Below, one piece after another: positions 1 to 64,000 of a DNA stretch of 64,000 nt. Positions within the stretch are counted from its first letter, which is position 1. The number at the start of each line of letters is the position of its first letter. The DNA is from Lysinibacillus fusiformis (GTDB lineage Bacteria > Bacillota > Bacilli > Bacillales_A > Planococcaceae), in NCBI RefSeq assembly GCF_002845985.1, contig NZ_PDFK01000001.1:62001-126000 (forward strand). Direction: 5' to 3'. Made by a program: the position numbers and the translations under genes. Under the pieces are notes generated by a model. The model worked only from the letters and a program-made list of their open reading frames with translations, did not search any database and was not told the DNA's origin.

Positions 1-1284
1 ATAGCTTTGATGCTCTTGTTCTAGCTTTAAAGTGAGTAAATAAGCATGCGTGTTGTTGACAAGTGTTTTGATATAGTCCTTTTGTTGATGCTTGATACAA
101 AGGATAAATTCATCTCCGCCATACCGAATAATTTTCACATCTTCCTTATGTAAAAAGTTCTTCAAGCCCTTGGCTAAAAGCTGTAAAGCCATATCCCCAA
201 ACAGATGACCATGCATATCATTAAACAATTTAAAATGATCAATATCTAGTACCGTAATACACACATATGATTGCGTCATTTCGGCTATGTTTAACCATTC
301 ATGTAGCTCATGATCCAAAAAATGACGATTTAACACGCCCGTTAATGGATCATAATGGGCTTTTTTCTCAAGCTTCTCCTTTTGACGCTTAAATTCCAAA
401 TTCATGACTTGCTGTAGTAAATTCGCAACACTCATTTTTTCTGTAAGATCAATATATTCACGCTGTACATCAAAAATTTCATCCCGCCAATTCAATTGAT
501 ACAATACATCTAACAGTAAACGCATGACTTTTTTCGTTGTCGGTTTATCCCCGTAGGATTTAGCAAGCTCTACAGCCTTTTTATAATAGGGGACGGCTTC
601 TTCAAGCTTTTGCTGCTTTTCATATAAAAAGCCATAGCCAAACAACGCAGCTACTTTTTCGCGTTTATGCTGATGAATAATGTCAGAGGATAACGTGCTG
701 TCCAGCAAGGCCTTCCCCGTTTTAAAATCCCCTTCTAAAATATAAACATCTGCTAAATTATTATTAATACGAATATCATGTAATTTTGCAAGATCGGGCA
801 TTGTCTTAGATAAGGACTGATTATATGTTCTAGCTAAAAGCCCTGCTTGAAGTGCTTCCTTCGTACAGCCCTTCTCCACCTCTAAATAACATAAATTATT
901 ATGACACCGAACAAGCATGATGGCGTTCTGCAACTCTTGTGCATAGGCGATCGATTTCTTCGTCATCTCTACTGTTTTTTCACGTATGCCTACCAAGTCA
1001 TAGATTAAAGACATGATTAAATGATAATGCATTAAATCTTTGCTAGAACCATATTTTTGACAAATCGCTTCATAATCATGCATAAGACTGACCATGCTTA
1101 ATGTGTCACCTAAAGAATGGTGAACTAGTATTTTTTGATAGTACAAATCCAATACATATGCATAATTTTTGCTCTCTAATGCGACTAAAAGACCTTGATC
1201 CGCTAGTTTTAGTGCTTCCGTTAAAAACCCCTTCGTGCGCATTTCCATAATCGTTTTATTTAACTCTTCTAATGTTAATTTCAC
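1..1284 (-). CDS. GGDEF-domain protein with helical-repeat N-terminus (partial)
   Basis: The frame is open from a GTG at 1284 to the window edge, so the C-terminus is missing. Roughly the first 300 residues look like TPR-type helical repeats, without a signal peptide or membrane segment. They are followed by a GGDEF domain with an intact RYGGDEF active-site loop encoded at 106-126. GGDEF proteins make cyclic di-GMP from two GTP. I see no RxxD inhibitory site just upstream of the motif, so product inhibition may be absent. This frame has no other in-frame start nearby. A cytosolic diguanylate cyclase sensing a protein or peptide through its TPR part is the likely role, but the TPR assignment is by eye. 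Confidence 0.85.
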   Translation of the reverse strand, partial: MKLTLEELNKTIMEMRTKGFLTEALKLADQGLLVALESKNYAYVLDLYYQKILVHHSLGDTLSMVSLMHDYEAICQKYGSSKDLMHYHLIMSLIYDLVGIREKTVEMTKKSIAYAQELQNAIMLVRCHNNLCYLEVEKGCTKEALQAGLLARTYNQSLSKTMPDLAKLHDIRINNNLADVYILEGDFKTGKALLDSTLSSDIIHQHKREKVAALFGYGFLYEKQQKLEEAVPYYKKAVELAKSYGDKPTTKKVMRLLLDVLYQLNWRDEIFDVQREYIDLTEKMSVANLLQQVMNLEFKRQKEKLEKKAHYDPLTGVLNRHFLDHELHEWLNIAEMTQSYVCITVLDIDHFKLFNDMHGHLFGDMALQLLAKGLKNFLHKEDVKIIRYGGDEFILCIKHQQKDYIKTLVNNTHAYLLTLKLEQEHQSY

Positions 1285-1590
1285 CGTTTCACCACTTCTC
1301 CAAGCCCTATACACTTTGTGCTTTCTCAATTATAAGGTATATTTATTCACTCCGTCCGCCCTTTTCATTAGATAACCAACTATTTCCTGCATTTCAAAAT
1401 CTCTTACTAGGTCCAACCATCTTTTTCTTGCGCTACACCTTCAAAATGAATCATCGCTTTCCATTCATAGTTGTCGTTAAATTTTTATGCCTTCACACAC
1501 TTTTCTCCATCATTGTCCCCGTTACCTATTGTTTTTACCCATATGATGAAATAATTAGCCATTTTAAGTATTGAAAAAGGACGTGATGTT
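1285..1590. other. Intergenic region, possible sigma-K promoter
   Basis: There is no convincing gene in these 306 bases. A CATANNNT-type -10 sequence (CATATGAT, 1540-1547) lies about 50 bases before the laccase start. Genes for spore-coat laccases are normally expressed in the mother cell under sigma-K. The matching -35 AC dinucleotide is not well spaced, so this promoter is only a suggestion. Confidence 0.3.
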
Positions 1591-3432
1591 GTGAGTATGC
1601 AAATTAACCCTTCTGATCCAGCAACTATTCCAAAATTTGTAGATGAACTTCCAAAACCAATGACAGCTAAACCCAAATATAGTAGAGGGCAACAAAAAAA
1701 TGATTATTACGAATTAGTCATGATGGAAGGCGAGCACCGTTTTCATAAGCATTTCCCCAAAACATACATTTGGGGCTATAACGGGCTTTATCCAGGACCA
1801 ACCATTGAAGCTACTAAAGACAAAAGCATTTATGTGAAATATAAAAATCAGCTACCCTTACAGCACTTTTTGCCCGTAGATTTTACACTTCATGCCGCCA
1901 ACGATTCTCAAGAGGTAAGAACCGTCACTCACTTACATGGCGCCAATGTGGATTGGGAGAGTGATGGTCATCCAGAAGCATGGTACACAAGAGACTATCG
2001 GCATACTGGGCCAAAATTTAATAAGGAAATACATGAATATACAAATCATCAGCCTGGCACTACCATGTGGTATCATGACCATGCAATGGCCTTAACACGT
2101 TTAAATGTCTATGCAGGATTAGCAGGCTTTTATTTACTGAGAGATGCACTTGAGGAACGCGCTAATTTACCATGCGGTGACTACGAATATCCGGTTTTAA
2201 TACAAGATAAATCCTTTAATGAGGATGGCTCGTTGTTTTATCCTGATGAACCACCATTTCCAGTCCCCGTTCACCCCTCTATTACACCTGGTTTTGTTGG
2301 TAATACAATCGTAGTGAACGGAAAATTATGGCCTTACTTAGATGTAGAGCCACGTAAATATAGATTTCGTTTTCTTAATGGTTCCAATCGGAGGGGCTAT
2401 GTTATCAGCCTGTCAAATGGTCAGCCAATGTTTCAAATTGGTACAGATGGCGGTTTCTTATCCGCCCCCCAACTGATCCAATCTGTCGAGTTGCTGCCAG
2501 CAGAACGTACAGATGTGATTATCGATTTTTCAAACTGTGCGGGACAGGAAATCACCTTAATCAATGCGGATACAGATTTCAGTAATGAACACACAAATGT
2601 CATTATGCAATTTAGAGTCACAGTACCTTTAAAATGTGAGGATACAAGTGATATTCCTGAAAGGCTAGCCGTTACGATGGATCTCCATACACACCATGCA
2701 CATATTGAAAGACAACTGCCCTTGACAGCTACAACTGATGAATTTGGACGCCCCATGTTATTATTAAATGACCGTATGTACCATGACCCAGCAACAGAAA
2801 AACCATCTTTAGATAGTGTGGAAATATGGAATTTTATTAATGCTACACCTTTTCTTCACCCTATTCACTTACATCTCATTCAATTTAAAATTTTGGAGCG
2901 AAGACCCTTTAATCTGGAACTTTATCAAAATGAAGGCATTATAGAATTCACAGGGCCACCTGAGGAGCCACGTGACTATGAGCGAGGCTGGAAGGATACA
3001 GTGAAAGCTGATGCAGGTAAGGTAACGAAAATTATTATGCATTGGAAAGATCATATTGGTCATTATATGTGGCATTGTCACTTCCTTGAGCACGAGGACC
3101 ATGATATGATGCGGCCAATCCTCGTCATGAAAGACGTCCATGCAGTCCAGCAGCCACATGCTGCCATCGAACATCCAGCACAACATCAAGAAGCGACTGC
3201 TACAACAAATCCTACTGAAACTACCAGTACTACACATCATAACGAGTCTCCAGCACCGCTATTAAACGCCATAGCACAGGAGGAAGAGAGTGCGGCTCCT
3301 ACGAGTGAAAAGGAATCGCTGGCTGTCCATGTAGGCAATAATGCACAGTTTAGGCCACCACTTCTCTTCCCATTCTTGCCTACGCAGGCTCCTACTAACA
3401 GGCAGAGGCGTCATAGAGCGAGAAGATTTTAA
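1591..3432 (+). CDS. cotA: CotA-like multicopper oxidase (spore laccase/bilirubin oxidase type)
   Basis: All four copper-binding motifs of multicopper oxidases are present: HLHG (residues 114-117), WYHDH (160-164), HPIHLH, and HCHxxxH followed by a methionine (from 495). The protein oxidises phenolic or tetrapyrrole substrates with reduction of O2 to water. CotA is a spore outer-coat protein that makes protective pigment. There is no signal peptide, as expected for a coat protein. The body matches CotA length (about 510 residues), but about 95 extra residues follow, rich in His, Ala, Thr, Glu and Pro and ending in an Arg-rich tail. The GTG start at 1591 has AAAAAGG 10 bases upstream; ATG at 1597 is the alternative. 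Confidence 0.9.
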   Translation: MSMQINPSDPATIPKFVDELPKPMTAKPKYSRGQQKNDYYELVMMEGEHRFHKHFPKTYIWGYNGLYPGPTIEATKDKSIYVKYKNQLPLQHFLPVDFTLHAANDSQEVRTVTHLHGANVDWESDGHPEAWYTRDYRHTGPKFNKEIHEYTNHQPGTTMWYHDHAMALTRLNVYAGLAGFYLLRDALEERANLPCGDYEYPVLIQDKSFNEDGSLFYPDEPPFPVPVHPSITPGFVGNTIVVNGKLWPYLDVEPRKYRFRFLNGSNRRGYVISLSNGQPMFQIGTDGGFLSAPQLIQSVELLPAERTDVIIDFSNCAGQEITLINADTDFSNEHTNVIMQFRVTVPLKCEDTSDIPERLAVTMDLHTHHAHIERQLPLTATTDEFGRPMLLLNDRMYHDPATEKPSLDSVEIWNFINATPFLHPIHLHLIQFKILERRPFNLELYQNEGIIEFTGPPEEPRDYERGWKDTVKADAGKVTKIIMHWKDHIGHYMWHCHFLEHEDHDMMRPILVMKDVHAVQQPHAAIEHPAQHQEATATTNPTETTSTTHHNESPAPLLNAIAQEEESAAPTSEKESLAVHVGNNAQFRPPLLFPFLPTQAPTNRQRRHRARRF

Positions 3433-3437
3433 GCTTT

Positions 3438-3475
3438 ACAAAGAAAACTACCATTAAAAAGGTGGTTTTCTTTGT
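3438..3475. terminator. Bidirectional terminator between laccase and MFS gene
   Basis: A 15-bp near-perfect stem (ACAAAGAAAACTACC against GGTGGTTTTCTTTGT) around an 8-base A-rich loop separates two convergent genes. A- and T-rich flanks would allow termination in both directions. Confidence 0.8.
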
Positions 3476-3484
3476 TATAACAAA

Positions 3485-4735
3485 TCATTTAGTCTCAAAT
3501 CGCCATACTCTGTTCGTTATGAACGCTAACAATAGTACACATACAGCTATCATGAGAACAGGTATATAAATCCTACCTTGAAAGACCTCGAACAACATAC
3601 CATACCCTATTTGCCCAAGTGGAGCCATACATTGTGATACTGCCATCATAATTGCCATGACCTTCCCTAATTTATCATTTGGTGTTTGCTTTTGGACAAG
3701 GGTCATCACGTAAATGGAAATGATCGTCATCATCATCGCAATCACAACGGCACACCCAATAAAGATGCCGTATGAAGGATAATAGCCTACTAGTAACATT
3801 CGAGGCAACACAGCCATCGCCATAGGAATGACTAATAATGCCGACAGCAACACCCAAATGTAGAGGTTGTGAATACGAAGCTTTTGTGCAAAATAGCCCA
3901 TCGTTAATGCTCCTAAAATGGTTGCCAAATCAATGATACCCATACCTATTCCATATAATGCATCACTACTTTCCATTGTGACGCGAAGGATAATCGGCAC
4001 GCCCACAACAAAAAGCGGTGTCAATAATAAATTCAATAAAGCAGCTAGTAGCGTGCATTTTAAAATAAATGTTTGCTTCACCACATAGGTAAAACCTTCT
4101 TTCATATCCTTCATTAATATTTGCACCAAATGCCCATCGTAGTCTCGCTTTATAAAGGGAATCGTCATAAACATTTCTACAATAGCTGTAAAGAAGAATA
4201 AAAAACCACTTACAATGACCAGCATTTTTAGGCCGAGCACACCATATAAAATTCCCCCTAGTACAGGTGCAGTCACACCTGCCAAAGCCTGCACTCCGTT
4301 GACAATGCCATTGGCTTGTTCTAGTTTCTGTTCACTAACCAATATAGGGATACTAGCCATTACGGCTGGTGTATACATTGCACTGACAAGTGATAACAGC
4401 ACCATAACAAACCCTATCGATAACACGGAATGATTGTCTGTCAGTAACACGAAAAAGAAAATAAAGACAATAGCACTACTGATAAAATCAAATAGGACCA
4501 TTAAATTACGTCGATTGAATCGATCTGCTATAGCACCACCAAATGGCGTAAGTAAAATAGGTAGGCATGAAATAGCAAAAAGCAAAGCGAAAAGATCTGC
4601 GCGTCCTGTCATATCTAACACAAAAAGTGACAAAGCAAATCTTAAAAGTGCAGAGCCCAAAATAGAAATAATTTGCCCAACTACCATTATAAAAAAATCT
4701 TTCGAATAGCCCTTTTCTGTTATTGTTATTTCCAT
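3485..4735 (-). CDS. MFS transporter (MefA/MFS_3-type exporter)
   Basis: This 416-residue protein has about 12 hydrophobic segments. The conserved loop 2-3 region (GGAIADRFNRRNLM) is typical of the MFS_3 group that includes macrolide and siderophore exporters. It is probably a proton-driven drug or metabolite efflux pump in the cytoplasmic membrane. The ATG at 4735 has GAGGTGG about 8 bases upstream. Two TetR-type palindromes lie upstream (4762-4776 and 4848-4862), so a TetR repressor probably controls it, although no tetR gene is adjacent. The substrate cannot be told from the sequence. Confidence 0.85.
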   Translation of the reverse strand: MEITITEKGYSKDFFIMVVGQIISILGSALLRFALSLFVLDMTGRADLFALLFAISCLPILLTPFGGAIADRFNRRNLMVLFDFISSAIVFIFFFVLLTDNHSVLSIGFVMVLLSLVSAMYTPAVMASIPILVSEQKLEQANGIVNGVQALAGVTAPVLGGILYGVLGLKMLVIVSGFLFFFTAIVEMFMTIPFIKRDYDGHLVQILMKDMKEGFTYVVKQTFILKCTLLAALLNLLLTPLFVVGVPIILRVTMESSDALYGIGMGIIDLATILGALTMGYFAQKLRIHNLYIWVLLSALLVIPMAMAVLPRMLLVGYYPSYGIFIGCAVVIAMMMTIISIYVMTLVQKQTPNDKLGKVMAIMMAVSQCMAPLGQIGYGMLFEVFQGRIYIPVLMIAVCVLLLAFITNRVWRFETK

Positions 4736-4761
4736 TTAATGACCACCTCTTCAATTTATTA

Positions 4762-4776
4762 GACCGACTGTCGGTC
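4762..4776. promoter_or_regulatory. TetR-type operator 1 (perfect palindrome)
   Basis: GACCGAC-T-GTCGGTC is a perfect 7-1-7 palindrome, 26 bases before the MFS start codon. This architecture is typical of operators bound by TetR/AcrR-family repressors of efflux pumps. Confidence 0.7.
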
Positions 4777-4847
4777 ATTATTTGTGTAAAAAAAGTGTAG
4801 GCACAAGTGAAACTTTACACGCTTCATATCTTGCCCTACATAAATTA

Positions 4848-4862
4848 GACTGACTGTCGGTT
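4848..4862. promoter_or_regulatory. TetR-type operator 2 (imperfect)
   Basis: GACTGAC-T-GTCGGTT is a degenerate copy of the palindrome at 4762-4776. The centre-to-centre distance is 86 bp, about eight helical turns, which would put both sites on the same face of the DNA. Confidence 0.55.
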
Positions 4863-4933
4863 TATAAATAGTATATGTAATCTCACCAAAAAAAGGAACT
4901 TTATTTGGCAATTTATCTTCTTAACTGTTTGCT

Positions 4934-5812
4934 TCAAGCCTTGAAATATTCTTTAATTTGTTTAATAAATGCTGTTGTTGCTTGGCTGACATAGCGATCT
5001 ACTCGGTAAATGATAGACAAGCTACGGCTAGGTGCTCCATCTGAAATACGTATACTACACAAAGTAGGATCATTTATTTGTTGGATTAGATGGTATGGTT
5101 GCACTGTCGCACCAATATTGGCACGGACAAGATTCATAATCGACGTGACAGAGCTTGTTTCAAGAATAGAATGAAGCTGAAAACCATGTTTTTTTACAGC
5201 CTCCTCTACAATCTCTCTGCCAAAGAAGCCTTCTGGATACATCACCATAGGCAGGCCTTTCAATTCAGCAATGGTGATAGCGGTTTGATTCGCCAATGGG
5301 TGCTCCTGTGAAACGGTCAGCACATACTCCTCTCTACGTAAAGGAATGATTACCAAACGATCATCTGGCTCCACATTCGTCCCAATGCCAATATCCACTT
5401 CATTTTCAAGAACCTGCCGCATAATATCAATAGAAGCCAGTATCATCAGTTTTACTTTCGGAAATTTTTGATGAAAGTCAATGACAAGCTGTGTAATCCG
5501 ATAATCTAAATCAGATGGCATAATGCCAACACTTATTTGTCCTCTTTGCAGCTCCTGTAAATCATTGATAGCATCTTTAACATTTTGTAATGTTGTGAGC
5601 ATTTCCGTAGCATAGCTAAATAATAGAGAGCCAGCCTCTGTTACAACAATCTTTTTTCCAATCCGATCAAACAATGGCATACCTAACTCGTCCTCAAGCA
5701 CGCGTATTTGCTGACTTAATGTTGGCTGAGAAATGCCAAGTTTCTCAGCAGCTTTTGTAAAATGTAACTCCTCACAGACTGCCATAAAATAGTGTAAATG
5801 ACGTATTTCCAC
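4934..5812 (-). CDS. LysR-family transcriptional regulator
   Basis: The N-terminus has the LysR winged-helix domain (EIRHLHYFMAVCEELHFTKAA, then GISQPTLSQQIRVLEDELG), followed by a periplasmic-binding-like effector domain, total about 292 residues. The family usually activates a divergent target, here the CynX-like transporter at 5938. The start is uncertain: the open frame extends to a TTG at 5827, with GTG codons at 5821 and 5812. The GTG at 5812 gives the usual LysR N-terminus (MEIRHLHYF). None has a good Shine-Dalgarno sequence. A candidate LysR box lies in the divergent intergenic region. Confidence 0.85.
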   Translation of the reverse strand: MEIRHLHYFMAVCEELHFTKAAEKLGISQPTLSQQIRVLEDELGMPLFDRIGKKIVVTEAGSLLFSYATEMLTTLQNVKDAINDLQELQRGQISVGIMPSDLDYRITQLVIDFHQKFPKVKLMILASIDIMRQVLENEVDIGIGTNVEPDDRLVIIPLRREEYVLTVSQEHPLANQTAITIAELKGLPMVMYPEGFFGREIVEEAVKKHGFQLHSILETSSVTSIMNLVRANIGATVQPYHLIQQINDPTLCSIRISDGAPSRSLSIIYRVDRYVSQATTAFIKQIKEYFKA

Positions 5813-5840
5813 ACCGATCACACCCAATCATAGTTTTTAT

Positions 5841-5864
5841 CTATTATTGTAATAGTAATAATAG
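5841..5864. promoter_or_regulatory. Candidate LysR box
   Basis: CTATTATT and AATAATAG form a perfect 8-bp inverted repeat with an 8-base spacer, midway between the divergent lysR-type gene and the CynX-like transporter. This is where an autoregulatory LysR recognition site is expected. Confidence 0.5.
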
Positions 5865-5937
5865 TATTGTTCAATCATCTTGGTTGGTATAGACTTCAAT
5901 TTGAACTTACTATGAATTGTATCGGAGTTGAAATAAC

Positions 5938-7122
5938 ATGAATGCAAAGCAAACAATTATACCCATTATCGCTATTATTTTAGCTTCATTTAATTTACGT
6001 CCTGTGATTACTTCGGTCTCACCTTTGTTAGGCATCATCCGCGAATCTTTACATATGAGTGCGGCTACTGCAAGTTTATTAACATCTTTAGCTGTGCTAT
6101 GTATGGGCTTGTTTGCTCCTTTTGCGATACAACTAGCCAATCGTTGGAGCATTGAGAGAGCCATTGCTTACTCCCTTATTCTTATTGGACTAGCAACAGC
6201 TGCAAGATTTTTTGCTTATTCTGCCTGGGTGATGCTAGTTACGGCTTTTTTATCAGGCATTGGTATTGCTATAGCGGGTCCTTTATTATCGGGCTATATT
6301 AAGGAGAAGTTTTCGAATCCGTCTCGTGTAATCGGTCTTTACTCGTTAGCACTTGTTGTAGGCGCTGGACTTGGTTCAGGGCTTTCCATCCCATTGAGCA
6401 ATCTCTTTCATTCATGGCAAGCTTCTGCCGCTTCATGGGCTATACTTGCCCTGATTGCTTTAGTCTTTTGGTGGAAACCAGTCGAACAAAAATCAGGCGC
6501 TGCTAAACCATCTAGTACTGGTATAAATGTGAAGCACATGCTAACGAATCAAAAGGCTTGGCTTTTAACAGGCTTTTTTGGTTTAATGGCCTTCATGTTT
6601 TATACCATAATGGCTTGGTTACCACCAATCGCTGAAAATATGGGCTACAGCAAACACGATGCTGGCATGATGCTGACACTATTAACCGTCGCCCAAATGC
6701 CTGCCACGTTTTTAGTGCCTATCTTAAATAATCGTTTTCAGCATCGAGCTGTATGGCTAATCAGCAGTTCATCATTAGAATTAATTGGGTTATTGATGCT
6801 ACTGTTTTCTTATAATCCTTGGTTAAGTAGTATGTTGATTGGCATTGGTGCAGGTGGGCTATTCTCATTAGGATTAACATTACCTATCGATGAGGCCAAG
6901 GATATGAGCGAGGCAAGCTTCCTGGCAGCCATGACACAATCAGTTGGTTTCGTATTCGCTGCCCTGGGTCCATTTTTTGTTGGTCTAGTACGAGACTTCA
7001 CAGGCAATTTTTCAGTTGCGATTATTGGCATGATTATCATCGTTCTAGCTATGGTCCTGATTCAACTAAAAATTGGCAATCAGAATCAACCTCATATCCA
7101 TATGAAAAAGACGACTTCCTAG
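5938..7122 (+). CDS. CynX/NimT-family MFS transporter
   Basis: This 394-residue, 12-segment MFS protein begins with the SFNLRPVITSVSPLL region characteristic of the CynX/NimT (cyanate / 2-nitroimidazole) transporter family. These proteins sit in the cytoplasmic membrane; their substrates are mostly unknown. ATG 5938 has GGAG about 10 bases upstream. It is divergent from a LysR-type gene, which resembles the cynR-cynX pairing, but there is no cyanase gene nearby, so cyanate is not a safe substrate guess. Its stop codon lies inside the loop of its own terminator. Confidence 0.85.
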   Translation: MNAKQTIIPIIAIILASFNLRPVITSVSPLLGIIRESLHMSAATASLLTSLAVLCMGLFAPFAIQLANRWSIERAIAYSLILIGLATAARFFAYSAWVMLVTAFLSGIGIAIAGPLLSGYIKEKFSNPSRVIGLYSLALVVGAGLGSGLSIPLSNLFHSWQASAASWAILALIALVFWWKPVEQKSGAAKPSSTGINVKHMLTNQKAWLLTGFFGLMAFMFYTIMAWLPPIAENMGYSKHDAGMMLTLLTVAQMPATFLVPILNNRFQHRAVWLISSSSLELIGLLMLLFSYNPWLSSMLIGIGAGGLFSLGLTLPIDEAKDMSEASFLAAMTQSVGFVFAALGPFFVGLVRDFTGNFSVAIIGMIIIVLAMVLIQLKIGNQNQPHIHMKKTTS

Positions 7123-7145
7123 CAAGGTAGGTCGTCTTTTTATTT
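7104..7145 (+). terminator. Rho-independent terminator of the CynX-like gene
   Basis: AAAAAGACGAC pairs perfectly with GTCGTCTTTTT; the T-run continues as TATTTTT. The hairpin begins inside the coding sequence and the TAG stop sits in the loop. Confidence 0.85.
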
Positions 7146-7511
7146 TTGAATCGTTTGTTGGCCTTCATTAAATGGGTACCTCTGCAATTCATATTGCATC
7201 TACATAAATATGAAAATTAGCGAAACCGCCAAGGAAATGTTGATTTATCGTATCGAATAGATTAAAGAAATTTTATAAACTGATTTAAAAAGCTATGAGG
7301 AACTTTTACAAATTCAACTAAAGCTTAGAACCTATCGCTTGCTTGGGAAGTCTTGCTACCATGATGAATGCGCAGACTAATAGCAAAAGATGATGGTGAC
7401 ATCACCTTTTTTAATGACGATTCATTTCATATTCAGTTCATAATCGCATGCTATAGTAAAGCCATAGAAACGAAAAACATTGTTTTCGAACAATGAAGGA
7501 GGCTTATTTCT
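7146..7511. other. Intergenic region with extended -10 and competing hairpins
   Basis: No gene is evident; a 16-codon open frame at 7210-7260 has no support. A TGnTATAGT extended -10 lies at 7449-7457. A UUCG-capped hairpin (CATTGTT/AACAATG, 7478-7495) ends just before the ABC-gene ribosome site at 7496-7502. It overlaps an alternative hairpin, CGAAAA (7471-7476) with TTTTCG (7483-7488). Confidence 0.4.
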
Positions 7512-9269
7512 TTGCAAGAGACATCAAAAGATACGACAAAACAAAAAGATTGGCGACGCTTTATACAATTAATAAAACGGGCTGAGCCGCCGATTTGGCT
7601 ACTCGTCATCGCTTTAGTGATGAGTTTAGCGACAACGGGTGTAGGTTTTATTGTTCCATTATTTACAAAACAATTAGTGGATGGCTTTTCTTTAGAATCA
7701 CTTAATTATTGGCAAATCATTGTGCTAGGTATTGCCTTTATCGCACAAGCTGTTGCGAGTGGCTTATCTATTTACTATTTAAATCGAGTTGGTCATCATG
7801 TTGTAGCAAAATTACGCGATCAATTATGGAGAAAACTGCTACACTTACCAATCCCCTATTATGATGAACATGATACAGGGGAAACCTTGAGCCGTGTTAC
7901 AAATGACACAGCTGTTGTGAAAGAACTGATTACAGAGCATTTAGCAAACTGTTTATCTGGTGTTATTTCGATTATTGGTTCGATCATCATTCTGTTATTT
8001 TTAGATTGGAAAATGACGTTAGTGATGCTGATTGCTGTACCACTGGCAATGGTCATTTTAATGTTGCTTGGTCGACGCATGTTTGTCATTTCAAAAGGTA
8101 TGCAAGATGAGACAGCGAAATTTACGTCTGTATTGAATCAAGTTTTACCCGAAACACGTCTAGTCAAGGCTTCCAATGCTGAACAAATTGAATATGCGCG
8201 TGGAAAAAAAGGTATTTCTAATCTCTTTACATTTGGCTTAAAAGAAGCAAAAATCCATGCATTGATTTCACCGCTTATTTCATTTGTGCTGATGTCTGTG
8301 CTTGTAGCTATTATTGGCTATGGCGGTGTCCGTGTTTCCTCTGGGGAGCTGACGGCTGGCGATATGGTGGCATTTATTTTATATTTAATCCAAATCATTA
8401 TGCCAATGACGCAATTGACAATGTTCTTTACTCAACTGCAAAAAGCAATGGGTGCAACAGAACGTATTAGTGCATTGCTTGAACATGAAGAGGAACATAT
8501 TGAAGAAGGCTTAACAGTTGAAAAAGTAAATCAACCCATTTATGTTAAAAATGTCGATTTCTCTTATGGGGAAGAACCTATTTTATCTGATATAAACTTC
8601 ACGATTGAACCAGGCAAAGTAACAGCCATCGTCGGGCCAAGTGGTGGTGGTAAAACAACTACATTTTCACTGTTAGAAAGATATTATCAGCCGACGAGCG
8701 GTAGTATTACGCTAGGAGATATACCAATAGAAACATTCTCACTCCATTCTTGGCGCAGTCAAATTGGCTATGTGGCGCAGGAAAGTGCCCTATTATCAGG
8801 AACGATTCGAGAAAATATTTGCTATGGTATTAAGCGAGATGTGCAAGATGATGAGCTAGAAAAGGTAGCCAAAATGGCCTATGCCGATCAATTTATTAAC
8901 GAGCTGCCAGATAAGTTTGACACAGAAGTTGGAGAACGAGGCATTAAGCTTTCAGGAGGACAGCGTCAACGTATCTCTATTGCAAGAGCGCTTTTACGTA
9001 ATCCACAAATATTAATGTTAGATGAAGCAACATCGAGTTTAGATAGTAAGTCAGAAATTTATGTACAAAAAGCATTAGACAACTTAATGGAAGGTCGCAC
9101 AACATTGGTTATTGCGCACCGTCTATCAACAGTAGTAGATGCCGATCAAATACTATTTATTGAGAAAGGGCATATTACAGGATGTGGTACACACGAAACG
9201 CTCTTTGAAACACATGCTATGTACCGTGAGTTTGCGATGCAACAATTACGTATTAAAGAGGATGAATAA
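7512..9269 (+). CDS. ABC multidrug exporter, fused permease and ATPase (BmrA-like)
   Basis: This 585-residue half-transporter has six predicted membrane helices in the first 320 residues. The nucleotide-binding domain follows: Walker [10 protein letters not shown] (about residue 375), signature LSGGQRQR (about 480) and Walker [13 protein letters not shown] (about 500). Such proteins work as homodimers exporting lipophilic drugs or lipids. The start is a TTG at 7512, nine bases after a strong AAGGAGG. A response regulator gene follows after 14 bases, so the pump and the two-component system form one operon. Length and order resemble B. subtilis BmrA (YvcC). Confidence 0.9.
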
Positions 9270-9283
9270 AGGGGTTTGTTGAG

Positions 9284-9961
9284 ATGACAAAACTATTAGT
9301 GGTGGATGATGATGCACATATTCGAGAATTAGTAAAAGTCTTTCTACAAAATGAAGGCTTAGAGGTGATTGAGGCTATGGACGGTGTGGATGCACTGTCC
9401 CAATTAGCCACTGAAAAAGTGGATATGGTCATAATGGATATTATGATGCCCAATATGGATGGCTGGGCATTATGTGAGGAAATACGTTCATTTGATACAG
9501 ACCTCCCTATCCTGATGCTGACAGCGAAGGGCGAAACTTCTCAAAAGGTCAAAGGCTTTCATTTAGGGACAGATGATTATCTCGTGAAACCATTCGAGCC
9601 AGCCGAGCTAATCGTGCGTGTAAAATCGATTTTAAAAAGATATCGCATTTCTCTCTCTCAGGTTGTCGAAGCAGGTAACGTCAAACTCAATCGCCATACA
9701 CATGAAGTAGATATGAATGGACAGACTATTTTACTTCGCTTAAAGGAGTTCGAGCTTTTATTTACCCTAGCCAGCTATGTTGGTAAAACCTTTTCAAGAG
9801 AACAATTAATTGAAGAAATATGGGGCTATGACTATGAGGGAGATGAGCGAACAGTCGATGTTCATATTAAAAGAATACGCGAGCGTTTCCCACAAGAGCT
9901 GAGTGGCTTTGTCATTCGCACTATTCGTGGTCTTGGCTATCGTTTGGAATTAATGTCATGA
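9284..9961 (+). CDS. OmpR-family response regulator
   Basis: The 225-residue protein has a receiver domain (acidic pocket DDD at 8-10, phospho-acceptor Asp52 in VIMDIMMP, Lys in VKPF) and a winged-helix DNA-binding domain. The DNA-binding part contains WGYDYEGDERTVDVHIKRI, as in HssR-type regulators. It is the partner of the kinase that overlaps it by 4 bases at ATGA. Placed directly after the ABC exporter, it probably controls that operon. The ATG has AAAGGGG about 10 bases upstream. Confidence 0.9.
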   Translation: MTKLLVVDDDAHIRELVKVFLQNEGLEVIEAMDGVDALSQLATEKVDMVIMDIMMPNMDGWALCEEIRSFDTDLPILMLTAKGETSQKVKGFHLGTDDYLVKPFEPAELIVRVKSILKRYRISLSQVVEAGNVKLNRHTHEVDMNGQTILLRLKEFELLFTLASYVGKTFSREQLIEEIWGYDYEGDERTVDVHIKRIRERFPQELSGFVIRTIRGLGYRLELMS

Positions 9962-11031
9962 GAAAACGAAGATTCCTTGTAAGATTGGCAATGGTCTTTT
10001 GCCTGTTCCTTATTGCCAATACTGTATTTGCTTTTATTGCCTATCACGCAACCACTTGGCTGTATGCTCGATTGGGGACAGAGCCCCATGGTTTCTGGCT
10101 ACAATTAGGCACGGTAATTGGTGTATTTGTACTCTTTGCCTGTTCTGCTGCAATTATCTTTTTAATTGGACTGAACCGACAACGTAACTACTGGGATAAA
10201 ATCGTTGATGCATTAAGTCGCATGGCAAAAGGTGATTTTGATGTCCAGTTAGACTTGAAAGCAGATGAAAAAGACCAATTTGGGCAATTAATCCATGGCA
10301 TCAATCATATGGCCGTTGAATTAGGTGAACTTGAAAGAATGCGTCAAGAGTTCATTTCAAACGTCTCTCATGAAATTCAGTCACCTTTAACGTCTATTAA
10401 TGGCTTTGCGAAGGCACTTAAAAATATTAATTTGCCCGAAGAAAAGCGTCAGCATTATTTAGACATTATTGAATTGGAAAGTAATCGTTTATCAAAAATC
10501 AGCGATAACTTACTCAAACTAACATCCTTAGAATCACATCACCATCCCTTTGAACCTAAAAATTATCGGCTTGATAAACAATTACGCACTGTTGTCCTAG
10601 CTCTTGAACCGAATTGGCTAGCCAAACAGCTTGACTTTGACCTCCATCTTGACAATATAAGCATCACAGCAGATGAGGATTTAATGAATCAAGTCTGGAT
10701 GAATTTGCTAACGAATAGCATTAAATTTACACCTGCTAAAGGGACCATCACATTGTCTATGAAGAAGCAATTAGATTCGATCACTGTCATTATTCAAGAT
10801 TCTGGCATTGGTCTAACAGAAGAACAACAAATGCATATTTTTGAAAGGTTTTATAAGGCTGATCAATCACGAACATCGGCTAATGGTGGCAGTGGCTTAG
10901 GATTAGCCATTGTCAAAAAAATTATTGATATGCACCATGGAACTATTGCTGTGGAGAGCAAGCTCGCTGAATTTACAAGCTTTTTGGTTACAGTGCCCAT
11001 CGATAGTACATCAGCTCGTGCAAACGACTAA
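9958..11031 (+). CDS. Sensor histidine kinase with short extracellular loop
   Basis: The 357-residue kinase has two membrane helices (about 8-31 and 48-71) joined by only about 16 residues, then HAMP, HisKA and HATPase_c domains. The phospho-acceptor is His138 in VSHEIQSPLTSI; the usual T-P of the H-box is S-P. N, G1 and G2 boxes (NLLTNSIKFTP, DSGIGL, GGSGLGLAI) are intact. The tiny loop suggests sensing within the membrane, as in kinases paired with detoxifying ABC transporters. Its start overlaps the regulator stop, so the two are translationally coupled. Confidence 0.9.
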   Translation: MRKRRFLVRLAMVFCLFLIANTVFAFIAYHATTWLYARLGTEPHGFWLQLGTVIGVFVLFACSAAIIFLIGLNRQRNYWDKIVDALSRMAKGDFDVQLDLKADEKDQFGQLIHGINHMAVELGELERMRQEFISNVSHEIQSPLTSINGFAKALKNINLPEEKRQHYLDIIELESNRLSKISDNLLKLTSLESHHHPFEPKNYRLDKQLRTVVLALEPNWLAKQLDFDLHLDNISITADEDLMNQVWMNLLTNSIKFTPAKGTITLSMKKQLDSITVIIQDSGIGLTEEQQMHIFERFYKADQSRTSANGGSGLGLAIVKKIIDMHHGTIAVESKLAEFTSFLVTVPIDSTSARAND

Positions 11032-11055
11032 AAGCGGTCTGCACGAGTTATTTTT
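11015..11055 (+). terminator. Terminator of the ABC/two-component operon
   Basis: CTCGTGCA (11015-11022) pairs perfectly with TGCACGAG (11040-11047), followed by TTATTTTT. The 5' arm lies inside the kinase coding sequence. Confidence 0.8.
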
Positions 11056-11057
11056 AA

Positions 11058-11645
11058 CTAGTAAGCAACTTTTCTAAAATAGTGATATACTTTATCCAAT
11101 TTTTGCTGCTGTTTCCCCTTTTTACTTTCCATATTTCCAAACTCAAAAAACTTTACTTTTTTCATCCCAACAAACTTAAACAATGCTCTCTTCATTAAAA
11201 TTTTATGCGCATTATTCAACCATAAAAACGGATAATTGGTTGGTCCCTTCATCGTCGACACACAAACAACCGACTTCCCTTTTAAAAGTCCCTCTGGAAA
11301 TAACCCCTTTGTATCCCGATAAGCAAAGTTAGCTGCAAACAATTGATCAATATAACCTAACAACATTGCTGGCGGTCTTCCCCACCAAATCGGATAAACA
11401 AATACAAGCTGATCCGCCCAGGAAAGCTGTTGTCGATATTTTTCCAATTTCGGATCCTGATACATATCACGACGTCGTTTATGCTCATGGAAAATTAAAC
11501 GTGGATCAAATTCCTCTTCATATAAATCTAGTATCTGTATTTCTTCGATGGCAGGATTCTCTTGACAACCCTTTAATACTTCCTGTAAAAAAGCATAATT
11601 TAAACTTTTATGATTTGGATATGTATAAATAATTAACGTTTTCAT
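11058..11645 (-). CDS. Flavodoxin-fold NAD(P)H:quinone oxidoreductase
   Basis: The 195-residue protein starts IIYTYPNHKSLNYAF, has a central VFVYPIWWGRPPAMLLGYID loop and matches the KefF/MdaB/NQO1-like FMN enzymes. These perform two-electron reduction of quinones or related electrophiles in the cytoplasm. Two adjacent ATG codons exist; the second (11645) has better spacing (7 bases) from GGAGG. A MarR-type gene is divergent, with two operators in the 120-base gap, so expression is probably induced by quinone or electrophile stress. Confidence 0.85.
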   Translation of the reverse strand: MKTLIIYTYPNHKSLNYAFLQEVLKGCQENPAIEEIQILDLYEEEFDPRLIFHEHKRRRDMYQDPKLEKYRQQLSWADQLVFVYPIWWGRPPAMLLGYIDQLFAANFAYRDTKGLFPEGLLKGKSVVCVSTMKGPTNYPFLWLNNAHKILMKRALFKFVGMKKVKFFEFGNMESKKGKQQQKLDKVYHYFRKVAY

Positions 11646-11663
11646 CATGTGCCCTCCAATTAC

Positions 11664-11677
11664 TTATCATTTGATAA
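11664..11677. promoter_or_regulatory. MarR-type operator 1
   Basis: TTATCA-TT-TGATAA is a 6-2-6 inverted repeat immediately upstream of the oxidoreductase gene, of the size expected for a MarR dimer. Confidence 0.6.
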
Positions 11678-11703
11678 CAAAATAATAAACCATCCCTTTT
11701 TAG

Positions 11704-11717
11704 TTGTCAAATGATAA
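11704..11717. promoter_or_regulatory. MarR-type operator 2
   Basis: TTGTCA-AA-TGATAA is a one-mismatch copy of operator 1, exactly 40 bp away centre to centre and closer to the marR gene. It is suited to autoregulation. Confidence 0.6.
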
Positions 11718-11765
11718 TTGTTTTAGGACAAGTTATTTGTTATCTTGTCAGTAGAGGTGATCCCA

Positions 11766-12203
11766 TTGAATAAAAGCACTTTATTTCATCAGTTTGTATC
11801 ATTCACAGCCACAATCCATCAAGTGACACATGATCTCACACAAAATGTAACCACAGCTAATATCACACCGCTTCACTATAAAATTCTTGAATATATTAAA
11901 GTAAGCCAACCTGTCACACCAACCGAAATCAGTGAATGTCAGCACATGTCCTTACCGAATACAAGCCGTGAATTACGAAAACTACAAGAACGCCAATTAA
12001 TTGAAAAATTTAGCGACACAGAGGATCGAAGAAAGCAATATGTACGCCTGTCACCCGAAGGTGAAAAAATGATGGCAGAGGCATTCGCCTGTATTGAGGA
12101 ACGCTTTTTAGCGCTTATTCAGCATGCCACATCGGATGATTTAAAGGACATCCAGCATGCCCTAACCATCCTTGAGCAAAAGGTCTTTCAACAAAAAGAC
12201 TAA
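11766..12203 (+). CDS. MarR-family transcriptional regulator
   Basis: This is a typical MarR winged helix: ITPLHYKILEYIKVSQPVTPTEIS, recognition helix LPNTSRELRKLQERQLIEK, and wing SDTEDRRKQYVRLSPEG. The TTG at 11766 is preferred because AGAGGTGA precedes it by 6 bases; an upstream TTG at 11745 is in frame but lacks a ribosome site. A Cys in ISECQHMS could be redox-sensitive, but this is speculation. It probably represses itself and the divergent quinone reductase. Confidence 0.85.
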   Translation: MNKSTLFHQFVSFTATIHQVTHDLTQNVTTANITPLHYKILEYIKVSQPVTPTEISECQHMSLPNTSRELRKLQERQLIEKFSDTEDRRKQYVRLSPEGEKMMAEAFACIEERFLALIQHATSDDLKDIQHALTILEQKVFQQKD

Positions 12204-12231
12204 GCCTCGATTGTGTGTTAGCGGCTTGAAT

Positions 12232-12459
12232 CACTCTTTCTGAGGTTAGAGTCGCTCTTAACGTTGATTTAAGCGCTCTCTTGGCTCATACTGCCCATTC
12301 TTTGACTCAAAGCGCTCACCCTGGACTCAACACCGCTCATCCCTTTACTCGAGGCGCTCTCTTTTGGCTCAATTCCACTCATATCTTTGCTCGAAGTGCT
12401 CTCTTTTGCTTCAAAATCGTTCTTTCCTTTGCCCGAAGCGCTCGCAACAGCCCAAACCT
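12232..12459. repeat. Degenerate 21-bp tandem repeat array (about 11 units)
   Basis: CGCTC-like pentamers (CGCTC, CACTC, TGCTC, CGTTC) begin at 12232, 12253, 12274, 12313, 12334, 12355, 12376, 12397, 12418 and 12439. All are 21 bp apart except one 39-bp step containing a degenerate unit near 12295. Each unit continues with a form of CTTTGCTCGAAG. An open frame from 12281 therefore shows a 7-residue pattern, but it has no ribosome site and is unlikely to be a gene. The array lies between marR and the YqcI-family gene. Confidence 0.8.
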
Positions 12460-12649
12460 CTGCAAAAAACGATGATTTTTAGCTATTTCCTTAATCAAAG
12501 CAATCCCTTAACTAAAAATTGATTATTGATGATTTACCTTAAATCTTTAAAAATCTCCTTAAAAAGAACATCCTTGCACACTGCACAGAGTCGTAACCCA
12601 TTTGCTTTTTCTTTAATAGAATAAATGTGAGTAAAAGGAGGAGTTTCCA

Positions 12650-13456
12650 GTGGAAGTAATCGTGTTTGATCGGAAGTGGATTGAGGAACATTTGGAGACA
12701 TTGCCGTTGTGGCAACAGTCAGCCTATACTGACTTTGCTGCCACAATTGCCGATGAAGGGAATACGTTTCCTTGTGTACCAGCCAGAATGGGGTTTTTAT
12801 CGAACCATTTACGCTATAGCTTTATAGGGGATCCACGGGAGGAGCAATCGATTCAGATGTTAGCTGAATGCTTAAAGGAATATGGGAACACAGCAAGATC
12901 TTTTGGAAAATATACAACGCTCACGGTGTTCTTTCATACCCCTCATGATATGCTTGATAGCTATAAGGTGGCGGATTACCAGCAATTATTTTGGTCCATT
13001 TTAAACAATTTAACCAATATGGATGAGTTGGATTGGCCTGAGGCAATACCGACAAATCCAGACCATCATGAATGGGAGTTTTGCTTTAATGGAGAACCCT
13101 ATTTTATTTCTTGTGCAACACCAGCTCATCAATTGCGGAAGAGTCGTCACTTTTCTACTTTGCTAATGGCTATTCAGCCACGTTGGATATTTGACGATAT
13201 AAACGACGCTACTGCATTTGGACGAAAAATCAAAAAACTTATCCGCCAGCGCATCGCAGAATATGACGAGATTCCAGGGCATCCAGATTTAAAATGGTAT
13301 GGTCAAGAGGATAGCTATGAATGGAAGCAATATTTTTTAAGTGATGACAATCATAGTCCATCCGAATGCCCTTTTTTACGGATGTCACAGGAAAATAGGA
13401 CATTACGCAATGTTTTTTTGCCTTTTCACAACGATCCAGGTCGCCACACCGATTAG
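12650..13456 (+). CDS. YqcI/YcgG family protein (putative heme-dependent N-oxygenase)
   Basis: The 268-residue protein has family features such as FPCVPARMGF, RYSFIGDPRE, FNGEPYFISCATPAHQLRKSR and ECPFLR. The GTG start follows AAAGGAGG by about 8 bases. The family (PF08892) was long of unknown function; characterised relatives such as GntA of the guanitoxin pathway are heme enzymes that N-hydroxylate guanidino amino acids. The last 54 bases overlap, tail to tail, the permease gene on the other strand. Next to it is a guanidino-modifying-type hydrolase, which fits a guanidino substrate. Family membership is fairly sure; the reaction is inferred. Confidence 0.8.
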   Translation: MEVIVFDRKWIEEHLETLPLWQQSAYTDFAATIADEGNTFPCVPARMGFLSNHLRYSFIGDPREEQSIQMLAECLKEYGNTARSFGKYTTLTVFFHTPHDMLDSYKVADYQQLFWSILNNLTNMDELDWPEAIPTNPDHHEWEFCFNGEPYFISCATPAHQLRKSRHFSTLLMAIQPRWIFDDINDATAFGRKIKKLIRQRIAEYDEIPGHPDLKWYGQEDSYEWKQYFLSDDNHSPSECPFLRMSQENRTLRNVFLPFHNDPGRHTD

Positions 13457-14716
13457 GACAATAAAGAGCAGGCCCACGCAAAAACCGAGTCTGCTCGTTT
13501 TTTCGCCTAAAGTACCAGATACGGTTACAGCAATAAGCAACATGCCAAGACTGTTCTTAATTTGCTCCCACCTCGATAGCTCCATTAGCTTTCTATATGT
13601 TATTAAAATAAAGAGCCAATTATAGATCAACATTAAACCTGCTGCCGTTATCAAATATTCAAAGATTTTTTCGGGCATCAAAAAACCAATGACAATCGTA
13701 ATTACTAAGCCACTTGTTAAAAATAAAAAGGCAGGAAAAGGAATTTTCATCTTCCCCTTTTTTGCTAAGATGGCAGGCGCATCATGATCCTCGGCAAGTG
13801 TAGTGAGAATGGTTATGACCGCGTAAAGCGAAGCAACCATGGTTGAAAAACCAGCAATGATTAAAACACCGTTAAAAATATCTGCCACAAAAGGGATATG
13901 ATAACCTTGAAGCGCTGTAATAAAAGGACTTTCATCTATCGAAAAGTCTTTCCAGGAAACAAGTGCCAACGCAAGCGCAATAGCCATGATAAAAATAATA
14001 GTAATGACAATGAGCATAATTCTCCCTGCTTTTGGCGCCTCTTTTGGATTTTTTAAATCGATGACCATTAAACCCATCACCTCAATTCCACCATAGGCAT
14101 AAAATGCATAGAGCAGGCCAAGCCAAATTCCTTTGATTCCTTGTGAGAAAAATCCTTCATAATTTGACTGTAATGATTCGATTGGAGCTGATTGTGTAGC
14201 TCTTATGATGATGATGATCGCTACGATAATAAACATGACAATCGCAGCGGCTTTTAATGCCCCGAAAATATTTTGAAAGTTTTCAAAGCCCTTCATGCCA
14301 GTAAGAATGACGACTAAGCCAAGGACAGCATAAATCGATGCAGCAACCCAGAGTGGCAACGCTGGGAACCAAAACTTCGTAAATATACCGAGTGCCATCA
14401 GCTGGCTACCCATGATTAATAGCTCGGAAATTAAGTACACCCAGCCATTACTAAATCCTGCCCATCGCCCAAAAGCCTGCTTGGCATAAGTACGGAAGGA
14501 GCCTTTATCAGGGTTTTCCACAGACATTTTGACAAGTGCCTCATACACAATATACGTACATATAGCTGCTAACAAAAAAGGAATGAGCACAGCCGGTCCA
14601 CTTTTATGGATGGCCATACTTGTCCCAAGAAAAAAGCCTGTTCCCAGTGTACAACCGATACCGAGAAGCGAAAGTTGCCACCAAGACAACCTTCCTTTAT
14701 TTGAAGTAGAAGTCAT
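13403..14716 (-). CDS. APC-family amino acid permease
   Basis: The 437-residue protein has about 12 membrane segments and the APC signature near the N-terminus (LLGIGCTLGTGFFLGTS). It is a cytoplasmic-membrane amino acid transporter or exchanger. It starts 16 bases after the arginine-deiminase-like gene and is surely co-transcribed with it. Substrate and product of that enzyme (for example arginine, citrulline, ornithine or a modified guanidino acid) are the natural cargo candidates. Its 3' end overlaps the convergent YqcI-family gene by 54 bases, leaving no room for a separate terminator. Confidence 0.85.
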   Translation of the reverse strand: MTSTSNKGRLSWWQLSLLGIGCTLGTGFFLGTSMAIHKSGPAVLIPFLLAAICTYIVYEALVKMSVENPDKGSFRTYAKQAFGRWAGFSNGWVYLISELLIMGSQLMALGIFTKFWFPALPLWVAASIYAVLGLVVILTGMKGFENFQNIFGALKAAAIVMFIIVAIIIIIRATQSAPIESLQSNYEGFFSQGIKGIWLGLLYAFYAYGGIEVMGLMVIDLKNPKEAPKAGRIMLIVITIIFIMAIALALALVSWKDFSIDESPFITALQGYHIPFVADIFNGVLIIAGFSTMVASLYAVITILTTLAEDHDAPAILAKKGKMKIPFPAFLFLTSGLVITIVIGFLMPEKIFEYLITAAGLMLIYNWLFILITYRKLMELSRWEQIKNSLGMLLIAVTVSGTLGEKTSRLGFCVGLLFIVLIGVATWIVVKRQKNIA

Positions 14717-14732
14717 GTTTATCAGTCCTTCG

Positions 14733-15668
14733 TTACGTTCTTACCAATGGCAATGTCATACAACGAATGCCACCGCCACCCTTTTCAAGCTCTGTGACGT
14801 CGACTTCAAGCACGTTCTTTTTCTTTAGAAGCGGATGCGCCAAGAATTGCTGTTTCGTCGCCTGCTTGCTAATCAATAGTGTTTCTGGATTAAGGTTGAT
14901 GAAATTAATATCTGGTATTGTCTTATAGGTATCACGCCAGTAAACATCAAAACCATGACGCTTTAAAAATGGCTCAATCATGTCGAAACGGCTGCTTTGT
15001 GCTGTCAATACCTGTACTGGAAAAAGGCGCACAAAGCTTTTAGCGATGACCAAATTAACGTTCACAACATTACAATTCATATCTAAATGCAGTGTGTCAT
15101 TACTTTTCGGTAAATCAATAACAGCAATTTCCGAAAATCCCTCTTGAAAAATGCTTTCTTTTATCTTGTCGATGGCCTCTAATGTCGTTCTCATTCCGAG
15201 ATTAATGAGCACAGCATCCTTGTTTAAAATCAACAGATCACCACACTCAAATGAATGAAGTGCTTGCGATTGTGCCGTAAATTGTTGAGGAAACCATTTC
15301 TCTAAAAGAGCATGGGCTAGAGGATATTCTGGTCTCCTTAATGAGCTCTCAGCCCTTCCAGGTAAAAGTCGATTACCAATGACACAGGCAAGATCACGCA
15401 CAAAATAACGATTTATAAGCTGTTCACTTAACAATTGCTGCTCATGGGCTAGCTCATTTGCATAATCTAGAACCTTTACTCCAGCGTTTTCTAAAATAGT
15501 TTTGAGTGCTATGAAATTGTCCATCGCCTTATTATGGTTGACTGTATCACTCCATCCAACCTGCTCCGCTATTGTGCTATCTGTTACATCTACTATCGAA
15601 GGTGCACAAAGCATCACAACCTTCAGTTCGTCATATTCAGACCAACAATTTACTTGAAATGAATCCAT
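14733..15668 (-). CDS. Guanidino-group-modifying enzyme (arginine deiminase/DDAH-like)
   Basis: The 311-residue protein has the catalytic elements of the amidinotransferase/arginine-deiminase superfamily: FECGD, the His in HLDMNCNVV, and Cys303 in GGGGIRCMTLPLVR. Such enzymes attack guanidino or amidino carbons through a Cys-amidino intermediate, giving citrulline or a transferred amidine. It resembles the DDAH-like YkgA group more than energy-producing arginine deiminase (about 410 residues). ATG 15668 follows GGGGAG by about 9 bases; the open frame extends to 15737 without a better site. It forms an operon with the APC permease. Confidence 0.8.
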   Translation of the reverse strand: MDSFQVNCWSEYDELKVVMLCAPSIVDVTDSTIAEQVGWSDTVNHNKAMDNFIALKTILENAGVKVLDYANELAHEQQLLSEQLINRYFVRDLACVIGNRLLPGRAESSLRRPEYPLAHALLEKWFPQQFTAQSQALHSFECGDLLILNKDAVLINLGMRTTLEAIDKIKESIFQEGFSEIAVIDLPKSNDTLHLDMNCNVVNVNLVIAKSFVRLFPVQVLTAQSSRFDMIEPFLKRHGFDVYWRDTYKTIPDINFINLNPETLLISKQATKQQFLAHPLLKKKNVLEVDVTELEKGGGGIRCMTLPLVRT

Positions 15669-16049
15669 CCAGTACTCTCCCCTTCTTATTCGATCTCCGT
15701 TAGCGTTACCATTGACATTTGGATTATACAAGCACAATAAATAAGAAGAATTTTCTAAATAAATTCATATAGTGGTTGGGGCTTCCAGGTGACTTGATGG
15801 AATTAGTGGATAGCTTAACAAAGGAGAGAGGCCAGAAGAAACAGGACTAGCCATCACAGATTTACAGTTAATCTTTATTTTTTCTGGACCTGATTACTAT
15901 CTAATGGCGATGAACTTTACTCTGTAACTGCCGTTTAGTTTACAAGAATACTACAAATGATTTAGTCATTAATTACCGTGAATCAGAGACAATGTGGTAT
16001 TTTTTCATTATTGGATTTATCAGATGATTTAACATACACAAATAATAAG
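15669..16049. other. Intergenic region, nothing identified
   Basis: It contains the leader of the deiminase-like gene and AT-rich sequence. A short frame around 15798-15851 is not supported as a gene. No riboswitch consensus was recognised. Confidence 0.4.
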
Positions 16050-16051
16050 TT

Positions 16052-16074
16052 AGAGAGAACACATTGTTCCCTCT
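16052..16074 (-). terminator. Weak terminator after splB
   Basis: AGAGAGAACA and TGTTCCCTCT form a 10-bp stem with one wobble and a 3-base loop, just beyond the splB stop. The following T-run on the minus strand is poor. Confidence 0.5.
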
Positions 16075-16079
16075 TATTG

Positions 16080-17108
16080 TCATGTGAAATATTCTAATTT
16101 TGCTTGAGGGAAGAATTTTTGCATATAGCCATACAAGTGTTCCTTTATATCTTCCTCTTCTTCTTTTTGATAAATATATTTACCAATCCCATATTTCCCC
16201 CATTTATACCTTCTCACTGTTTCGTCAAGTTCTAGCTTCGTCATGGGATAATTTTTTTCAATTACGCGTTTGGCAGGCTTTGTAAAACGATGTTGAATAA
16301 ACTCAAATGTGATGTCGTCACGTACATCCTTTGGCAATTCCGCATCCAAACGCTCAAACATCTCATAGTAACCCTCCTGCCAGCCCTCATGAAGATAGAT
16401 TGGGGCAACAATAAATCCAAGCGGATATCCAGCCCTTGCCACTTTCCCCGCAGCCTCTATACGCTTCACTAATGGTGATGTTCCTGGCTCAAAATGTTTA
16501 ATGACATAATCGGCATTGACGCTAAAGCGGAACCTCGTTTTACCATTATGTTTGGCATCCAATAGGTGATCTACGTGATGGAACTTCGTCACAAATCGTA
16601 ATTGGCCTAACTCACTTTGTCCAAAATGTTCAATAGCGCGCTTCAACGTATGTGTTAAATGATCAATCCCTACAATATCTGAAGTACAGGATGCCTCAAA
16701 ACGTGTGATATCAGGAGCTCGTCCTGCCATATAAAGATCTGCTTGCTCTAAAATTTCATCAACATTCACATACGTACGAATATAAGGTTTGCTGCCCATT
16801 GTTGTTTGTAAATAACAATAATGACAATGCCCCATGCAGCCTGTTGCAAACGGAATCGCATACTCTGCTGAGGGCTTAGATGTATCAAACTTTAACGTTT
16901 TTCGAATGCCTACTACTAATGTCGATTTCGCTACTCGATACTTTTGAAAATCATTGTCGCCAGGAAGATTTCTTACTTGATTGTGCGAAGTCGTATAGCG
17001 AATTTCAATCCCCATTTGTTCAAATTTTTCTTTTAGCTCCTGACCTAATGGATACTGGAGCGCATCAGGCTCAAAATAGACGAGCTGAGGGATAAACGGT
17101 TTGATCAT
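16080..17108 (-). CDS. splB: Spore photoproduct lyase SplB
   Basis: This radical-SAM enzyme directly reverses the thymine dimer 'spore photoproduct' during germination. It is 342 residues, the same as B. subtilis SplB. The [4Fe-4S] motif is Cys91, Cys95 and Cys98 (CMGHCHYC), and the essential H-donor Cys141 is present in ASCTSD. The gene follows splA by 12 bases. In Bacillus the pair is made in the forespore under sigma-G; I did not find a clear sigma-G promoter here. Identity is nearly certain. Confidence 0.97.
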   Translation of the reverse strand: MIKPFIPQLVYFEPDALQYPLGQELKEKFEQMGIEIRYTTSHNQVRNLPGDNDFQKYRVAKSTLVVGIRKTLKFDTSKPSAEYAIPFATGCMGHCHYCYLQTTMGSKPYIRTYVNVDEILEQADLYMAGRAPDITRFEASCTSDIVGIDHLTHTLKRAIEHFGQSELGQLRFVTKFHHVDHLLDAKHNGKTRFRFSVNADYVIKHFEPGTSPLVKRIEAAGKVARAGYPLGFIVAPIYLHEGWQEGYYEMFERLDAELPKDVRDDITFEFIQHRFTKPAKRVIEKNYPMTKLELDETVRRYKWGKYGIGKYIYQKEEEEDIKEHLYGYMQKFFPQAKLEYFT

Positions 17109-17120
17109 AGTAGCCCTCCC

Positions 17121-17345
17121 TCAATGAAAATACTGATGATAGGCTTGCTCAGCCGCCATCTCGCTTGAAAAAATTAACATATCATTTGAAATTGGATAAT
17201 ATGTTTCAAATAAAAATAGAGCCAGCTCCTCTGGTTGCTCTGGATGATAAACTACTGCGGCTTCCTGTATATTCGCTACATCCTGAATATGAGGATTCCG
17301 ATAAAAAATATAAACGATATCACCGACATTATATGGTTGTTGCAT
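17121..17345 (-). CDS. splA: SplA, regulator of the spl operon
   Basis: A 74-residue protein (MQQPYNVGDIVYIFYRNPH...) directly upstream of splB, of the size and sequence style of SplA. SplA negatively regulates spl expression and has a TRAP-like fold. The ATG is preceded by GAGGAAGGTGAAGAA. Confidence 0.9.
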   Translation of the reverse strand: MQQPYNVGDIVYIFYRNPHIQDVANIQEAAVVYHPEQPEELALFLFETYYPISNDMLIFSSEMAAEQAYHQYFH

Positions 17346-17522
17346 TTCTTCACCTTCCTCTTTCTTTCCGTTAGTGTGGTGAAATGGTTAGAGAAATATG
17401 TCATAAAAAAATTTTTTAAGTACTATACATAATTTTATGTGACCATAACTTCAAATCTGAGAAGATAGTATAATACAGAATTTTTTAACTATTTGGTACA
17501 ATCAAGAAAAGGAGGAAGATAT

Positions 17523-18911
17523 ATGATTAAACAATCCATTATTGAAAATGTACTTGAAGCCGCGCTAGCAACTGGTGGGGATTTTTCTGAAATTTTTATT
17601 GAAGATAAATATGTAAATGACTTTGTCTTACAAAGTGGCAAGATTGAACAAAGTATTTCTGGGCGTGATTTTGGAATCGGCATCCGTATTTTTTCAGGAC
17701 TTCAAAGCATCTATACTTACACCAATGATTTTTCTGAGGAAGGTTTACTAGCAGCAGCAGAACGTGCAGCCCTAGCCATCAAAGGTGGTCGATCGGGTAC
17801 CATTCACCCTCTTCACAAAGAGATCATCACGCCTATTCATCAAATTCTCCACATGCCTCATACAGTGGAGCACACAAGAAAAACAGCGGTCATGCGACAA
17901 GCAGACGCTATTGCAAGACATTATGATCCTCGGATTCACCAAGTAAAAGTTCGATATCTTGATGAGCAACAAAACGTCCTGATCGCAAATTCAGAGGGTA
18001 AATTTGTAGAGGATACGCGAGTTCACAGTAGACTTAGTATGCAAGCGACGGCTACAGAAGGGACTGAAGTACAAACAGGATTCTATGGCCCAGGTGCACA
18101 TGCAGGCTTTGAATTTATTGAAAAGCTAGACCTTAACCATTATGCAGGAGAAGCTGCACGTATCGCTGTCACAATGCTTCACGCAGATGAATGTCCAAGC
18201 GGTAAATTCCCTGTCATTATTGATAATGAATTTGGTGGTGTCATTTTCCATGAGGCTTGTGGACATGGCTTAGAAGCAACTGCTGTTGCCAAAAACAATT
18301 CAGTCTTCGCCAATCGTATCGGTGAAAGAGTCGCCCCTGAAATTGTTACATATATCGATGATGGCACACTACCGAACGAGTGGGGCTCCCTAAATATTGA
18401 TGATGAAGGAGAAAAAACAAGGAAGAATATTTTAATTGAAAATGGTATTTTAAAGGGCTACTTAATCGATAAATTTAATGCTCGACGCATGAATGCTCAG
18501 CCCACAGGTTCTTCTCGTCGACAATCCTATCGATTTAATCCTACATCACGTATGACAAATACGTATATCGCACCAGGCACATCTACGCCAGCCGATATTA
18601 TCTCATCGACAGAGTATGGTATATATGCAAAATATATGGGAGGTGGACAAGTTTCCCCTGCTACTGGCGATTATAATTTTGCGGTAATGGAGGCCTATAT
18701 CATCAAAGACGGAAAAATTGAACGCCCTGTACGTGGCGCGACACTCATAGGCAATGGCGCAAAAACATTGCAGCTTGTTGATCGAGTAGGTAATAATCTC
18801 GCCCATGGAGCAGGTATGTGTGGTTCACTTAGCGGGAGCCTTCCTGTCAATGTAGGTCAGCCAATGATACGCGTAAGTGAAATAACAGTTGGTGGAACGA
18901 AGGGGGAATAA
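17523..18911 (+). CDS. tldD: TldD-family metalloprotease subunit
   Basis: The zinc motif HEACGH (about residues 243-248, in GGVIFHEACGHGLEA) identifies the catalytic subunit of the TldD/TldE protease. In E. coli this heterodimer degrades unfolded peptides and matures microcin B17. The start is the ATG at 17523 after AAAGGAGG; an earlier in-frame TTG at 17493 lacks a ribosome site. The partner gene follows after 3 bases. A role in processing a RiPP is possible, but no precursor gene was seen nearby. Confidence 0.92.
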   Translation: MIKQSIIENVLEAALATGGDFSEIFIEDKYVNDFVLQSGKIEQSISGRDFGIGIRIFSGLQSIYTYTNDFSEEGLLAAAERAALAIKGGRSGTIHPLHKEIITPIHQILHMPHTVEHTRKTAVMRQADAIARHYDPRIHQVKVRYLDEQQNVLIANSEGKFVEDTRVHSRLSMQATATEGTEVQTGFYGPGAHAGFEFIEKLDLNHYAGEAARIAVTMLHADECPSGKFPVIIDNEFGGVIFHEACGHGLEATAVAKNNSVFANRIGERVAPEIVTYIDDGTLPNEWGSLNIDDEGEKTRKNILIENGILKGYLIDKFNARRMNAQPTGSSRRQSYRFNPTSRMTNTYIAPGTSTPADIISSTEYGIYAKYMGGGQVSPATGDYNFAVMEAYIIKDGKIERPVRGATLIGNGAKTLQLVDRVGNNLAHGAGMCGSLSGSLPVNVGQPMIRVSEITVGGTKGE

Positions 18912-18914
18912 TTG

Positions 18915-20258
18915 ATGAACATTGCTAAATTTCAAGAAAAACTATTAGACAAGGCGCTAGAAGCCGGTTTTATAGAAGCTGAGGTTTATTATGAACAAAA
19001 TAAATCTATTGGATGCACGCTCTACAAGGGCGAGATTGATAGCTACGAAACGTCTGAAGACGGAGGTCTAAGTCTACGAGGACTTTACAACGGAAAAGTG
19101 GGCTATTCCTATACGGAAAAGTTAGACGATGATTCGATTTCCTTTTTAATCAATAGCGCCAAAGCAAATGCAAACATACTTGATGAGGATGAGGGCATAG
19201 CTATTTTTGATGGTAGCTCTGAATACCCATCTTATGAATATTACAATGAAGAATTAGAGACTATCGGAATTCCAGAAAAAATAGAGCTTCTTCGTTCCAT
19301 CGAAGAAAAGATTCGTGCATACGATTCACGCATCATTGCTCTTGATTATTGTTTACTGCAAGAATATACAGCTGAACGTTCATTAGTAAATAGTAAAAAT
19401 CTTGACTTATCACATAAAGAGAACGGCTTAGTGATTTTCCTCTCCACAGTTGTAAAGGAGGGTGAAGAAATGAAAACAGGCCGTTATTTGAAAATGACAC
19501 GTGATTTCCATTCTCTTCATGTTGATGATATTGCAAAAGAAGCAGCTGAGGAAGCCCTTGCCAATTTAGGTGAAAAATCGATTCCAGGTGGAAAATATCC
19601 AATCGTTTTCCGCTCTGATGCATCAGCCTCTTTATTAGACACTTTTATGCCAATACTATCAGCTGAAAATGCTCAAAAAGATCAATCTCTATTAAAAGGA
19701 AAAGTCGGACAAAAAGTGGCATCAGAAGCAGTTACATTGCTGAGTACGCCATTCCATCCTGCCGCATTGTCTGGAGCAAACTTTGATGGTGAAGGTGTTG
19801 CAACAAAAGAGCAGGAAATTATTTTAGAGGGTACACTCCAAACACTTTTGCATAACAGGAAAACAGCTAAAAAGGATAACTGTGAAACAACAGGGCATGC
19901 CCATAAAGATTCTTACAAAGGAACGTTAACGATTGCGCCCCAAATTTTATATATTTCAACTGGCGAGAAATCTCTTGATGAGTTAATTCACTCGGTTAGT
20001 AACGGGGTATTTATTACTGAATTATCTGGGCTTCACTCTGGTACGAATACGGTTACAGGTGATTTTTCAGTCGCTGCAAAAGGGTTTCATATTCAAAATG
20101 GAAAAATTGCCTCCCCTGTTAAGCAAATGACAATAGCCGGAAATTTTTTCGAGTTCTTAAATGGTATCAAAGAAACTAGCTCTGAGCTTTACTTCCTGCC
20201 AAAAGGCTATGGCTCCTCTTCGCTACTTGTAAAGGAACTTTCAGTGACAGTGGAATAA
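18915..20258 (+). CDS. pmbA: TldE/PmbA-family protease subunit
   Basis: The 447-residue non-catalytic partner of TldD lacks a HExxxH motif but shows the family features GEIDSYETSEDGGLSLRGLYNG and GANFDGEGVATKEQEII. ATG 18915 has AGGGGG 8 bases upstream inside the end of tldD, so translation is coupled. TldD and TldE form a heterodimer with a peptide-threading channel. Confidence 0.92.
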   Translation: MNIAKFQEKLLDKALEAGFIEAEVYYEQNKSIGCTLYKGEIDSYETSEDGGLSLRGLYNGKVGYSYTEKLDDDSISFLINSAKANANILDEDEGIAIFDGSSEYPSYEYYNEELETIGIPEKIELLRSIEEKIRAYDSRIIALDYCLLQEYTAERSLVNSKNLDLSHKENGLVIFLSTVVKEGEEMKTGRYLKMTRDFHSLHVDDIAKEAAEEALANLGEKSIPGGKYPIVFRSDASASLLDTFMPILSAENAQKDQSLLKGKVGQKVASEAVTLLSTPFHPAALSGANFDGEGVATKEQEIILEGTLQTLLHNRKTAKKDNCETTGHAHKDSYKGTLTIAPQILYISTGEKSLDELIHSVSNGVFITELSGLHSGTNTVTGDFSVAAKGFHIQNGKIASPVKQMTIAGNFFEFLNGIKETSSELYFLPKGYGSSSLLVKELSVTVE

Positions 20259-20674
20259 AAACTAAAAAGTAAACACTTCTATAGTTCAAGCCATAGTATA
20301 TGATATTTCTCGGCAATTCTTTTATCTATAGTCACGTCAAACACCTCTGATTCAGTTGACAAAATGAAACTGATGATAGAAATCCACAACCTTTAGTGGA
20401 AACGACTATGGGCAAGGGAGTTGCTTCCTTTGTTTCGTAAAGACTCTAAGTATAATCCTCGTTATTAACCGATCCTCCTGCACCGAATAGTTGGGCACCT
20501 CCCCTCAAAATTCTCAATCTTTGTTACGGTAAGTGAATCAGAAAATAGCATCGATATAGCCTAAAATGGTTAAATTTTCTTTACGAGGTAAAAGGATGAA
20601 ACTTTTAGCCCTTTGATACGTTAAATTAATTGTCATGCTGCGTCAGTCATATGGCATGAAGAAGGGTGGAATTT
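20259..20674. other. Intergenic region, no gene recognised
   Basis: About 415 bases with scattered stops in all frames. It could include a decayed sequence, since stretches such as 20390-20510 look less AT-rich than true spacers. No transposase match was recognisable. The ribosome site of the next gene (GGGTGG) ends the region. Confidence 0.35.
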
Positions 20675-23600
20675 ATGAAAAAAATATGGACTTTATTTTT
20701 CGCAGCAATGCTTATTGTACCGCTATTGCTGCAACCGGCAACCGCACAAGCGGCAAAAGCCATCACAATTACTGTGGACGGGGTTCAATTGAAGACCGAT
20801 CAACCGCCAGCGATGATTCAAGGGCGTGTTATGCTGCCACTTAGAGCAATCTTTGAGGCATTAGGTGCCAGTGTAAATTGGGATTCAAAGAATCAAACGG
20901 TAACAGGGTATAAAGAAGATACAACAGTAGTGCTCAAGATGAAATCGAAGGTAGCTACTATTAATGGCAAGTCAGTTACGCTTGATGTACCAGCACAAAT
21001 TTTAAGAGGCAGAACAATGGTACCAGTCCGCTTCGTTAGTGAAGCACTTGGTCAGGATGTTGACTGGAACTCAGTAAATCAGACCGTAACGATTCAATCT
21101 GACACTCCAAGCAATCCAAACATTCCAGGCAATATCAGTATTGCTCCTGCGAGCCATGTATCCGTTCGCGATGTTAATGATCAGGGAGATGGACGTGACA
21201 TGGAGGTTAGCTTTTCCAGATCGTCTACAGAATCATACGTCGATCATTATCGCATTATGGTTGTGAAGGCTTCAAAAAGCTTTAATTTAGCATCTGCCTT
21301 GAAAGTCTCCCCTTCTAATTATACAGTGGTAACTACTTCAAGTTCGAACCGTACCATCAATTTATCGCAGAATTCACGAGATGTGGACGGAGACTACATT
21401 AGAAATGATCAGCCTTATGTGGTTCGTATACTTGCTGTTGGGAAAGGTTCTTATTCTAGCGTTTTATCGACTTCTTCTCCGAAGATGACCTTAACCAATT
21501 TGTCTTCTGTTACAGAGGTAACAAATGTAAAGATTAACGATATTAACGATTTTGGCGATGGACGCGATGTCTCAGTTAGCTTCACTCGTCCGCAGAATGA
21601 TAACAATATTTCCAATTATCGTGTGTTTATCGTAAAAACCAAGGATGCTAGCAATTTTAGTCTTACTACTGCGAATAATTTATCAAGCAGCTACTATACA
21701 ACAGTGAATAAATCGGGAAGTAACGGCAGTACGTTGGTAGGAACTTTGTCTTCCTCAGCACGTGATACCTCTGGTGAGTTCATTAGAAATAACGTACCTT
21801 ATACAGCGGTCGTTCTGTCTGTAAGTAATACGAATTCAGTAGGCAATAAACTGTCGTCTGCCTCATCATCAGTAACACTTAGTCAAAATACAATGTCTAC
21901 TCCGATTATTACACAAGTGAGTGATGTCAATGACTTTGGGGATGGTCGAGACCTGAGAGTAAGCTTCAATAATGTGTCCAATGAATCTACTATCAACGCT
22001 TACCGAATTTTTGTTGTAAGAGCTAACAACTATTCGAACTTTACATTGACGAAGGCGAACAGTTTATCTAACACTTATTACACACAAGTGAACAAGACAG
22101 GCTACAATATTACGCAGGTGCTCTCTTCAGGGGCAAGGGATACTGATGGTTATCCCATTCAGAATGGAGTTAGCTATCGTGTATTCGTTATGGCTGTAGC
22201 AAATAACTCAGCGAATAACGTGTTGTCTTCAGCCTCCAATACGATTACGCTATTTAGCAGCAATGCGGGTGCAGTATCGAATCTCAATGCAAGCGATGTA
22301 AGTGATTATGGCAACGGACGTGACCTCTTTGTTTCTTTCAATAAAGCTGTAGATGAGTCAATTATTAGTCACTATCGGATTCTAGTTGTACCAACAGCTT
22401 ATTACAATAACTTCAGTCTGACGGAAGCCAATAATGTATCCAGCAACAATTACACGACTGTCTACAAATCTGGAAAGTCCACATATGAGCAGGCGTTAGC
22501 TGAAAATACTCGGGATGTGCGCGGTAATACGATCAAAGAAGGTACTAGCTACCGTATCTATGTTTTAACTGTAGCGAATGGAATAGGAAGCAATGCACTA
22601 TCTGCACCGACGTCTACGATTACGCTAAATAAGAATTTTAATGTGCAAGCTGTAACCAATCTGAATGTGGCGGATATAGCTGATAATGGAGATGGGCGTG
22701 ATGTGCAAGTAACGTTCACGAAGCCCTCTAATGAAGCAAATGTCAATCATTATCGAATTCTAATCGTACCTACAGCTTATTACAGCAGCTTTAATCTTTC
22801 ACAAGCCAATAGTAGCAATTATTACATTACAGAAAGCAAAGGTGGGAATATAGCTGCAACTAGAACGTTGGATGGAGTTAGGGATGTGCGCGGTAATTTT
22901 ATTACGGAAGGAACTAGCTATCGTGTCTATGTACTGACTGTAGCCAATGGAAATACTCCAAATACTTATGCCCTATCCTCTGCTTCGCCTGTGATTACAC
23001 TTAGTAAAAGTAAAGCTGTTCAGGCGGTAAGTAATATTAATGTAAGCGATATTGGGGATTTTGGAGATGGTCGAGATTTACAAATATCATTCTCGAAGCC
23101 TTCTGATGAATCCAATATAGGTAATTACCGTATTCTTGTCGTACCCGCATCAAAAGCAAATGGCTTTGATGTGAACGCAGCTCTTAAAGTCACTGATTAT
23201 ACAGATATAAATAAAGGCCAATATAGTATGAGTTTGGGAACTGGTAGTAAAGATACGGATGGAAAACTTATAACAAATGGCCAAGAATATCGTGTGTATA
23301 TATTGTCCATAGGTAATGGAAATTCCAAGGCAATGTATAACTTATCGTTCGCATCTTCTGCTATTACTTTAGTGGATCATTCAGCACCTGTAGCGGTGGA
23401 GAATGTGAAATTGAGTGTTCAAGGGGACAAAAATAAATATTCCGATATTAAAATTAGCTTCGATGTCAAAAACGGACAAAACGTAACGGAGTATAGAGTG
23501 TTTATGTTACCTAAAGATGCAGCAGATGGTTTCAAAGAAAGTAATGCAATGAATAATGATAATAGTACTAGAATTTATCAAAATGGGCTCTCCAATGTAA

Positions 23601-23794
23601 GTCAAGATCTAAGCATAGAATTGGATGCATTTGGTAACCCACTCACTTCCTCCACAGAATACGTTGCTAAGGTTTTAGCTGTGGTAAATGGAAATTATAT
23701 ACTATCAAACTCGTCTATTAATTCGGTGCAGCTTCTGGCAAAGCCTGATAATATCAATGTTGAGCCGTCCCAAGACACTCCAATTAATCAATAG
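20675..23794 (+). CDS. Secreted stalk-domain (copper amine oxidase N-like) protein with seven repeats
   Basis: The 1039-residue protein starts with a signal peptide (MKKIWTLFFAAMLIVPLLL, cleaved near AQA). About 110 residues of stalk/CuAO-N domain follow (ITVDGVQLKTDQPP, GRVMLPLRAIFEALGA, GRTMVPVRFVSEALG). Then come seven repeats of about 120 residues from about residue 155 to the end. Six carry a form of DVNDFGDGRDLxVSF, an acidic loop resembling a calcium-binding loop; the seventh has lost it (QGDKNKYSDIKISF). Each repeat also has YRIxVVP and SYRVYVLTVANG. There is no LPXTG, SLH or catalytic amine-oxidase domain. It is probably an extracellular structural or adhesive protein. Confidence 0.8.
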   Translation: MKKIWTLFFAAMLIVPLLLQPATAQAAKAITITVDGVQLKTDQPPAMIQGRVMLPLRAIFEALGASVNWDSKNQTVTGYKEDTTVVLKMKSKVATINGKSVTLDVPAQILRGRTMVPVRFVSEALGQDVDWNSVNQTVTIQSDTPSNPNIPGNISIAPASHVSVRDVNDQGDGRDMEVSFSRSSTESYVDHYRIMVVKASKSFNLASALKVSPSNYTVVTTSSSNRTINLSQNSRDVDGDYIRNDQPYVVRILAVGKGSYSSVLSTSSPKMTLTNLSSVTEVTNVKINDINDFGDGRDVSVSFTRPQNDNNISNYRVFIVKTKDASNFSLTTANNLSSSYYTTVNKSGSNGSTLVGTLSSSARDTSGEFIRNNVPYTAVVLSVSNTNSVGNKLSSASSSVTLSQNTMSTPIITQVSDVNDFGDGRDLRVSFNNVSNESTINAYRIFVVRANNYSNFTLTKANSLSNTYYTQVNKTGYNITQVLSSGARDTDGYPIQNGVSYRVFVMAVANNSANNVLSSASNTITLFSSNAGAVSNLNASDVSDYGNGRDLFVSFNKAVDESIISHYRILVVPTAYYNNFSLTEANNVSSNNYTTVYKSGKSTYEQALAENTRDVRGNTIKEGTSYRIYVLTVANGIGSNALSAPTSTITLNKNFNVQAVTNLNVADIADNGDGRDVQVTFTKPSNEANVNHYRILIVPTAYYSSFNLSQANSSNYYITESKGGNIAATRTLDGVRDVRGNFITEGTSYRVYVLTVANGNTPNTYALSSASPVITLSKSKAVQAVSNINVSDIGDFGDGRDLQISFSKPSDESNIGNYRILVVPASKANGFDVNAALKVTDYTDINKGQYSMSLGTGSKDTDGKLITNGQEYRVYILSIGNGNSKAMYNLSFASSAITLVDHSAPVAVENVKLSVQGDKNKYSDIKISFDVKNGQNVTEYRVFMLPKDAADGFKESNAMNNDNSTRIYQNGLSNVSQDLSIELDAFGNPLTSSTEYVAKVLAVVNGNYILSNSSINSVQLLAKPDNINVEPSQDTPINQ

Positions 23795-23817
23795 GACAAA
23801 GAATTTCTTTATAGTAG

Positions 23818-23860
23818 GGACTCCCAATGCTCCTTTATGGATCATCGGGAGTCCTTTCTT
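23818..23860 (+). terminator. Terminator of the stalk-domain gene
   Basis: GGACTCCC (23818-23825) pairs with GGGAGTCC (23847-23854), followed by TTTCTTGTT. Confidence 0.8.
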
Positions 23861-24143
23861 GTTGTGTGCTGCGCAATACATTGTCTCTAGACCCTCCCAC
23901 AAATGATTGGTCTGACAAGCATCGATAGCAATCAAGTCGTTGTGAAAGTCAGTTTAATAATATGTAAAATGCGCTTATCCGCTTAAGGATCATAGAAATA
24001 AGGTAATTGTGCTCTAGCAGTTGGATATGTTGTTTGGCATAAGTAGCTTGGAAGTGAGCTAAAATCGGCTTATGGGGAGTTAGCTATTGGTTTGCGATTT
24101 GGGATGCCTTGTTGCTATCTGGCTAGGTCGTGAGGAAATAAAT

Positions 24144-24200
24144 AAAAGCCCGGATTTTGTTCTGAAAAATGCTAGACAGAATCCGGGCAAAGAGGCTTTT
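24144..24200 (-). terminator. Strong terminator downstream of queT
   Basis: GCCCGGATT (24148-24156) pairs perfectly with AATCCGGGC (24180-24188). On the minus strand TTTTATTT follows the stem, so it probably ends the queT transcript. A second pairing (AAAAGCC with GGCTTTT) encloses it. The rest of 23861-24336 holds nothing I recognise. Confidence 0.7.
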
Positions 24201-24336
24201 TTGATATTCAGTGAAAAATACTATATTAAGTAGCTAAAGCGGTAGTTTGAACGGATAACTCAGCCGAAGTGTTAGAGTTATTCTAAACTTGATACTCTCA
24301 CCCTTACGATGATAATGTCTTTTTTATTCATCGAAT

Positions 24337-24846
24337 TTATTTAGATAAATCAATTTTTTTATTTAATAAGTAAATAGTCAGTCCACCAACAGTCATAGAC
24401 AATAATTCCCCAACGCCCACTGTGAACCAGGTCGCCCAAAATGGTAGATCGTAAAGGATAGTTAATTGACCAGCCACCGTAAACATGGAGACAGCAAAAA
24501 TCAAAGCAGTAACAACCATTTTTGCAATGTCATTTGTCATATGTTTTGTGACGCTTCTACAAAGTAATAAGACAAGAAAGGTCGCAATTCCACCGATTGG
24601 CACATCTAAAATCCATGTTGGTGACATGAAGTTTGCAAGTATGACGCCAATCGTCACCGCTACCACATAGCGCTTATTGTACAGTGCCAGATAATTAAAC
24701 ATTTCTGACAAACGTAGCTGAACAGCGCCAAAGCTAATGACTGACAACATAACCGTTACAGCGACGTAAAGGGCTGCAACAAGTGCCGTTTTTGTAAGTT
24801 CACTTACAGAAACACGGCTAGAATCTTTTACAATAGATGTATTCAA
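24337..24846 (-). CDS. queT: QueT-type ECF transporter S component (queuosine precursor uptake)
   Basis: The 169-residue membrane protein has about five to six hydrophobic segments and the family sequence SFGAVQLRLSEMFNYLALYN, then LANFMSPTWILDVPIGGIATF. QueT binds a queuosine precursor (preQ0/preQ1) and works with the shared ECF energising module encoded elsewhere. The start is TTG 24846 after AAAGGAG with a 7-base spacer. It has its own promoter and a long structured leader, which fits riboswitch control. Confidence 0.88.
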   Translation of the reverse strand: MNTSIVKDSSRVSVSELTKTALVAALYVAVTVMLSVISFGAVQLRLSEMFNYLALYNKRYVVAVTIGVILANFMSPTWILDVPIGGIATFLVLLLCRSVTKHMTNDIAKMVVTALIFAVSMFTVAGQLTILYDLPFWATWFTVGVGELLSMTVGGLTIYLLNKKIDLSK

Positions 24847-24852
24847 TTTTAT

Positions 24853-24964
24853 TCTCCTTTGTAAAATAGCTAGTTGCTATTTTAGTAATAACTACGACCA
24901 AAGGAAGAGAGCTTCACGCCCTATCTGAAGTGCCGTAGTGCAAGCCGTTTTTGCTTACCTGCGT
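24853..24964 (-). ncRNA. Structured queT leader, candidate riboswitch
   Basis: The transcript from the promoter at 24965-24994 would form three elements. These are a hairpin GTAAGC/GCTTGC; a stem ACTACG/CGTAGT enclosing an inner stem CTTCA/TGAAG with loop GATAGGGCG; and a perfect 9-bp hairpin TAAAATAGC/GCTATTTTA ending one base before the ribosome site AAAGGAG. This is a typical translational-switch layout. I cannot match it by eye to preQ1-I, -II or -III. Confidence 0.5.
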
Positions 24965-24994
24965 ATTATAGCAGAAGAATATCGAATTGAACAA
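24965..24994 (-). promoter_or_regulatory. queT promoter
   Basis: -35 TTGTTC (24994-24989) and -10 TATAAT (24970-24965) with TGc before it, spacer 18 bases. It abuts the end of the SDR gene. Confidence 0.7.
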
Positions 24995-24996
24995 TG

Positions 24997-25752
24997 CTAT
25001 TTTGTCAGCCAACCACCATCAATCGGCATCACTGCCCCATGAATATAATCGGCAGCCGAGCTTGCTAAAAATAAAGTCAAATTCGCCACCTCATAAGGCT
25101 GTGCCCATCGACCTGCTGGCGTTTCTTCAGCTACCCATTCAGCCATTTCCCCGTCCCCTTCAAAATCAGCCTTATTCATCGGTGTTTGAATGGCTCCAGG
25201 CGCAATCGCATTCGCACGAATACCCGCTCGACAATAATCTAAGTCTAGCTGCTTCGTATAACCGACAATGGCATGCTTAGAAGCTGTGTAGGCTGCACCG
25301 CCACCACCAGCAACAAGTCCAGCAATCGACGCCATATTGACGATTGTACCAGTGCCACGTTCTACCATATGTGGTAAAATCATGTTCGTCACAAAAAACG
25401 TGCCCTTCACATTCGTGTTCATAATTTTATCCCACAGCGCTTCGTCTGTATCCAAAGTTTTCGCAAAACCATCTAAAATCCCAGCAGTATTACATAAAAT
25501 ATCAATTTGCCCAAATAGTGAAATAGCTTCTTTGTACGACTGCTCCACATCTTGTTGGCTACTTACAGAGCCAACCTTATAGGCAAAACGATCAGGATAT
25601 TGCTGCTGTAACTGTATTAACCCCTGCTCCTCTACATCCAATCCAAAAACAGTTGCTCCATTTTCTAAAAATGCAATAACTTGAGCATGTCCAATGCCTG
25701 AAGCGGCCCCCGTAATAAAAACCGTCTTTTCTCTATATTCATCAAACTTCAT
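24997..25752 (-). CDS. Short-chain dehydrogenase/reductase (SDR)
   Basis: The 251-residue classical SDR has the cofactor loop TGAASGIG, the NTAG motif, a catalytic Ser (MASIAG) and YTASK. The C-terminal region IHGAVMPIDGGWLTK is typical of 3-oxoacyl-ACP reductase-like members. The Asp at the end of beta-2 (FGLDVEE) suggests NAD(H). The alcohol or ketone substrate cannot be predicted. The ATG follows AAGGAGACACAAT. Confidence 0.88.
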   Translation of the reverse strand: MKFDEYREKTVFITGAASGIGHAQVIAFLENGATVFGLDVEEQGLIQLQQQYPDRFAYKVGSVSSQQDVEQSYKEAISLFGQIDILCNTAGILDGFAKTLDTDEALWDKIMNTNVKGTFFVTNMILPHMVERGTGTIVNMASIAGLVAGGGGAAYTASKHAIVGYTKQLDLDYCRAGIRANAIAPGAIQTPMNKADFEGDGEMAEWVAEETPAGRWAQPYEVANLTLFLASSAADYIHGAVMPIDGGWLTK

Positions 25753-25772
25753 ATTGTGTCTCCTTACAGAAA

Positions 25773-25801
25773 GAAGTCATCTCACTAGAAGAGATGACTT
25801 C
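25773..25801 (-). terminator. Hairpin terminator after DUF2829 gene
   Basis: GAAGTCATCTC and GAGATGACTTC form a perfect 11-bp stem with a 7-base loop, followed on the minus strand by TTTCTG. It lies between the DUF2829 gene and the SDR ribosome site, so it could also attenuate read-through into SDR. Confidence 0.65.
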
Positions 25802-25806
25802 ACTCA

Positions 25807-26031
25807 TTACGATTCTACGATTATCCAATCTTCCGCTAATAGATCACATACTGTAGGTGTGAACATTGTATAGCCCTCACCACGAACGTTAATTAAAAAA
25901 TAAGGATTCAATGTCTCGCCATCATGCTGGCTTTGACCAACCAGCTTCACATATAGCTCAGCACCACCCCAGCCATTGCGAATTACTTTTTCTCCTGCTT
26001 TTAAGCGTGGTAATACTTCTTCAAAAGTCAT
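25807..26031 (-). CDS. DUF2829 family protein (Tad2-like)
   Basis: The 74-residue protein MTFEEVLPRLKAGEKVIRNGW... ends in TVCDLLAEDWIIVE. This is the DUF2829 pattern (FxxALxxLKxGxKVxRxGW ... LxxxDLLAxDW). Phage Tad2 proteins of this family sequester cyclic-ADP-ribose signals of the Thoeris defence system. Here the gene stands alone in a chromosomal context without phage genes. ATG 26031 is preferred over 26040 because AAAGG lies 9 bases before it but touches the upstream ATG. A signal-binding role is inference. Confidence 0.75.
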   Translation of the reverse strand: MTFEEVLPRLKAGEKVIRNGWGGAELYVKLVGQSQHDGETLNPYFLINVRGEGYTMFTPTVCDLLAEDWIIVES

Positions 26032-26101
26032 CTCATTCATCCTTTATTTCCATTCTTTATCGCATTAGTATACTGGATTTTTAGGAGGTTGGCAACCATG
26101 C

Positions 26102-26947
26102 CTAGAATCTCCTTGTCATCTGTACCTGCTCTGTTGTCACCTTAAGCCCATTCTTTAATAAATAGCTTGTTGCTGGATTGCTTGCTAAAAAGTTCACTGT
26201 CGTTATCTGAACTTTATGTGTTGTGACGCTGGCTAAAAATTGCGGTATTAAATCTATATGACTTTCTGCTAGGATCACCAATTGATAGAGTAGAATACGC
26301 TCCATCTCACCGCTGTCATTCCACACGGTTTTGTATAGCATATAGCCTAGGGCTTCATTGTTGTCATTATAGAAAACCTTGGCTTCCCCCTGCTTCACAC
26401 TCTGCCAGCCACACTGCCAAGGAACATCTTCCTGATAAAAAGAGAGATATGCTAGCTGCTCAGGGCGGATGGTTGCAACGTGAGTGGCGGCTGTAGGCTC
26501 TACGTTCGCTCCATATTCGCCACTTAAAAATAATAATGAAGAAGCAACCTCATAGCCATATTTTTCATACAAAGCAATAGCTACCTGATTTTCTTTAATT
26601 GCCTCCAGCGTAGCGATTTCTACATGTTCTCGTTTATAGATAGCTAAGGTTTCCTCCATTAATAAACGTGAGATGCCTTTACCACGATAGGCTGGGGAAA
26701 TACCTGTACCACCGTTCCAAGCTGTTTTCTTGCCATTTATGATACGGAAACCGTTCATAACAATCGCAATCGGTTCATCTTGGTCAAAAATGACAATGGA
26801 ATGTTTAGGAGACAGCCCCTCCCCAACCAGTCGATGTAAAAACATTTCGGCCGTCATATGGATATCCACAAAATAGCCTTCGAAGCCTTTGTTCCATGCT
26901 TTCAATACTTCCTCTAATGTGCATTGTTCAACTGTTTTGACCTTCAT
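26102..26947 (-). CDS. GNAT-family N-acetyltransferase
   Basis: The 281-residue protein has the acetyl-CoA binding motif A (GTGISPAYRGKGISRLLMEE) and the later VAIALYEKYGYE of GNAT enzymes. The extra C-terminal half (from about residue 150) looks like a second, degenerate GNAT-like fold. It lies 13 bases after the histidine-phosphatase gene in the same direction, so the two are probably one operon. The acceptor substrate is unknown. Confidence 0.85.
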   Translation of the reverse strand: MKVKTVEQCTLEEVLKAWNKGFEGYFVDIHMTAEMFLHRLVGEGLSPKHSIVIFDQDEPIAIVMNGFRIINGKKTAWNGGTGISPAYRGKGISRLLMEETLAIYKREHVEIATLEAIKENQVAIALYEKYGYEVASSLLFLSGEYGANVEPTAATHVATIRPEQLAYLSFYQEDVPWQCGWQSVKQGEAKVFYNDNNEALGYMLYKTVWNDSGEMERILLYQLVILAESHIDLIPQFLASVTTHKVQITTVNFLASNPATSYLLKNGLKVTTEQVQMTRRF

Positions 26948-26960
26948 ATTTTCCCTCTTC

Positions 26961-27509
26961 TCAAATGGAATCTAATGTCGCTAAATCTTCTAAGGTTAGT
27001 TTTTTCACGATATCATACCCACGCCCTGGACCTTTAGGCTTGATGACAACCGTCCCCATATTCGAAAGGATGCCAAGGCCCACGTCTCTCGGAAAGCTAT
27101 GACCAATCATTACATTATTCATGCCTTGTGATGGTTTTATTTCCAGCTTGGATGTCAGTGTCGTTAAAATGCTAGTTTGCTCAGCACTGGTAAGATTGCC
27201 ACCTAACATGAAGATCTCAAACAAAAAAGGGTCAATTTGTACACCGTTAGTTGGAAATGCAAGTAGAGCCGTTTCCTTTGTTCGACAGAACGGACTTGCT
27301 GTAATGGGCGAAAGGATGGGAATTTGCCAATAACGCAGCATTTGACCATAGTAAACAGCCTCCCTACGACCATGCTCTGATAGGTTTCTTTGATAGCGGC
27401 AACTGTGAAACGTGCCATATGCCTGATCTACACCAACTGTGGCCGTTCCATGCCTTGCATATAAATGAAGCCCACCCTTTCTCAATAACGTCAGGAGATC
27501 CTTTTCCAT
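26961..27509 (-). CDS. Histidine phosphatase superfamily protein
   Basis: A shortened phosphoglycerate-mutase-like protein: the catalytic ARHG motif near the N-terminus, a second Arg in SPFCRTKETA, and the distal His in MIGHSFPRD. The start MEKDLL at 27509 is chosen because AAGGGG lies about 9 bases upstream; the open frame continues to 27563. It acts on a phosphomonoester of unknown identity and is followed by a GNAT gene. Confidence 0.8.
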   Translation of the reverse strand: MEKDLLTLLRKGGLHLYARHGTATVGVDQAYGTFHSCRYQRNLSEHGRREAVYYGQMLRYWQIPILSPITASPFCRTKETALLAFPTNGVQIDPFLFEIFMLGGNLTSAEQTSILTTLTSKLEIKPSQGMNNVMIGHSFPRDVGLGILSNMGTVVIKPKGPGRGYDIVKKLTLEDLATLDSI

Positions 27510-27568
27510 TTTTTTCATCCCCTTCATCATAACACTTTCTATTTTGTAATGTATGTCTAACAAATAGA

Positions 27569-27598
27569 AAAAAGCTCCCTACAATTTGTAGGAAGCTA
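27569..27598 (-). terminator. Terminator of the GHKL kinase gene
   Basis: AGCTTCCTAC and GTAGGGAGCT (27573-27596) with a short AAATT loop, followed on the minus strand by TTTTTTC. Confidence 0.8.
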
Positions 27599-27605
27599 TT
27601 TTCAG

Positions 27606-28913
27606 TTATTTAATGGGAATATGGACAATAGCAGTTGTTTCTAAATGTTTCGATGAGTCGATTGAAATATGACCATTGTATTTATGGACAATTTCTTTCA
27701 CAATAAATAACCCTTGTCCTCTTATGCGACCCTGCTCATGCCTTTTCGTTGAAAACCCTTGCTTAAATATGTGGTCAGCATCCACAATATTTGGCCCTGT
27801 ATTAGTAATTTTAAATTCATACTGTACTTCATCAGCTGTACAGCAAATCATAATTTTACGTTGTCCTTCAGGTAATTCAACCGCAGCATCAATGGCATTA
27901 TCAATTAAATTGGATAGAATCTTGATTAAATCTGTCGTTTTAATCTTATTAAAGTCATTTTGAGAAATGGTAAAGTCCATATCAATATTATGATTTTGAG
28001 CGGTTAATTTTTTCGTTTGTAATAAGATGGACAGACCTGGGTGGTCAATATTTAATTTTAAAGACTTAATCGCTTGAACTTCTTTAGATAGTGAAGACAA
28101 ATATTGTTTTGCTTGCTCTGTTTTTTCTAATTGTAAAAGACCATGTAACACTTGAATATGATTAGTGAAATCATGACGTAATGATGATACCGAAGTAATC
28201 AAAGTTTTAATTTCTGCTTGATATGTGTCCTCTGTAGCGCCGACTTCTTTCGCTACCTCTTTTTGATACCATCGTTGTAAAAATAAAAAAGAACCAATGA
28301 CAATTAAAATAAATACACCATTAAAAATAAAAATAAATAAATTGTCTTCAATGACTTTTCCCTTAATGCCATTTAATGTGTCTGCGCTGATATCAATGCC
28401 TAGATACCCAATAATTTTACCATTCTCATCTTTGATAGGTGTACCAACCGATAAATAAGAACCATGTACAGAATCATGAATAACCTCTGTAACATAGGTT
28501 TCACCTTTGTAGGCTTTTGCCACTTGCTTTGCTGGGACAGTACAAACCTCTCCTATATCAAAGCCTTTTTTCAGTTCATTTGGCAGCCCCATAATCATCG
28601 CACTTGATACTTCTGGATTATCCACCTTCAACGTATAAACAAACAATGCACCTAGTTTTACTCTGGCATCATTTAAATAGCTTCTTACTTCCCAATAATA
28701 ATCATTCTTCTGTGGATTCTTCAAAAACTGCTGATAAGCAGCTGTATCAATAGAAGAAGCAATGGAGTTGGCAGCCTCTAAGCTTTGATTGGCAATAGAC
28801 TCTTCAACGGTCTTTTTAATTTTCACATAGGATGTAATGATGTTTAAACTTGTAAACAAACATAATAAAAGCGTTGATAGAATTAATATTAGTTTTATTT
28901 TTCGATTTTTCAT
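27606..28913 (-). CDS. Orphan sensor histidine kinase (Cache-like sensor, Spo0B-type H-box, GHKL ATPase)
   Basis: The 435-residue protein has an N-terminal helix (about 8-30), an extracellular Cache-like domain (about 40-190) and a second helix (about 195-215). The SPOB-alpha-type phospho-acceptor SLRHDFTNHIQVLHG comes next, then a GHKL ATPase (NLIDNAIDAA, GRIRGQGLFIVKE). Its layout resembles CitA/DcuS- and AgrC-type kinases that sense small extracellular molecules. No response regulator lies beside it. The ATG at 28913 has GAGGAAG upstream with a long 13-base spacer. Confidence 0.85.
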   Translation of the reverse strand: MKNRKIKLILILSTLLLCLFTSLNIITSYVKIKKTVEESIANQSLEAANSIASSIDTAAYQQFLKNPQKNDYYWEVRSYLNDARVKLGALFVYTLKVDNPEVSSAMIMGLPNELKKGFDIGEVCTVPAKQVAKAYKGETYVTEVIHDSVHGSYLSVGTPIKDENGKIIGYLGIDISADTLNGIKGKVIEDNLFIFIFNGVFILIVIGSFLFLQRWYQKEVAKEVGATEDTYQAEIKTLITSVSSLRHDFTNHIQVLHGLLQLEKTEQAKQYLSSLSKEVQAIKSLKLNIDHPGLSILLQTKKLTAQNHNIDMDFTISQNDFNKIKTTDLIKILSNLIDNAIDAAVELPEGQRKIMICCTADEVQYEFKITNTGPNIVDADHIFKQGFSTKRHEQGRIRGQGLFIVKEIVHKYNGHISIDSSKHLETTAIVHIPIK

Positions 28914-29185
28914 ATAAAACGGGACTTCCTCACCTATAAATATTCTGGAATATCATTATATAATAATTAACTCTATTTTTTGTTTGTAAAGTGAACATTT
29001 CTTGATTATCCTACAGAAATGAAAACAGAAAATCCATTTTACTTGAACTCTACTAAAATTACACACCGTAACCAATAGTTTAATAATCCTTTACAAGAAA
29101 GTAAACTAAAAAGGTAACTAATAACATTTTATGTCTCATTTCCTATCCTACAGGCTAATGTAATACCTTCCTAAAGCAAAAGTCA
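28914..29185. other. Intergenic region, nothing identified
   Basis: Very AT-rich; it carries the kinase promoter region but no clear -35/-10 pair, and no gene or repeat was recognised. Confidence 0.4.
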
Positions 29186-29223
29186 CAAAAAAGATCAGGT
29201 ACCTACTACAATACCTGATCTTT
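29186..29223 (-). terminator. Terminator of the lone gerA gene
   Basis: AAAGATCAGGTA and TACCTGATCTTT form a perfect 12-bp stem, with a TTTTTTG tail on the minus strand. Confidence 0.85.
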
Positions 29224-29235
29224 AATGAAATTTGT

Positions 29236-30696
29236 TTATTTTTTACTCGAAGTACGTGTTCGATCCTGTGGCTTTAAAAAGGAAGGTCGTCTACTGTAGC
29301 CCTTTGATGAAAGTCTTAATAATGATTTTTTTAGATTTTCCTTCTTCAAATGTGCACTAAAATTTAAATAGGGTACACCTAGCACACGCATATTCGCTGC
29401 GTATAAGATGATGAAAAATACTGCAATAAAAAAACCAAATAATCCAAAAAAGGCAGAGGCTATAATAATGATTAGTCGAAAAATACTCATGGCTGTTACA
29501 AATGATTGGTTAACCAATGTAAAAGCCGCAATACTCGAAATTGCAATGACAACAATCATTGAAGGGCTCGTAACGCCAGCTTTTATCGCTGCATCTCCGA
29601 TAATTAAACCTCCCACAACACTAATTGATCCACTAATTGCACTCGGAAGACGTAAGTTGGCTTCACGAAACAATTCAAACATAAATAGCATCATTAGTAT
29701 TTCAAGAATCGTTGGGAATGGCAGTCCCGTTCTCGACTCAACAACTGTTGCTAGAAGAAGAAAAGGAAGTTGTTCTTGATGATACGTAGTCAGCGCAAGC
29801 CAAAAGCCTGGTGTTAGCATACTAATTAATATCCCAACAATACGAAGCAATCTTTCCATTGAACTGACAATGACAGGAAAATCATTATCCTCACCCGATT
29901 TAAAGAGCAACATTATATTCGTAGGTGTGATCAATGCGTAGGAAACACCATCAATCATTATTAGTATTCTTCCCCTAATTAATGCCTGCATAGCAAAATC
30001 CGGTCTCCCGGTATAATCATGCCTGGGCAGTACTTTGGCTGTTTGTTCAATTGCTTCCATCAATAAATCACCATTGACAACAATATCCGTATCAATCTTT
30101 TGTAATTGTAGACGGATTTGTTCTAGCATATTTAAATTCACAATGTCATCCATATAGAGTACCGCTACAGTGGTTTTGGAACGTCTCCCAATTTCTAATG
30201 TTTCTACACTAAAAGAATTAGTGGGCAAACGCTTTCTTAATAAAGCAATATTAATAAAAACATCTTCTATAAAGTCATCTCTTGGCCCTTTGACCACTAA
30301 TTCTAGCGATGTTTCTCCGGGCTCTCGATTCGGTTTTTTAGAAATATCACTAGAAAATAGTAATTGATTTTCTTCAAAATACAATAATACATGCCCTTTA
30401 TAGACTCTTGTTATGGCATCCTCTTGCGTTAAAACCTTTTGTAAATAGGGAATGTGTAAATGCTGGTCGATTTGTTCCTCTAACATGTCATCAGCGACAT
30501 CACTTAATAAGGATTGGACTCGCTGAACAACTACCGTCTGAAGTATTTGTTCGTTGATCATTGCATCACAAGTTATCAAATGTACTGTATATTGCTGAAA
30601 TTTATATTGTTGAAAAATCACATCAGCAGAGCGTTGAAATAGTGATTTCAACATTTTCAAATTGATCATTTGTTCCATTGATGAAATACTTCTCAT
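29236..30696 (-). CDS. GerA-type spore germination protein (lone A subunit)
   Basis: The 486-residue protein has the GerA soluble N-terminal region followed by the membrane domain (ESRTGLPFPTILEILMMLFMFELFREANLRLPSAI...GGLIIGDAAIKAGVTS). GerA subunits form the nutrient-gated channel in the inner spore membrane. No B or C subunit gene is adjacent. The start is odd: AGGAG touches the ATG at 30696 with no spacer. The ATT at codon 4 (30687) has ideal spacing and ATG at codon 7 is far. The true start may be the ATT or the ATG at 30678. Confidence 0.88.
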   Translation of the reverse strand: MRSISSMEQMINLKMLKSLFQRSADVIFQQYKFQQYTVHLITCDAMINEQILQTVVVQRVQSLLSDVADDMLEEQIDQHLHIPYLQKVLTQEDAITRVYKGHVLLYFEENQLLFSSDISKKPNREPGETSLELVVKGPRDDFIEDVFINIALLRKRLPTNSFSVETLEIGRRSKTTVAVLYMDDIVNLNMLEQIRLQLQKIDTDIVVNGDLLMEAIEQTAKVLPRHDYTGRPDFAMQALIRGRILIMIDGVSYALITPTNIMLLFKSGEDNDFPVIVSSMERLLRIVGILISMLTPGFWLALTTYHQEQLPFLLLATVVESRTGLPFPTILEILMMLFMFELFREANLRLPSAISGSISVVGGLIIGDAAIKAGVTSPSMIVVIAISSIAAFTLVNQSFVTAMSIFRLIIIIASAFFGLFGFFIAVFFIILYAANMRVLGVPYLNFSAHLKKENLKKSLLRLSSKGYSRRPSFLKPQDRTRTSSKK

Positions 30697-30812
30697 CTCC
30701 TACTGAGCCATCTCCAGATTAGTACATTTATGAAAAACGATTACCTTCAATAAATACACTTAAGCATATTTTTCCCATGGATGTGCAAAATATTCAAAGA
30801 AACATTTGGTCA

Positions 30813-31280
30813 TTATCCAATCATTTTCTTTAGATTAGCCATCTCAATGGCAGACATGGCAGCATCGTATCCTTTATTACCAGATTTTGTACCAGCACGT
30901 TCAATCGCCTGCTCAATATTTTCCGTCGTCACAATACCGAAAATAACAGGTACATTGGTTGATAACGATACATTGGCAATACCTTTTGCTGACTCATTAC
31001 AAACATAATCATAGTGTGTTGTAGAGCCGCGAATAACCGTACCTAAACCAATAATGGCATCATAGTTCTTTGTTTCTGCTAGTTGTTTCGCAATAAAAGG
31101 AACTTCAAAAGCTCCTGGAACCCAAGCAACATCAATAGACGCTTCATCAACACCATGTCGTGTTAAGCCGTCCATTGCACCGTCCAATAATTTGCTTGTG
31201 ATGAATTCATTAAATCGACCTACCACAACTGCAATTTTTAAACCCGTTCCAATTAATTGTGCTTCAAATGTTTGACCCAT
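30813..31280 (-). CDS. ribH: 6,7-dimethyl-8-ribityllumazine synthase (RibH)
   Basis: The 155-residue enzyme condenses 5-amino-6-ribitylaminouracil with 3,4-dihydroxy-2-butanone 4-phosphate. Family motifs are intact: [36 protein letters not shown] and [12 protein letters not shown]. It forms a 60-subunit capsid in related bacteria, often around RibE. It is the last gene of the FMN-riboswitch-controlled operon, 15 bases after ribB. Confidence 0.95.
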
Positions 31281-31295
31281 TGTTCTTTCTCCTTT

Positions 31296-31925
31296 TTAAA
31301 TAGAAATTTTATTTTCAGTTGTCAGCAATTGACTGCGGTATGCTACAAGTGCCTCTATTGATATCATTTTCAAGTCATGCTGTGCTGCGTACTTTATCAA
31401 TTCCTCAAAGCGTAGCATATGACCATCATCGCCCATGATCTCGCAAATAACACCCACTGGCACACTATGACAAAGCTTTGCCAAATCGACAGTCGCCTCC
31501 GTATGCCCTCTTCGCTCTAAAACACCATTATCCTTCGCAATGAGCGGAAAAACATGACCAGGTCGACGAAACTCAATCGGCTTTGCTTGCTTTTCAATCA
31601 TTTTTTGTATCGTAAATGCTCGTTCATAGGCACTAATTCCTGTCGTTGTATCCTCATGGTCGATACTTACGGTAAACGCTGTTTGGTGATTATCCGTATT
31701 GTGCTGAACCATCGGATGTAAATCTAGCTGTTGTGCAAGCTGCTGTGAAATCGGTGTACAAATTAATCCTCTACCATAGGTTGCCATAAAGTTTATAGTT
31801 GCTGGTGTCATGAATTCAGCGAGTGCCAGAAGATCTCCTTCATTTTCCCGATCCTCGTCATCAACCACTACAATCATTTTGCCTTGCTTTAAATCCTCAA
31901 TGGCCTCTTCAATTGCATATAGCAC
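31296..31925 (-). CDS. ribB: 3,4-dihydroxy-2-butanone 4-phosphate synthase, monofunctional (RibB)
   Basis: This 209-residue protein has the DHBP synthase motifs [29 protein letters not shown] and [11 protein letters not shown]. In most Bacillales this domain is fused to GTP cyclohydrolase II (RibBA, about 400 residues), but here the frame stops after the DHBP domain. The GTG at 31925 is the start because GAGGAG lies about 9 bases upstream; the open frame reaches 31961, overlapping ribE. It supplies the four-carbon unit of riboflavin from ribulose 5-phosphate. Confidence 0.93.
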
Positions 31926-31950
31926 TTTTGTCATCTCCTCGTTCAGTTTG

Positions 31951-32589
31951 TTAAAAACCATGTTGTGCTAAGTAATCTCTCGTAATGGTTGGTGTTGCTT
32001 GCCCTTTTTTCAGGTGCTGTAAAATATATTTACCAACTAAATCTGTTTCGATATTCACAATCGCTCCAGCCTTCTTCATGCCTAATACGGTTTCTTTGTA
32101 CGTATGGGGAATTAGTGAAATCGTGACACTGTTCGTGTCAACATGGAAAAGGGTTAAGCTTGTGCCATCAATCGTAATAGAACCCTTTGGAATGCAAAAT
32201 TTGGTTAGTTCCTCTGACAATTCGATATCGATATAGACTGCGTTGGCTACTGGACGTTTGCACAAAATTTTACCGACCCCATCCACATGTCCAGCAACAA
32301 AATGACCGCCAAATCGCCCATTAGCAGGCATGGCGCGCTCTAAATTCACGGAATCCCCTACCGCGAGCTGCTGTAAATTGGTTGCGTTGACTGTTTCAGG
32401 CATCACATCCATCGTAAGCGTCTGTTCCGTAAAATATGTCACCGTTAAACAAACACCATTAACCGCGATACTATCTCCAAGCTTGACATCTTCTGCTATT
32501 TTGGCTGATTGAACTGTTATTTTCATACTGTCCCTATCGCTTTGCATGGCTTTTAAAATGCCAATATCCTCTACAAGCCCTGTAAACAT
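31951..32589 (-). CDS. ribE: Riboflavin synthase alpha subunit (RibE)
   Basis: The 212-residue protein has two lumazine-binding repeats beginning [10 protein letters not shown] and [13 protein letters not shown], with conserved NGVCLTV and DGTSLT. It dismutates two dimethylribityllumazines into riboflavin plus the pyrimidine substrate of RibH. It is the first gene of the operon, 26 bases ahead of ribB. Its leader carries two FMN riboswitches and a 21-bp repeat array. The ATG has AGGTGATGG close by. Confidence 0.95.
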
Positions 32590-32621
32590 TCCATCACCTA
32601 CTTTTCATTGATTTAGGCTTC

Positions 32622-32705
32622 TATCCCTCACTTTTGAAGTCTTATCCATCAGTTTCGAAGGTCTATCCGTCACTTCTCCAGTTTTATCCGTCTCCTCCTT
32701 CTCTA
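32622..32705. repeat. Degenerate 21-bp repeat array in the rib leader (4 units)
   Basis: TATCC begins at 32622, 32643, 32664 and 32685, exactly every 21 bases, each followed by a form of GTCACTTTTGAAG. It sits between terminator 2 and ribE, so it is part of the mRNA leader when transcription reads through. The period equals that of the array at 12232-12459. Confidence 0.75.
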
Positions 32706-32720
32706 GCTCTAGCTATCGAT

Positions 32721-32752
32721 AAAAAACAAAAACCCCTTTCAGCAAAGGGGTT
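32721..32752 (-). terminator. Terminator 2 of the rib leader
   Basis: AACCCCTTT and AAAGGGGTT (32731-32752) followed on the minus strand by TTTGTTTTTT. It lies downstream of the gene-proximal FMN aptamer and upstream of ribE. Confidence 0.85.
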
Positions 32753-32820
32753 TGGGAGTATAAGACATCAACAAATAAGCCTAATTGAAAACTATTTTTT
32801 CCATAGACTGTCATCTCATT

Positions 32821-32942
32821 TGTTCTTCTCCCATCCAGACTATAACTGTCGGTTTTGGATTTGCACCAAATCAGCTTGCGCTCACGGACTTTGAATTACT
32901 TCATCACCGCCGATTGGGAATTTCACCCTACCCCGAAGAACA
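32821..32942 (-). ncRNA. FMN riboswitch 2 (gene-proximal RFN element)
   Basis: Read on the minus strand, all RFN consensus blocks are present: CTTCGGGGTAGGGTG, TTCCCAATCGGCGGT, GGTGCAAATCC, AAAACCGACAGT and AGTCTGGATGGGAGAAG. P1 is an 8-bp stem TGTTCTTC/GAAGAACA. FMN binding favours the terminator at 32721-32752 and shuts off ribE-ribB-ribH. It is 112/114 identical to the upstream copy. Confidence 0.95.
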
Positions 32943-32963
32943 TCTTCTATTCGATTGGCACTA

Positions 32964-32997
32964 AATAAAAAAACTTCCCAACAAGCTTGTGGGAAGT
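32964..32997 (-). terminator. Terminator 1 of the rib leader
   Basis: ACTTCCCA and TGGGAAGT, extended through the self-complementary ACAAGCTTGT, followed on the minus strand by TTTTTTTATTT. It lies between the two FMN aptamers. Confidence 0.85.
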
Positions 32998-33063
32998 AGT
33001 GTAATAAATGCATAGGAAAATAAACCTTCTAAATTACAATCAATTTAAAAAGCTCGCATTTTT

Positions 33064-33183
33064 ACCCTTCTCCCATCCAGACTATAACTGTCGGTTTTGG
33101 ATTTGCACCAAATCAGCTTGCGCTCACGGACTTTGAATTACTTCATCACCGCCGATCGGGAATTTCACCCTACCCTGAAGGAT
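33064..33183 (-). ncRNA. FMN riboswitch 1 (promoter-proximal RFN element)
   Basis: This is a second complete RFN element with every conserved block. The 114-base core (33067-33180) differs from the downstream copy at only two positions. P1 uses other bases, ATCCTTC/GAAGGGT with one wobble, and stays paired. It is followed by its own terminator at 32964-32997. Confidence 0.95.
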
Positions 33184-33260
33184 TTTTTATTTAGCTAATC
33201 TTACGATAACACTATTTTATTCTATTATCCATCCTTCTTTTTAAAAATTTTTCAAAAAGA

Positions 33261-33268
33261 ATTATAGC
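33261..33268 (-). promoter_or_regulatory. Promoter of the rib operon (-10)
   Basis: TATAAT (33266-33261) preceded by TGc forms an extended -10 about 80 bases before the first FMN aptamer. The -35 is weak. Confidence 0.5.
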
Positions 33269-33300
33269 AGATCAACAATGCATCCAGGTTTTTCGCGTTT

Positions 33301-33420
33301 GTGACGTCCGCCTGAGGCATTGAGGCAACATGCAATATTATTGCCACAGGAGGCGGCGTTTTTTGATGGTGTTATCAGGTGTTTAATCACTCGTCAGCAA
33401 GGGAGTCTTCAGCTTAATAT
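33301..33420 (+). repeat. Dispersed noncoding repeat, copy 1
   Basis: GTGACGTCCGCCTGAGGC, then TGAGGCAACATG (33321-33332), TTGCCAC (33341-33347), a GC-rich hairpin and a T-run (33359-33364), and later TCTTCAGCTTAAT. The same ordered blocks occur at 60626-60790. It lies between the rib promoter and the yibE-like gene. Confidence 0.65.
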
Positions 33421-33549
33421 AACAATGACTTGATAAATGTAAACGAAATCATTAAACTGATAACATTTAAACTGTGCATGGAACTTCCCTTTCACTAAAA
33501 CGTTCCTTTACAAGTGACAATTCAGTCCAGCACTTTGGAGGTCATTTAC

Positions 33550-34674
33550 TTGCTATTTTTTAAAAACATCCCATTGAAGCAAGGTATTTTCTATGCCTTA
33601 TTAATGCTCTGCTGCGTGCTTTCGATTGTGTTCGTTCATCATAATGAATCATTTTATGATCGACCGATTGCTGAGGTGATAAAAGCTGATGTAGCAGAAT
33701 CAGAACCAATGACAGATATGTATGATAATGATGATTATTTATTTACACAGCATATTACAGCCGTGATACAAAATGGACCACATAAAGGGCAATCCATCCA
33801 TTTGACGAATGACTATTCCGCCTCTGGAGCTTTCGATCAAGAATACCGTGTGGGCAATGAAATCTTTGTCTCCATAGATAATCACGCATCACAGTCAGGG
33901 CTAACTGGGACCATTCTCGATTTAAAACGAGATCAAACCCTTCTCATGATTGCGTGGATTTTTATTTTTGTCTTACTCCTTATAGGAAAAAGACAAGGCT
34001 TGTTTTCCATCATTAGTTTAATTGTTAATGCATTGATTTTATCATTCGCGTTAGATTTATATGTGAAACATGGTAACCTAAGCTTGTTAGTCATCAGTGG
34101 TATTTGCGCTCTTCTATTTACGATCATTTCGTTGTTACTGATTAGCGGCTTGAACACGAAAACGTATGCAGCTATTGTGTCTACACTTTTAGGAACCGTT
34201 ATGGCACTCATCATTAGCTCTGTCGTGATGTGGTTAACTGGTGAAAACGGTCTTCGCTATGAAGAAATGCAATTTTTAACACGCCCCTATCGTACAGTCT
34301 TTATGGCTGGCTTATTTATTGGCTCACTTGGGGCTGTCATGGATGTCTCTATTACGATGGCTTCTTCAATCTTTGCTTTATATGAACAAGACCCTACTAT
34401 TTCTGTGAAGGCACTTAAATCTTCAGGGCATGAAATCGGGAAAGATATTATGGGCACCATTACGAGTATTTTGTTCTTTGCCTACCTTTGTGGCTCCATA
34501 CCGATGGTTATTCTCTATTTGAAAAATTCTTCTACTTTAGGACTCACGCTGTCCTTGAATCTTTCTTTAGAATTAGCTCGCGCCTTAGCAGGTGGTATTG
34601 GGGTTGTCCTCACGATTCCGATCAGTCAGTATACTGCTCTATTTTTCATTAATCGAAAGAGGGTTCAAGAATGA
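33550..34674 (+). CDS. YibE/F-like membrane protein, first gene
   Basis: The 374-residue protein has an N-terminal helix, an extracytoplasmic beta-rich segment (about residues 30-140) and about seven to eight membrane helices. These include the family motif GSLGAVMDVSITMASSIFALYEQDP. Function of YibE/F proteins is unknown; export of a small molecule is often suspected. TTG 33550 is chosen because GGAGG lies 8 bases upstream; an in-frame GTG at 33514 lacks a site. The next gene overlaps its stop (ATGA). Confidence 0.85.
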   Translation: MLFFKNIPLKQGIFYALLMLCCVLSIVFVHHNESFYDRPIAEVIKADVAESEPMTDMYDNDDYLFTQHITAVIQNGPHKGQSIHLTNDYSASGAFDQEYRVGNEIFVSIDNHASQSGLTGTILDLKRDQTLLMIAWIFIFVLLLIGKRQGLFSIISLIVNALILSFALDLYVKHGNLSLLVISGICALLFTIISLLLISGLNTKTYAAIVSTLLGTVMALIISSVVMWLTGENGLRYEEMQFLTRPYRTVFMAGLFIGSLGAVMDVSITMASSIFALYEQDPTISVKALKSSGHEIGKDIMGTITSILFFAYLCGSIPMVILYLKNSSTLGLTLSLNLSLELARALAGGIGVVLTIPISQYTALFFINRKRVQE

Positions 34675-35447
34675 ATGTAATTGTGTTATTAGCTTTTATT
34701 TTATGTCTATTGATGGTCGCAATTGGCGGGAAGCAAGGTGTACGTTCGTTTCTTTCTTTATTCCTAAATTTCGGTGTGCTCTTTGTGACGATCTTTTTAA
34801 TGACCAACCCTAAAAATAGCCCCATCATCTTAACGTTCGTTGCCTGTACAATTATTAGTTGTATTAGCCTTTTCTATATCAATAAAACAAACAGTAAAAC
34901 CATTACAGCATTTATCTCCACTATGGTGACGATTGTTGTCTTACTTCTTTTTATTACATTTGTAACGAAAAAGTTGATGATTCAAGGATTTGGTGAAGAA
35001 TCAACAGAAGAAATAAGCATCTTTTCCCTTTATATTGGTGTTGATTTTGTGCAGATTGGTGCCTCCGTCATTATTATGAGTACGATTGGAGCAATTATGG
35101 ATGTCGCTATTTCCATTGCTACTTCCATGCATGAGATTTTTTATCGCAACCCTTCGATTAGTAGAAAGAAATTATTTACATCCGGCTTAAATATCGGGAG
35201 AGATATTTTAGGAACCGATACGAATACGTTATTCTTCGCTTTCTTTGGTGGCTATTTAAGCTTATTAATATGGTTCAAAGATCTCTCCTATTCGATTGGT
35301 GAAATCGTCAACTCCAAGGTTTTTAGTGCTGAAATGACGACTATTTTTTGTGCTGGCATCGGTATTGCACTGATTATTCCGATCGCCTCCTCCGTCAATG
35401 CCTATTACTTAATTCGAACACGTGAAAAAACCGAAAAGCTCTCATAA
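34671..35447 (+). CDS. YibE/F-like membrane protein, second gene
   Basis: The 258-residue paralogue lacks the extracytoplasmic domain and keeps the membrane part (STIGAIMDVAISIATSMHEIFYRNP, GLNIGRDILGTDTNTLFFAFFGG). The 4-base overlap with the first gene implies a heteromeric complex of the two. An inverted repeat at 35463-35487 (CAGACCT/AGGTCTG) may act as a weak terminator. Confidence 0.85.
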   Translation: MNVIVLLAFILCLLMVAIGGKQGVRSFLSLFLNFGVLFVTIFLMTNPKNSPIILTFVACTIISCISLFYINKTNSKTITAFISTMVTIVVLLLFITFVTKKLMIQGFGEESTEEISIFSLYIGVDFVQIGASVIIMSTIGAIMDVAISIATSMHEIFYRNPSISRKKLFTSGLNIGRDILGTDTNTLFFAFFGGYLSLLIWFKDLSYSIGEIVNSKVFSAEMTTIFCAGIGIALIIPIASSVNAYYLIRTREKTEKLS

Positions 35448-35487
35448 AAGAGTTCAGACCTATCACTCGTTTGTGAGAGGTCTGGAC

Positions 35488-35809
35488 AAATCTCCTCCTC
35501 TCCTTCAAAAAATGAATGCTATCTCAAAAAAATGTGTCTAAATGATGAAATCGTATAGTAATCGCTCAAATTAGTACTTACATTTGAGAATTTTTTTTTG
35601 CTATAGTAAAAAACAGAGCAGTTAGTATCGCGGAGGTGTACTAGCTAAAAGGAATCATGATCGCTGATAATCGACATCACGATTATATCTTCATAGACTT
35701 TTTTATAATGCAGAACATGAAATAGTAGAAGCATCGCAACTTTATTTTTCAGAATATTCTGTTTTTATACATTCTATGAAAGTTGAACATTTTTGAAGGA
35801 GTTTTTACA
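35488..35809. other. Intergenic region before the DHA2 exporter
   Basis: It contains AT-rich DNA and a 25-codon frame at 35658-35735, which begins 3 bases after AAAGGAATC and may be the relic of a gene. No operator palindrome was recognised. The DHA2 ribosome site GAAGGAG closes the region. Confidence 0.35.
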
Positions 35810-37195
35810 GTGAATAAGGAAATAAAAACAGGTCCAATTATGGCTGCTCTCTTAGTAGCCGGCTTTGTAGGGCTATTTAGTGAGACAGCATTAAATATTG
35901 CACTAGGGGAACTTAGCCAACTTTTCAGCGTGGATGCCACAACTATCCAATGGCTAGCAACAGGCTATTTTCTCACATTAGGCATTTTAGTACCTGTTAC
36001 AGGCATTTTAATGCAAAAATTTACCACTCGCCAAATGTTTATAATCTCTTTACTCTTTTCCATAATTGGTACCATACTTGCCGCTGTTGCACCAATCTTT
36101 GCTGTCTTACTTATAGCACGTGTTATTCAAGCTGCAGGTTTAGCGATTATATTACCATTAACGCAAAATGTGATTTTCACGATTTTTCCAGCTAATAAAC
36201 GTGGTAGTGCTATGGGGATGATAGGTCTCGTCATTTTAGCAGGACCCGCTTTCGGCCCGACATTAGCAGGGATGATTTTAGACACGCTATCCTGGCACTG
36301 GATATTTTGGGTTACTGTCCCCTTCTTATTATTCTCGATCATTTTTGGTTTTATCTTTATTCCCAATGTGAATGAAAGAAAGCAGCTTGCTATAGATATA
36401 TGGTCTATTATCTTATCTACGATTGGCTTTGGTGGCATCGTCTATGGTGTAAGTAGCGGTGGAGAATTGGGTTGGACAAGCATCAACGTACTTAGCACCA
36501 TTTTACTAGGTGTAATTGCCTTATGTTTATTTGTGTTGCGTCAATCAAAAATGGACCATCCTATGTTAAATTTGAGAGCTTTCCAGTATCCAATGTTCGT
36601 ATTGGGTCTTCTGATGAATATGATTACCTTCTTCAATATGCTGTCTATGCTAGTGGTGCTCCCGATGTATATGCAAACGGCACTTTTGGTATCGGCCTTT
36701 GTAACAGGTTTAATGATGCTCCCTGGTAGTCTACTAAACTGCCTATTAGCACCAACCATCGGTAAATACTTCGATAAATACGGGCCACGTGCAATCATTA
36801 CCCCCGGAACCATACTTGTTGTGATTGGCTATGGACTTTATGCTTTAAATGGTACCGAAACAGCTACTTGGGCATTAGTGTTAACACATATCATCATGAT
36901 GCTTGGGGTTGGTATGGTATTAGCCTCTGTCCAAACGAATACGCTCAATGCTTTGCCAAGACAATATTTTCCTGATGGTATTGCGATTACACAAACCTCT
37001 CAACAAGTATCAGGTGCCATAGGCATTGCTGTAATGGTCTCGTTGTTCTCAGCTAAGCAACAGCAATTCTTAACTGACAGTACAACTAATGCTCAAGAGG
37101 CGGCGGCTTCAGGCTCTGCATTTGTCTTTGCAATCAGTTTTGCTCTGGCAATCATCAATGTCATACTCTCTTTCTTTTTGAAAAAAACTCAATAA
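35810..37195 (+). CDS. DHA2-family MFS exporter (EmrB/QacA type)
   Basis: The 461-residue protein has about 14 membrane segments. The DHA2 signatures are present: an early Glu in helix 1 (GLFSETALNIALGELS), IQWLATGYFLTLGILVPVTG, and GPAFGPTLAGMILDTLSWHWIFW (motif C). It exports lipophilic or cationic drugs by proton antiport. GTG 35810 is the likely start after GAAGGAG; ATG 35783 lacks a ribosome site. No adjacent regulator gene was found. Confidence 0.88.
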   Translation: MNKEIKTGPIMAALLVAGFVGLFSETALNIALGELSQLFSVDATTIQWLATGYFLTLGILVPVTGILMQKFTTRQMFIISLLFSIIGTILAAVAPIFAVLLIARVIQAAGLAIILPLTQNVIFTIFPANKRGSAMGMIGLVILAGPAFGPTLAGMILDTLSWHWIFWVTVPFLLFSIIFGFIFIPNVNERKQLAIDIWSIILSTIGFGGIVYGVSSGGELGWTSINVLSTILLGVIALCLFVLRQSKMDHPMLNLRAFQYPMFVLGLLMNMITFFNMLSMLVVLPMYMQTALLVSAFVTGLMMLPGSLLNCLLAPTIGKYFDKYGPRAIITPGTILVVIGYGLYALNGTETATWALVLTHIIMMLGVGMVLASVQTNTLNALPRQYFPDGIAITQTSQQVSGAIGIAVMVSLFSAKQQQFLTDSTTNAQEAAASGSAFVFAISFALAIINVILSFFLKKTQ

Positions 37196-37208
37196 TTTTA
37201 GTATAGAA

Positions 37209-37247
37209 GGGAGGTGTCTCGAAGGAATTTTAAGGCACCTCCTTTTG
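37209..37247 (+). terminator. Terminator of the DHA2 exporter
   Basis: GGAGGTG (37210-37216) pairs with CACCTCC (37236-37242), followed by TTTTGTT. Confidence 0.75.
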
Positions 37248-37538
37248 TTATGTCATTTCCGTTGCAATCGCAGTATTTTCTGATAATATTTACCATAAGA
37301 TGTTTACGTACGTTCAAAATAGTTGTTGTTTCATGATGCACTACACTAGGTCGCCCATCCTATGTCATATCTTTAAACATCAATTACGCCTTTGACGTAA
37401 TTGCCGCTGATTCTGCATTTTCGCGCAGATCAACTTTGCGCCCCGTTTTTTCGAGCTGATGAGTAGAATGTTAACCTCAGACCATCACGTCCTGTGACAG
37501 TTAACTGACTTGCATCGTGCAGGTCAACTTCAAAATCA

Positions 37539-37655
37539 GTGACTTCCGCCGAGGCTTCGGGTTAACATGATGATGATTACTCAGATATGGCACAAGATGT
37601 GGCATTCTTAGCCTGAGTTCAGCTTTTTTAGCGGGCATTTGAACACCCATTGGAG
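37539..37655 (+). repeat. Dispersed noncoding repeat, copy 3 (diverged)
   Basis: GTGACTTCCGCCGAGGC, then AACATGATGATG, GGCACAAGATGTGGC, a T-run and GAACACCCATTGG follow the same order as the copies at 33301 and 60626, with more changes. The bases before it (37250-37538) contain GC-richer sequence with no gene. Confidence 0.5.
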
Positions 37656-37773
37656 AAAACAAAACAAATATTTTTCTTTCTCTAAAGTACTGCTTCACTT
37701 TTGGTACAAAAAACACTTGCTGAATTAAGATAAAACGTCAATTACAACGAGATGGAAAAGGAGAAAATTGGCA

Positions 37774-38391
37774 ATGAAGCATATTATCTTTGATTTTGAT
37801 GGAACACTGGCAGATTCAACCGCAGTGTTTGCATCAGCATGGAATACATTAGCGCAAAAATATAAATTTAAAGGCATCGAATTAAAGGAAATTGATACAC
37901 TGAAAAAATTATCGATTTCTGAACGCAGTAAATTATTTGATTTCCCAATGTATAAATTGCCCATGATTTTACCGCAATTTTATAAATTGTATCGTCAATC
38001 ATTAAATGATGTTCATCTTTTTGATGGAATGAAGGAAGTCCTGATGGAAATTGATAAGAGAGGCTATAAAATCATTATTATTTCCTCTAATTCTAAGGAA
38101 AATATTTTAGCATTTCTTAAAATGAACGGTATTCACTGTGTAGCAGATGTTCTTTGCTCCAATCGAATTTTTGGCAAGGATAAAGTGATGAAAAAGTTTT
38201 TAAAGGACTCAAATGTCAACTCAGCTGACGTGTTATATATTGGGGATGAACAAAGGGATATCGTGGCTTGTAAGAAAGCAGGTGTCCCGATTGTATGGGT
38301 AGAATGGGGCTATGATGCCATAGAGGTCGTGCAAAACGAAAATCCTGAATATAAGGTCGCTACACCACAGGAAATTTTAGAGATTATTTAA
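37774..38391 (+). CDS. HAD-superfamily phosphatase (Gph-like)
   Basis: The 205-residue hydrolase has HAD motif I DFDGTLADS (nucleophile Asp and acid Asp), motif II IISSNS, a Lys in the GKDKV region and motif IV GDEQRDIVA. The helical cap after motif I resembles phosphoglycolate phosphatases and pyrophosphatase-type HADs. ATG 37774 sits 10 bases after AAGGAG; the TTG at 37768 is possible. The substrate is unknown. Confidence 0.85.
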   Translation: MKHIIFDFDGTLADSTAVFASAWNTLAQKYKFKGIELKEIDTLKKLSISERSKLFDFPMYKLPMILPQFYKLYRQSLNDVHLFDGMKEVLMEIDKRGYKIIIISSNSKENILAFLKMNGIHCVADVLCSNRIFGKDKVMKKFLKDSNVNSADVLYIGDEQRDIVACKKAGVPIVWVEWGYDAIEVVQNENPEYKVATPQEILEII

Positions 38392-38400
38392 TTATGGGGA

Positions 38401-38440
38401 AGGATAATAGCATGTTACCTGTCTATTATCCTTTTTTTAT
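38401..38440 (+). terminator. Terminator of the HAD gene
   Basis: AGGATAATAG and CTATTATCCT form a perfect 10-bp stem followed by seven T. Confidence 0.9.
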
Positions 38441-38444
38441 ATTA

Positions 38445-39269
38445 TTATCCTTTCATCTCACTAATCTGCATGAGCTTTTCTGCCGTGCTATTAACCCCTT
38501 TATAGGCATCTGTTAATTCATGCATACTCGCAGCAAATTGCTGTGTAAACGCAGAAATTTGATTTGCTGACGCATTGACTTGATCGATGGATTGTTTAAT
38601 ATTTTCTAGTTGCACTGTAATGCTATCAGCACTTTCTGTACTGCTTTGGGACATTTTTTGTATTTCTGAAGCAACCACGGCAAAGCCACGACCATGCTCA
38701 CCTGAACGTGCTGCTTCAATGGATGCATTCAAGCCGAGAATTTTGGATTTCATAGCCAAATCCTTTACTAAATTCACAATGTCATTAATCCGCTTAATAT
38801 CACTTGCCATCGATTCCGAGAAGTTCGATAATTCCTCTAAACGATTGGACACATCCATACTGGAAGTAGCTAATCCTTCATTGGTAGTCGTCATTTCTTC
38901 AACAGCACTTGAAAGCTCAGTTGCCAACAAGCGCATACTATCCATTTTTTCATTGGAAATAATGGCACTTACTACACCAATTACCTGACCTCCGTCAAAA
39001 ATAGGCTGTGCAGAGGCAATGTATGCCATGCCAAACCCTTCCGCCCCGCGCTCTTCTTTCACAAAGCGGCCTGAGCTTAAGGCTATTTCCGTTGCAGTCC
39101 CTCGATATTTATGTACTGGTTCACCAACCCCTACTTTTAAATCAACACGTTTCCCCGGTTTATAGGCAAGAACTTTCTCTCTATCTGCCACGATGACACA
39201 AGCATCCTCTGGATAAGTTGCTTGGTATAAATCAATCGAATCAATCGCTGCCTGTAGTTTTGGATGCAT
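38445..39269 (-). CDS. Soluble methyl-accepting chemotaxis-type receptor (YfmS-like)
   Basis: The 274-residue protein has no membrane segment. Residues 1-110 form a small sensing domain with a conserved QPIFDGGQVIGVVSA segment. The rest is a short MCP signalling coiled coil with the hairpin KILGLNASIEAARSGEHGRGFAVVA that binds CheA and CheW. It resembles B. subtilis YfmS, a cytosolic chemoreceptor. A cytosolic signal is therefore probably sensed. Confidence 0.88.
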   Translation of the reverse strand: MHPKLQAAIDSIDLYQATYPEDACVIVADREKVLAYKPGKRVDLKVGVGEPVHKYRGTATEIALSSGRFVKEERGAEGFGMAYIASAQPIFDGGQVIGVVSAIISNEKMDSMRLLATELSSAVEEMTTTNEGLATSSMDVSNRLEELSNFSESMASDIKRINDIVNLVKDLAMKSKILGLNASIEAARSGEHGRGFAVVASEIQKMSQSSTESADSITVQLENIKQSIDQVNASANQISAFTQQFAASMHELTDAYKGVNSTAEKLMQISEMKG

Positions 39270-39329
39270 TGTCTTCCCCCTTCTCCCAAAGCTTTTGTAA
39301 AATATCTCAATTTAACTATATCATGTCAC

Positions 39330-39364
39330 TTAAAAAAAGACACCAACGTCCAGTGGTGTCTTTT
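39330..39364 (-). terminator. Terminator of the VanW gene
   Basis: AAAAGACACCA and TGGTGTCTTTT form a perfect stem, with TTTTTTTAAG on the minus strand. Confidence 0.85.
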
Positions 39365-39371
39365 CATGCCA

Positions 39372-40352
39372 TTATGACTTTGTCAATTTTTCTACATATT
39401 TCGCTGCCGTTCTGATTTCAATTGTTAGAAAATCATTGCCATAGGTAGCCTTTATTAAAAATGGTACATCATTCGTGTTTTGGAACCTAAAGTCTAAACT
39501 GCCGTAGGAAACAGTAGCATCTCTTCCTTTAGGTACATACCCCACATCTAAGGAATGGTGATGACGTTCCACATAGTTAATTGGAATTTGATCGACAGCA
39601 TTAAACAGGGTTGAAGACGTTTGACAGATTCCACCGCCAATCCCCATGACTACCTTCTTATTAATAATTTCCGGTGCAGGTTGATAGCCATTCGCTTCAT
39701 CCCTCGGACCCACAATCGTATTAAAAGAAAAATAATCACCACTACCTACAATGACATTATTGATTGCCCTAGCCGACAGCTCGATGTTTTTATTTCTTCC
39801 ACTATCTGTGCTATTGAAATATGTCGTATAGGATGCAACAACGACATCCTCTAATAAAGGAAGATCCTCTAAATAATAGCCACTTTCTGTTACATAGAGC
39901 GGCATTTCCACTTGACCACCCGTCGTTGAAGCCTCTAGAATTCGCTCTACTAATTCGCTTTCTTTTAAAATAGTTTGCGGTCTTCCTTTGATTACTTGCC
40001 CTTCTTCTCCCAATCGATCGAGCACCATTCGTTGATCATAGCCAGTCATTGTGTCTGTTCCTCTCGCCAATTCCTTTGCTAATTGTTCTAGCTGCTGGTA
40101 ATAAGCTTGCGGATCTGTGTCAAAGCCAAATTCCTTAGGAGAGATTGTTTGAACCATCTGCTGTGTTACGGGATCAATAACCTCTACAATAGGCTCAATT
40201 GGGTGCTCTTGTTCATACGTAACAGACTGCTGAGCTTCTTCATGTTGTTGAATTTCTTGTTCTAGCTTGTTATCGTTTGCCGCTTTGTCCTGACATCCTA
40301 CTAGCCCAAGCGTACAGATAATGCCGCATATAGCCAGCCACTTCTTTCTCAA
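39372..40352 (-). CDS. VanW-family lipoprotein
   Basis: The 326-residue protein has a lipoprotein signal (lipobox LVGC at about residue 20) and an acidic Gln-rich linker. The VanW domain follows in the C-terminal half (NNVIVGSGDYFSFNTIVGPRDEANGYQPAPEI, GIGGGICQTSSTLFNAV). It is anchored on the outer face of the membrane. VanW is found near vancomycin-resistance genes but also in many spore formers, and its function is unknown. No van genes are present here. The start is a TTG. Confidence 0.88.
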   Translation of the reverse strand: MRKKWLAICGIICTLGLVGCQDKAANDNKLEQEIQQHEEAQQSVTYEQEHPIEPIVEVIDPVTQQMVQTISPKEFGFDTDPQAYYQQLEQLAKELARGTDTMTGYDQRMVLDRLGEEGQVIKGRPQTILKESELVERILEASTTGGQVEMPLYVTESGYYLEDLPLLEDVVVASYTTYFNSTDSGRNKNIELSARAINNVIVGSGDYFSFNTIVGPRDEANGYQPAPEIINKKVVMGIGGGICQTSSTLFNAVDQIPINYVERHHHSLDVGYVPKGRDATVSYGSLDFRFQNTNDVPFLIKATYGNDFLTIEIRTAAKYVEKLTKS

Positions 40353-40773
40353 CCATGAACACCTACCTCTATCTTCATACTACAGAGACATCTTATTCGT
40401 AGATTGCTCATAGTGTGTTGTTTTTTGATGATTTTTATTTGTCAATACTGCAAAAACACACTATATGAAGACCACTATTACCTGTGAAATTTTATGATTG
40501 AATAAACCTTTAGACGATAGAGGATTGTAAGTACTATTTGGTGCAGCTATTTTCTCTTCGCTATCTTAATTTAGATAAGATTATTCCGCATTCATCATTT
40601 ATACAGCCTAAAAACATTACTTCTCAAAGAAATAAAATGGCATATGAGGCTAAAGTTTAGTAGAATGATTCTTTAGATTAAAATAAATGACTAAATTTTG
40701 TTTTATATTAAAACACTACTTATAACTACATTTCCCATAAATAAAATCTGGAATTTAAAGGAAGAAAAATAAA
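40353..40773. other. Intergenic region, nothing identified
   Basis: About 420 bases of AT-rich sequence between divergent genes; no gene, repeat or clear operator was seen. The ribosome site AAAGGAAG of the next gene is at its end. Confidence 0.4.
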
Positions 40774-41730
40774 TTGACTAATGATTTAAAAATACGTGAT
40801 AAGTATATCTACACTTATATTCATCATATTGATGAATATGATTTATGTAGAATGGAGATGCGCTCATTTTTTGGAAAAGATTCTGACTCAAACTATTTAA
40901 TTAGCGATGTTAAAATTGATCCAAGCCGTAGCCCATTTATTGAAGAGAGACTTGAGATATTATATGAAGAGAATGATTTAGACGTATTAAAGGATCGTCT
41001 TAAGCATTTCAATGTAGGAGAAAACACTTACAAAGTAATTAGTTTAAATAAAATGGTCATAAATACTACTAATAAAATAGACCATGCAGAGCGTCGTAAA
41101 ATTGAAAGAGAAATTGGATTGTCGATTAACGGAGAACCAGATTTAGACAATCCAGAAATTATCTTGGGGATTATTACTTTAGACGGTCGTTGGTATTTTG
41201 GCAACTATACAAAAAGTGAACCCATTTGGCTTAAACATAAACAGAAGCCACACAATTATTCAACCGCATTGAGCACAAGAGTTGCTCGTGCTATTACTAA
41301 TATTGCAGTTCCACATATAGAAAATGTACGTGCTATCGATCCCTGTTGTGGAATAGGAACTGTCATAATAGAGGGACTTTCAATGGGAATTGATATTGAA
41401 GGTCGAGACATTAATTATCATGTATGTCAGGGTTCCAGAAGTAATATCACTTATTTCGGACTAGAAGGTAAAATTACACTAGGACCGATTTCAGAGGTAA
41501 CGGAGCACTATGATGTAGCGATTGTTGATTTACCATATAACTTATTTACTCACGCATCAAGGGAAGAACAAAGTGAGATACTAAAGCACGCTCGACGAAT
41601 TTCAGATAAAATTATTATTGCCACAATTGATACGATTGATGACTTAATTGAAGAAGCTGGATTCGAGATAGTTGACCGATGTATTGCTAAAAAACAGTCT
41701 TTTTTACGTCAAATTATTTTATGTAAATGA
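40774..41730 (+). CDS. RNA methyltransferase of the Trm11/UPF0020 type
   Basis: The 318-residue protein has a C-terminal SAM-binding Rossmann fold with DPCCGIGTVIIEGLSMG (about residue 189), acidic GRDIN, and catalytic DLPYNL in place of the usual DPPY/NPPY. The WLKHKQKPHNYSTALSTRVARAI segment is typical of tRNA guanine-10-type methyltransferases. The N-terminus does not show a clear THUMP domain. The start is a TTG after GGAAG. It stands alone as a transcription unit. Confidence 0.8.
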   Translation: MTNDLKIRDKYIYTYIHHIDEYDLCRMEMRSFFGKDSDSNYLISDVKIDPSRSPFIEERLEILYEENDLDVLKDRLKHFNVGENTYKVISLNKMVINTTNKIDHAERRKIEREIGLSINGEPDLDNPEIILGIITLDGRWYFGNYTKSEPIWLKHKQKPHNYSTALSTRVARAITNIAVPHIENVRAIDPCCGIGTVIIEGLSMGIDIEGRDINYHVCQGSRSNITYFGLEGKITLGPISEVTEHYDVAIVDLPYNLFTHASREEQSEILKHARRISDKIIIATIDTIDDLIEEAGFEIVDRCIAKKQSFLRQIILCK

Positions 41731-42022
41731 GAAACACCTATATGGTGAAGGACAATAAAATAATGTTAACCTGTCCTAATTTTAGAACAGGGTTAATATA
41801 TTGTTGTGCAACTTTTAATATAGAATCTTAACTGAAAACCCTCGTCCATTCTAATTTATAGAGAAATCATCGGAATTTTAATTATCAACTTTCAGCCGTA
41901 TCGCATGAAAAGTTATTTCTACCAATTAGCACGCCCTATTGTCGATAAGCAAGATGAATTCCCGTGAAGAAAGGAAATTACTCGCGAAGCAACAGAAATG
42001 ACGTTCAAAGTTTACGTAAAAA
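41731..42022. other. Intergenic region, nothing identified
   Basis: No supported gene. A short ATG frame at about 41904 (MKSYFYQLARPIVDK...) stops after 20 codons and may be a relic. Confidence 0.35.
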
Positions 42023-42062
42023 AGAGCATCTATTAGCTATCAAATGAGCCAGTAGATGCTCT
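42023..42062 (-). terminator. Terminator of the LysM-CAP gene
   Basis: AGAGCATCTA and TAGATGCTCT form a perfect 10-bp stem; TTTTTTAC follows on the minus strand. Confidence 0.85.
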
Positions 42063-42112
42063 ATCATTTTTAACTCTTGTAAAAAAGCTCAAGTACAGAA
42101 CAGTGTCCTATT

Positions 42113-42721
42113 TTATTTTTGAATAAACATTTGTGTCCAATAATGACCATCCTGCACATAGCCTACACCGATATGGGTATAGCTTTTATTGAGAATATTG
42201 GCACGATGTCCTGCACTGTTCATCCAAGCTGTTACAACTTCTTGAGCTGAGCGTTGACCTTTTGCAATATTTTCACCAGCAGCTTTGTACGTAATACCAA
42301 AGTTTTTCATCATGGTAAAAGGTGTACCATATGTTGGGCTTGTATGGTCAAAGTACTGTTTATCATGCATATCTTGAGATTTATATTTGGCTACTCGGGA
42401 TAGCTCCCAATTTTCCTGTAATGCTGGCAGACCTGCTTTGGCGCGTTCTGCATTAACAAGTTTAACAACCTCTTGCTCAACCGTGGCCTGTTCCTTTACA
42501 GGGATATTGATTTTTTGCCCAGGGGAAATTTGATTCGGATTGGCAAGCTGTGGATTGGCATCTATTAATTCTTGTACGCCTGTCTCAGTTTTCAACGCTA
42601 TTTTCCAAAGTGTGTCACCAGATGTTACTGTATAGGATTCGGCTGCCATTGCCGCTGCTGGTACTAATAATGAAGCTGCGATTACTGAAGCGAATGTTGC
42701 CTTTTTTATTTTTTTGAACAT
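42113..42721 (-). CDS. Secreted LysM plus CAP/SCP domain protein (YkwD/SafA-like)
   Basis: The 202-residue protein has a signal peptide (MFKKIKKATFASVIAASLL, cleaved near AMA-A), one LysM peptidoglycan-binding module (YTVTSGDTLWKIALKTETG...INIPV) and a CAP domain (VNAERAKAGLPAL, YFDHTSPTYG, AGENIAKGQ, MNSAGHRANILN). It is a cell-wall or spore-associated protein; CAP function in bacteria is unsettled. ATG 42721 suits the signal peptide and the GGAAGG site; the longer frame to 42841 is an overextension. Confidence 0.9.
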   Translation of the reverse strand: MFKKIKKATFASVIAASLLVPAAAMAAESYTVTSGDTLWKIALKTETGVQELIDANPQLANPNQISPGQKINIPVKEQATVEQEVVKLVNAERAKAGLPALQENWELSRVAKYKSQDMHDKQYFDHTSPTYGTPFTMMKNFGITYKAAGENIAKGQRSAQEVVTAWMNSAGHRANILNKSYTHIGVGYVQDGHYWTQMFIQK

Positions 42722-42964
42722 GTTCATCATCCTTCCTGTTTGCTCTACTATTATCGTAAATAGTTTCAGAGCCATAATCATCACAAAATATTTGGAAGGA
42801 TTTTTACAATTGTATGACATCGGCACAACACAAACGAACAAAACCCTTTATTACGCTATTTTGCATCATATGCTTTGTCATCAAGTTGCAATCTTTTTGT
42901 AATTGGCATACATTACTAATACATTCAGCTATTTAAAATTTCATAAAATATCCTATTTTGACAA

Positions 42965-43579
42965 TTATTTACTTTTTAATCGATAAATTAGTAGAATATA
43001 GAGCCCATCATAAAAGAGCGTTGCCATGGAAATAATGGTAATCAATGGCGTACGGAAGTAGAGATAAAAGCCCACCGCAGCAAACAATGTACCTACCATT
43101 TTACAGACGGCAATTCCCATTGATTGACCGGCTAAGTTCCCTCTTTGCAACAATAAAGCGATAAATAACCCTGACATCATAAGATTTTGGAAAAATGCTG
43201 TGTACTTCCCTTCAAAATCCTGAAACTCATAGACGATGCCAAAAATCATCAACATGCTGAAAAGTAACGTAACCAAAAAGGAGCCATACAATATTTTTTT
43301 AGTAAGTATCCTACGATATTCACTTGGCGCATAGCGTAAAAACTGCATTAAAATAAAGATATCCAATACAAGCCAAATGAGTGTAATGTATCGTTGGAGA
43401 TCATTTTGTGGGTAGATAAAAGCAAAGATAAACTCCCATGAAATATTGGCACAAATAGCGGCCATAGGCATTCCATATTTTTTATCTTGCCACCCTTTAT
43501 AAATCACGAGTATGTATGTAATTATCCAAAACAGACCCATTCCTAATTGGCAAATTAATAATAGGTTTAGTTCAGTCAA
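42965..43579 (-). CDS. Transmembrane-type terpene cyclase-like protein
   Basis: The 204-residue protein has seven hydrophobic segments and the pattern of the Pyr4/PaxB-like transmembrane terpene cyclase family: YGMPMAAICANISWEFIFAFIYP with Glu49, and ATLFYDGLYILLIY with Asp191. These are acidic residues of the type used for catalysis in the fungal enzymes. TTG start after GGGGAGAG. No prenyltransferase or other terpenoid gene is nearby. Family assignment is by recognised pattern; activity is unproven. Confidence 0.7.
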   Translation of the reverse strand: MTELNLLLICQLGMGLFWIITYILVIYKGWQDKKYGMPMAAICANISWEFIFAFIYPQNDLQRYITLIWLVLDIFILMQFLRYAPSEYRRILTKKILYGSFLVTLLFSMLMIFGIVYEFQDFEGKYTAFFQNLMMSGLFIALLLQRGNLAGQSMGIAVCKMVGTLFAAVGFYLYFRTPLITIISMATLFYDGLYILLIYRLKSK

Positions 43580-43741
43580 TGTTCGCTCTCTCCCCTATAT
43601 AGCATTCCTCCTACTATATGTGAGGAAAACGATTCATTATGTCTAAAAGTTTAATAGAAGGGTAAAGGGGTAGCTAAATATCAAATAGATGCAACCTATA
43701 CATTCCATAAGTAATCCTATATAGTAAAACGAGGTGATTGA

Positions 43742-44506
43742 ATGAAAACAAAAATTTATGTGGATAATGAACAATTTATCGCTGGGACTACCTTGAAAGA
43801 TGACATGGAACTAGAGCAAAACAATATGGCTTTGCATATTTGTGATAATGTTCAAGCTATCATCGACAATCGGCAACATTTAGCCGCTACGTTGAACTGT
43901 GATTTGCAGCATTTTATTTGCACCGAGCAAACACATAGTGCGAACTTTCATAAAGTCACATTAGCTGATAAAGGGCGAGGTGCTGAGCAAATCGATACAG
44001 CAGTTAAAAATACCGATGCCCTTTATACCATAGAGCCGAATTTATTATTATGTAGTTTTACGGCTGATTGCGTTCCCGTTATTTTTTATAATGCTGTGAA
44101 CGGACTAGTTGGCGTTATTCATTCAGGTTGGCAAGGAACTGTCAAAGAAATAACGCCCAAATTGTTTGAGCATCTGATGAATGAAGAACAATGTCGACCA
44201 GAGGATTTTCATGTCCAAATTGGTATGGCGCTGAGTCAGCAAAAGTTTGAGGTGGACGCAGATGTCTACGAAAAGTTTCACAGCCTTGGTTATGCGGAAG
44301 ACTTTATGTACTACAATGCAGAAACGAATAAATATCATATTGATAATCAGCAAACAGTAAAAAAACAATGTGAGCTTGCTGGTATTCCAGCTGACCAAAT
44401 TCAAATTGATGAAACTTGTACGTTCCTTAGCCCAAATGGCTTTTCCTACCGTCAGGACAAACAGGCAGGAAGACATTTAAGCTTTATTATGCGGAAAACA
44501 TCCTAA
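43742..44506 (+). CDS. YfiH/LACC1-family protein (multicopper-type 'laccase domain', purine nucleoside phosphorylase-like)
   Basis: The 254-residue protein has the metal ligands of the YfiH family: His65 in CTEQTHSAN, Cys110 in TADCVPV and His127 in IHSGWQGT. Members act on purine nucleosides (phosphorylase and adenosine deaminase activity) rather than as true laccases. In Bacillales the usual copy lies near ftsZ, so this may be a second paralogue. The ATG follows GAGGTGATTGA. Confidence 0.85.
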   Translation: MKTKIYVDNEQFIAGTTLKDDMELEQNNMALHICDNVQAIIDNRQHLAATLNCDLQHFICTEQTHSANFHKVTLADKGRGAEQIDTAVKNTDALYTIEPNLLLCSFTADCVPVIFYNAVNGLVGVIHSGWQGTVKEITPKLFEHLMNEEQCRPEDFHVQIGMALSQQKFEVDADVYEKFHSLGYAEDFMYYNAETNKYHIDNQQTVKKQCELAGIPADQIQIDETCTFLSPNGFSYRQDKQAGRHLSFIMRKTS

Positions 44507-44512
44507 TAGCAA

Positions 44513-44541
44513 AGGCCAATTCTTGACGAATTGGCCTCCAT
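44513..44541. terminator. Terminator between YfiH gene and gerABC operon
   Basis: AGGCCAATT and AATTGGCCT form a perfect 9-bp stem with a 7-base loop between convergent genes; the plus-strand tail is CCATTTATTTT. Confidence 0.75.
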
Positions 44542-45651
44542 TTATTTTAATGTACCTGTACTAATAATGGACGTTTCTACATGGACTTTAACGTCTAATT
44601 TACTAATAAGCGCCCTCGTTTTTTTCGTCGTCCATTTCCCATGATAGTACATTCTAAATTCCTCACTTAAGCCAGCTGGGTCTACCTCTGCTTTATTTAA
44701 TCGCTCTAAAAAATCACCAATATCCTGTTCAAGCTGTTTATTCACATCTTTTTCTAAATTACTAATGCTTTCAACTGTAAACAAATGAGATTCTCTTTTA
44801 CCCTTATACTCGCTTAATGTACCCTTGATTGTTAAGAAAATCGTTAATTTTGGTGAATTCACGTTTTGATTACTCTCTTTTTTTACACTGCTCTCAATTA
44901 AATCAATCATGAGTTTCTCTTCCCCATGCCCTGCGTTTAAGTCTAAGTGTAACGGAGCAAGATTTTTCCGTCCATTCAAAGCTTGAATCACCAGTGCTTC
45001 CTCTGGTTTAATCAGTTCATGCATATGATTTCCTTTGAAAATTGCAACACCTTCCACCTCTAATTTATCTCCTCGCTTTTCAATATAAGGTAAAATGGTA
45101 TCAATTACTGGATTCGTAATTGTATACATAAAATCATGGATATTGGTGTTTGGATTAAAGGCTGTATTAATACTAGGTTCTAATAGATCATTTAAATAAA
45201 AGTTAATATTAGGTTTATCAGGATAATCTCCCTTTAGAATAGCTTCTGCGTTATCTTTTACAACAGCGATGAGCACTTTATTTCCCACCTCTGCATTGCG
45301 ATATAAATGCTGAATAATCTTTCTGACATTTCCTTTTCGTGCAAAATCCTCATTGACTAATACCACACGTAATTGATTGAAAACAATCTTTTTATCTGAT
45401 TGTTTTTCTATTTTGACTATGCCACTGGACACTAGATCTGTCGTAATGGAAAAATTTTGCGTATCCTGCTCTGCCTCTGGAGAGTATTGAGGAATAGCCA
45501 CTGTAAGCCTCATCTCATTTTCATCAATGTAATCAAATGCCATCGAATCAACCATGCCAATATCCTCTAATGGCACTTTTAGTTCTTTTCGAGAACAGCC
45601 CACAAGTAAAATTAAAACAATCAAACTGAGTATACATAGACGTGTTTTCAT
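44542..45651 (-). CDS. Ger(x)C-family germination lipoprotein (C subunit)
   Basis: The 369-residue protein has a lipoprotein signal (LILLVGC), a GerC N-terminal domain with DIGMVDSMAFDY and VLVNEDFARKGNVRKIIQHLYR, and the C-terminal LHLDLNAGHGE region. It is the lipid-anchored outer subunit of a germinant receptor. Its start overlaps the B-subunit stop by 4 bases. Confidence 0.93.
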   Translation of the reverse strand: MKTRLCILSLIVLILLVGCSRKELKVPLEDIGMVDSMAFDYIDENEMRLTVAIPQYSPEAEQDTQNFSITTDLVSSGIVKIEKQSDKKIVFNQLRVVLVNEDFARKGNVRKIIQHLYRNAEVGNKVLIAVVKDNAEAILKGDYPDKPNINFYLNDLLEPSINTAFNPNTNIHDFMYTITNPVIDTILPYIEKRGDKLEVEGVAIFKGNHMHELIKPEEALVIQALNGRKNLAPLHLDLNAGHGEEKLMIDLIESSVKKESNQNVNSPKLTIFLTIKGTLSEYKGKRESHLFTVESISNLEKDVNKQLEQDIGDFLERLNKAEVDPAGLSEEFRMYYHGKWTTKKTRALISKLDVKVHVETSIISTGTLK

Positions 45652-46736
45652 ACTTGCACCTGCTTTTTCCTAAATAAGTAGATCATGATTAAAAATAGTG
45701 GCCATATAATTAAGATATAACCTATATAGTTACTTGCCAAAAATAGTTTATCCTGAACTTCTCTGGAAACAGGCATTTTAATAATGACAAAGATCAGACA
45801 GGTAATCATATATAAGTAATAATTCTTCTTTTTTTTAGGTAACGGAAATAATGCATGGGCACCTTGTTTCGCACACCATACATAAGCAGTCATAGAAGTT
45901 AAAATCAGAAATACCCAAAGTGTAATGCCAATAATATCAATACGCTCTATAAAGGTAAATTCCCCTGCTTTAAATAAATTCAACACCGAAAACTCTACAT
46001 TTTTCAATTGCCATTCCGAATAATACATCACACTAATAAGCGTTGTGATAAAACATAAAAAAACACTAATCCAAACGCCTAATAAGGAATGACGAAAAGC
46101 CTTCTTTTTATCAATGATAAAAGGAAAATAAAATACAATTAATTCATATCCAAGAAATGAAAAATAGCCTTGCTTGAATGCTGCATAAAATTCTTTAGTC
46201 GTAAAATTAAAGAGAGGAAGAAAATGACTTACACTCCCTTTTTCAATCGCCCACCGTGTAAAATAGAACATCCAAATCGTAATAAAAAATGTCATGATAC
46301 AAAATCTTGCAATTGATTTTATACCGCCATTTACGATGTAAATAAGCAAAAGTAAAAAGCAAAGTACAGGTAATGTAATCGTTTGTTCCTGTAACGCTGT
46401 ACTTTGTATTAAATGCATATAGTTACTTATAATCCCTGCACTAAAAACAGTACATTGTAAAATGATGAAAAAATTGATGGCTTTCCCAATATATTTGCCT
46501 AAAAGTATTTCGTTCATCTTAAATAAATCATCATTAGGAAATTTCGAACACAGCCATACCATTGCAAACAGTGTAAGAGTCGCTATCAGACCATATAAAA
46601 GCGGCATAAATGTTTGAGAATATCCCATAGAACTTAATTTTTGAGGTAGTGAAAGGATACCCGTACCAAGCATTACACTTTGAGCTAAAAAAATGACATG
46701 ATAGCGATTTAATACTTTGCCTTTCGTTGTACTCAA
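45648..46736 (-). CDS. GerAB-type endospore germination permease (B subunit)
   Basis: The protein has about ten membrane segments of the APC-like GerAB/ArcD/ProY family (FLAQSVMLGTGILSLPQKL near the N-terminus). It binds the germinant, usually an amino acid, in the spore inner membrane. TTG 46736 follows GAGGTGG by 5 bases and is preferred; ATG 46751 is an in-frame alternative with a weak site. It lies between the A and C genes. Confidence 0.92.
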   Translation of the reverse strand: MSTTKGKVLNRYHVIFLAQSVMLGTGILSLPQKLSSMGYSQTFMPLLYGLIATLTLFAMVWLCSKFPNDDLFKMNEILLGKYIGKAINFFIILQCTVFSAGIISNYMHLIQSTALQEQTITLPVLCFLLLLIYIVNGGIKSIARFCIMTFFITIWMFYFTRWAIEKGSVSHFLPLFNFTTKEFYAAFKQGYFSFLGYELIVFYFPFIIDKKKAFRHSLLGVWISVFLCFITTLISVMYYSEWQLKNVEFSVLNLFKAGEFTFIERIDIIGITLWVFLILTSMTAYVWCAKQGAHALFPLPKKKKNYYLYMITCLIFVIIKMPVSREVQDKLFLASNYIGYILIIWPLFLIMIYLFRKKQVQV

Positions 46737-46761
46737 AGTTGACCACCTCATTCTTCTAGTT

Positions 46762-48156
46762 CTATTTTTTCTGTGCTTTTGAAAGACCTGATTTACTTTT
46801 TAGGTATTTAGTTGGAAATCGGATGACACCATCCAATAAATCGCTTGGCTTTCTAGGAATAGCGGGTGTCATATAATGCGTTCCTAACGATTTTAAACTT
46901 AATAAATGATGAATTAACCAGGCAAAGGCGAGCATCTGGCCAAATAAGCCAAAGAGTCCTGCTGATAAGATAAAAATATAGCGCACAAAACGGCTAGTAT
47001 TACTCATTAAGAAAATCGGCGGTAGGAACGATAATAAGGCCGATGTCGCGACTAGCACGATGAGAATATTACTGAGTAACCCCGCTTCTACAGCAGCAGT
47101 ACCAATAACAATACCTCCTACGATACCAATTGTTTGACCGACTTTGGCTGGCATTCGAGAACCCGCTTCTCGTAACACTTCAATAATCAGCTCGATAAAT
47201 AGCACTTCAATCAGCGGTGGAAATGGTACTTTACTCCTCGACTCTTGAAGATTTAATAATAATTCATAGGGCAATATTTCTGGATGAAAGGTTAGAGCTG
47301 ATATATACATGGGGGTAATCATAATTGTTAGGAAAAAACCAAAAAAGCGTAACATCCTTAGTAAAGTTGCCGTTGTCCATCGGTTGTAATAATCTTCAAT
47401 CGACACAAACATTTCAAAAAAAGACGTAGGACAAACAATTGCTAACTGACTATTATCCATAAAAACGACGATTCTACCATCTAGAAGATAACGGCAAATA
47501 CTATCTGGACGAACTGTCATATAATATTGCGGAAAGGGTGATAAAGGATTATCCTCAATTAATTGCTTCAGCACAGATATATCCGTAAATAATGGATAAT
47601 CTACTTGATCTATCCGATTTCTTAAATCCTCTAAATTTTTATGACTCACAATATTATCCATATACATAATCGAGATTTTAATATTGGCTTCAGACCCGAC
47701 AACACGGTTTTCATTTTTAAGCATAGCGCTTTGTATGCGTCTTCTCACCAATGAAATATTTGTTTCTAATGATTCTGTAAATGCATCCTGTGGACCGATT
47801 ACTGTGGACTCCGTTTCAGTATCTGTAATGGCCCTTGTCGGTGCACTATACGTATCCACGCTTAACAACGCATTCGTTTCATGAAAAAAAAGGAGGGTTT
47901 GCCCAGCATTCAATTTTTTAACGGCTCCCTGGACATCCTTTGGGTCCACATATTGAGCGACTTGATGAATTTGTTTTAAATTATTAGCCAACGGAATCGT
48001 CACCATGGTTTGTAAGGTCATTTTTTCAATGAGCGAGGAGAAATAAATGACCGTGACATCTCCCTCTTCTGTCGCCACCATTTTCAGTTTTACATCATCA
48101 ATTTCGTTGATCTCCTGCGTCAATTTAGCTACAATTTGTTCCGGTATCTCGTTCAT
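46762..48156 (-). CDS. GerA-type spore germination protein (A subunit)
   Basis: This A subunit has the soluble N-terminal region (SVEAxIxIxYMDNIV-like segment NIKISIMYMDNIVSHKN) and the membrane domain (ESRSKVPFPPLIEVLFIELIIEVLREAGSRMP, GGIVIGTAAVEAGLLS). It heads the A-B-C receptor operon. ATG 48156 has AAGGGG 9 bases upstream and is favoured; the open frame continues to an ATG at 48204 without a ribosome site. It is clearly homologous to the lone GerA at 29236-30696. Confidence 0.92.
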   Translation of the reverse strand: MNEIPEQIVAKLTQEINEIDDVKLKMVATEEGDVTVIYFSSLIEKMTLQTMVTIPLANNLKQIHQVAQYVDPKDVQGAVKKLNAGQTLLFFHETNALLSVDTYSAPTRAITDTETESTVIGPQDAFTESLETNISLVRRRIQSAMLKNENRVVGSEANIKISIMYMDNIVSHKNLEDLRNRIDQVDYPLFTDISVLKQLIEDNPLSPFPQYYMTVRPDSICRYLLDGRIVVFMDNSQLAIVCPTSFFEMFVSIEDYYNRWTTATLLRMLRFFGFFLTIMITPMYISALTFHPEILPYELLLNLQESRSKVPFPPLIEVLFIELIIEVLREAGSRMPAKVGQTIGIVGGIVIGTAAVEAGLLSNILIVLVATSALLSFLPPIFLMSNTSRFVRYIFILSAGLFGLFGQMLAFAWLIHHLLSLKSLGTHYMTPAIPRKPSDLLDGVIRFPTKYLKSKSGLSKAQKK

Positions 48157-48273
48157 TTCTTTCAACCCCTTTAATTCCGATGAATACCAGTCATTGTCAT
48201 TCATTTTTTAGTAGTTTGGCTTTTATCCGTTCATTTATGTAAAAATTGTGCTAGTAAAAATAGACAGAAAAAA

Positions 48274-48300
48274 GGATGCATCTCACGTTGAGATACATCC
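48274..48300 (-). terminator. Terminator of the amino acid permease
   Basis: GGATGCATCTC and GAGATACATCC form an 11-bp stem with one mismatch, followed on the minus strand by TTTTTTC. Confidence 0.85.
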
Positions 48301-48307
48301 CTCTAGC

Positions 48308-49681
48308 TTATTCTATAGAATCTTTACTGTAGCGGTTTTTGCCAATCCCAAACACATAGTAGCTAATTGTTACGAGGATTAGGAAAATAATACCAACAAT
48401 TAATGATATACGTGTATCATCATTAATCCACATACCAACTAATACCATGATTAAAAAGATAATCGTTACATAGTTTGTAATGGGTGCGAAAGGCATTTTG
48501 AAAGGATGCTTAGCCAGTTGCGCACCCTTCTCTTTTCTAAAGCGAATTTGACTGATTAAAATAATAAACCATGGAATCATTCCTGGTAAAACACTCGCAC
48601 TATATATATAAACAAATAAATTTTCAGGAGCAATATAGCTTAGGATGACACCAATGAATAGCCCGACTAACACACCTGCTGTTCCAAATAAAGGTACGCC
48701 ATTCCTTGAAAGCTTGGCGAAAAATTTTGGTGCTTGTCCATTCATCGCAAGAGTATATAACATACGTCCAGCGCTGTAAATCCCACTGTTACAGCCTGAC
48801 ATAGCTGCTGTGATTACAACAAAATTAATGATACCTGCGGCAGCTGTAATACCTACTTTAGCAAATGTCGCCACAAATGGACTACCTATTGTCCCAAGTT
48901 CATCCCAAGGATACACCGTCACAATGACAAAGATCGCACCGATATAGAAAATTAAAATACGCCAAATGATACTTTGAATGGCATTAGTAATCGTTTTTTG
49001 TGGATTTTTTGCTTCTCCAGCCGTAATCCCGATAAGCTCTACCCCTTGATATGCAGCAACAACTAAAGATAAGGCAAAGAAGAAGCCTGTCCAGCCACCT
49101 GTAAAGAAGCCACCGTGACTCCACAAATTAGATAAACCAATGGCAATACCATCATTGCCAAAGCCAAAGAAGATCAGCCCTACACCTGCTACAATCATTA
49201 AAATGATCGTGACAATTTTAATCATCGCAAACCAAAATTCAAATTCCCCAAATGATTTGACAGAAATAAAGTTCGCCAAACCTAAAATAATCATCGCAAT
49301 AAGACCTGGTATCCACGCTGGTAATTCTGGATACCAGTATTGCATATACGTTCCGACTGCTATAATTTCAGACATCCCAACAATAACCCATTGGAACCAG
49401 TTACTCCACGCTGTTAAATACCCCGCTAAAGGATGGATATACTTATAGCCAAACGTTGCAAAAGAGCCTGTACTCGGCTCCATATAAAGCATCTCACCCA
49501 TTGCCCTCATAATGAAAAAAATAAAAATACCTGCAATACCATAGGCAAGGAGTACAGAAGGTCCCGTCCATTGAATTGCACTGGCCGAGCCCATAAATAG
49601 CCCTACACCAATCGTACCGCCAAGTGCAATCATTTGGATATGACGTGCTTCTAATCCTCGTTTTAATTCCTTATTGGCCAC
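48308..49681 (-). CDS. Amino acid permease, AAT family
   Basis: The 457-residue, 12-helix transporter begins [28 protein letters not shown], the AAT-family signature of proton-coupled uptake permeases (AnsP, RocE, CycA, YbxG types). It imports an amino acid; which one cannot be told. The start is a GTG with AGAGG 9 bases upstream. It stands alone upstream of the gerABC operon and has its own terminator. Confidence 0.9.
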
Positions 49682-50191
49682 TCGTTAACGCCTCTTTTCT
49701 GATGTTCTCTCTACGTTGAATACCTTTAAAATCATAATCAATTTTTCTAAAAAAGACAAATGTATTTTTAGGAAAAACAAAAAATAATGATATTTTGATA
49801 GATTTAGCTCATACCGCTCTTTCATTTTATAACTTTACTAAATAACGCAAAGGAGTCTCCACTAGGTTAGTAGAGACTTCTTTTAACGCTTAATTTGATT
49901 AATAGGCTAGTATAACTTTTCCCTAAATTATCAACATTAAAAATACCTAATAATCCATTAGATAGTACAAGTAGCTTGTCTTTCCCATATGTATCAAAAA
50001 ACCAGTTATCCATATATCACCAATAATTAAAGTATATAGCTAGAAATCACTTGTTCTATTTTTGTGGAAATTGGATGAATAGTTAAGCAAAATAATCTGA
50101 AGTCAAATTTATTACCCCGTTATGTCGCAACCTTCCATAGTTACCAATCGTTATCGTTAATAGTTGCTTCTAACAAAGGGGAGATATTTGA
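49682..50191. other. Intergenic region with orphan hairpin
   Basis: About 510 bases without a gene. A terminator-like hairpin at 49849-49885 (GGAGTCTCCACTA/TAGTAGAGACTTC then TTTT) has no gene in front of it on the plus strand. It may be left over from a deleted gene. Confidence 0.45.
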
Positions 50192-51361
50192 ATGTTACAT
50201 TTCAATAAATTGGATAAAAGTTTAGTAATTAGCTTGATGCTACTAGGTATGATTAGTTGTCTCTTTGTCCATTCCAGTAGTACGGTGTTCGAACAGTATT
50301 CAAGCTCATTTATTATAAAGCAGTTTATTTATTACATAATCGGATTTTTAACTATGTATGGGATAGCCATACTTGATATTGAACAGCTTAAAAAAATTGG
50401 CTGGCCGTTTTATTGGATAATGGTGTTATTAACATTTAGCTTATTCATTGCACCTGAAAGTATAGCTAGAACTATAAACGAGGCGAAGCGCTGGTACCAA
50501 ATTCCTTTGCTAGGATCATTTCAGCCGTCAGAGTTTTTAAAGTTCGCCTTTTTAATCGTTGTCAGCAAGGTTATCGTCGCACATCGAGAGAAATACGAAC
50601 GTCCTACCTTTTTCACGGATATGAGGCTTCTCTTCATAATTGCTATTATATCACTTCCACCGATGCTCGCCGTTTACAAGCAACCTGATACAGGCATGGT
50701 CATGCTTTATATGTCGATGATTTTACCAATGATTTTCTTTTCAGGCATACAAAGAAAATTGCTTGTCATCTTTACAGCCGTCCCTCTATCAATTATTAGT
50801 GTTGTGGTACTTTTATATGTAAAATCCCACGATTTTTTTACAGATAAAATTTTAAATAAATTATCAGGGCATCAAATTTCTCGAATTCATGGTTGGTTAC
50901 AGCCATATGAATATCCAGATTCTTCTTATCAAACGAGGCAGGGGTTTTTAGCAATTGGTACAGGTGAGTTTACTGGGAAAGGATACATGAACAATAATGT
51001 TTATGTCGTGGAGAAACATACTGATTTTATTTTTGCGAATATTGCCGAAGAGCTAGGCTTTATTGGAGGATCATTTATAATTGCACTTTTATTTTTTGTT
51101 ATTTACCGTATTGTTGTTATTACAGTACAAGCAAGAGACCCATTTATGACACTGATGGGTGCAGGAATTTCTAGCTTATTGGCCTTCCAAATTACCCAAA
51201 ATATTGGTATGACCATTGGGCTTCTACCAGTAACTGGTATGACACTGCCATTTTTAAGCTATGGTGGAAGTTCACTAATATCAAATTTTATGCTAATGGG
51301 TATTGTGATGATTATCTACAAATCTTATAGCGGCTATATGTTTAAAGCAACAAAGGAATAA
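50192..51361 (+). CDS. FtsW/RodA/SpoVE-family peptidoglycan polymerase
   Basis: The 389-residue SEDS protein has about ten membrane helices. Conserved SEDS elements are GSFQPSEFLKFAFL, the catalytic-type Asp in KQPDTGMVMLYM, EKHTDFIFANIAEELGFIGG, and GMTLPFLSYGGSSLISNF near the C-terminus. SEDS proteins polymerise lipid II glycan strands with a class B PBP. No pbp gene is next to it, so it is probably an accessory copy. The ATG follows GGGGAG. Confidence 0.92.
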   Translation: MLHFNKLDKSLVISLMLLGMISCLFVHSSSTVFEQYSSSFIIKQFIYYIIGFLTMYGIAILDIEQLKKIGWPFYWIMVLLTFSLFIAPESIARTINEAKRWYQIPLLGSFQPSEFLKFAFLIVVSKVIVAHREKYERPTFFTDMRLLFIIAIISLPPMLAVYKQPDTGMVMLYMSMILPMIFFSGIQRKLLVIFTAVPLSIISVVVLLYVKSHDFFTDKILNKLSGHQISRIHGWLQPYEYPDSSYQTRQGFLAIGTGEFTGKGYMNNNVYVVEKHTDFIFANIAEELGFIGGSFIIALLFFVIYRIVVITVQARDPFMTLMGAGISSLLAFQITQNIGMTIGLLPVTGMTLPFLSYGGSSLISNFMLMGIVMIIYKSYSGYMFKATKE

Positions 51362-51369
51362 GTAATGAA

Positions 51370-51459
51370 ATGTATAAGCTTTTAGTATTACTGCTTCTAG
51401 CAGGAGTAGCTTTCTTATGCTTACCATCTGGCGTAAAACTTTACCTATATCTGCTTTGA
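51370..51459 (+). CDS. Possible 29-residue hydrophobic peptide
   Basis: MYKLLVLLLLAGVAFLCLPS... is a single hydrophobic helix of 29 residues starting 8 bases after the FtsW-like stop; AAGGAATAAGTAATGAA precedes it. It could be a small membrane protein co-translated with the SEDS gene, a toxin-like peptide or a chance frame. Nothing else supports it. Confidence 0.3.
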   Translation: MYKLLVLLLLAGVAFLCLPSGVKLYLYLL

Positions 51460-51558
51460 TTTGCCCATAAATAATCTGTCTTCTATACTGGGGAGCAAAG
51501 ACGATTTAATACTTACAATTCCATGTTGTGTGCTAAACTTTTATAATCCATTTGGATT

Positions 51559-51611
51559 CCCTTTCGTACGAAGTTGATTGACCAGACCTCATTGTACGAA
51601 AGGGTTTTTTT
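51559..51611 (+). terminator. Strong terminator downstream of the FtsW-like gene
   Basis: CCCTTTCGTAC and GTACGAAAGGG form a perfect 11-bp stem followed by TTTTTTTCTTG. Confidence 0.9.
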
Positions 51612-51662
51612 CTTGTCTATAGCTAGAAGCTCTTTGGAACCCTCGCATCGTTTCAAAAGATA

Positions 51663-51701
51663 CAAAAAACTCTATTCCCATCTCATTGAAAGGAATAGAG
51701 T
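51663..51701 (-). terminator. Terminator of the pyrimidine operon
   Basis: ACTCTATTCC and GGAATAGAGT form a perfect 10-bp stem with TTTTTTG on the minus strand. Confidence 0.85.
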
Positions 51702-51709
51702 GTAGGTCA

Positions 51710-51919
51710 TTATTGTAATAATGTTTGTTCTTGTAATTTTGCAGAGAAGTATTTACGTGCATCCGCTGTCAGAATTTGCAACAATGTCACTTCTTCCTGA
51801 CGAGCAAATTCTACAAACATCCCACTTAAATTTTCGTAGACATATTTGATTTTAAAGCCACTATCTAAATAATGATCTACTTTTTGGATTTCCTCTGTGC
51901 TTTGTTGGAATTCAGACAT
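51710..51919 (-). CDS. Small protein of unknown function (69 residues)
   Basis: MSEFQQSTEEIQKVDHYLDS... is acidic, soluble and has no motif I recognise. ATG 51919 has a good GGTGAGGTGATGAC leader. It lies 45 bases after the NCS1 permease gene in the same direction and before the terminator, so it is probably the last gene of the reductive pyrimidine operon. It may be unrelated to the pathway. Confidence 0.65.
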   Translation of the reverse strand: MSEFQQSTEEIQKVDHYLDSGFKIKYVYENLSGMFVEFARQEEVTLLQILTADARKYFSAKLQEQTLLQ

Positions 51920-51964
51920 GTCATCACCTCACCTTCTTTTGAAAATGTCTTGATGTAGTCTATC

Positions 51965-53482
51965 TTACTCGGCGCCCTTCATTTCTAACAGAGGATCTGG
52001 TTGCTCCACAAGTTCTTCCTCCTCTAGGGCCGACGTTGGAGCAGATGCTGGTTGCCCAAATAGTTCATCCAAATTATGCCCGACTGTAATGCCTAAATAT
52101 TTGGCATCACTCGGGTCTTCTAGCTCCGCCTGTGGATACTTTTTAAACCACCAATACTTCGCTAATACATAATATACAGCCGCTCCAACAACAAATCCTA
52201 CTAAAGAGGAATAAGTTGCAAAAATATTCGCGACCGCTCCCCCAATGACCCAGGCAATTAACCCGGCCATATTAAAGCCCTTATAATATTTAAATTGCCC
52301 ATCTAACTCATAAAGCTCTTTAACATGAACACGGCGTTTACGAATTAGGTAATAATCAGCAAATAAAATACCTACAATGGCCGTTAAAATACCGCCAATT
52401 ATTAATAGGACATTGACCATCACATCAAATAGGCTCCAAGGCTGTGCAATAATACCAATAATTCCTGCAATGACAACCCCTACCCAAAACGGTACTTTAG
52501 GACCGCCAATATTAGAGAAAATCGTCGCAGCTGGCACAACATTGGCAGAGGTATTAGTCGACCATTGCGCTAACACAATCATCAACAATAAAATACCTAA
52601 AATAAAGCCGCTTGCACTTTGTTGTAGGGCGTTGATCGGATCAGCCGATGCAACAGCCATATAACAAACTGCTCCAATTGCGACAATGAATGTATTGGTA
52701 ATTGGCATAACAATTAATGAGCCAACAAGCTGTGTTTTATTACGCTTAAACCAATTTCGCTCATTTTTAGGTGCCTTAAAGAAACGAGATAGGGAAGGCA
52801 TATCGGCTGCGAGTGTTGCCCAAAAGCCCATATTTGCCATCACGACTACCATAAAAGCGGTAAAAGCAGCAATGCCTGTTGTTGGGGTTTCCACCCACGT
52901 CCAAATATTTTTTCCTTGTGACGTTGCACTATCTGCTAATGTGTAGTACATCCAACAAGAAATTAAAATAATGACAGGTGCTGCTAAATCAGCAAAGCGC
53001 TCAATGGATTTAATACCTAGGGATGTATTAAAAAGTTGAAGAGCAGCAAATACAAGGAAACAGATAAACCAATTATTAAAGCCAAACATTAAATTTAAAA
53101 TACCATTTATCGCTAAAGCACCGAAATACGTATTAAGACCAAACCAACAAGCAGCTGTGACACCACGTACAAGGGAAGGTATATGTGTACCGAATGTGCC
53201 AAAAGGTGCACGCATATAGACTGGGAATGATAGCCCATGCTCAATTCCTATATCACCAATTAACGTCATAAAGACACCGATTAAACAAGAGCCTACCAAT
53301 GTTGCTACAATAACCATTGGTAGTGATAAGTTCATAATGGCTGAGCCACCAATGGCAAAAGCCGCTAGAACAATCGCCATGCCAATCCAAATCACTGCAA
53401 AACCAAATGTTCCAATATTTCTTTGTTGATGTGTCACTGGAAGTAAATCTGGGGATTTCAAATAATTCCCTTCACGTTCCAT
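51965..53482 (-). CDS. NCS1-family nucleobase/hydantoin permease
   Basis: The 505-residue, 12-helix protein begins DLLPVTHQQRNIGTFGFAVIWIGMA, the NCS1 signature, and contains GAVCYMAVASADPINALQQSASGF. NCS1 proteins import uracil, allantoin, cytosine or hydantoins with Na+ or H+. Being in the operon with dihydropyrimidine enzymes points to uracil, dihydrouracil or hydantoin. ATG 53482 after AAAGGAGAG is the start; the frame continues to 53548. The C-terminus has an acidic cytoplasmic tail. Confidence 0.92.
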   Translation of the reverse strand: MEREGNYLKSPDLLPVTHQQRNIGTFGFAVIWIGMAIVLAAFAIGGSAIMNLSLPMVIVATLVGSCLIGVFMTLIGDIGIEHGLSFPVYMRAPFGTFGTHIPSLVRGVTAACWFGLNTYFGALAINGILNLMFGFNNWFICFLVFAALQLFNTSLGIKSIERFADLAAPVIILISCWMYYTLADSATSQGKNIWTWVETPTTGIAAFTAFMVVVMANMGFWATLAADMPSLSRFFKAPKNERNWFKRNKTQLVGSLIVMPITNTFIVAIGAVCYMAVASADPINALQQSASGFILGILLLMIVLAQWSTNTSANVVPAATIFSNIGGPKVPFWVGVVIAGIIGIIAQPWSLFDVMVNVLLIIGGILTAIVGILFADYYLIRKRRVHVKELYELDGQFKYYKGFNMAGLIAWVIGGAVANIFATYSSLVGFVVGAAVYYVLAKYWWFKKYPQAELEDPSDAKYLGITVGHNLDELFGQPASAPTSALEEEELVEQPDPLLEMKGAE

Positions 53483-53620
53483 CCTACTTCTCTCCTTTTT
53501 CTCTAATTTCCGTGACAACCTACTTGAAGTTATGCCTTCCTCCACCAAATGCTGAAGGAAGGTGGAATTTCGATTTTAATCATCTGTTATCTTATATTCA
53601 GTATTGAGCTAAAGAGGCCA

Positions 53621-54883
53621 TTATTTTGATAGACTGCTCAGAAGGGCTTGACGTTCATTCCATGTCATTGGCGGAATCGTTGATGGACGTTCTACCATTG
53701 TAATGGCACCGTCGACAGGACAAACAATGGAGCATAGGTTACAGCCGACACAGTCTTCCTCACGAACCTTTAGCATTGGACGATCACCCTCTGTATAGAG
53801 ATCAATACATTGATGGGAAGTATCCTCGCACGCAATATGGCACTTATTACAATTGATACAAACATCATTATTAATTTCTGCAACAATTTTATAATTTAAA
53901 TCCAAATCACCCCAGCTTGAATATCTTTGCACAGAGCGACCTACTAAATCCATGACCGAAGCTAGGCCTTTATCATCTAAATAATTATTCAGTCCATCAA
54001 TCATATCCTCCACAATACTAAAACCATGATGCATCGCTGCTGTACATACTTGGACGCCTGTGGCACCCATTAAAATAAACTCTGCTGCATCTTGCCAGTT
54101 CGAGATACCACCAATGCCCGAAATCGGTACATTGACTAATGGATTACGGGCACATTCTGCAACCATATTGAGGGCAATCGGTTTAACTGCTGGACCACAA
54201 TAGCCACCATGTGCCCCTTTGCCAGCTACATTAGGCACTGTATTCCACGAATCTAAATCGACACCTGCTAGACTATTAATCGTATTAATCATACTAACTG
54301 CATCTGCTCCACCTCTTGTCGCTGCCTCCGCCGTTACAGTAATATCTGTAATGTTTGGTGTTAGCTTCACAATAACAGGTGTACGCGCTGCTTCCTTTAC
54401 CCAGTACGTTTGTTTTTCCACCAACTCAGGGACTTGACCAGAGGCAGAACCCATGCCTCGTTCTGCCATCCCATGTGGACAACCAAAGTTAAGCTCAAGA
54501 CCATCAACCCCCACATCTTCTACGCGTTTCACAATTTCATGCCACTTTTCCTGCTTTGGCTCTACCATTAACGAGGCAATAATCGCATGATTCGGAAATC
54601 TCTTTTTCGTCTCATATATTTCTTGTAAATTTACTTCTAATGGTCGATCTGTAATTAACTCAATATTGTTGAAGCCTGCGACACGTTGACCATTAAAACT
54701 AACTGCTGCAAAACGAGAGGACACATTTAAAATTGGTTCCCCCAATGTTTTCCAAACAGCACCACCCCAGCCTGCTTCAAATGCACGCTGTACTTGATAA
54801 CCTGAATTCGTTGGTGGTGCGGATGCTAGCCAAAATGGATTAGGTGATTTGATACCCGCTAAATTAATGCGTAAGTCAGCCAT
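53621..54883 (-). CDS. preA: NAD-dependent dihydropyrimidine dehydrogenase subunit PreA
   Basis: The 420-residue protein has the DHOD-like FMN barrel (LRINLAGIKSPNPFWLASAPPTNSG, ELNFGCPHGMAERGMG, SGIGGISNWQDAAEFILMGA). Two C-terminal [4Fe-4S] clusters follow (CINCNKCHIAC and CVGCNLCSIVCPV). With PreT it reduces uracil and thymine to the dihydro forms. ATG 54883 has GAGGGGG 7 bases upstream. Confidence 0.95.
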   Translation of the reverse strand: MADLRINLAGIKSPNPFWLASAPPTNSGYQVQRAFEAGWGGAVWKTLGEPILNVSSRFAAVSFNGQRVAGFNNIELITDRPLEVNLQEIYETKKRFPNHAIIASLMVEPKQEKWHEIVKRVEDVGVDGLELNFGCPHGMAERGMGSASGQVPELVEKQTYWVKEAARTPVIVKLTPNITDITVTAEAATRGGADAVSMINTINSLAGVDLDSWNTVPNVAGKGAHGGYCGPAVKPIALNMVAECARNPLVNVPISGIGGISNWQDAAEFILMGATGVQVCTAAMHHGFSIVEDMIDGLNNYLDDKGLASVMDLVGRSVQRYSSWGDLDLNYKIVAEINNDVCINCNKCHIACEDTSHQCIDLYTEGDRPMLKVREEDCVGCNLCSIVCPVDGAITMVERPSTIPPMTWNERQALLSSLSK

Positions 54884-55083
54884 ATAAGTTCCCCCTCTAT
54901 CCCTTATTAACAAGTTATTTTGTACCGAAAGCATAGCATCAGGTATAAGCTGTAAGACCCCGACTTCAGAATGTAAAGGTATGCCCAAATATTCAAATGC
55001 TGGATCAACAGCCTGTAAAAACCCGATTGGTGAAACGAACAATCCGCGGAGGATGAAAAACCTTCACGGATTGAAGGTTCACT

Positions 55084-56451
55084 CTATGCAATCTCACTTG
55101 GTTTTCTTAAACGTTCATGAATCTTGTATGCTGCATCTTTTCCTTGTTGTACAGCGGTCACCACCATCGCTTCCCCCTGTCCATTACCAAAGACAACATC
55201 TCCACAAGCAAATACTTTGTCATGAGACGTTTGCATTGTCGTTTCATCAATATCGACAACCCCATTTGTATGGGCTAAACCAAAGGCTTCAATTAACGAT
55301 ACAAAACGCGTTTGTCCAATGGCTTTAATCACCGCATCCACTTCGATGATAAAATTGGAGCCTTCAACTTCTTCTGGTCGTTGTCTCCCATCAGCACCAG
55401 CCTCACCAAGCTTCATTTTCACACATTCAATGCCTGTCACCTTGCCCGCTTCATTGCCAATAATTTTCTTCGGTGCAGTTAGCCATTTAAATTCCACGCC
55501 ATCCTGCTTAGCAAATTCATATTCAAATTTGTACGCTGTCATTTCTTTTTGCGTTCTTCTGTACAGAATTTGCACATTGTCAGCACCTAAGCGCACTGCA
55601 CTTGTAGCACCATCAATGGCTGTATTTCCTGCTCCAATCACAGCTACTCGTTTTCCTACAATATCATTTGTAAGCGGTCCCATTTTTGTTTTTCGCACAA
55701 AGTCAATGGCATCATGTACACCTTCTAGTTCTTCACCTTTAATGCCCAGATTTGGCACAGCCCCCATACCGACAGCTAATATCACACTGTCATATTGCGC
55801 CAAAATTTCAGCTGCAGTAATATCAACACCTACAGCTGTATTGGTTTGAATGTCCACACCGAGCTGTTCAATTTGGTCCACTTCCCAATCTACAACTTCA
55901 TTTGGTAAACGGAACGCTACAATGCCATAGCTACCTAGACCTCCAGCTTTTGCCTCCGCCTCATAAATCGTTACATGATAGCCTAAGCGGCTGAGTTCAC
56001 GTGCTGCCGATAAACCAGCAGGGCCTGCTCCAATAATGGCTACTTTCTGTCCATTATGCTGGCCTGGTTGGAATAGCTGGGCATTTGTTTCCATTGCCCA
56101 ATCCGTTGCATAACGCTGTAACTCACCAATTTTAATTGGCTTTGTTGAAGAATTTAAGACACACGCCCCTTCACACAGTTCTTCGGTTGGACAAACCCTC
56201 GCACAGCTTGCACCAATAGGATTTGCTTCTAATATAGTCGTAGCAGAACCCTTCATATTACCAGATGCAATTTTTTTTATGAAATTCGGGATTTGAATAC
56301 TTGTTGGACAGGCTTTAATACATGGAGCGTCATAGCAATATAGACAACGATTGGCTTCCTCAATAGCCTCATTCTTTGTCATCTTTCCTTTTAATTCCAT
56401 GAAATTACGTCTAAGCTGTATGGTCATCGCGTTTTCTTGAATCGGAACCAT
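55084..56451 (-). CDS. preT: NAD-dependent dihydropyrimidine dehydrogenase subunit PreT
   Basis: The protein (about 455 residues) is the electron-entry subunit. N-terminal Fe-S cysteines are present (CLYCYDAPCIKACPT, CARVCPTEELCEGAC), then two nucleotide-binding folds (VAIIGAGPAGLSAARELSR and VAVIGAGNTAIDGATSA). It takes electrons from NAD(P)H and passes them to PreA. ATG 56451 is preferred over GTG 56457 for spacing from GAGGGGG. preA follows after about 200 bases. Confidence 0.95.
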   Translation of the reverse strand: MVPIQENAMTIQLRRNFMELKGKMTKNEAIEEANRCLYCYDAPCIKACPTSIQIPNFIKKIASGNMKGSATTILEANPIGASCARVCPTEELCEGACVLNSSTKPIKIGELQRYATDWAMETNAQLFQPGQHNGQKVAIIGAGPAGLSAARELSRLGYHVTIYEAEAKAGGLGSYGIVAFRLPNEVVDWEVDQIEQLGVDIQTNTAVGVDITAAEILAQYDSVILAVGMGAVPNLGIKGEELEGVHDAIDFVRKTKMGPLTNDIVGKRVAVIGAGNTAIDGATSAVRLGADNVQILYRRTQKEMTAYKFEYEFAKQDGVEFKWLTAPKKIIGNEAGKVTGIECVKMKLGEAGADGRQRPEEVEGSNFIIEVDAVIKAIGQTRFVSLIEAFGLAHTNGVVDIDETTMQTSHDKVFACGDVVFGNGQGEAMVVTAVQQGKDAAYKIHERLRKPSEIA

Positions 56452-56550
56452 TTCCACATCCCCCTCATGTGAGCATTTTTTCCGTGAATCAATTACTAAA
56501 CCGATTGTTTTGTTCTCCAGTCAAAACAATCGGTCGTCTACTGAAGGAAG

Positions 56551-57954
56551 CTAAATATTTAACGCTTCCGCAACTACTGTTCTTAATGGACGTTTAATGT
56601 ATTGTCCACTGCCAAGTATGCCTACAAATTCTTTATTTTTAATGACATATTCCCCTCGGACTAGGACACTAACAGGCTCCCCAGTCACTTCCCAGCCTTC
56701 ATATGGGTTATAGTCAACATTCATATGATGCGTTTTAGCCGAAATTTGGCGTTTTGCCTCTGGGTCAAAAATAACGATATCCGCATCAGAACCAATCGCA
56801 ATCGTTCCTTTTTGCGGGAATAAGCCAAATATTTTTGCCGCACTAGTAGAAATCATATCCACAAATTCATGGATTGAAATTCTCCCCTTTGCTACGCCCT
56901 CCGAATATAAAATACTGAATCGATCTTCAATGAATGGCCCGCCATTTGGAATTTTCGAGAAATCATTTAAGCCTAGCTGCTTTTTGCCCTTAAAGCTAAA
57001 GGAGCATTGATCTGAGCCAATGGTCTGAAGCTGTTTCGCCTTTAATGCATGCCATAAATGCTCTTGATGATACTTCGGACGAAGTGGTGGCGACCATACA
57101 TATTTGGCTCCCTCAAAGCCTGGCTGTGCTAAGGCTGATTGATCGAGTGTTAAATATGGCGGACAAGTTTCACCATAGACGTCATAGCCTTTTTCACGAG
57201 CAGCAATAATTTCATCCACTGCTTCTTTACATGTCACATGCACCACATAGAGCTTTGCTCCAGCAATATGGGCTAATTCGATGGCACGCTTTGTTGCCTC
57301 TCCCTCTAATTCGGCTGGACGAGTCAGTGCATGATAAATGGGTTCTTTATGACCAGCACGTCGAGCTTCTTCTACCAGCTCATCAATAACAGAGCCATTC
57401 TCACAATGTACCATCACCACGGCACCAAGATCTTTAGCGATTTTAAAGGCTTTAAATAAAGTACGATCTGTTGCTTGGAATTCTTTTGCATACGCCATAA
57501 AGACTTTTACAGAGGTAATGCCCTCTTGCTCCAGTAGCTTCGGTAATTCAGCTTCCGTTTCAGGTGTTAAGTCGCCAATCATTAGGTGGAAACCATAATC
57601 AATAGCTGACTTTCCTTTAGCCTTGTCATGCCATTTCTCCACCGCTGTAGACAATTTTTCTTCCCCAGCTGTTAAACAGAAATCTAAAATAGTAGTTGTC
57701 CCACCATAGGCCGCTGCAATTGTACCTGATTTCCAATCATCATCTGTCACCGTATTATTGAATGGCATATCTAAATGCGTATGGGGATCAATGCCACCAG
57801 GTAATACGTACTTCCCTGTTGCATCAATTATTTCAGCATTAGCATCCGTTAAATTTTGTCCAATCTGAACAATTTTACCGTTATCAATTAAAATATCTGC
57901 CTCAAATACGTCAGCAGCAGTTGCAACTCGTCCACCTTTAATGATTTTTTTCAT
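56551..57954 (-). CDS. hydA: Dihydropyrimidinase / D-hydantoinase
   Basis: The 467-residue amidohydrolase has metal ligands in GGIDPHTHLDMPF, the carboxylated Lys in SVKVFMAYAKEF, His in MVHCENG and YVVHVTCKEA, and Asp in TIGSDQCSF. It opens dihydrouracil to N-carbamoyl-beta-alanine and can hydrolyse 5-substituted hydantoins. ATG 57954 follows GAGGGG. It is the second gene of the minus-strand operon. Confidence 0.94.
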   Translation of the reverse strand: MKKIIKGGRVATAADVFEADILIDNGKIVQIGQNLTDANAEIIDATGKYVLPGGIDPHTHLDMPFNNTVTDDDWKSGTIAAAYGGTTTILDFCLTAGEEKLSTAVEKWHDKAKGKSAIDYGFHLMIGDLTPETEAELPKLLEQEGITSVKVFMAYAKEFQATDRTLFKAFKIAKDLGAVVMVHCENGSVIDELVEEARRAGHKEPIYHALTRPAELEGEATKRAIELAHIAGAKLYVVHVTCKEAVDEIIAAREKGYDVYGETCPPYLTLDQSALAQPGFEGAKYVWSPPLRPKYHQEHLWHALKAKQLQTIGSDQCSFSFKGKKQLGLNDFSKIPNGGPFIEDRFSILYSEGVAKGRISIHEFVDMISTSAAKIFGLFPQKGTIAIGSDADIVIFDPEAKRQISAKTHHMNVDYNPYEGWEVTGEPVSVLVRGEYVIKNKEFVGILGSGQYIKRPLRTVVAEALNI

Positions 57955-57998
57955 TGTGCCCCTCACCCTTCATCACAAAATTAGAGAATCCTTGATGT

Positions 57999-59243
57999 TT
58001 AATGCAGTGTATATGTCTCGCCCAGACTAAACTTTGTTTGTAGCGTTAACACCGTTTCTAGTAGAATATCTGCTCCCTTTGCACAATCCTCAAAGGTTGT
58101 TTCCTCTTCTTCACAATGACTCTTGCCTTCGATACTTGGGACAAAAATCATCGCGGAAGGAACCATACTTGCCATATACTGTGCATCATGACCAGCGCCG
58201 CTAAACATACGATGAGCTAAGTAACCAAAGCTTTGACATGCTCTTTCTACTTCATTGCAAATGGCGCTATCGAAATGCACGGTATCTCTTCCCCATAGCT
58301 TGACAGGCTGAATATGGCATCCGCCTGCTGTCTCTGGAAGTGCATGGAGAATATCCTCAACCAGTTGCATGACCTCTGGCTTTTGGTGACGGGAATCAAT
58401 GGTAAATGTCACCTTATTCGGGATGACTGTATGAATATTTGGAGAAACATGCATACGACCAAAGGTAAACACAAGCTGTTCATCCACCTTGCCTAATTGC
58501 TCATGGAGCTCTGTCATGATCGTCGATGCAACAATCATCGGATCTTTGCGCATTGACATTGGCGTTGTCCCTGCGTGATTCGATTGCCCCGTAATGGTGA
58601 TTTCGTAGCAGACCATACCTAGTACACCTTCAACAACACCAATTTCACGTTTTTTTGCCTCTAGTACTGGCCCTTGCTCAATATGCAATTCAATATAAGC
58701 CAGTGCTTCTTTTAGACGATTGACCTGCTCTCCTTCATAGCCACTTGCTTGTAATGCTTCTTGAAAGCGAATGCCATTTTTATCTGTGGATTGCAGCATT
58801 TTTTCTTTATCAAACTTCGAGGTGATGACCCCTGAACTCATCATGGCTGGATCAAAACGTGCCCCCTCTTCGTTCGTGAAATTGACAATCATGAGTGGAA
58901 TATCCACTTCAATGTCATTTTCCTTTATTGTTCGAATGGCCTCGATAGCTGTTAGTACGCCTAACACGCCATCAAATCTCCCACCTTTTTCAACAGAATC
59001 TAGATGGGAACCCATAACGATGGGCGGCACATTCTTTTTCCCAGGAAGCATGGCATAAATATTCCCCATATCATCTACCTGAATGTTCATACCTAACGCC
59101 TCACAACACTTACAAAAATAGTTTCTTGCTAAAACGTCCTCATCCGAAAGAGACAAACGTGTGACACCACCATTGTCAGTGGCTCCAAATTGACTAAATT
59201 GTTCAATTAACTCTTGCAATCGTCTACTATTACATTTATACAT
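57999..59243 (-). CDS. M20-type Zn-dependent N-carbamoyl amidohydrolase (beta-ureidopropionase-type)
   Basis: The 414-residue protein has di-metal ligands in MGSHLDSVEKGGRFDG, NEEGARF and the ELHIEQGPVLE segment, and FSGAGHDAQYMA near the C-terminus. This is the AllC/HyuC/ureidopropionase group. In this operon it should hydrolyse N-carbamoyl-beta-alanine to beta-alanine, CO2 and NH3. ATG 59243 follows AGAGGAC; upstream codons to 59279 are in frame but without a site. It is the first gene of the operon. Confidence 0.92.
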   Translation of the reverse strand: MYKCNSRRLQELIEQFSQFGATDNGGVTRLSLSDEDVLARNYFCKCCEALGMNIQVDDMGNIYAMLPGKKNVPPIVMGSHLDSVEKGGRFDGVLGVLTAIEAIRTIKENDIEVDIPLMIVNFTNEEGARFDPAMMSSGVITSKFDKEKMLQSTDKNGIRFQEALQASGYEGEQVNRLKEALAYIELHIEQGPVLEAKKREIGVVEGVLGMVCYEITITGQSNHAGTTPMSMRKDPMIVASTIMTELHEQLGKVDEQLVFTFGRMHVSPNIHTVIPNKVTFTIDSRHQKPEVMQLVEDILHALPETAGGCHIQPVKLWGRDTVHFDSAICNEVERACQSFGYLAHRMFSGAGHDAQYMASMVPSAMIFVPSIEGKSHCEEEETTFEDCAKGADILLETVLTLQTKFSLGETYTLH

Positions 59244-59327
59244 ATGCAAGTCCTCTCTTTCACAGTAGTTATTAAACATTCTAAAATAAATAAAACTTGT
59301 GAGATATGGATAGTAAACTAAAAAAAT

Positions 59328-59343
59328 ATGTGCAACTGCACAT
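59328..59343. promoter_or_regulatory. Palindromic operator in the divergent pucR/pyrimidine region
   Basis: ATGTGCA-AC-TGCACAT is a perfect 7-2-7 palindrome in the 140-base gap between the hydrolase gene and the pucR-type gene. It is probably the binding site of the PucR-like regulator. Confidence 0.55.
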
Positions 59344-59383
59344 CATATATGGTAAGTTATGTTCATAATTAAGGGGGGTAAAT

Positions 59384-60553
59384 ATGGGGACGATTCGCAA
59401 AATTGTAGAGGGTGTTCAATTCCCAATGCTCACATTAGTCGCTGGACATAGTGGTACGTATCGCAGAGTTACTGGTATTAACGTTGTGGAGAGCAGTGAT
59501 TTAATCATGTTTTGTAGACCTAATGAATTAGTCGTCACAACAGGCATTCATTTAGATGCACAAGCAGCTTCCTTAGAACAGCTTGTCAAACAAGCCTACA
59601 CCAAAAAAGTAGCTGGCTTTATCATTAATACAGGGCCTTTCATTCCTGATATTCCTGAAGCCGTCATCTCTTTCGCTAATCAACATGATTTCCCTATTTT
59701 TCAAATGCCATGGAATTATCGTATTGCCGATCTATTAAAAACTACTTTTCAATTTATTGCCAACCATCATCAAGAGCTCTCCATCGAAGAAAAGGTACTT
59801 TTCAATCTACTATTTCACTACAAACAAAACGCTAACACGATGAAAGATCAACTAGCACAGCTAGGATTTCCCCACGGGAGAGAATTAGCGATCATTACTT
59901 GCACAACCATTGGCACCCAAGCCTCTATTGACCGTTATGAGGTGATGATGCAATTCGCTTTTCAAAATCGCTATCAACGCTTCTTAAAATTAAAGCATAA
60001 AAATCACCTCATTTTTCTAATTGATAAAGCTCAAATCATAACACCGAATGTACCCTTCTCAAAAGTCGTGGAAGAAATCTATGAAAAAATCACCTTAAAA
60101 AACGGTTTCTTAGATATTATTATCGGAAAAGGGAACTATTATAAAGAGCTAGAAAATGCTCGTAAAAGCTATGATGAGTCATTAACTGTCATTCATTTAG
60201 CACAGCTTCATAACAACCGTTACTTATACAAATATCAAGAAATTGGTGCTTATAAAATACTTATGGCTGTGCAAAATCAGCCCTTGATGAAGTCTTTCAG
60301 TCAGGATATTTTAGGACAGCTTTATCGCTATGATGAATTGCACAACACAGATTACGTTCCTTTTTTACGCATATTTGTTGAGGAAAATGGCAGTACAAGT
60401 AGGATTAGTGAACGTCAATTTATTCATCGTAATACGGTTCTTTATAAAATAAAGAAAATCGAAATGCTATTGGACATGGACTTAAGTAATCCCTTTACGA
60501 AAACTAACCTGTATATTGCTTTTTTAATTGAGGATGTTTTAACACATCAGTAG
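59384..60553 (+). CDS. PucR-family transcriptional regulator
   Basis: The 389-residue protein has an N-terminal PucR domain (VEGVQFPMLTLVAGHSG, LVVTTGIHLDA, GFIINTGPFIPDIPEAV), a GGDEF-like middle part and a C-terminal PucR helix-turn-helix (ISERQFIHRNTVLYKIKKIEMLLDMDL). PucR proteins activate purine or pyrimidine degradation genes in response to pathway metabolites. Divergent placement next to the operon and the palindrome fit this. The ATG follows GGGGGG. Confidence 0.92.
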   Translation: MGTIRKIVEGVQFPMLTLVAGHSGTYRRVTGINVVESSDLIMFCRPNELVVTTGIHLDAQAASLEQLVKQAYTKKVAGFIINTGPFIPDIPEAVISFANQHDFPIFQMPWNYRIADLLKTTFQFIANHHQELSIEEKVLFNLLFHYKQNANTMKDQLAQLGFPHGRELAIITCTTIGTQASIDRYEVMMQFAFQNRYQRFLKLKHKNHLIFLIDKAQIITPNVPFSKVVEEIYEKITLKNGFLDIIIGKGNYYKELENARKSYDESLTVIHLAQLHNNRYLYKYQEIGAYKILMAVQNQPLMKSFSQDILGQLYRYDELHNTDYVPFLRIFVEENGSTSRISERQFIHRNTVLYKIKKIEMLLDMDLSNPFTKTNLYIAFLIEDVLTHQ

Positions 60554-60625
60554 ATTACTTAATTATCTGATTTTTCAATCTTTTTACCTCTGCTATTTTT
60601 TCAAAAAAACTCGGCTACAAAATCT

Positions 60626-60790
60626 GCGACATCCTCCAGAGATTGTGAGGCAACATGATATTGGTCACACCGTCATTGCCACAGAACGTGGTGTTTTTTG
60701 ACGGTGTTCTTTTCTTTCAGCGATTGATTGGACACCCACTGCAAACACTCATCTCCCTCAGAGTAGGAGGAAATCTTCAGTTCAATCAAG
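60626..60790 (+). repeat. Dispersed noncoding repeat, copy 2
   Basis: GCGACATCCTCCAGAGATTG, TGAGGCAACATG (60646-60657), TTGCCAC (60676-60682), a CCAC/GTGG hairpin followed by TTTTTT (60694-60699), GACACCCACTG and finally TCTTCAGTTCAAT. The order and several exact blocks match copy 1 at 33301-33420. The hairpin with its T-run looks like a terminator; it may end pucR transcription. Confidence 0.65.
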
Positions 60791-60924
60791 ATAAATACCC
60801 CTTCTAAAACACTTAAGGCATACATATAAAGTACAAATGGGGTCAACTGTGCATTTTCGTTGTCCACATCTGATACAAACATATGCATGCTATTCAACCA
60901 CCTATACAGAGGGAGTGAAGCTTC

Positions 60925-62286
60925 GTGACTAATGTAACAAGCCCAAATTGGCAAGTGAAAGATGAACAATTTGTTTGGCACTCTATGAAGCCATACAATC
61001 CGAATGCAACGATGATTGTCCAATCGTCTAAAGGAGCATGGATTACCGACATTGAAGGAAAACGCTATTTAGATGCTATGGCTGGTTTATGGTGTGTGAA
61101 TGTTGGCTATGGACGAGAGGACATTGCCAAAGTTGCCTATGAGCAATTGCTTGAAAATACGTATACACCATTATCTGTAGGGCATATCCCTGCCATTAAA
61201 TTAAGCGAAAAAATTAGTGAGCTTTTAGAAGATGATTATGTCGTCTTTTTCTCCAATAGTGGCTCTGAAGCAAATGAGGCTGCCTTCAAAATCGCTAGAC
61301 AATATCATCAACAAAAAGGTCATGCCAATCGAACGAAAATTATCTCTCGTTATCGTGCCTATCATGGGAGCTCAATGGGTGCTTTGGCAGCTACTGGACA
61401 AGCTCAGCGAAAATATAAATATGAGCCACTGGCACCTGGTTTTCTTCATGTCACACCGCCTGACACGTATCGTGCAAATGAAGACCATATTAAAAGTAAG
61501 GACCCTTGTGCATTACCATCCGTTCAAGCGATTGATCATATTATGACATGGGAAATGTCCGATTCCATTGCAGCTATCATTATGGAGCCGATCATCACTG
61601 GTGGTGGCGTGCTTATGCCCCATGACCATTACTTACAAGGGGTCAAAACTATTTGTGAAAAGCATGGTGCATTGCTTATTGTCGATGAAGTAATTTGTGG
61701 TTTTGGACGTACTGGCAAAGCTTTTGGATTTCAAAATTACGGCATCCAGCCTGATATTGTGACAATGGCGAAAGGCTTAACAAGTGCTTATATGCCTCTG
61801 TCAGCTACAGCTGTTCGCCGTGAAATTTATGAGGCTTTTGCAGGGAGTGAGGAATATGACTTTTTCCGCCATGTCAACACATTCGGTGGATCACCAGCGG
61901 CATGTGCCGTAGCACTAAAAAATATTGAAATAATGGAGCGGGAAGATTTATTTGCCCAGTCCGCTTCGCTAGGAGCAACACTTCTGGCTACCTTACAGGA
62001 GCAATTAAAGGAACATCCATATGTTGGGGATATTCGTGGGAAAGGCTTATTGATTGGCGTTGAGCTTGTTCAAGATAAAGACAGCAAAACACCACTCGAT
62101 GTTACGCTTGTAAACAAAGTGATTGCGCAATGTAAGGAACTCGGATTAATCATTGGGAAAAATGGTGTAACCGTTGCAGGTTTCAATAATGTATTGACAT
62201 TATCTCCGCCACTGATTATCTCCTCAGATGAGAAAGATTTTATTATTGAAAAATTTGTGCAGGCATTACAATCTATTAAACTTTAG
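60925..62286 (+). CDS. Class III aminotransferase (omega-amino acid: pyruvate type)
   Basis: The 453-residue PLP enzyme has the PLP Lys in TMAKGLTSAYMPL (about residue 284), the cofactor Asp in IVDEVICGFGRTG and FFSNSGSEANEAAFKIAR. In this locus it should convert beta-alanine to malonate semialdehyde using pyruvate or 2-oxoglutarate. The start is a GTG after GAGGGAGTGAAGCTTC. The dehydrogenase gene follows after 13 bases. Confidence 0.92.
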   Translation: MTNVTSPNWQVKDEQFVWHSMKPYNPNATMIVQSSKGAWITDIEGKRYLDAMAGLWCVNVGYGREDIAKVAYEQLLENTYTPLSVGHIPAIKLSEKISELLEDDYVVFFSNSGSEANEAAFKIARQYHQQKGHANRTKIISRYRAYHGSSMGALAATGQAQRKYKYEPLAPGFLHVTPPDTYRANEDHIKSKDPCALPSVQAIDHIMTWEMSDSIAAIIMEPIITGGGVLMPHDHYLQGVKTICEKHGALLIVDEVICGFGRTGKAFGFQNYGIQPDIVTMAKGLTSAYMPLSATAVRREIYEAFAGSEEYDFFRHVNTFGGSPAACAVALKNIEIMEREDLFAQSASLGATLLATLQEQLKEHPYVGDIRGKGLLIGVELVQDKDSKTPLDVTLVNKVIAQCKELGLIIGKNGVTVAGFNNVLTLSPPLIISSDEKDFIIEKFVQALQSIKL

Positions 62287-62299
62287 GAGGAATAGCTAG

Positions 62300-63820
62300 A
62301 TGGTAACGAATACCGACATAAAAGAGCTAGGTCATTTTATCAAAGGACAAACGATTTTAGGGAAAAGTGGCCAGTTATCAGATGTTCACAACCCAAGTAC
62401 TGGCACTGTCATCGCTCGTGTTCCTTTAGCAACAACAGCGGAGGTGCAGGAAGCGATTACTGCTGCCAAAGCTGCCTTCCCAGCTTGGCGTGCTTTATCT
62501 ATTGGGAAACGAGCAGAAATCGTCCTAAAGTTTCGCCAACTATTAACAGAAAATATGGATGAGTTAATCGATATGATCTGTACTGAAAGTGGCAAAACAA
62601 TGGAGGATGCAAAAGGCGAAATTACACGAGGTTTAGAGTCAGTAGATTTAGCTATTAATGCCCCACATCTACTAAAAGGTGAATATTCCGTTAATGTAGG
62701 TGGTCATATCAATGCCTATTCGATGAAAGTACCATTAGGCGTAGTGGCGGCTATCTCGCCATTTAATTTCCCTGCCATGGTTCCACTAGCCATTACAAGC
62801 ATGGCGATAGCCGTAGGAAATTGTGTGATTTTAAAGCCATCAGAGCGTGTTCCTTGCTCCGCTCTATTTTTATCAGAGCTATGGAAAGAAGCTGGTTTAC
62901 CAGATGGTGTCTGGACTGTCATTAATGGCGATAAAGAGGCTGTCAATGAGCTGTTATGCAACCCAGCCATTGAAGCAATTTCCTTTGTCGGCTCTACACC
63001 CGTCGCAGAAGCTATTTATGCCACAGCCTCTAAACATGGGAAACGTGTGACAGCGTTAGGTGGTGGTAAAAATAATATGGTGGTTATGCCAGATGCTGAC
63101 TTAGAGCACGTTGCCAATGCCTTTCTAGGTGCTGCCTTTGGAGCTGCCTCTCAGCGTTGTATGGCGATTTCAACTATTATTCCTGTAGGTGAGGATACAG
63201 CCAATAAATTAGTCAGTATTCTTGCTGATAAAATTGCCAAATTAAAAGTGGGTCCGTATACAGACTCCGAAGTCGATTTTGGACCAGTTATTACACAGCA
63301 GTCCAAGGATGCCATTATTGGTTTTATCGATCGTAGCGTGGAAGAAGGTGCTACAATTGTCTGTGATGGAAGAAATCCTAATATCGCCAAGCAATCGAAT
63401 GGTTTCTACTTGGGTCCTACCCTACTCGATCACGTAAAGCCTGGGATGGAAATTTATGAGCAAGAAGTATTTGGACCTGCACGGAATATTGTTCGAGTAG
63501 CTACATTGGATGAGGCAATTGCTCTTATTAATGCCCATGAATTAGGGAATGGTGTGACAATCTTTACAAACAATGGTGCGGCTGCTCGGAAATTTACCAC
63601 TGAAATTGAAGTTGGAATGGTAGGTGTCAACGTGCCCATTCCTATTCCAGTAGGCTATCACAATTTCGGTGGCTGGAAACGTTCAAGATTCGGTGAAGGG
63701 CATATGTTTGGCCCTGACCAAGTACGTTTCTTCACAAAAACGAAAACCATATCAGAAAGATGGGTGGAACAAGGAAATGATGTAACCTCATCCTTTGCTT
63801 TTCCGAGTAATCAAGACTAA
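62300..63820 (+). CDS. mmsA: CoA-acylating malonate/methylmalonate-semialdehyde dehydrogenase
   Basis: The 506-residue ALDH-fold enzyme has catalytic Cys in AASQRCMAISTII (about residue 287), SPFNFPAMVPL, and the C-terminal VPIPIPVGYHNFGGWKRS that marks the MmsA/IolA group, which uses CoA rather than water. It turns malonate semialdehyde into acetyl-CoA, CO2 and NADH, closing the uracil pathway. The ATG follows AGGAGGAATAGCTAG. Confidence 0.94.
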   Translation: MVTNTDIKELGHFIKGQTILGKSGQLSDVHNPSTGTVIARVPLATTAEVQEAITAAKAAFPAWRALSIGKRAEIVLKFRQLLTENMDELIDMICTESGKTMEDAKGEITRGLESVDLAINAPHLLKGEYSVNVGGHINAYSMKVPLGVVAAISPFNFPAMVPLAITSMAIAVGNCVILKPSERVPCSALFLSELWKEAGLPDGVWTVINGDKEAVNELLCNPAIEAISFVGSTPVAEAIYATASKHGKRVTALGGGKNNMVVMPDADLEHVANAFLGAAFGAASQRCMAISTIIPVGEDTANKLVSILADKIAKLKVGPYTDSEVDFGPVITQQSKDAIIGFIDRSVEEGATIVCDGRNPNIAKQSNGFYLGPTLLDHVKPGMEIYEQEVFGPARNIVRVATLDEAIALINAHELGNGVTIFTNNGAAARKFTTEIEVGMVGVNVPIPIPVGYHNFGGWKRSRFGEGHMFGPDQVRFFTKTKTISERWVEQGNDVTSSFAFPSNQD

Positions 63821-63831
63821 TCACTAAAATA

Positions 63832-63876
63832 AACATTCGTGTTGCTTCTTAAAGGAGCCATGCGAATGTTTTTGCT
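63832..63876 (+). terminator. Terminator of the aminotransferase-dehydrogenase operon
   Basis: AACATTCG and CGAATGTT flank an inner GCTTC-type pairing, followed by TTTTGC. Confidence 0.75.
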
Positions 63877-63881
63877 CTATA

Positions 63882-63918
63882 TAAAAAAACTGACGAACCA
63901 AATTGGTCACCAGTTTTT
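63882..63918 (-). terminator. Terminator of the gene at the right edge
   Basis: On the minus strand AACTG and GACC pair with TGGT and CAGTT, followed by TTTTTTT. It lies just after the stop of the partial gene. Confidence 0.75.
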
Positions 63919-63927
63919 GCAGATTGA

Positions 63928-64000
63928 TTAGTCGTTCTCTTTTTTCTCCACTTTTTTCACTTCTGTCTTTGTTACTTCAGTGAAATCCGCTTCCTCCCCA
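63928..64000 (-). CDS. C-terminal end of an unidentified protein (partial)
   Basis: Twenty-three codons ending ...EEADFTEVTKTEVKKVEKK-END and a TAA stop at 63930-63928. The acidic/Lys-rich tail gives no family. The terminator just beyond it supports a real gene that continues outside the window. Confidence 0.6.
   Translation of the reverse strand, partial: GEEADFTEVTKTEVKKVEKKEND

What the first reader, a model, noticed from the sequence alone, without database searches (positions are those of the whole stretch)
32819..33185. Two nearly identical FMN riboswitches in tandem, each with its own terminator
Both RFN elements are complete. Their 114-base cores differ at two positions, yet P1 outside the core uses different but still complementary bases in each copy. 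The order is promoter, aptamer 1, terminator 1, aptamer 2, terminator 2, ribE. Two independent FMN-sensing attenuators in series would give a steeper, tighter response than one. Tandem arrangements are established for glycine and TPP riboswitches; I do not know of a described FMN pair. The near-identity means a recent duplication or ongoing gene conversion.
Basis: partly seen in the sequence, partly recalled or inferred. Interest (0 to 1): 0.88.

Follow-up and report, generated by a model that had tools for sequence, protein, structure and literature searches.

The report
Paired FMN riboswitches before riboflavin genes
Two complete vitamin-B2 sensing RNA switches sit one after the other ahead of three riboflavin genes; such pairs were already in print, but this one is old in its genus and relatives stack up to five.

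Summary
Confirmed: two complete FMN riboswitches (RF00050, 114.8 and 117.8 bits) lie in tandem on the minus strand before ribE-ribB-ribH, each followed by an intrinsic terminator. Most likely they are two FMN-triggered transcription attenuators in series. The kind is known: PMC9481103 lists 31 doublet and 4 triplet FMN riboswitches, and PMC12452182 reports double or triple ones at ribE-ribB-ribH in Bacillota. The pair is not recent: 28 of 32 genomes of the genus (Lysinibacillus, inferred) have it, with position-specific flanks. In the family 110 of 261 genomes carry an array: 94 doublets, 13 triplets, 2 quadruplets, 1 quintuplet. RibE follows all 110; 242 of 243 copies have a terminator. In the parts I read, the two surveys report no FMN array above three. 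Aptamer cores are more alike within a genome than expected in 4 of 5 genera tested, while platforms keep their position-specific identity in the window's genus: possible gene conversion of the core. In a simple model stacking mainly lowers leak (apparent Hill 1.19 for two). No function was measured.

The parts
33203..33231 (-). Promoter-like conserved block upstream of copy 1 (TGGATAAT at 33231-33224; best two-hexamer match TGGATA-17-TATCGT)
   Evidence: GATAAT 30-70 nt before aptamer 1 in 26 of 28 genus genomes (alignment). Promoter function is inferred; a TGCTATAAT at 33269-33261 is seen only in G000 and G007 in the alignment.
33061..33186 (-). FMN aptamer 1 (upstream copy, U)
   Evidence: RF00050, 114.8 bits, E 5.2e-26, full length
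32998..33060 (-). Expression platform 1: conserved anti-terminator region
   Evidence: RNAalifold on 28 genomes: GGGAG of the aptamer 3' end pairs with the 5' arm of terminator 1; 690 of 702 cells standard pairs, 2 of 26 pairs with two-sided changes
32963..32997 (-). Intrinsic terminator 1 with U tract
   Evidence: Hairpin -11.7 kcal/mol followed by a U tract; not listed by the simple scan
32819..32944 (-). FMN aptamer 2 (downstream copy, D)
   Evidence: RF00050, 117.8 bits, E 7.8e-27, full length
32754..32818 (-). Expression platform 2: conserved anti-terminator region ending in CUCCC
   Evidence: GGGAG x CUCCC invariant in 27 of 27 distinct rows; GGGGU (aptamer 2) x ACCCC (terminator 2 arm) in the fold of the truncated transcript
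32723..32753 (-). Intrinsic terminator 2 with U tract
   Evidence: Hairpin -13.8 kcal/mol
31951..32589 (-). ribE, riboflavin synthase
   Evidence: TIGR00187, 254.7 bits, cut-off 156.6
31296..31961 (-). ribB, 3,4-dihydroxy-2-butanone-4-phosphate synthase without a RibA domain (221 aa)
   Evidence: TIGR00506, 269.5 bits, cut-off 177.45; bifunctional models match only in their RibB half
30813..31280 (-). ribH, lumazine synthase
   Evidence: TIGR00114, 194.2 bits, cut-off 84.6

Best explanation
The leader of the ribE-ribB-ribH operon carries two complete, independent FMN OFF-riboswitches in series. When FMN is low, each aptamer's 3' GGGAG segment pairs with sequence in or just before the following terminator and transcription reads on. 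When FMN is bound, P1 closes, the terminator forms and transcription stops. A polymerase must pass both checkpoints, so read-through probabilities multiply: lower leak, lower midpoint, slightly steeper response (what PMC9481103 calls pseudo-cooperative). Shown here: both aptamers, both terminators, conserved alternative pairings, conservation of the pair, no good promoter-like site between the copies in the window. Inferred: FMN binding, termination efficiency, the switch itself, and for copy 2 the sequestering of the terminator arm by GGGGU.
For: RF00050 hits well above the cut-off for both copies. Terminators after both copies; across the family after 132 of 132 inner and 110 of 111 last copies, against 31 of 486 shuffled stretches. 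Conserved anti-terminator pairings in both platforms over 28 genomes and folds of truncated transcripts that contain them. Riboflavin genes directly downstream; RibE downstream of 110 of 110 arrays. Pair in 28 of 32 genus genomes. Series model.
Against: No binding or transcription data. For copy 2 the conserved GGGAG x CUCCC helix lies just 5' of terminator 2, does not overlap its stem, and both appear together in the consensus fold of the full platform, so the switch rests on the weaker pairing GGGGU x ACCCC seen in a single-sequence fold. For copy 1 the consensus fold of the full platform shows the anti-terminator and not the terminator. Two-sided changes are few (2 of 26 pairs for copy 1, 1 of 18 for copy 2), so covariation support is thin. 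The unconstrained fold of the whole copy 1 is not the aptamer fold.
Confidence: 0.9

Rival explanations
1. Only one copy regulates; the other is a spare, or responds to a different flavin or at a different concentration, so the array widens the response instead of sharpening it.
For: Some core columns are copy-specific across the genus (column 1: D is G in 28 of 28, U in 16 of 28; columns 20 and 98 also differ by copy). P1 differs by copy, which could set different switching thresholds.
Against: Both cores score alike against RF00050. Both keep terminators and conserved pairings. The cores differ at 2 of 106 positions in the window.
Confidence: 0.15
2. The second copy belongs to its own transcript from a promoter between the copies, so the two are separate units.
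For: In 6 of 28 genomes the space between the copies has a promoter-like match as good as the upstream one; AT-rich spacer.
Against: In the window the best match between the copies is 6 of 12, against 9 (TG bonus included) upstream, and in 0 of 28 genomes is it better than upstream. The scan found none between the copies. The upstream block is conserved.
Confidence: 0.05
3. One cooperative dual-aptamer riboswitch, as in glycine riboswitches, with the two aptamers touching each other.
For: Near-identical aptamers a short distance apart (116 nt).
Against: Each copy has its own expression platform and terminator, and outer P1 pairs better within than across copies in 28 of 30 genus arrays.
Confidence: 0.03
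4. A recent tandem duplication or an assembly artefact with no selected role.
For: Cores nearly identical.
Against: Present with position-specific flanks in 28 of 32 genus genomes, single-contig assemblies among them. Platforms U and D of one genome are 0.63 identical while U-U and D-D between species are 0.80.
Confidence: 0.01

Closest known systems
Tandem pseudo-cooperative FMN riboswitches (PMC9481103; passages and section 20 part 1 of 2 read): 31 doublets and 4 triplets
   Same: Same aptamer class twice in one leader, each with its own expression platform, same predicted series logic.
   Different: In what I read it gives only counts for FMN, none above three, and the words duplication and gene conversion do not occur in its main text.
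Double and triple FMN riboswitches at ribE-ribB-ribH in Bacillota (PMC12452182; passages and section 22 parts 1 and 3 of 4 read)
   Same: Same riboswitch pair, same operon and same phylum as the window: FMN FMN 87%, FMN FMN FMN 13%.
   Different: The main text does not hold the words Lysinibacillus or Planococcaceae, nor quadrupl-, 'four contiguous' or five. Its supplementary tables, which list the genomes, were not open to me, so the window's genus may be in them.
Tandem TPP riboswitches (PMC2258182; passages read)
   Same: Independent riboswitches in one leader, described there as a more digital compound switch.
   Different: Different ligand.
Single FMN riboswitch of the Bacillus subtilis rib operon (recalled; RF00050 also rings in B. 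subtilis in the control)
   Same: Same aptamer class and the same transcription-attenuation type.
   Different: One copy (recalled).

Membership tests
FMN riboswitch (RFN element, RF00050) | Sequence and structure score above the family's gathering score, full length | tested here: met
   114.8 and 117.8 bits against 66.2, model positions 1-138
FMN riboswitch (RFN element, RF00050) | Leader of a riboflavin gene | tested here: met
   ribE-ribB-ribH downstream
FMN riboswitch (RFN element, RF00050) | Binds FMN and changes expression | not testable with these tools
   No experiment available
Tandem pseudo-cooperative riboswitch | Two complete riboswitches of one class in one leader, no ORF between | tested here: met
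   Two full-length matches 116 nt apart, a space too short for any ORF of 40 codons or more
Tandem pseudo-cooperative riboswitch | An expression platform for each aptamer | tested here: met
   A terminator after each copy; conserved anti-terminator pairing in each platform
Tandem pseudo-cooperative riboswitch | Copies act independently and give a steeper dose response | not testable with these tools
   Only a model: apparent Hill 1.19 for two ideal copies
Cooperative dual-aptamer riboswitch (glycine type) | Two aptamers share one expression platform | tested here: not met
   Separate terminators for the two copies

The most novel reading that the evidence does not exclude
Tandem FMN riboswitches in this family behave as a recombining repeat array. 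Copy number runs from two to five (a quintuple array of complete aptamer-plus-terminator units in G025, quadruple arrays in G064 and G066). Internal units expand by unequal exchange, the last unit keeps its own platform, and aptamer cores within an array are kept alike by gene conversion that stops at P1. Whole arrays with their operon have moved between genera. Riboswitch copy number would then be an evolvable dial for leak and threshold.
Probability: 0.5. Interest if true: 0.5.

Novelty: new member of a known kind. Interest (0 to 1): 0.3.

Why it matters
The window itself adds one more example to a published kind. The survey around it makes the kind more useful: in one bacterial family the same operon carries natural arrays of 2, 3, 4 and 5 FMN attenuators, beside genomes without an array. 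That is a ready-made series for testing how copy number sets leak, midpoint and steepness. The contrast between alike cores and position-specific platforms is a case of possible gene conversion acting on riboswitches; two searches of the held library listed no paper that treats this by its title.

Tried and rejected
Degenerate or variant tandem FMN pairs: low-scoring neighbouring hits in G084, G090, G099, G101, G108 (genus g12, Planococcus) and in G180 read, by eye, as single aptamers split by an insertion, each with RibE downstream. They are not in the array count, nor is G035, whose two hits start 1058 nt apart. Weak single hits in G073, G141 and G173 had no RibE in the fetched stretch and were not pursued.

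Enclosing helix: the stretch before copy 1 (UAGCUAAAUAAAA) is complementary to the stretch at and after the U tract of terminator 1 in several genomes. Own duplexes were only slightly better than swapped ones (-11.43 against -10.73 kcal/mol; 57 of 10000 permutations as good; shuffled -9.64). Small effect, relatedness not controlled; not used.

Orthogonal P1s as a general rule: clear in the window's genus (own above cross in 28 of 30 arrays), not elsewhere, e.g. 0 of 13 in g12, 4 of 17 in g13, 5 of 14 in g16. Rejected as a general rule.

Gene conversion, results against it: g12 shows no signal (within 1.77, between 1.77). In g13 platforms too are more alike within a genome (0.672) than U-U (0.623) or D-D (0.645), so duplication of whole units is not excluded there; in g18 U-U platforms (0.564) are barely above U-D of the same genome (0.550). 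In g1 several core columns are copy-specific (1, 20, 98) and a fast column (42) shows no concordance (same in 15 of 28). The paired tree tests had too few events to reach significance in the columns whose result I saw; part of that output was cut. Parallel selection on both copies is not excluded.

Motif TTGAAT(A) or TCGAATA before later copies: 52 of 130 later copies against 4 of 110 first copies, uneven by genus. The pattern was chosen after seeing the sequences. Left as noticed.

Full report
What is there. On the minus strand the window holds aptamer 1 at 33186-33061, terminator 1 at 32997-32963, aptamer 2 at 32944-32819, terminator 2 at 32753-32723, then ribE (32589-31951), ribB (31961-31296) and ribH (31280-30813). 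Both aptamers are full-length matches to RF00050, 114.8 and 117.8 bits against a gathering score of 66.2. They differ at 9 of 126 positions, 2 of them inside the CUUC...GAAG core. The hairpins fold at -11.7 and -13.8 kcal/mol; the simple scan listed terminator 2 but not terminator 1. Gene identities come from NCBIfam matches above cut-off. The genome has a third FMN riboswitch in front of an ECF transporter substrate-specific component, presumably RibU.

Promoter. The consensus scan found 2 promoter-like sites with 3.3 expected by chance, one on the minus strand at 33443-33416 and none between the copies. Nearer to copy 1 a block with TGGATAAT (33231-33224) is conserved: GATAAT lies 30-70 nt before aptamer 1 in 26 of 28 genus genomes. 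Between the copies the best match in the window is 6 of 12; in 0 of 28 genomes is it better than upstream, with 6 ties.

How it likely works. RNAalifold over the 28 two-copy genomes of the genus finds, for copy 1, GGGAG at the aptamer's 3' end pairing with the 5' arm of terminator 1 around a long conserved hairpin (690 of 702 cells standard pairs). For copy 2, GGGAG pairs with CUCCC just before terminator 2 (invariant in 27 of 27 distinct rows). The fold of the truncated copy-2 transcript adds GGGGU of the aptamer pairing with ACCCC of the terminator arm. In copy 2 the first G of that run is kept in 28 of 28 genomes, in copy 1 in 16 of 28, which fits this pairing but does not prove it. Two-sided changes are few (2 of 26 and 1 of 18 pairs). 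In the full copy-2 platform the consensus fold holds the GGGAG x CUCCC helix and terminator 2 together, so for copy 2 the exact switch is the weakest step. I infer two OFF attenuators in series.

What series stacking buys. In a model of identical independent attenuators without leak the EC10/EC90 span falls from 81-fold to 40-fold for two copies and 27.5-fold for five, apparent Hill coefficients 1.19 and 1.33. With 10% leak per site the dynamic range rises from 10 to 100 (two) and 100,000 (five), Hill 1.13 and 1.30, and the midpoint falls. The main gain is tightness. This is a model, not a measurement.

Survey of the family. RF00050 was searched in the 261 genomes that the family search returned when 400 were asked for, and positions were read for all 261 (32+36+35+49+42+67 genomes; searches ran with stricter filters that lose weak matches). 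Counting hits on the same contig and strand with starts under 700 nt apart, 110 of 261 carry an array: 94 doublets, 13 triplets, 2 quadruplets (G064, G066) and 1 quintuplet (G025). Arrays at contig ends may be missed. G068 is counted as a triplet, but a run of N covers what begins like a fourth copy, and G011's second array lies beside a run of N and is not counted as a further genome. RibE is downstream in all 110. A terminator of -7 kcal/mol or better follows 132 of 132 inner and 110 of 111 last copies (G011's second array included; the miss is G019, -6.1), against 31 of 486 shuffled stretches.

Beyond the family. In a sample of 398 class genomes, 359 of them outside the family, none of the 359 has more than 3 FMN hits. 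Of the 26 outside genomes with three hits, 21 have an adjacent pair, all in one genus; none of 36 two-hit genomes that I followed up has one. The remaining two-hit genomes were not checked. The genus is probably Brevibacillus, since a Brevibacillus parabrevis record matches the tandem pattern. By equal contig lengths the window's genus is Lysinibacillus; others with arrays include Planococcus, Psychrobacillus, Solibacillus, Ureibacillus, Kurthia and Viridibacillus. I could not name G025, G064, G066 or G068.

Age and sequence exchange. In the genus, 28 of 32 genomes have the pair; G011 and G025 have longer arrays; G005 (86% complete) and G016 have neither an array nor a RibE match. Flanks are position-specific: U-D identity within a genome is 0.38 in the 40 nt before the aptamer and 0.36 and 0.27 in the outer P1 strands, while U-U and D-D between species are 0.72-0.88. 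So the duplication is at least as old as these genomes' common ancestor. Near-identity of the cores in the window (0.98) is not a sign of recent duplication, since core U-U and D-D between species are 0.967 and 0.978. Beyond that there is a signal of exchange: mean core differences within a genome against U-U between genomes are 2.54 and 3.49 in g1, 3.00 and 11.66 in g13, 3.57 and 7.40 in g16, 3.54 and 6.08 in g18 (0 of 10000 permutations as low in each); g12 shows none (one genome, G241, was dropped from g18 for length). D-D in g1 is 2.35, lower than the within-genome value. On a tree of the rib genes, core column 6 changed 4 times in each copy yet matches within the genome in 27 of 28; other columns are copy-specific or not concordant. 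Platforms stay orthologous by position in g1 (0.80, 0.80 against 0.63) and g12, less evenly in g16 (0.69, 0.82 against 0.60), hardly for the upstream copy in g18, and not in g13. Gene conversion limited to the core is the simplest reading; parallel selection, and in g13 duplication of whole units, are not excluded.

Longer arrays. In G025 units 2, 3 and 4 have identical platforms while the last has another, which points to expansion of internal units; G064, G066, G129, G136 and G138 show the same contrast between inner and last platforms. RibE of G025 and G011 is 82-85% identical to that of g10 but at most 61.3% identical to that of the two-copy members of its own genus, so the operon with its array has probably moved between genera.

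What is known. PMC9481103 (passages, section 20 part 1) describes tandem pseudo-cooperative riboswitches and lists 31 doublet and 4 triplet FMN riboswitches. [quoted passage not shown] PMC2258182, PMC3766115 and PMC2211319 were read in passages only. A search for six wordings of tandem FMN found only PMC12452182; the phrase 'tandem FMN riboswitch' found nothing. Searches of riboswitch with gene conversion and tandem, and with concerted evolution, listed 8 and 3 papers, none on this subject by title; Lysinibacillus with FMN riboswitch listed 2, neither on it by title. I saw no report of FMN arrays of four or five, but supplements and most subscription journals were not open to me.

Verdict. Interest is modest for the window, higher for the array series around it.

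Noticed in passing
L055:5221-6145 (G025), L083 (G064), L084:2085-2804 (G066): Arrays of five and four complete FMN riboswitches with a period of about 201 nt; in L055 they precede ribD-ribE-ribBA-ribH, and G025 units 2-4 have identical platforms.
   Followed up: partly
L193:1914-5480 (own genome C2, about 360-364 kb): In the window's genome ribA and ribD lie apart from ribE-ribB-ribH, next to a FAD-binding monooxygenase-like gene and an NT5C (HAD phosphatase) gene, with no FMN riboswitch in the 8-kb stretch. So the tandem pair seems to control only half of the pathway; the phosphatase could be the riboflavin-pathway one.
   Followed up: partly
L149, L150, L151, L152, L153, L154: In five Planococcus genomes and G180 the single FMN aptamer before ribE is split by an insertion, part of which looks alike between genomes by eye; whether it still switches is unknown.
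   Followed up: partly
upstream of later aptamer copies, e.g. window 32954-32948: TTGAAT(A) or TCGAATA in the 30 nt before later copies: 52 of 130, against 4 of 110 first copies; most frequent in g10 (8 of 8) and g1 (26 of 34).
   Followed up: partly
window about 33197-33184 and 32972-32961: The stretch before aptamer 1 is complementary to the stretch at and after the U tract of terminator 1 in several genomes; the swap test gave only a small effect.
   Followed up: partly
window 37460-37523 (+) and 60650-60716 (-): Two Bacillaceae-1 sRNA matches (RF01690), 38.9 and 47.8 bits.
   Followed up: no
window about 32620-32690 (-): Imperfect short repeat (GTGA.GGATAGA-like) between terminator 2 and ribE, seen by eye only.
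   Followed up: no
G016: A 99%-complete genome of the genus with no RibE match and no RibD above the cut-off, with one FMN riboswitch left: a predicted riboflavin auxotroph.
   Followed up: no
L042:5535-12800 (G011): A second array with RibD and RibE copies 4968 nt downstream of the first, bordered by a run of N: operon duplication or assembly error.
   Followed up: no
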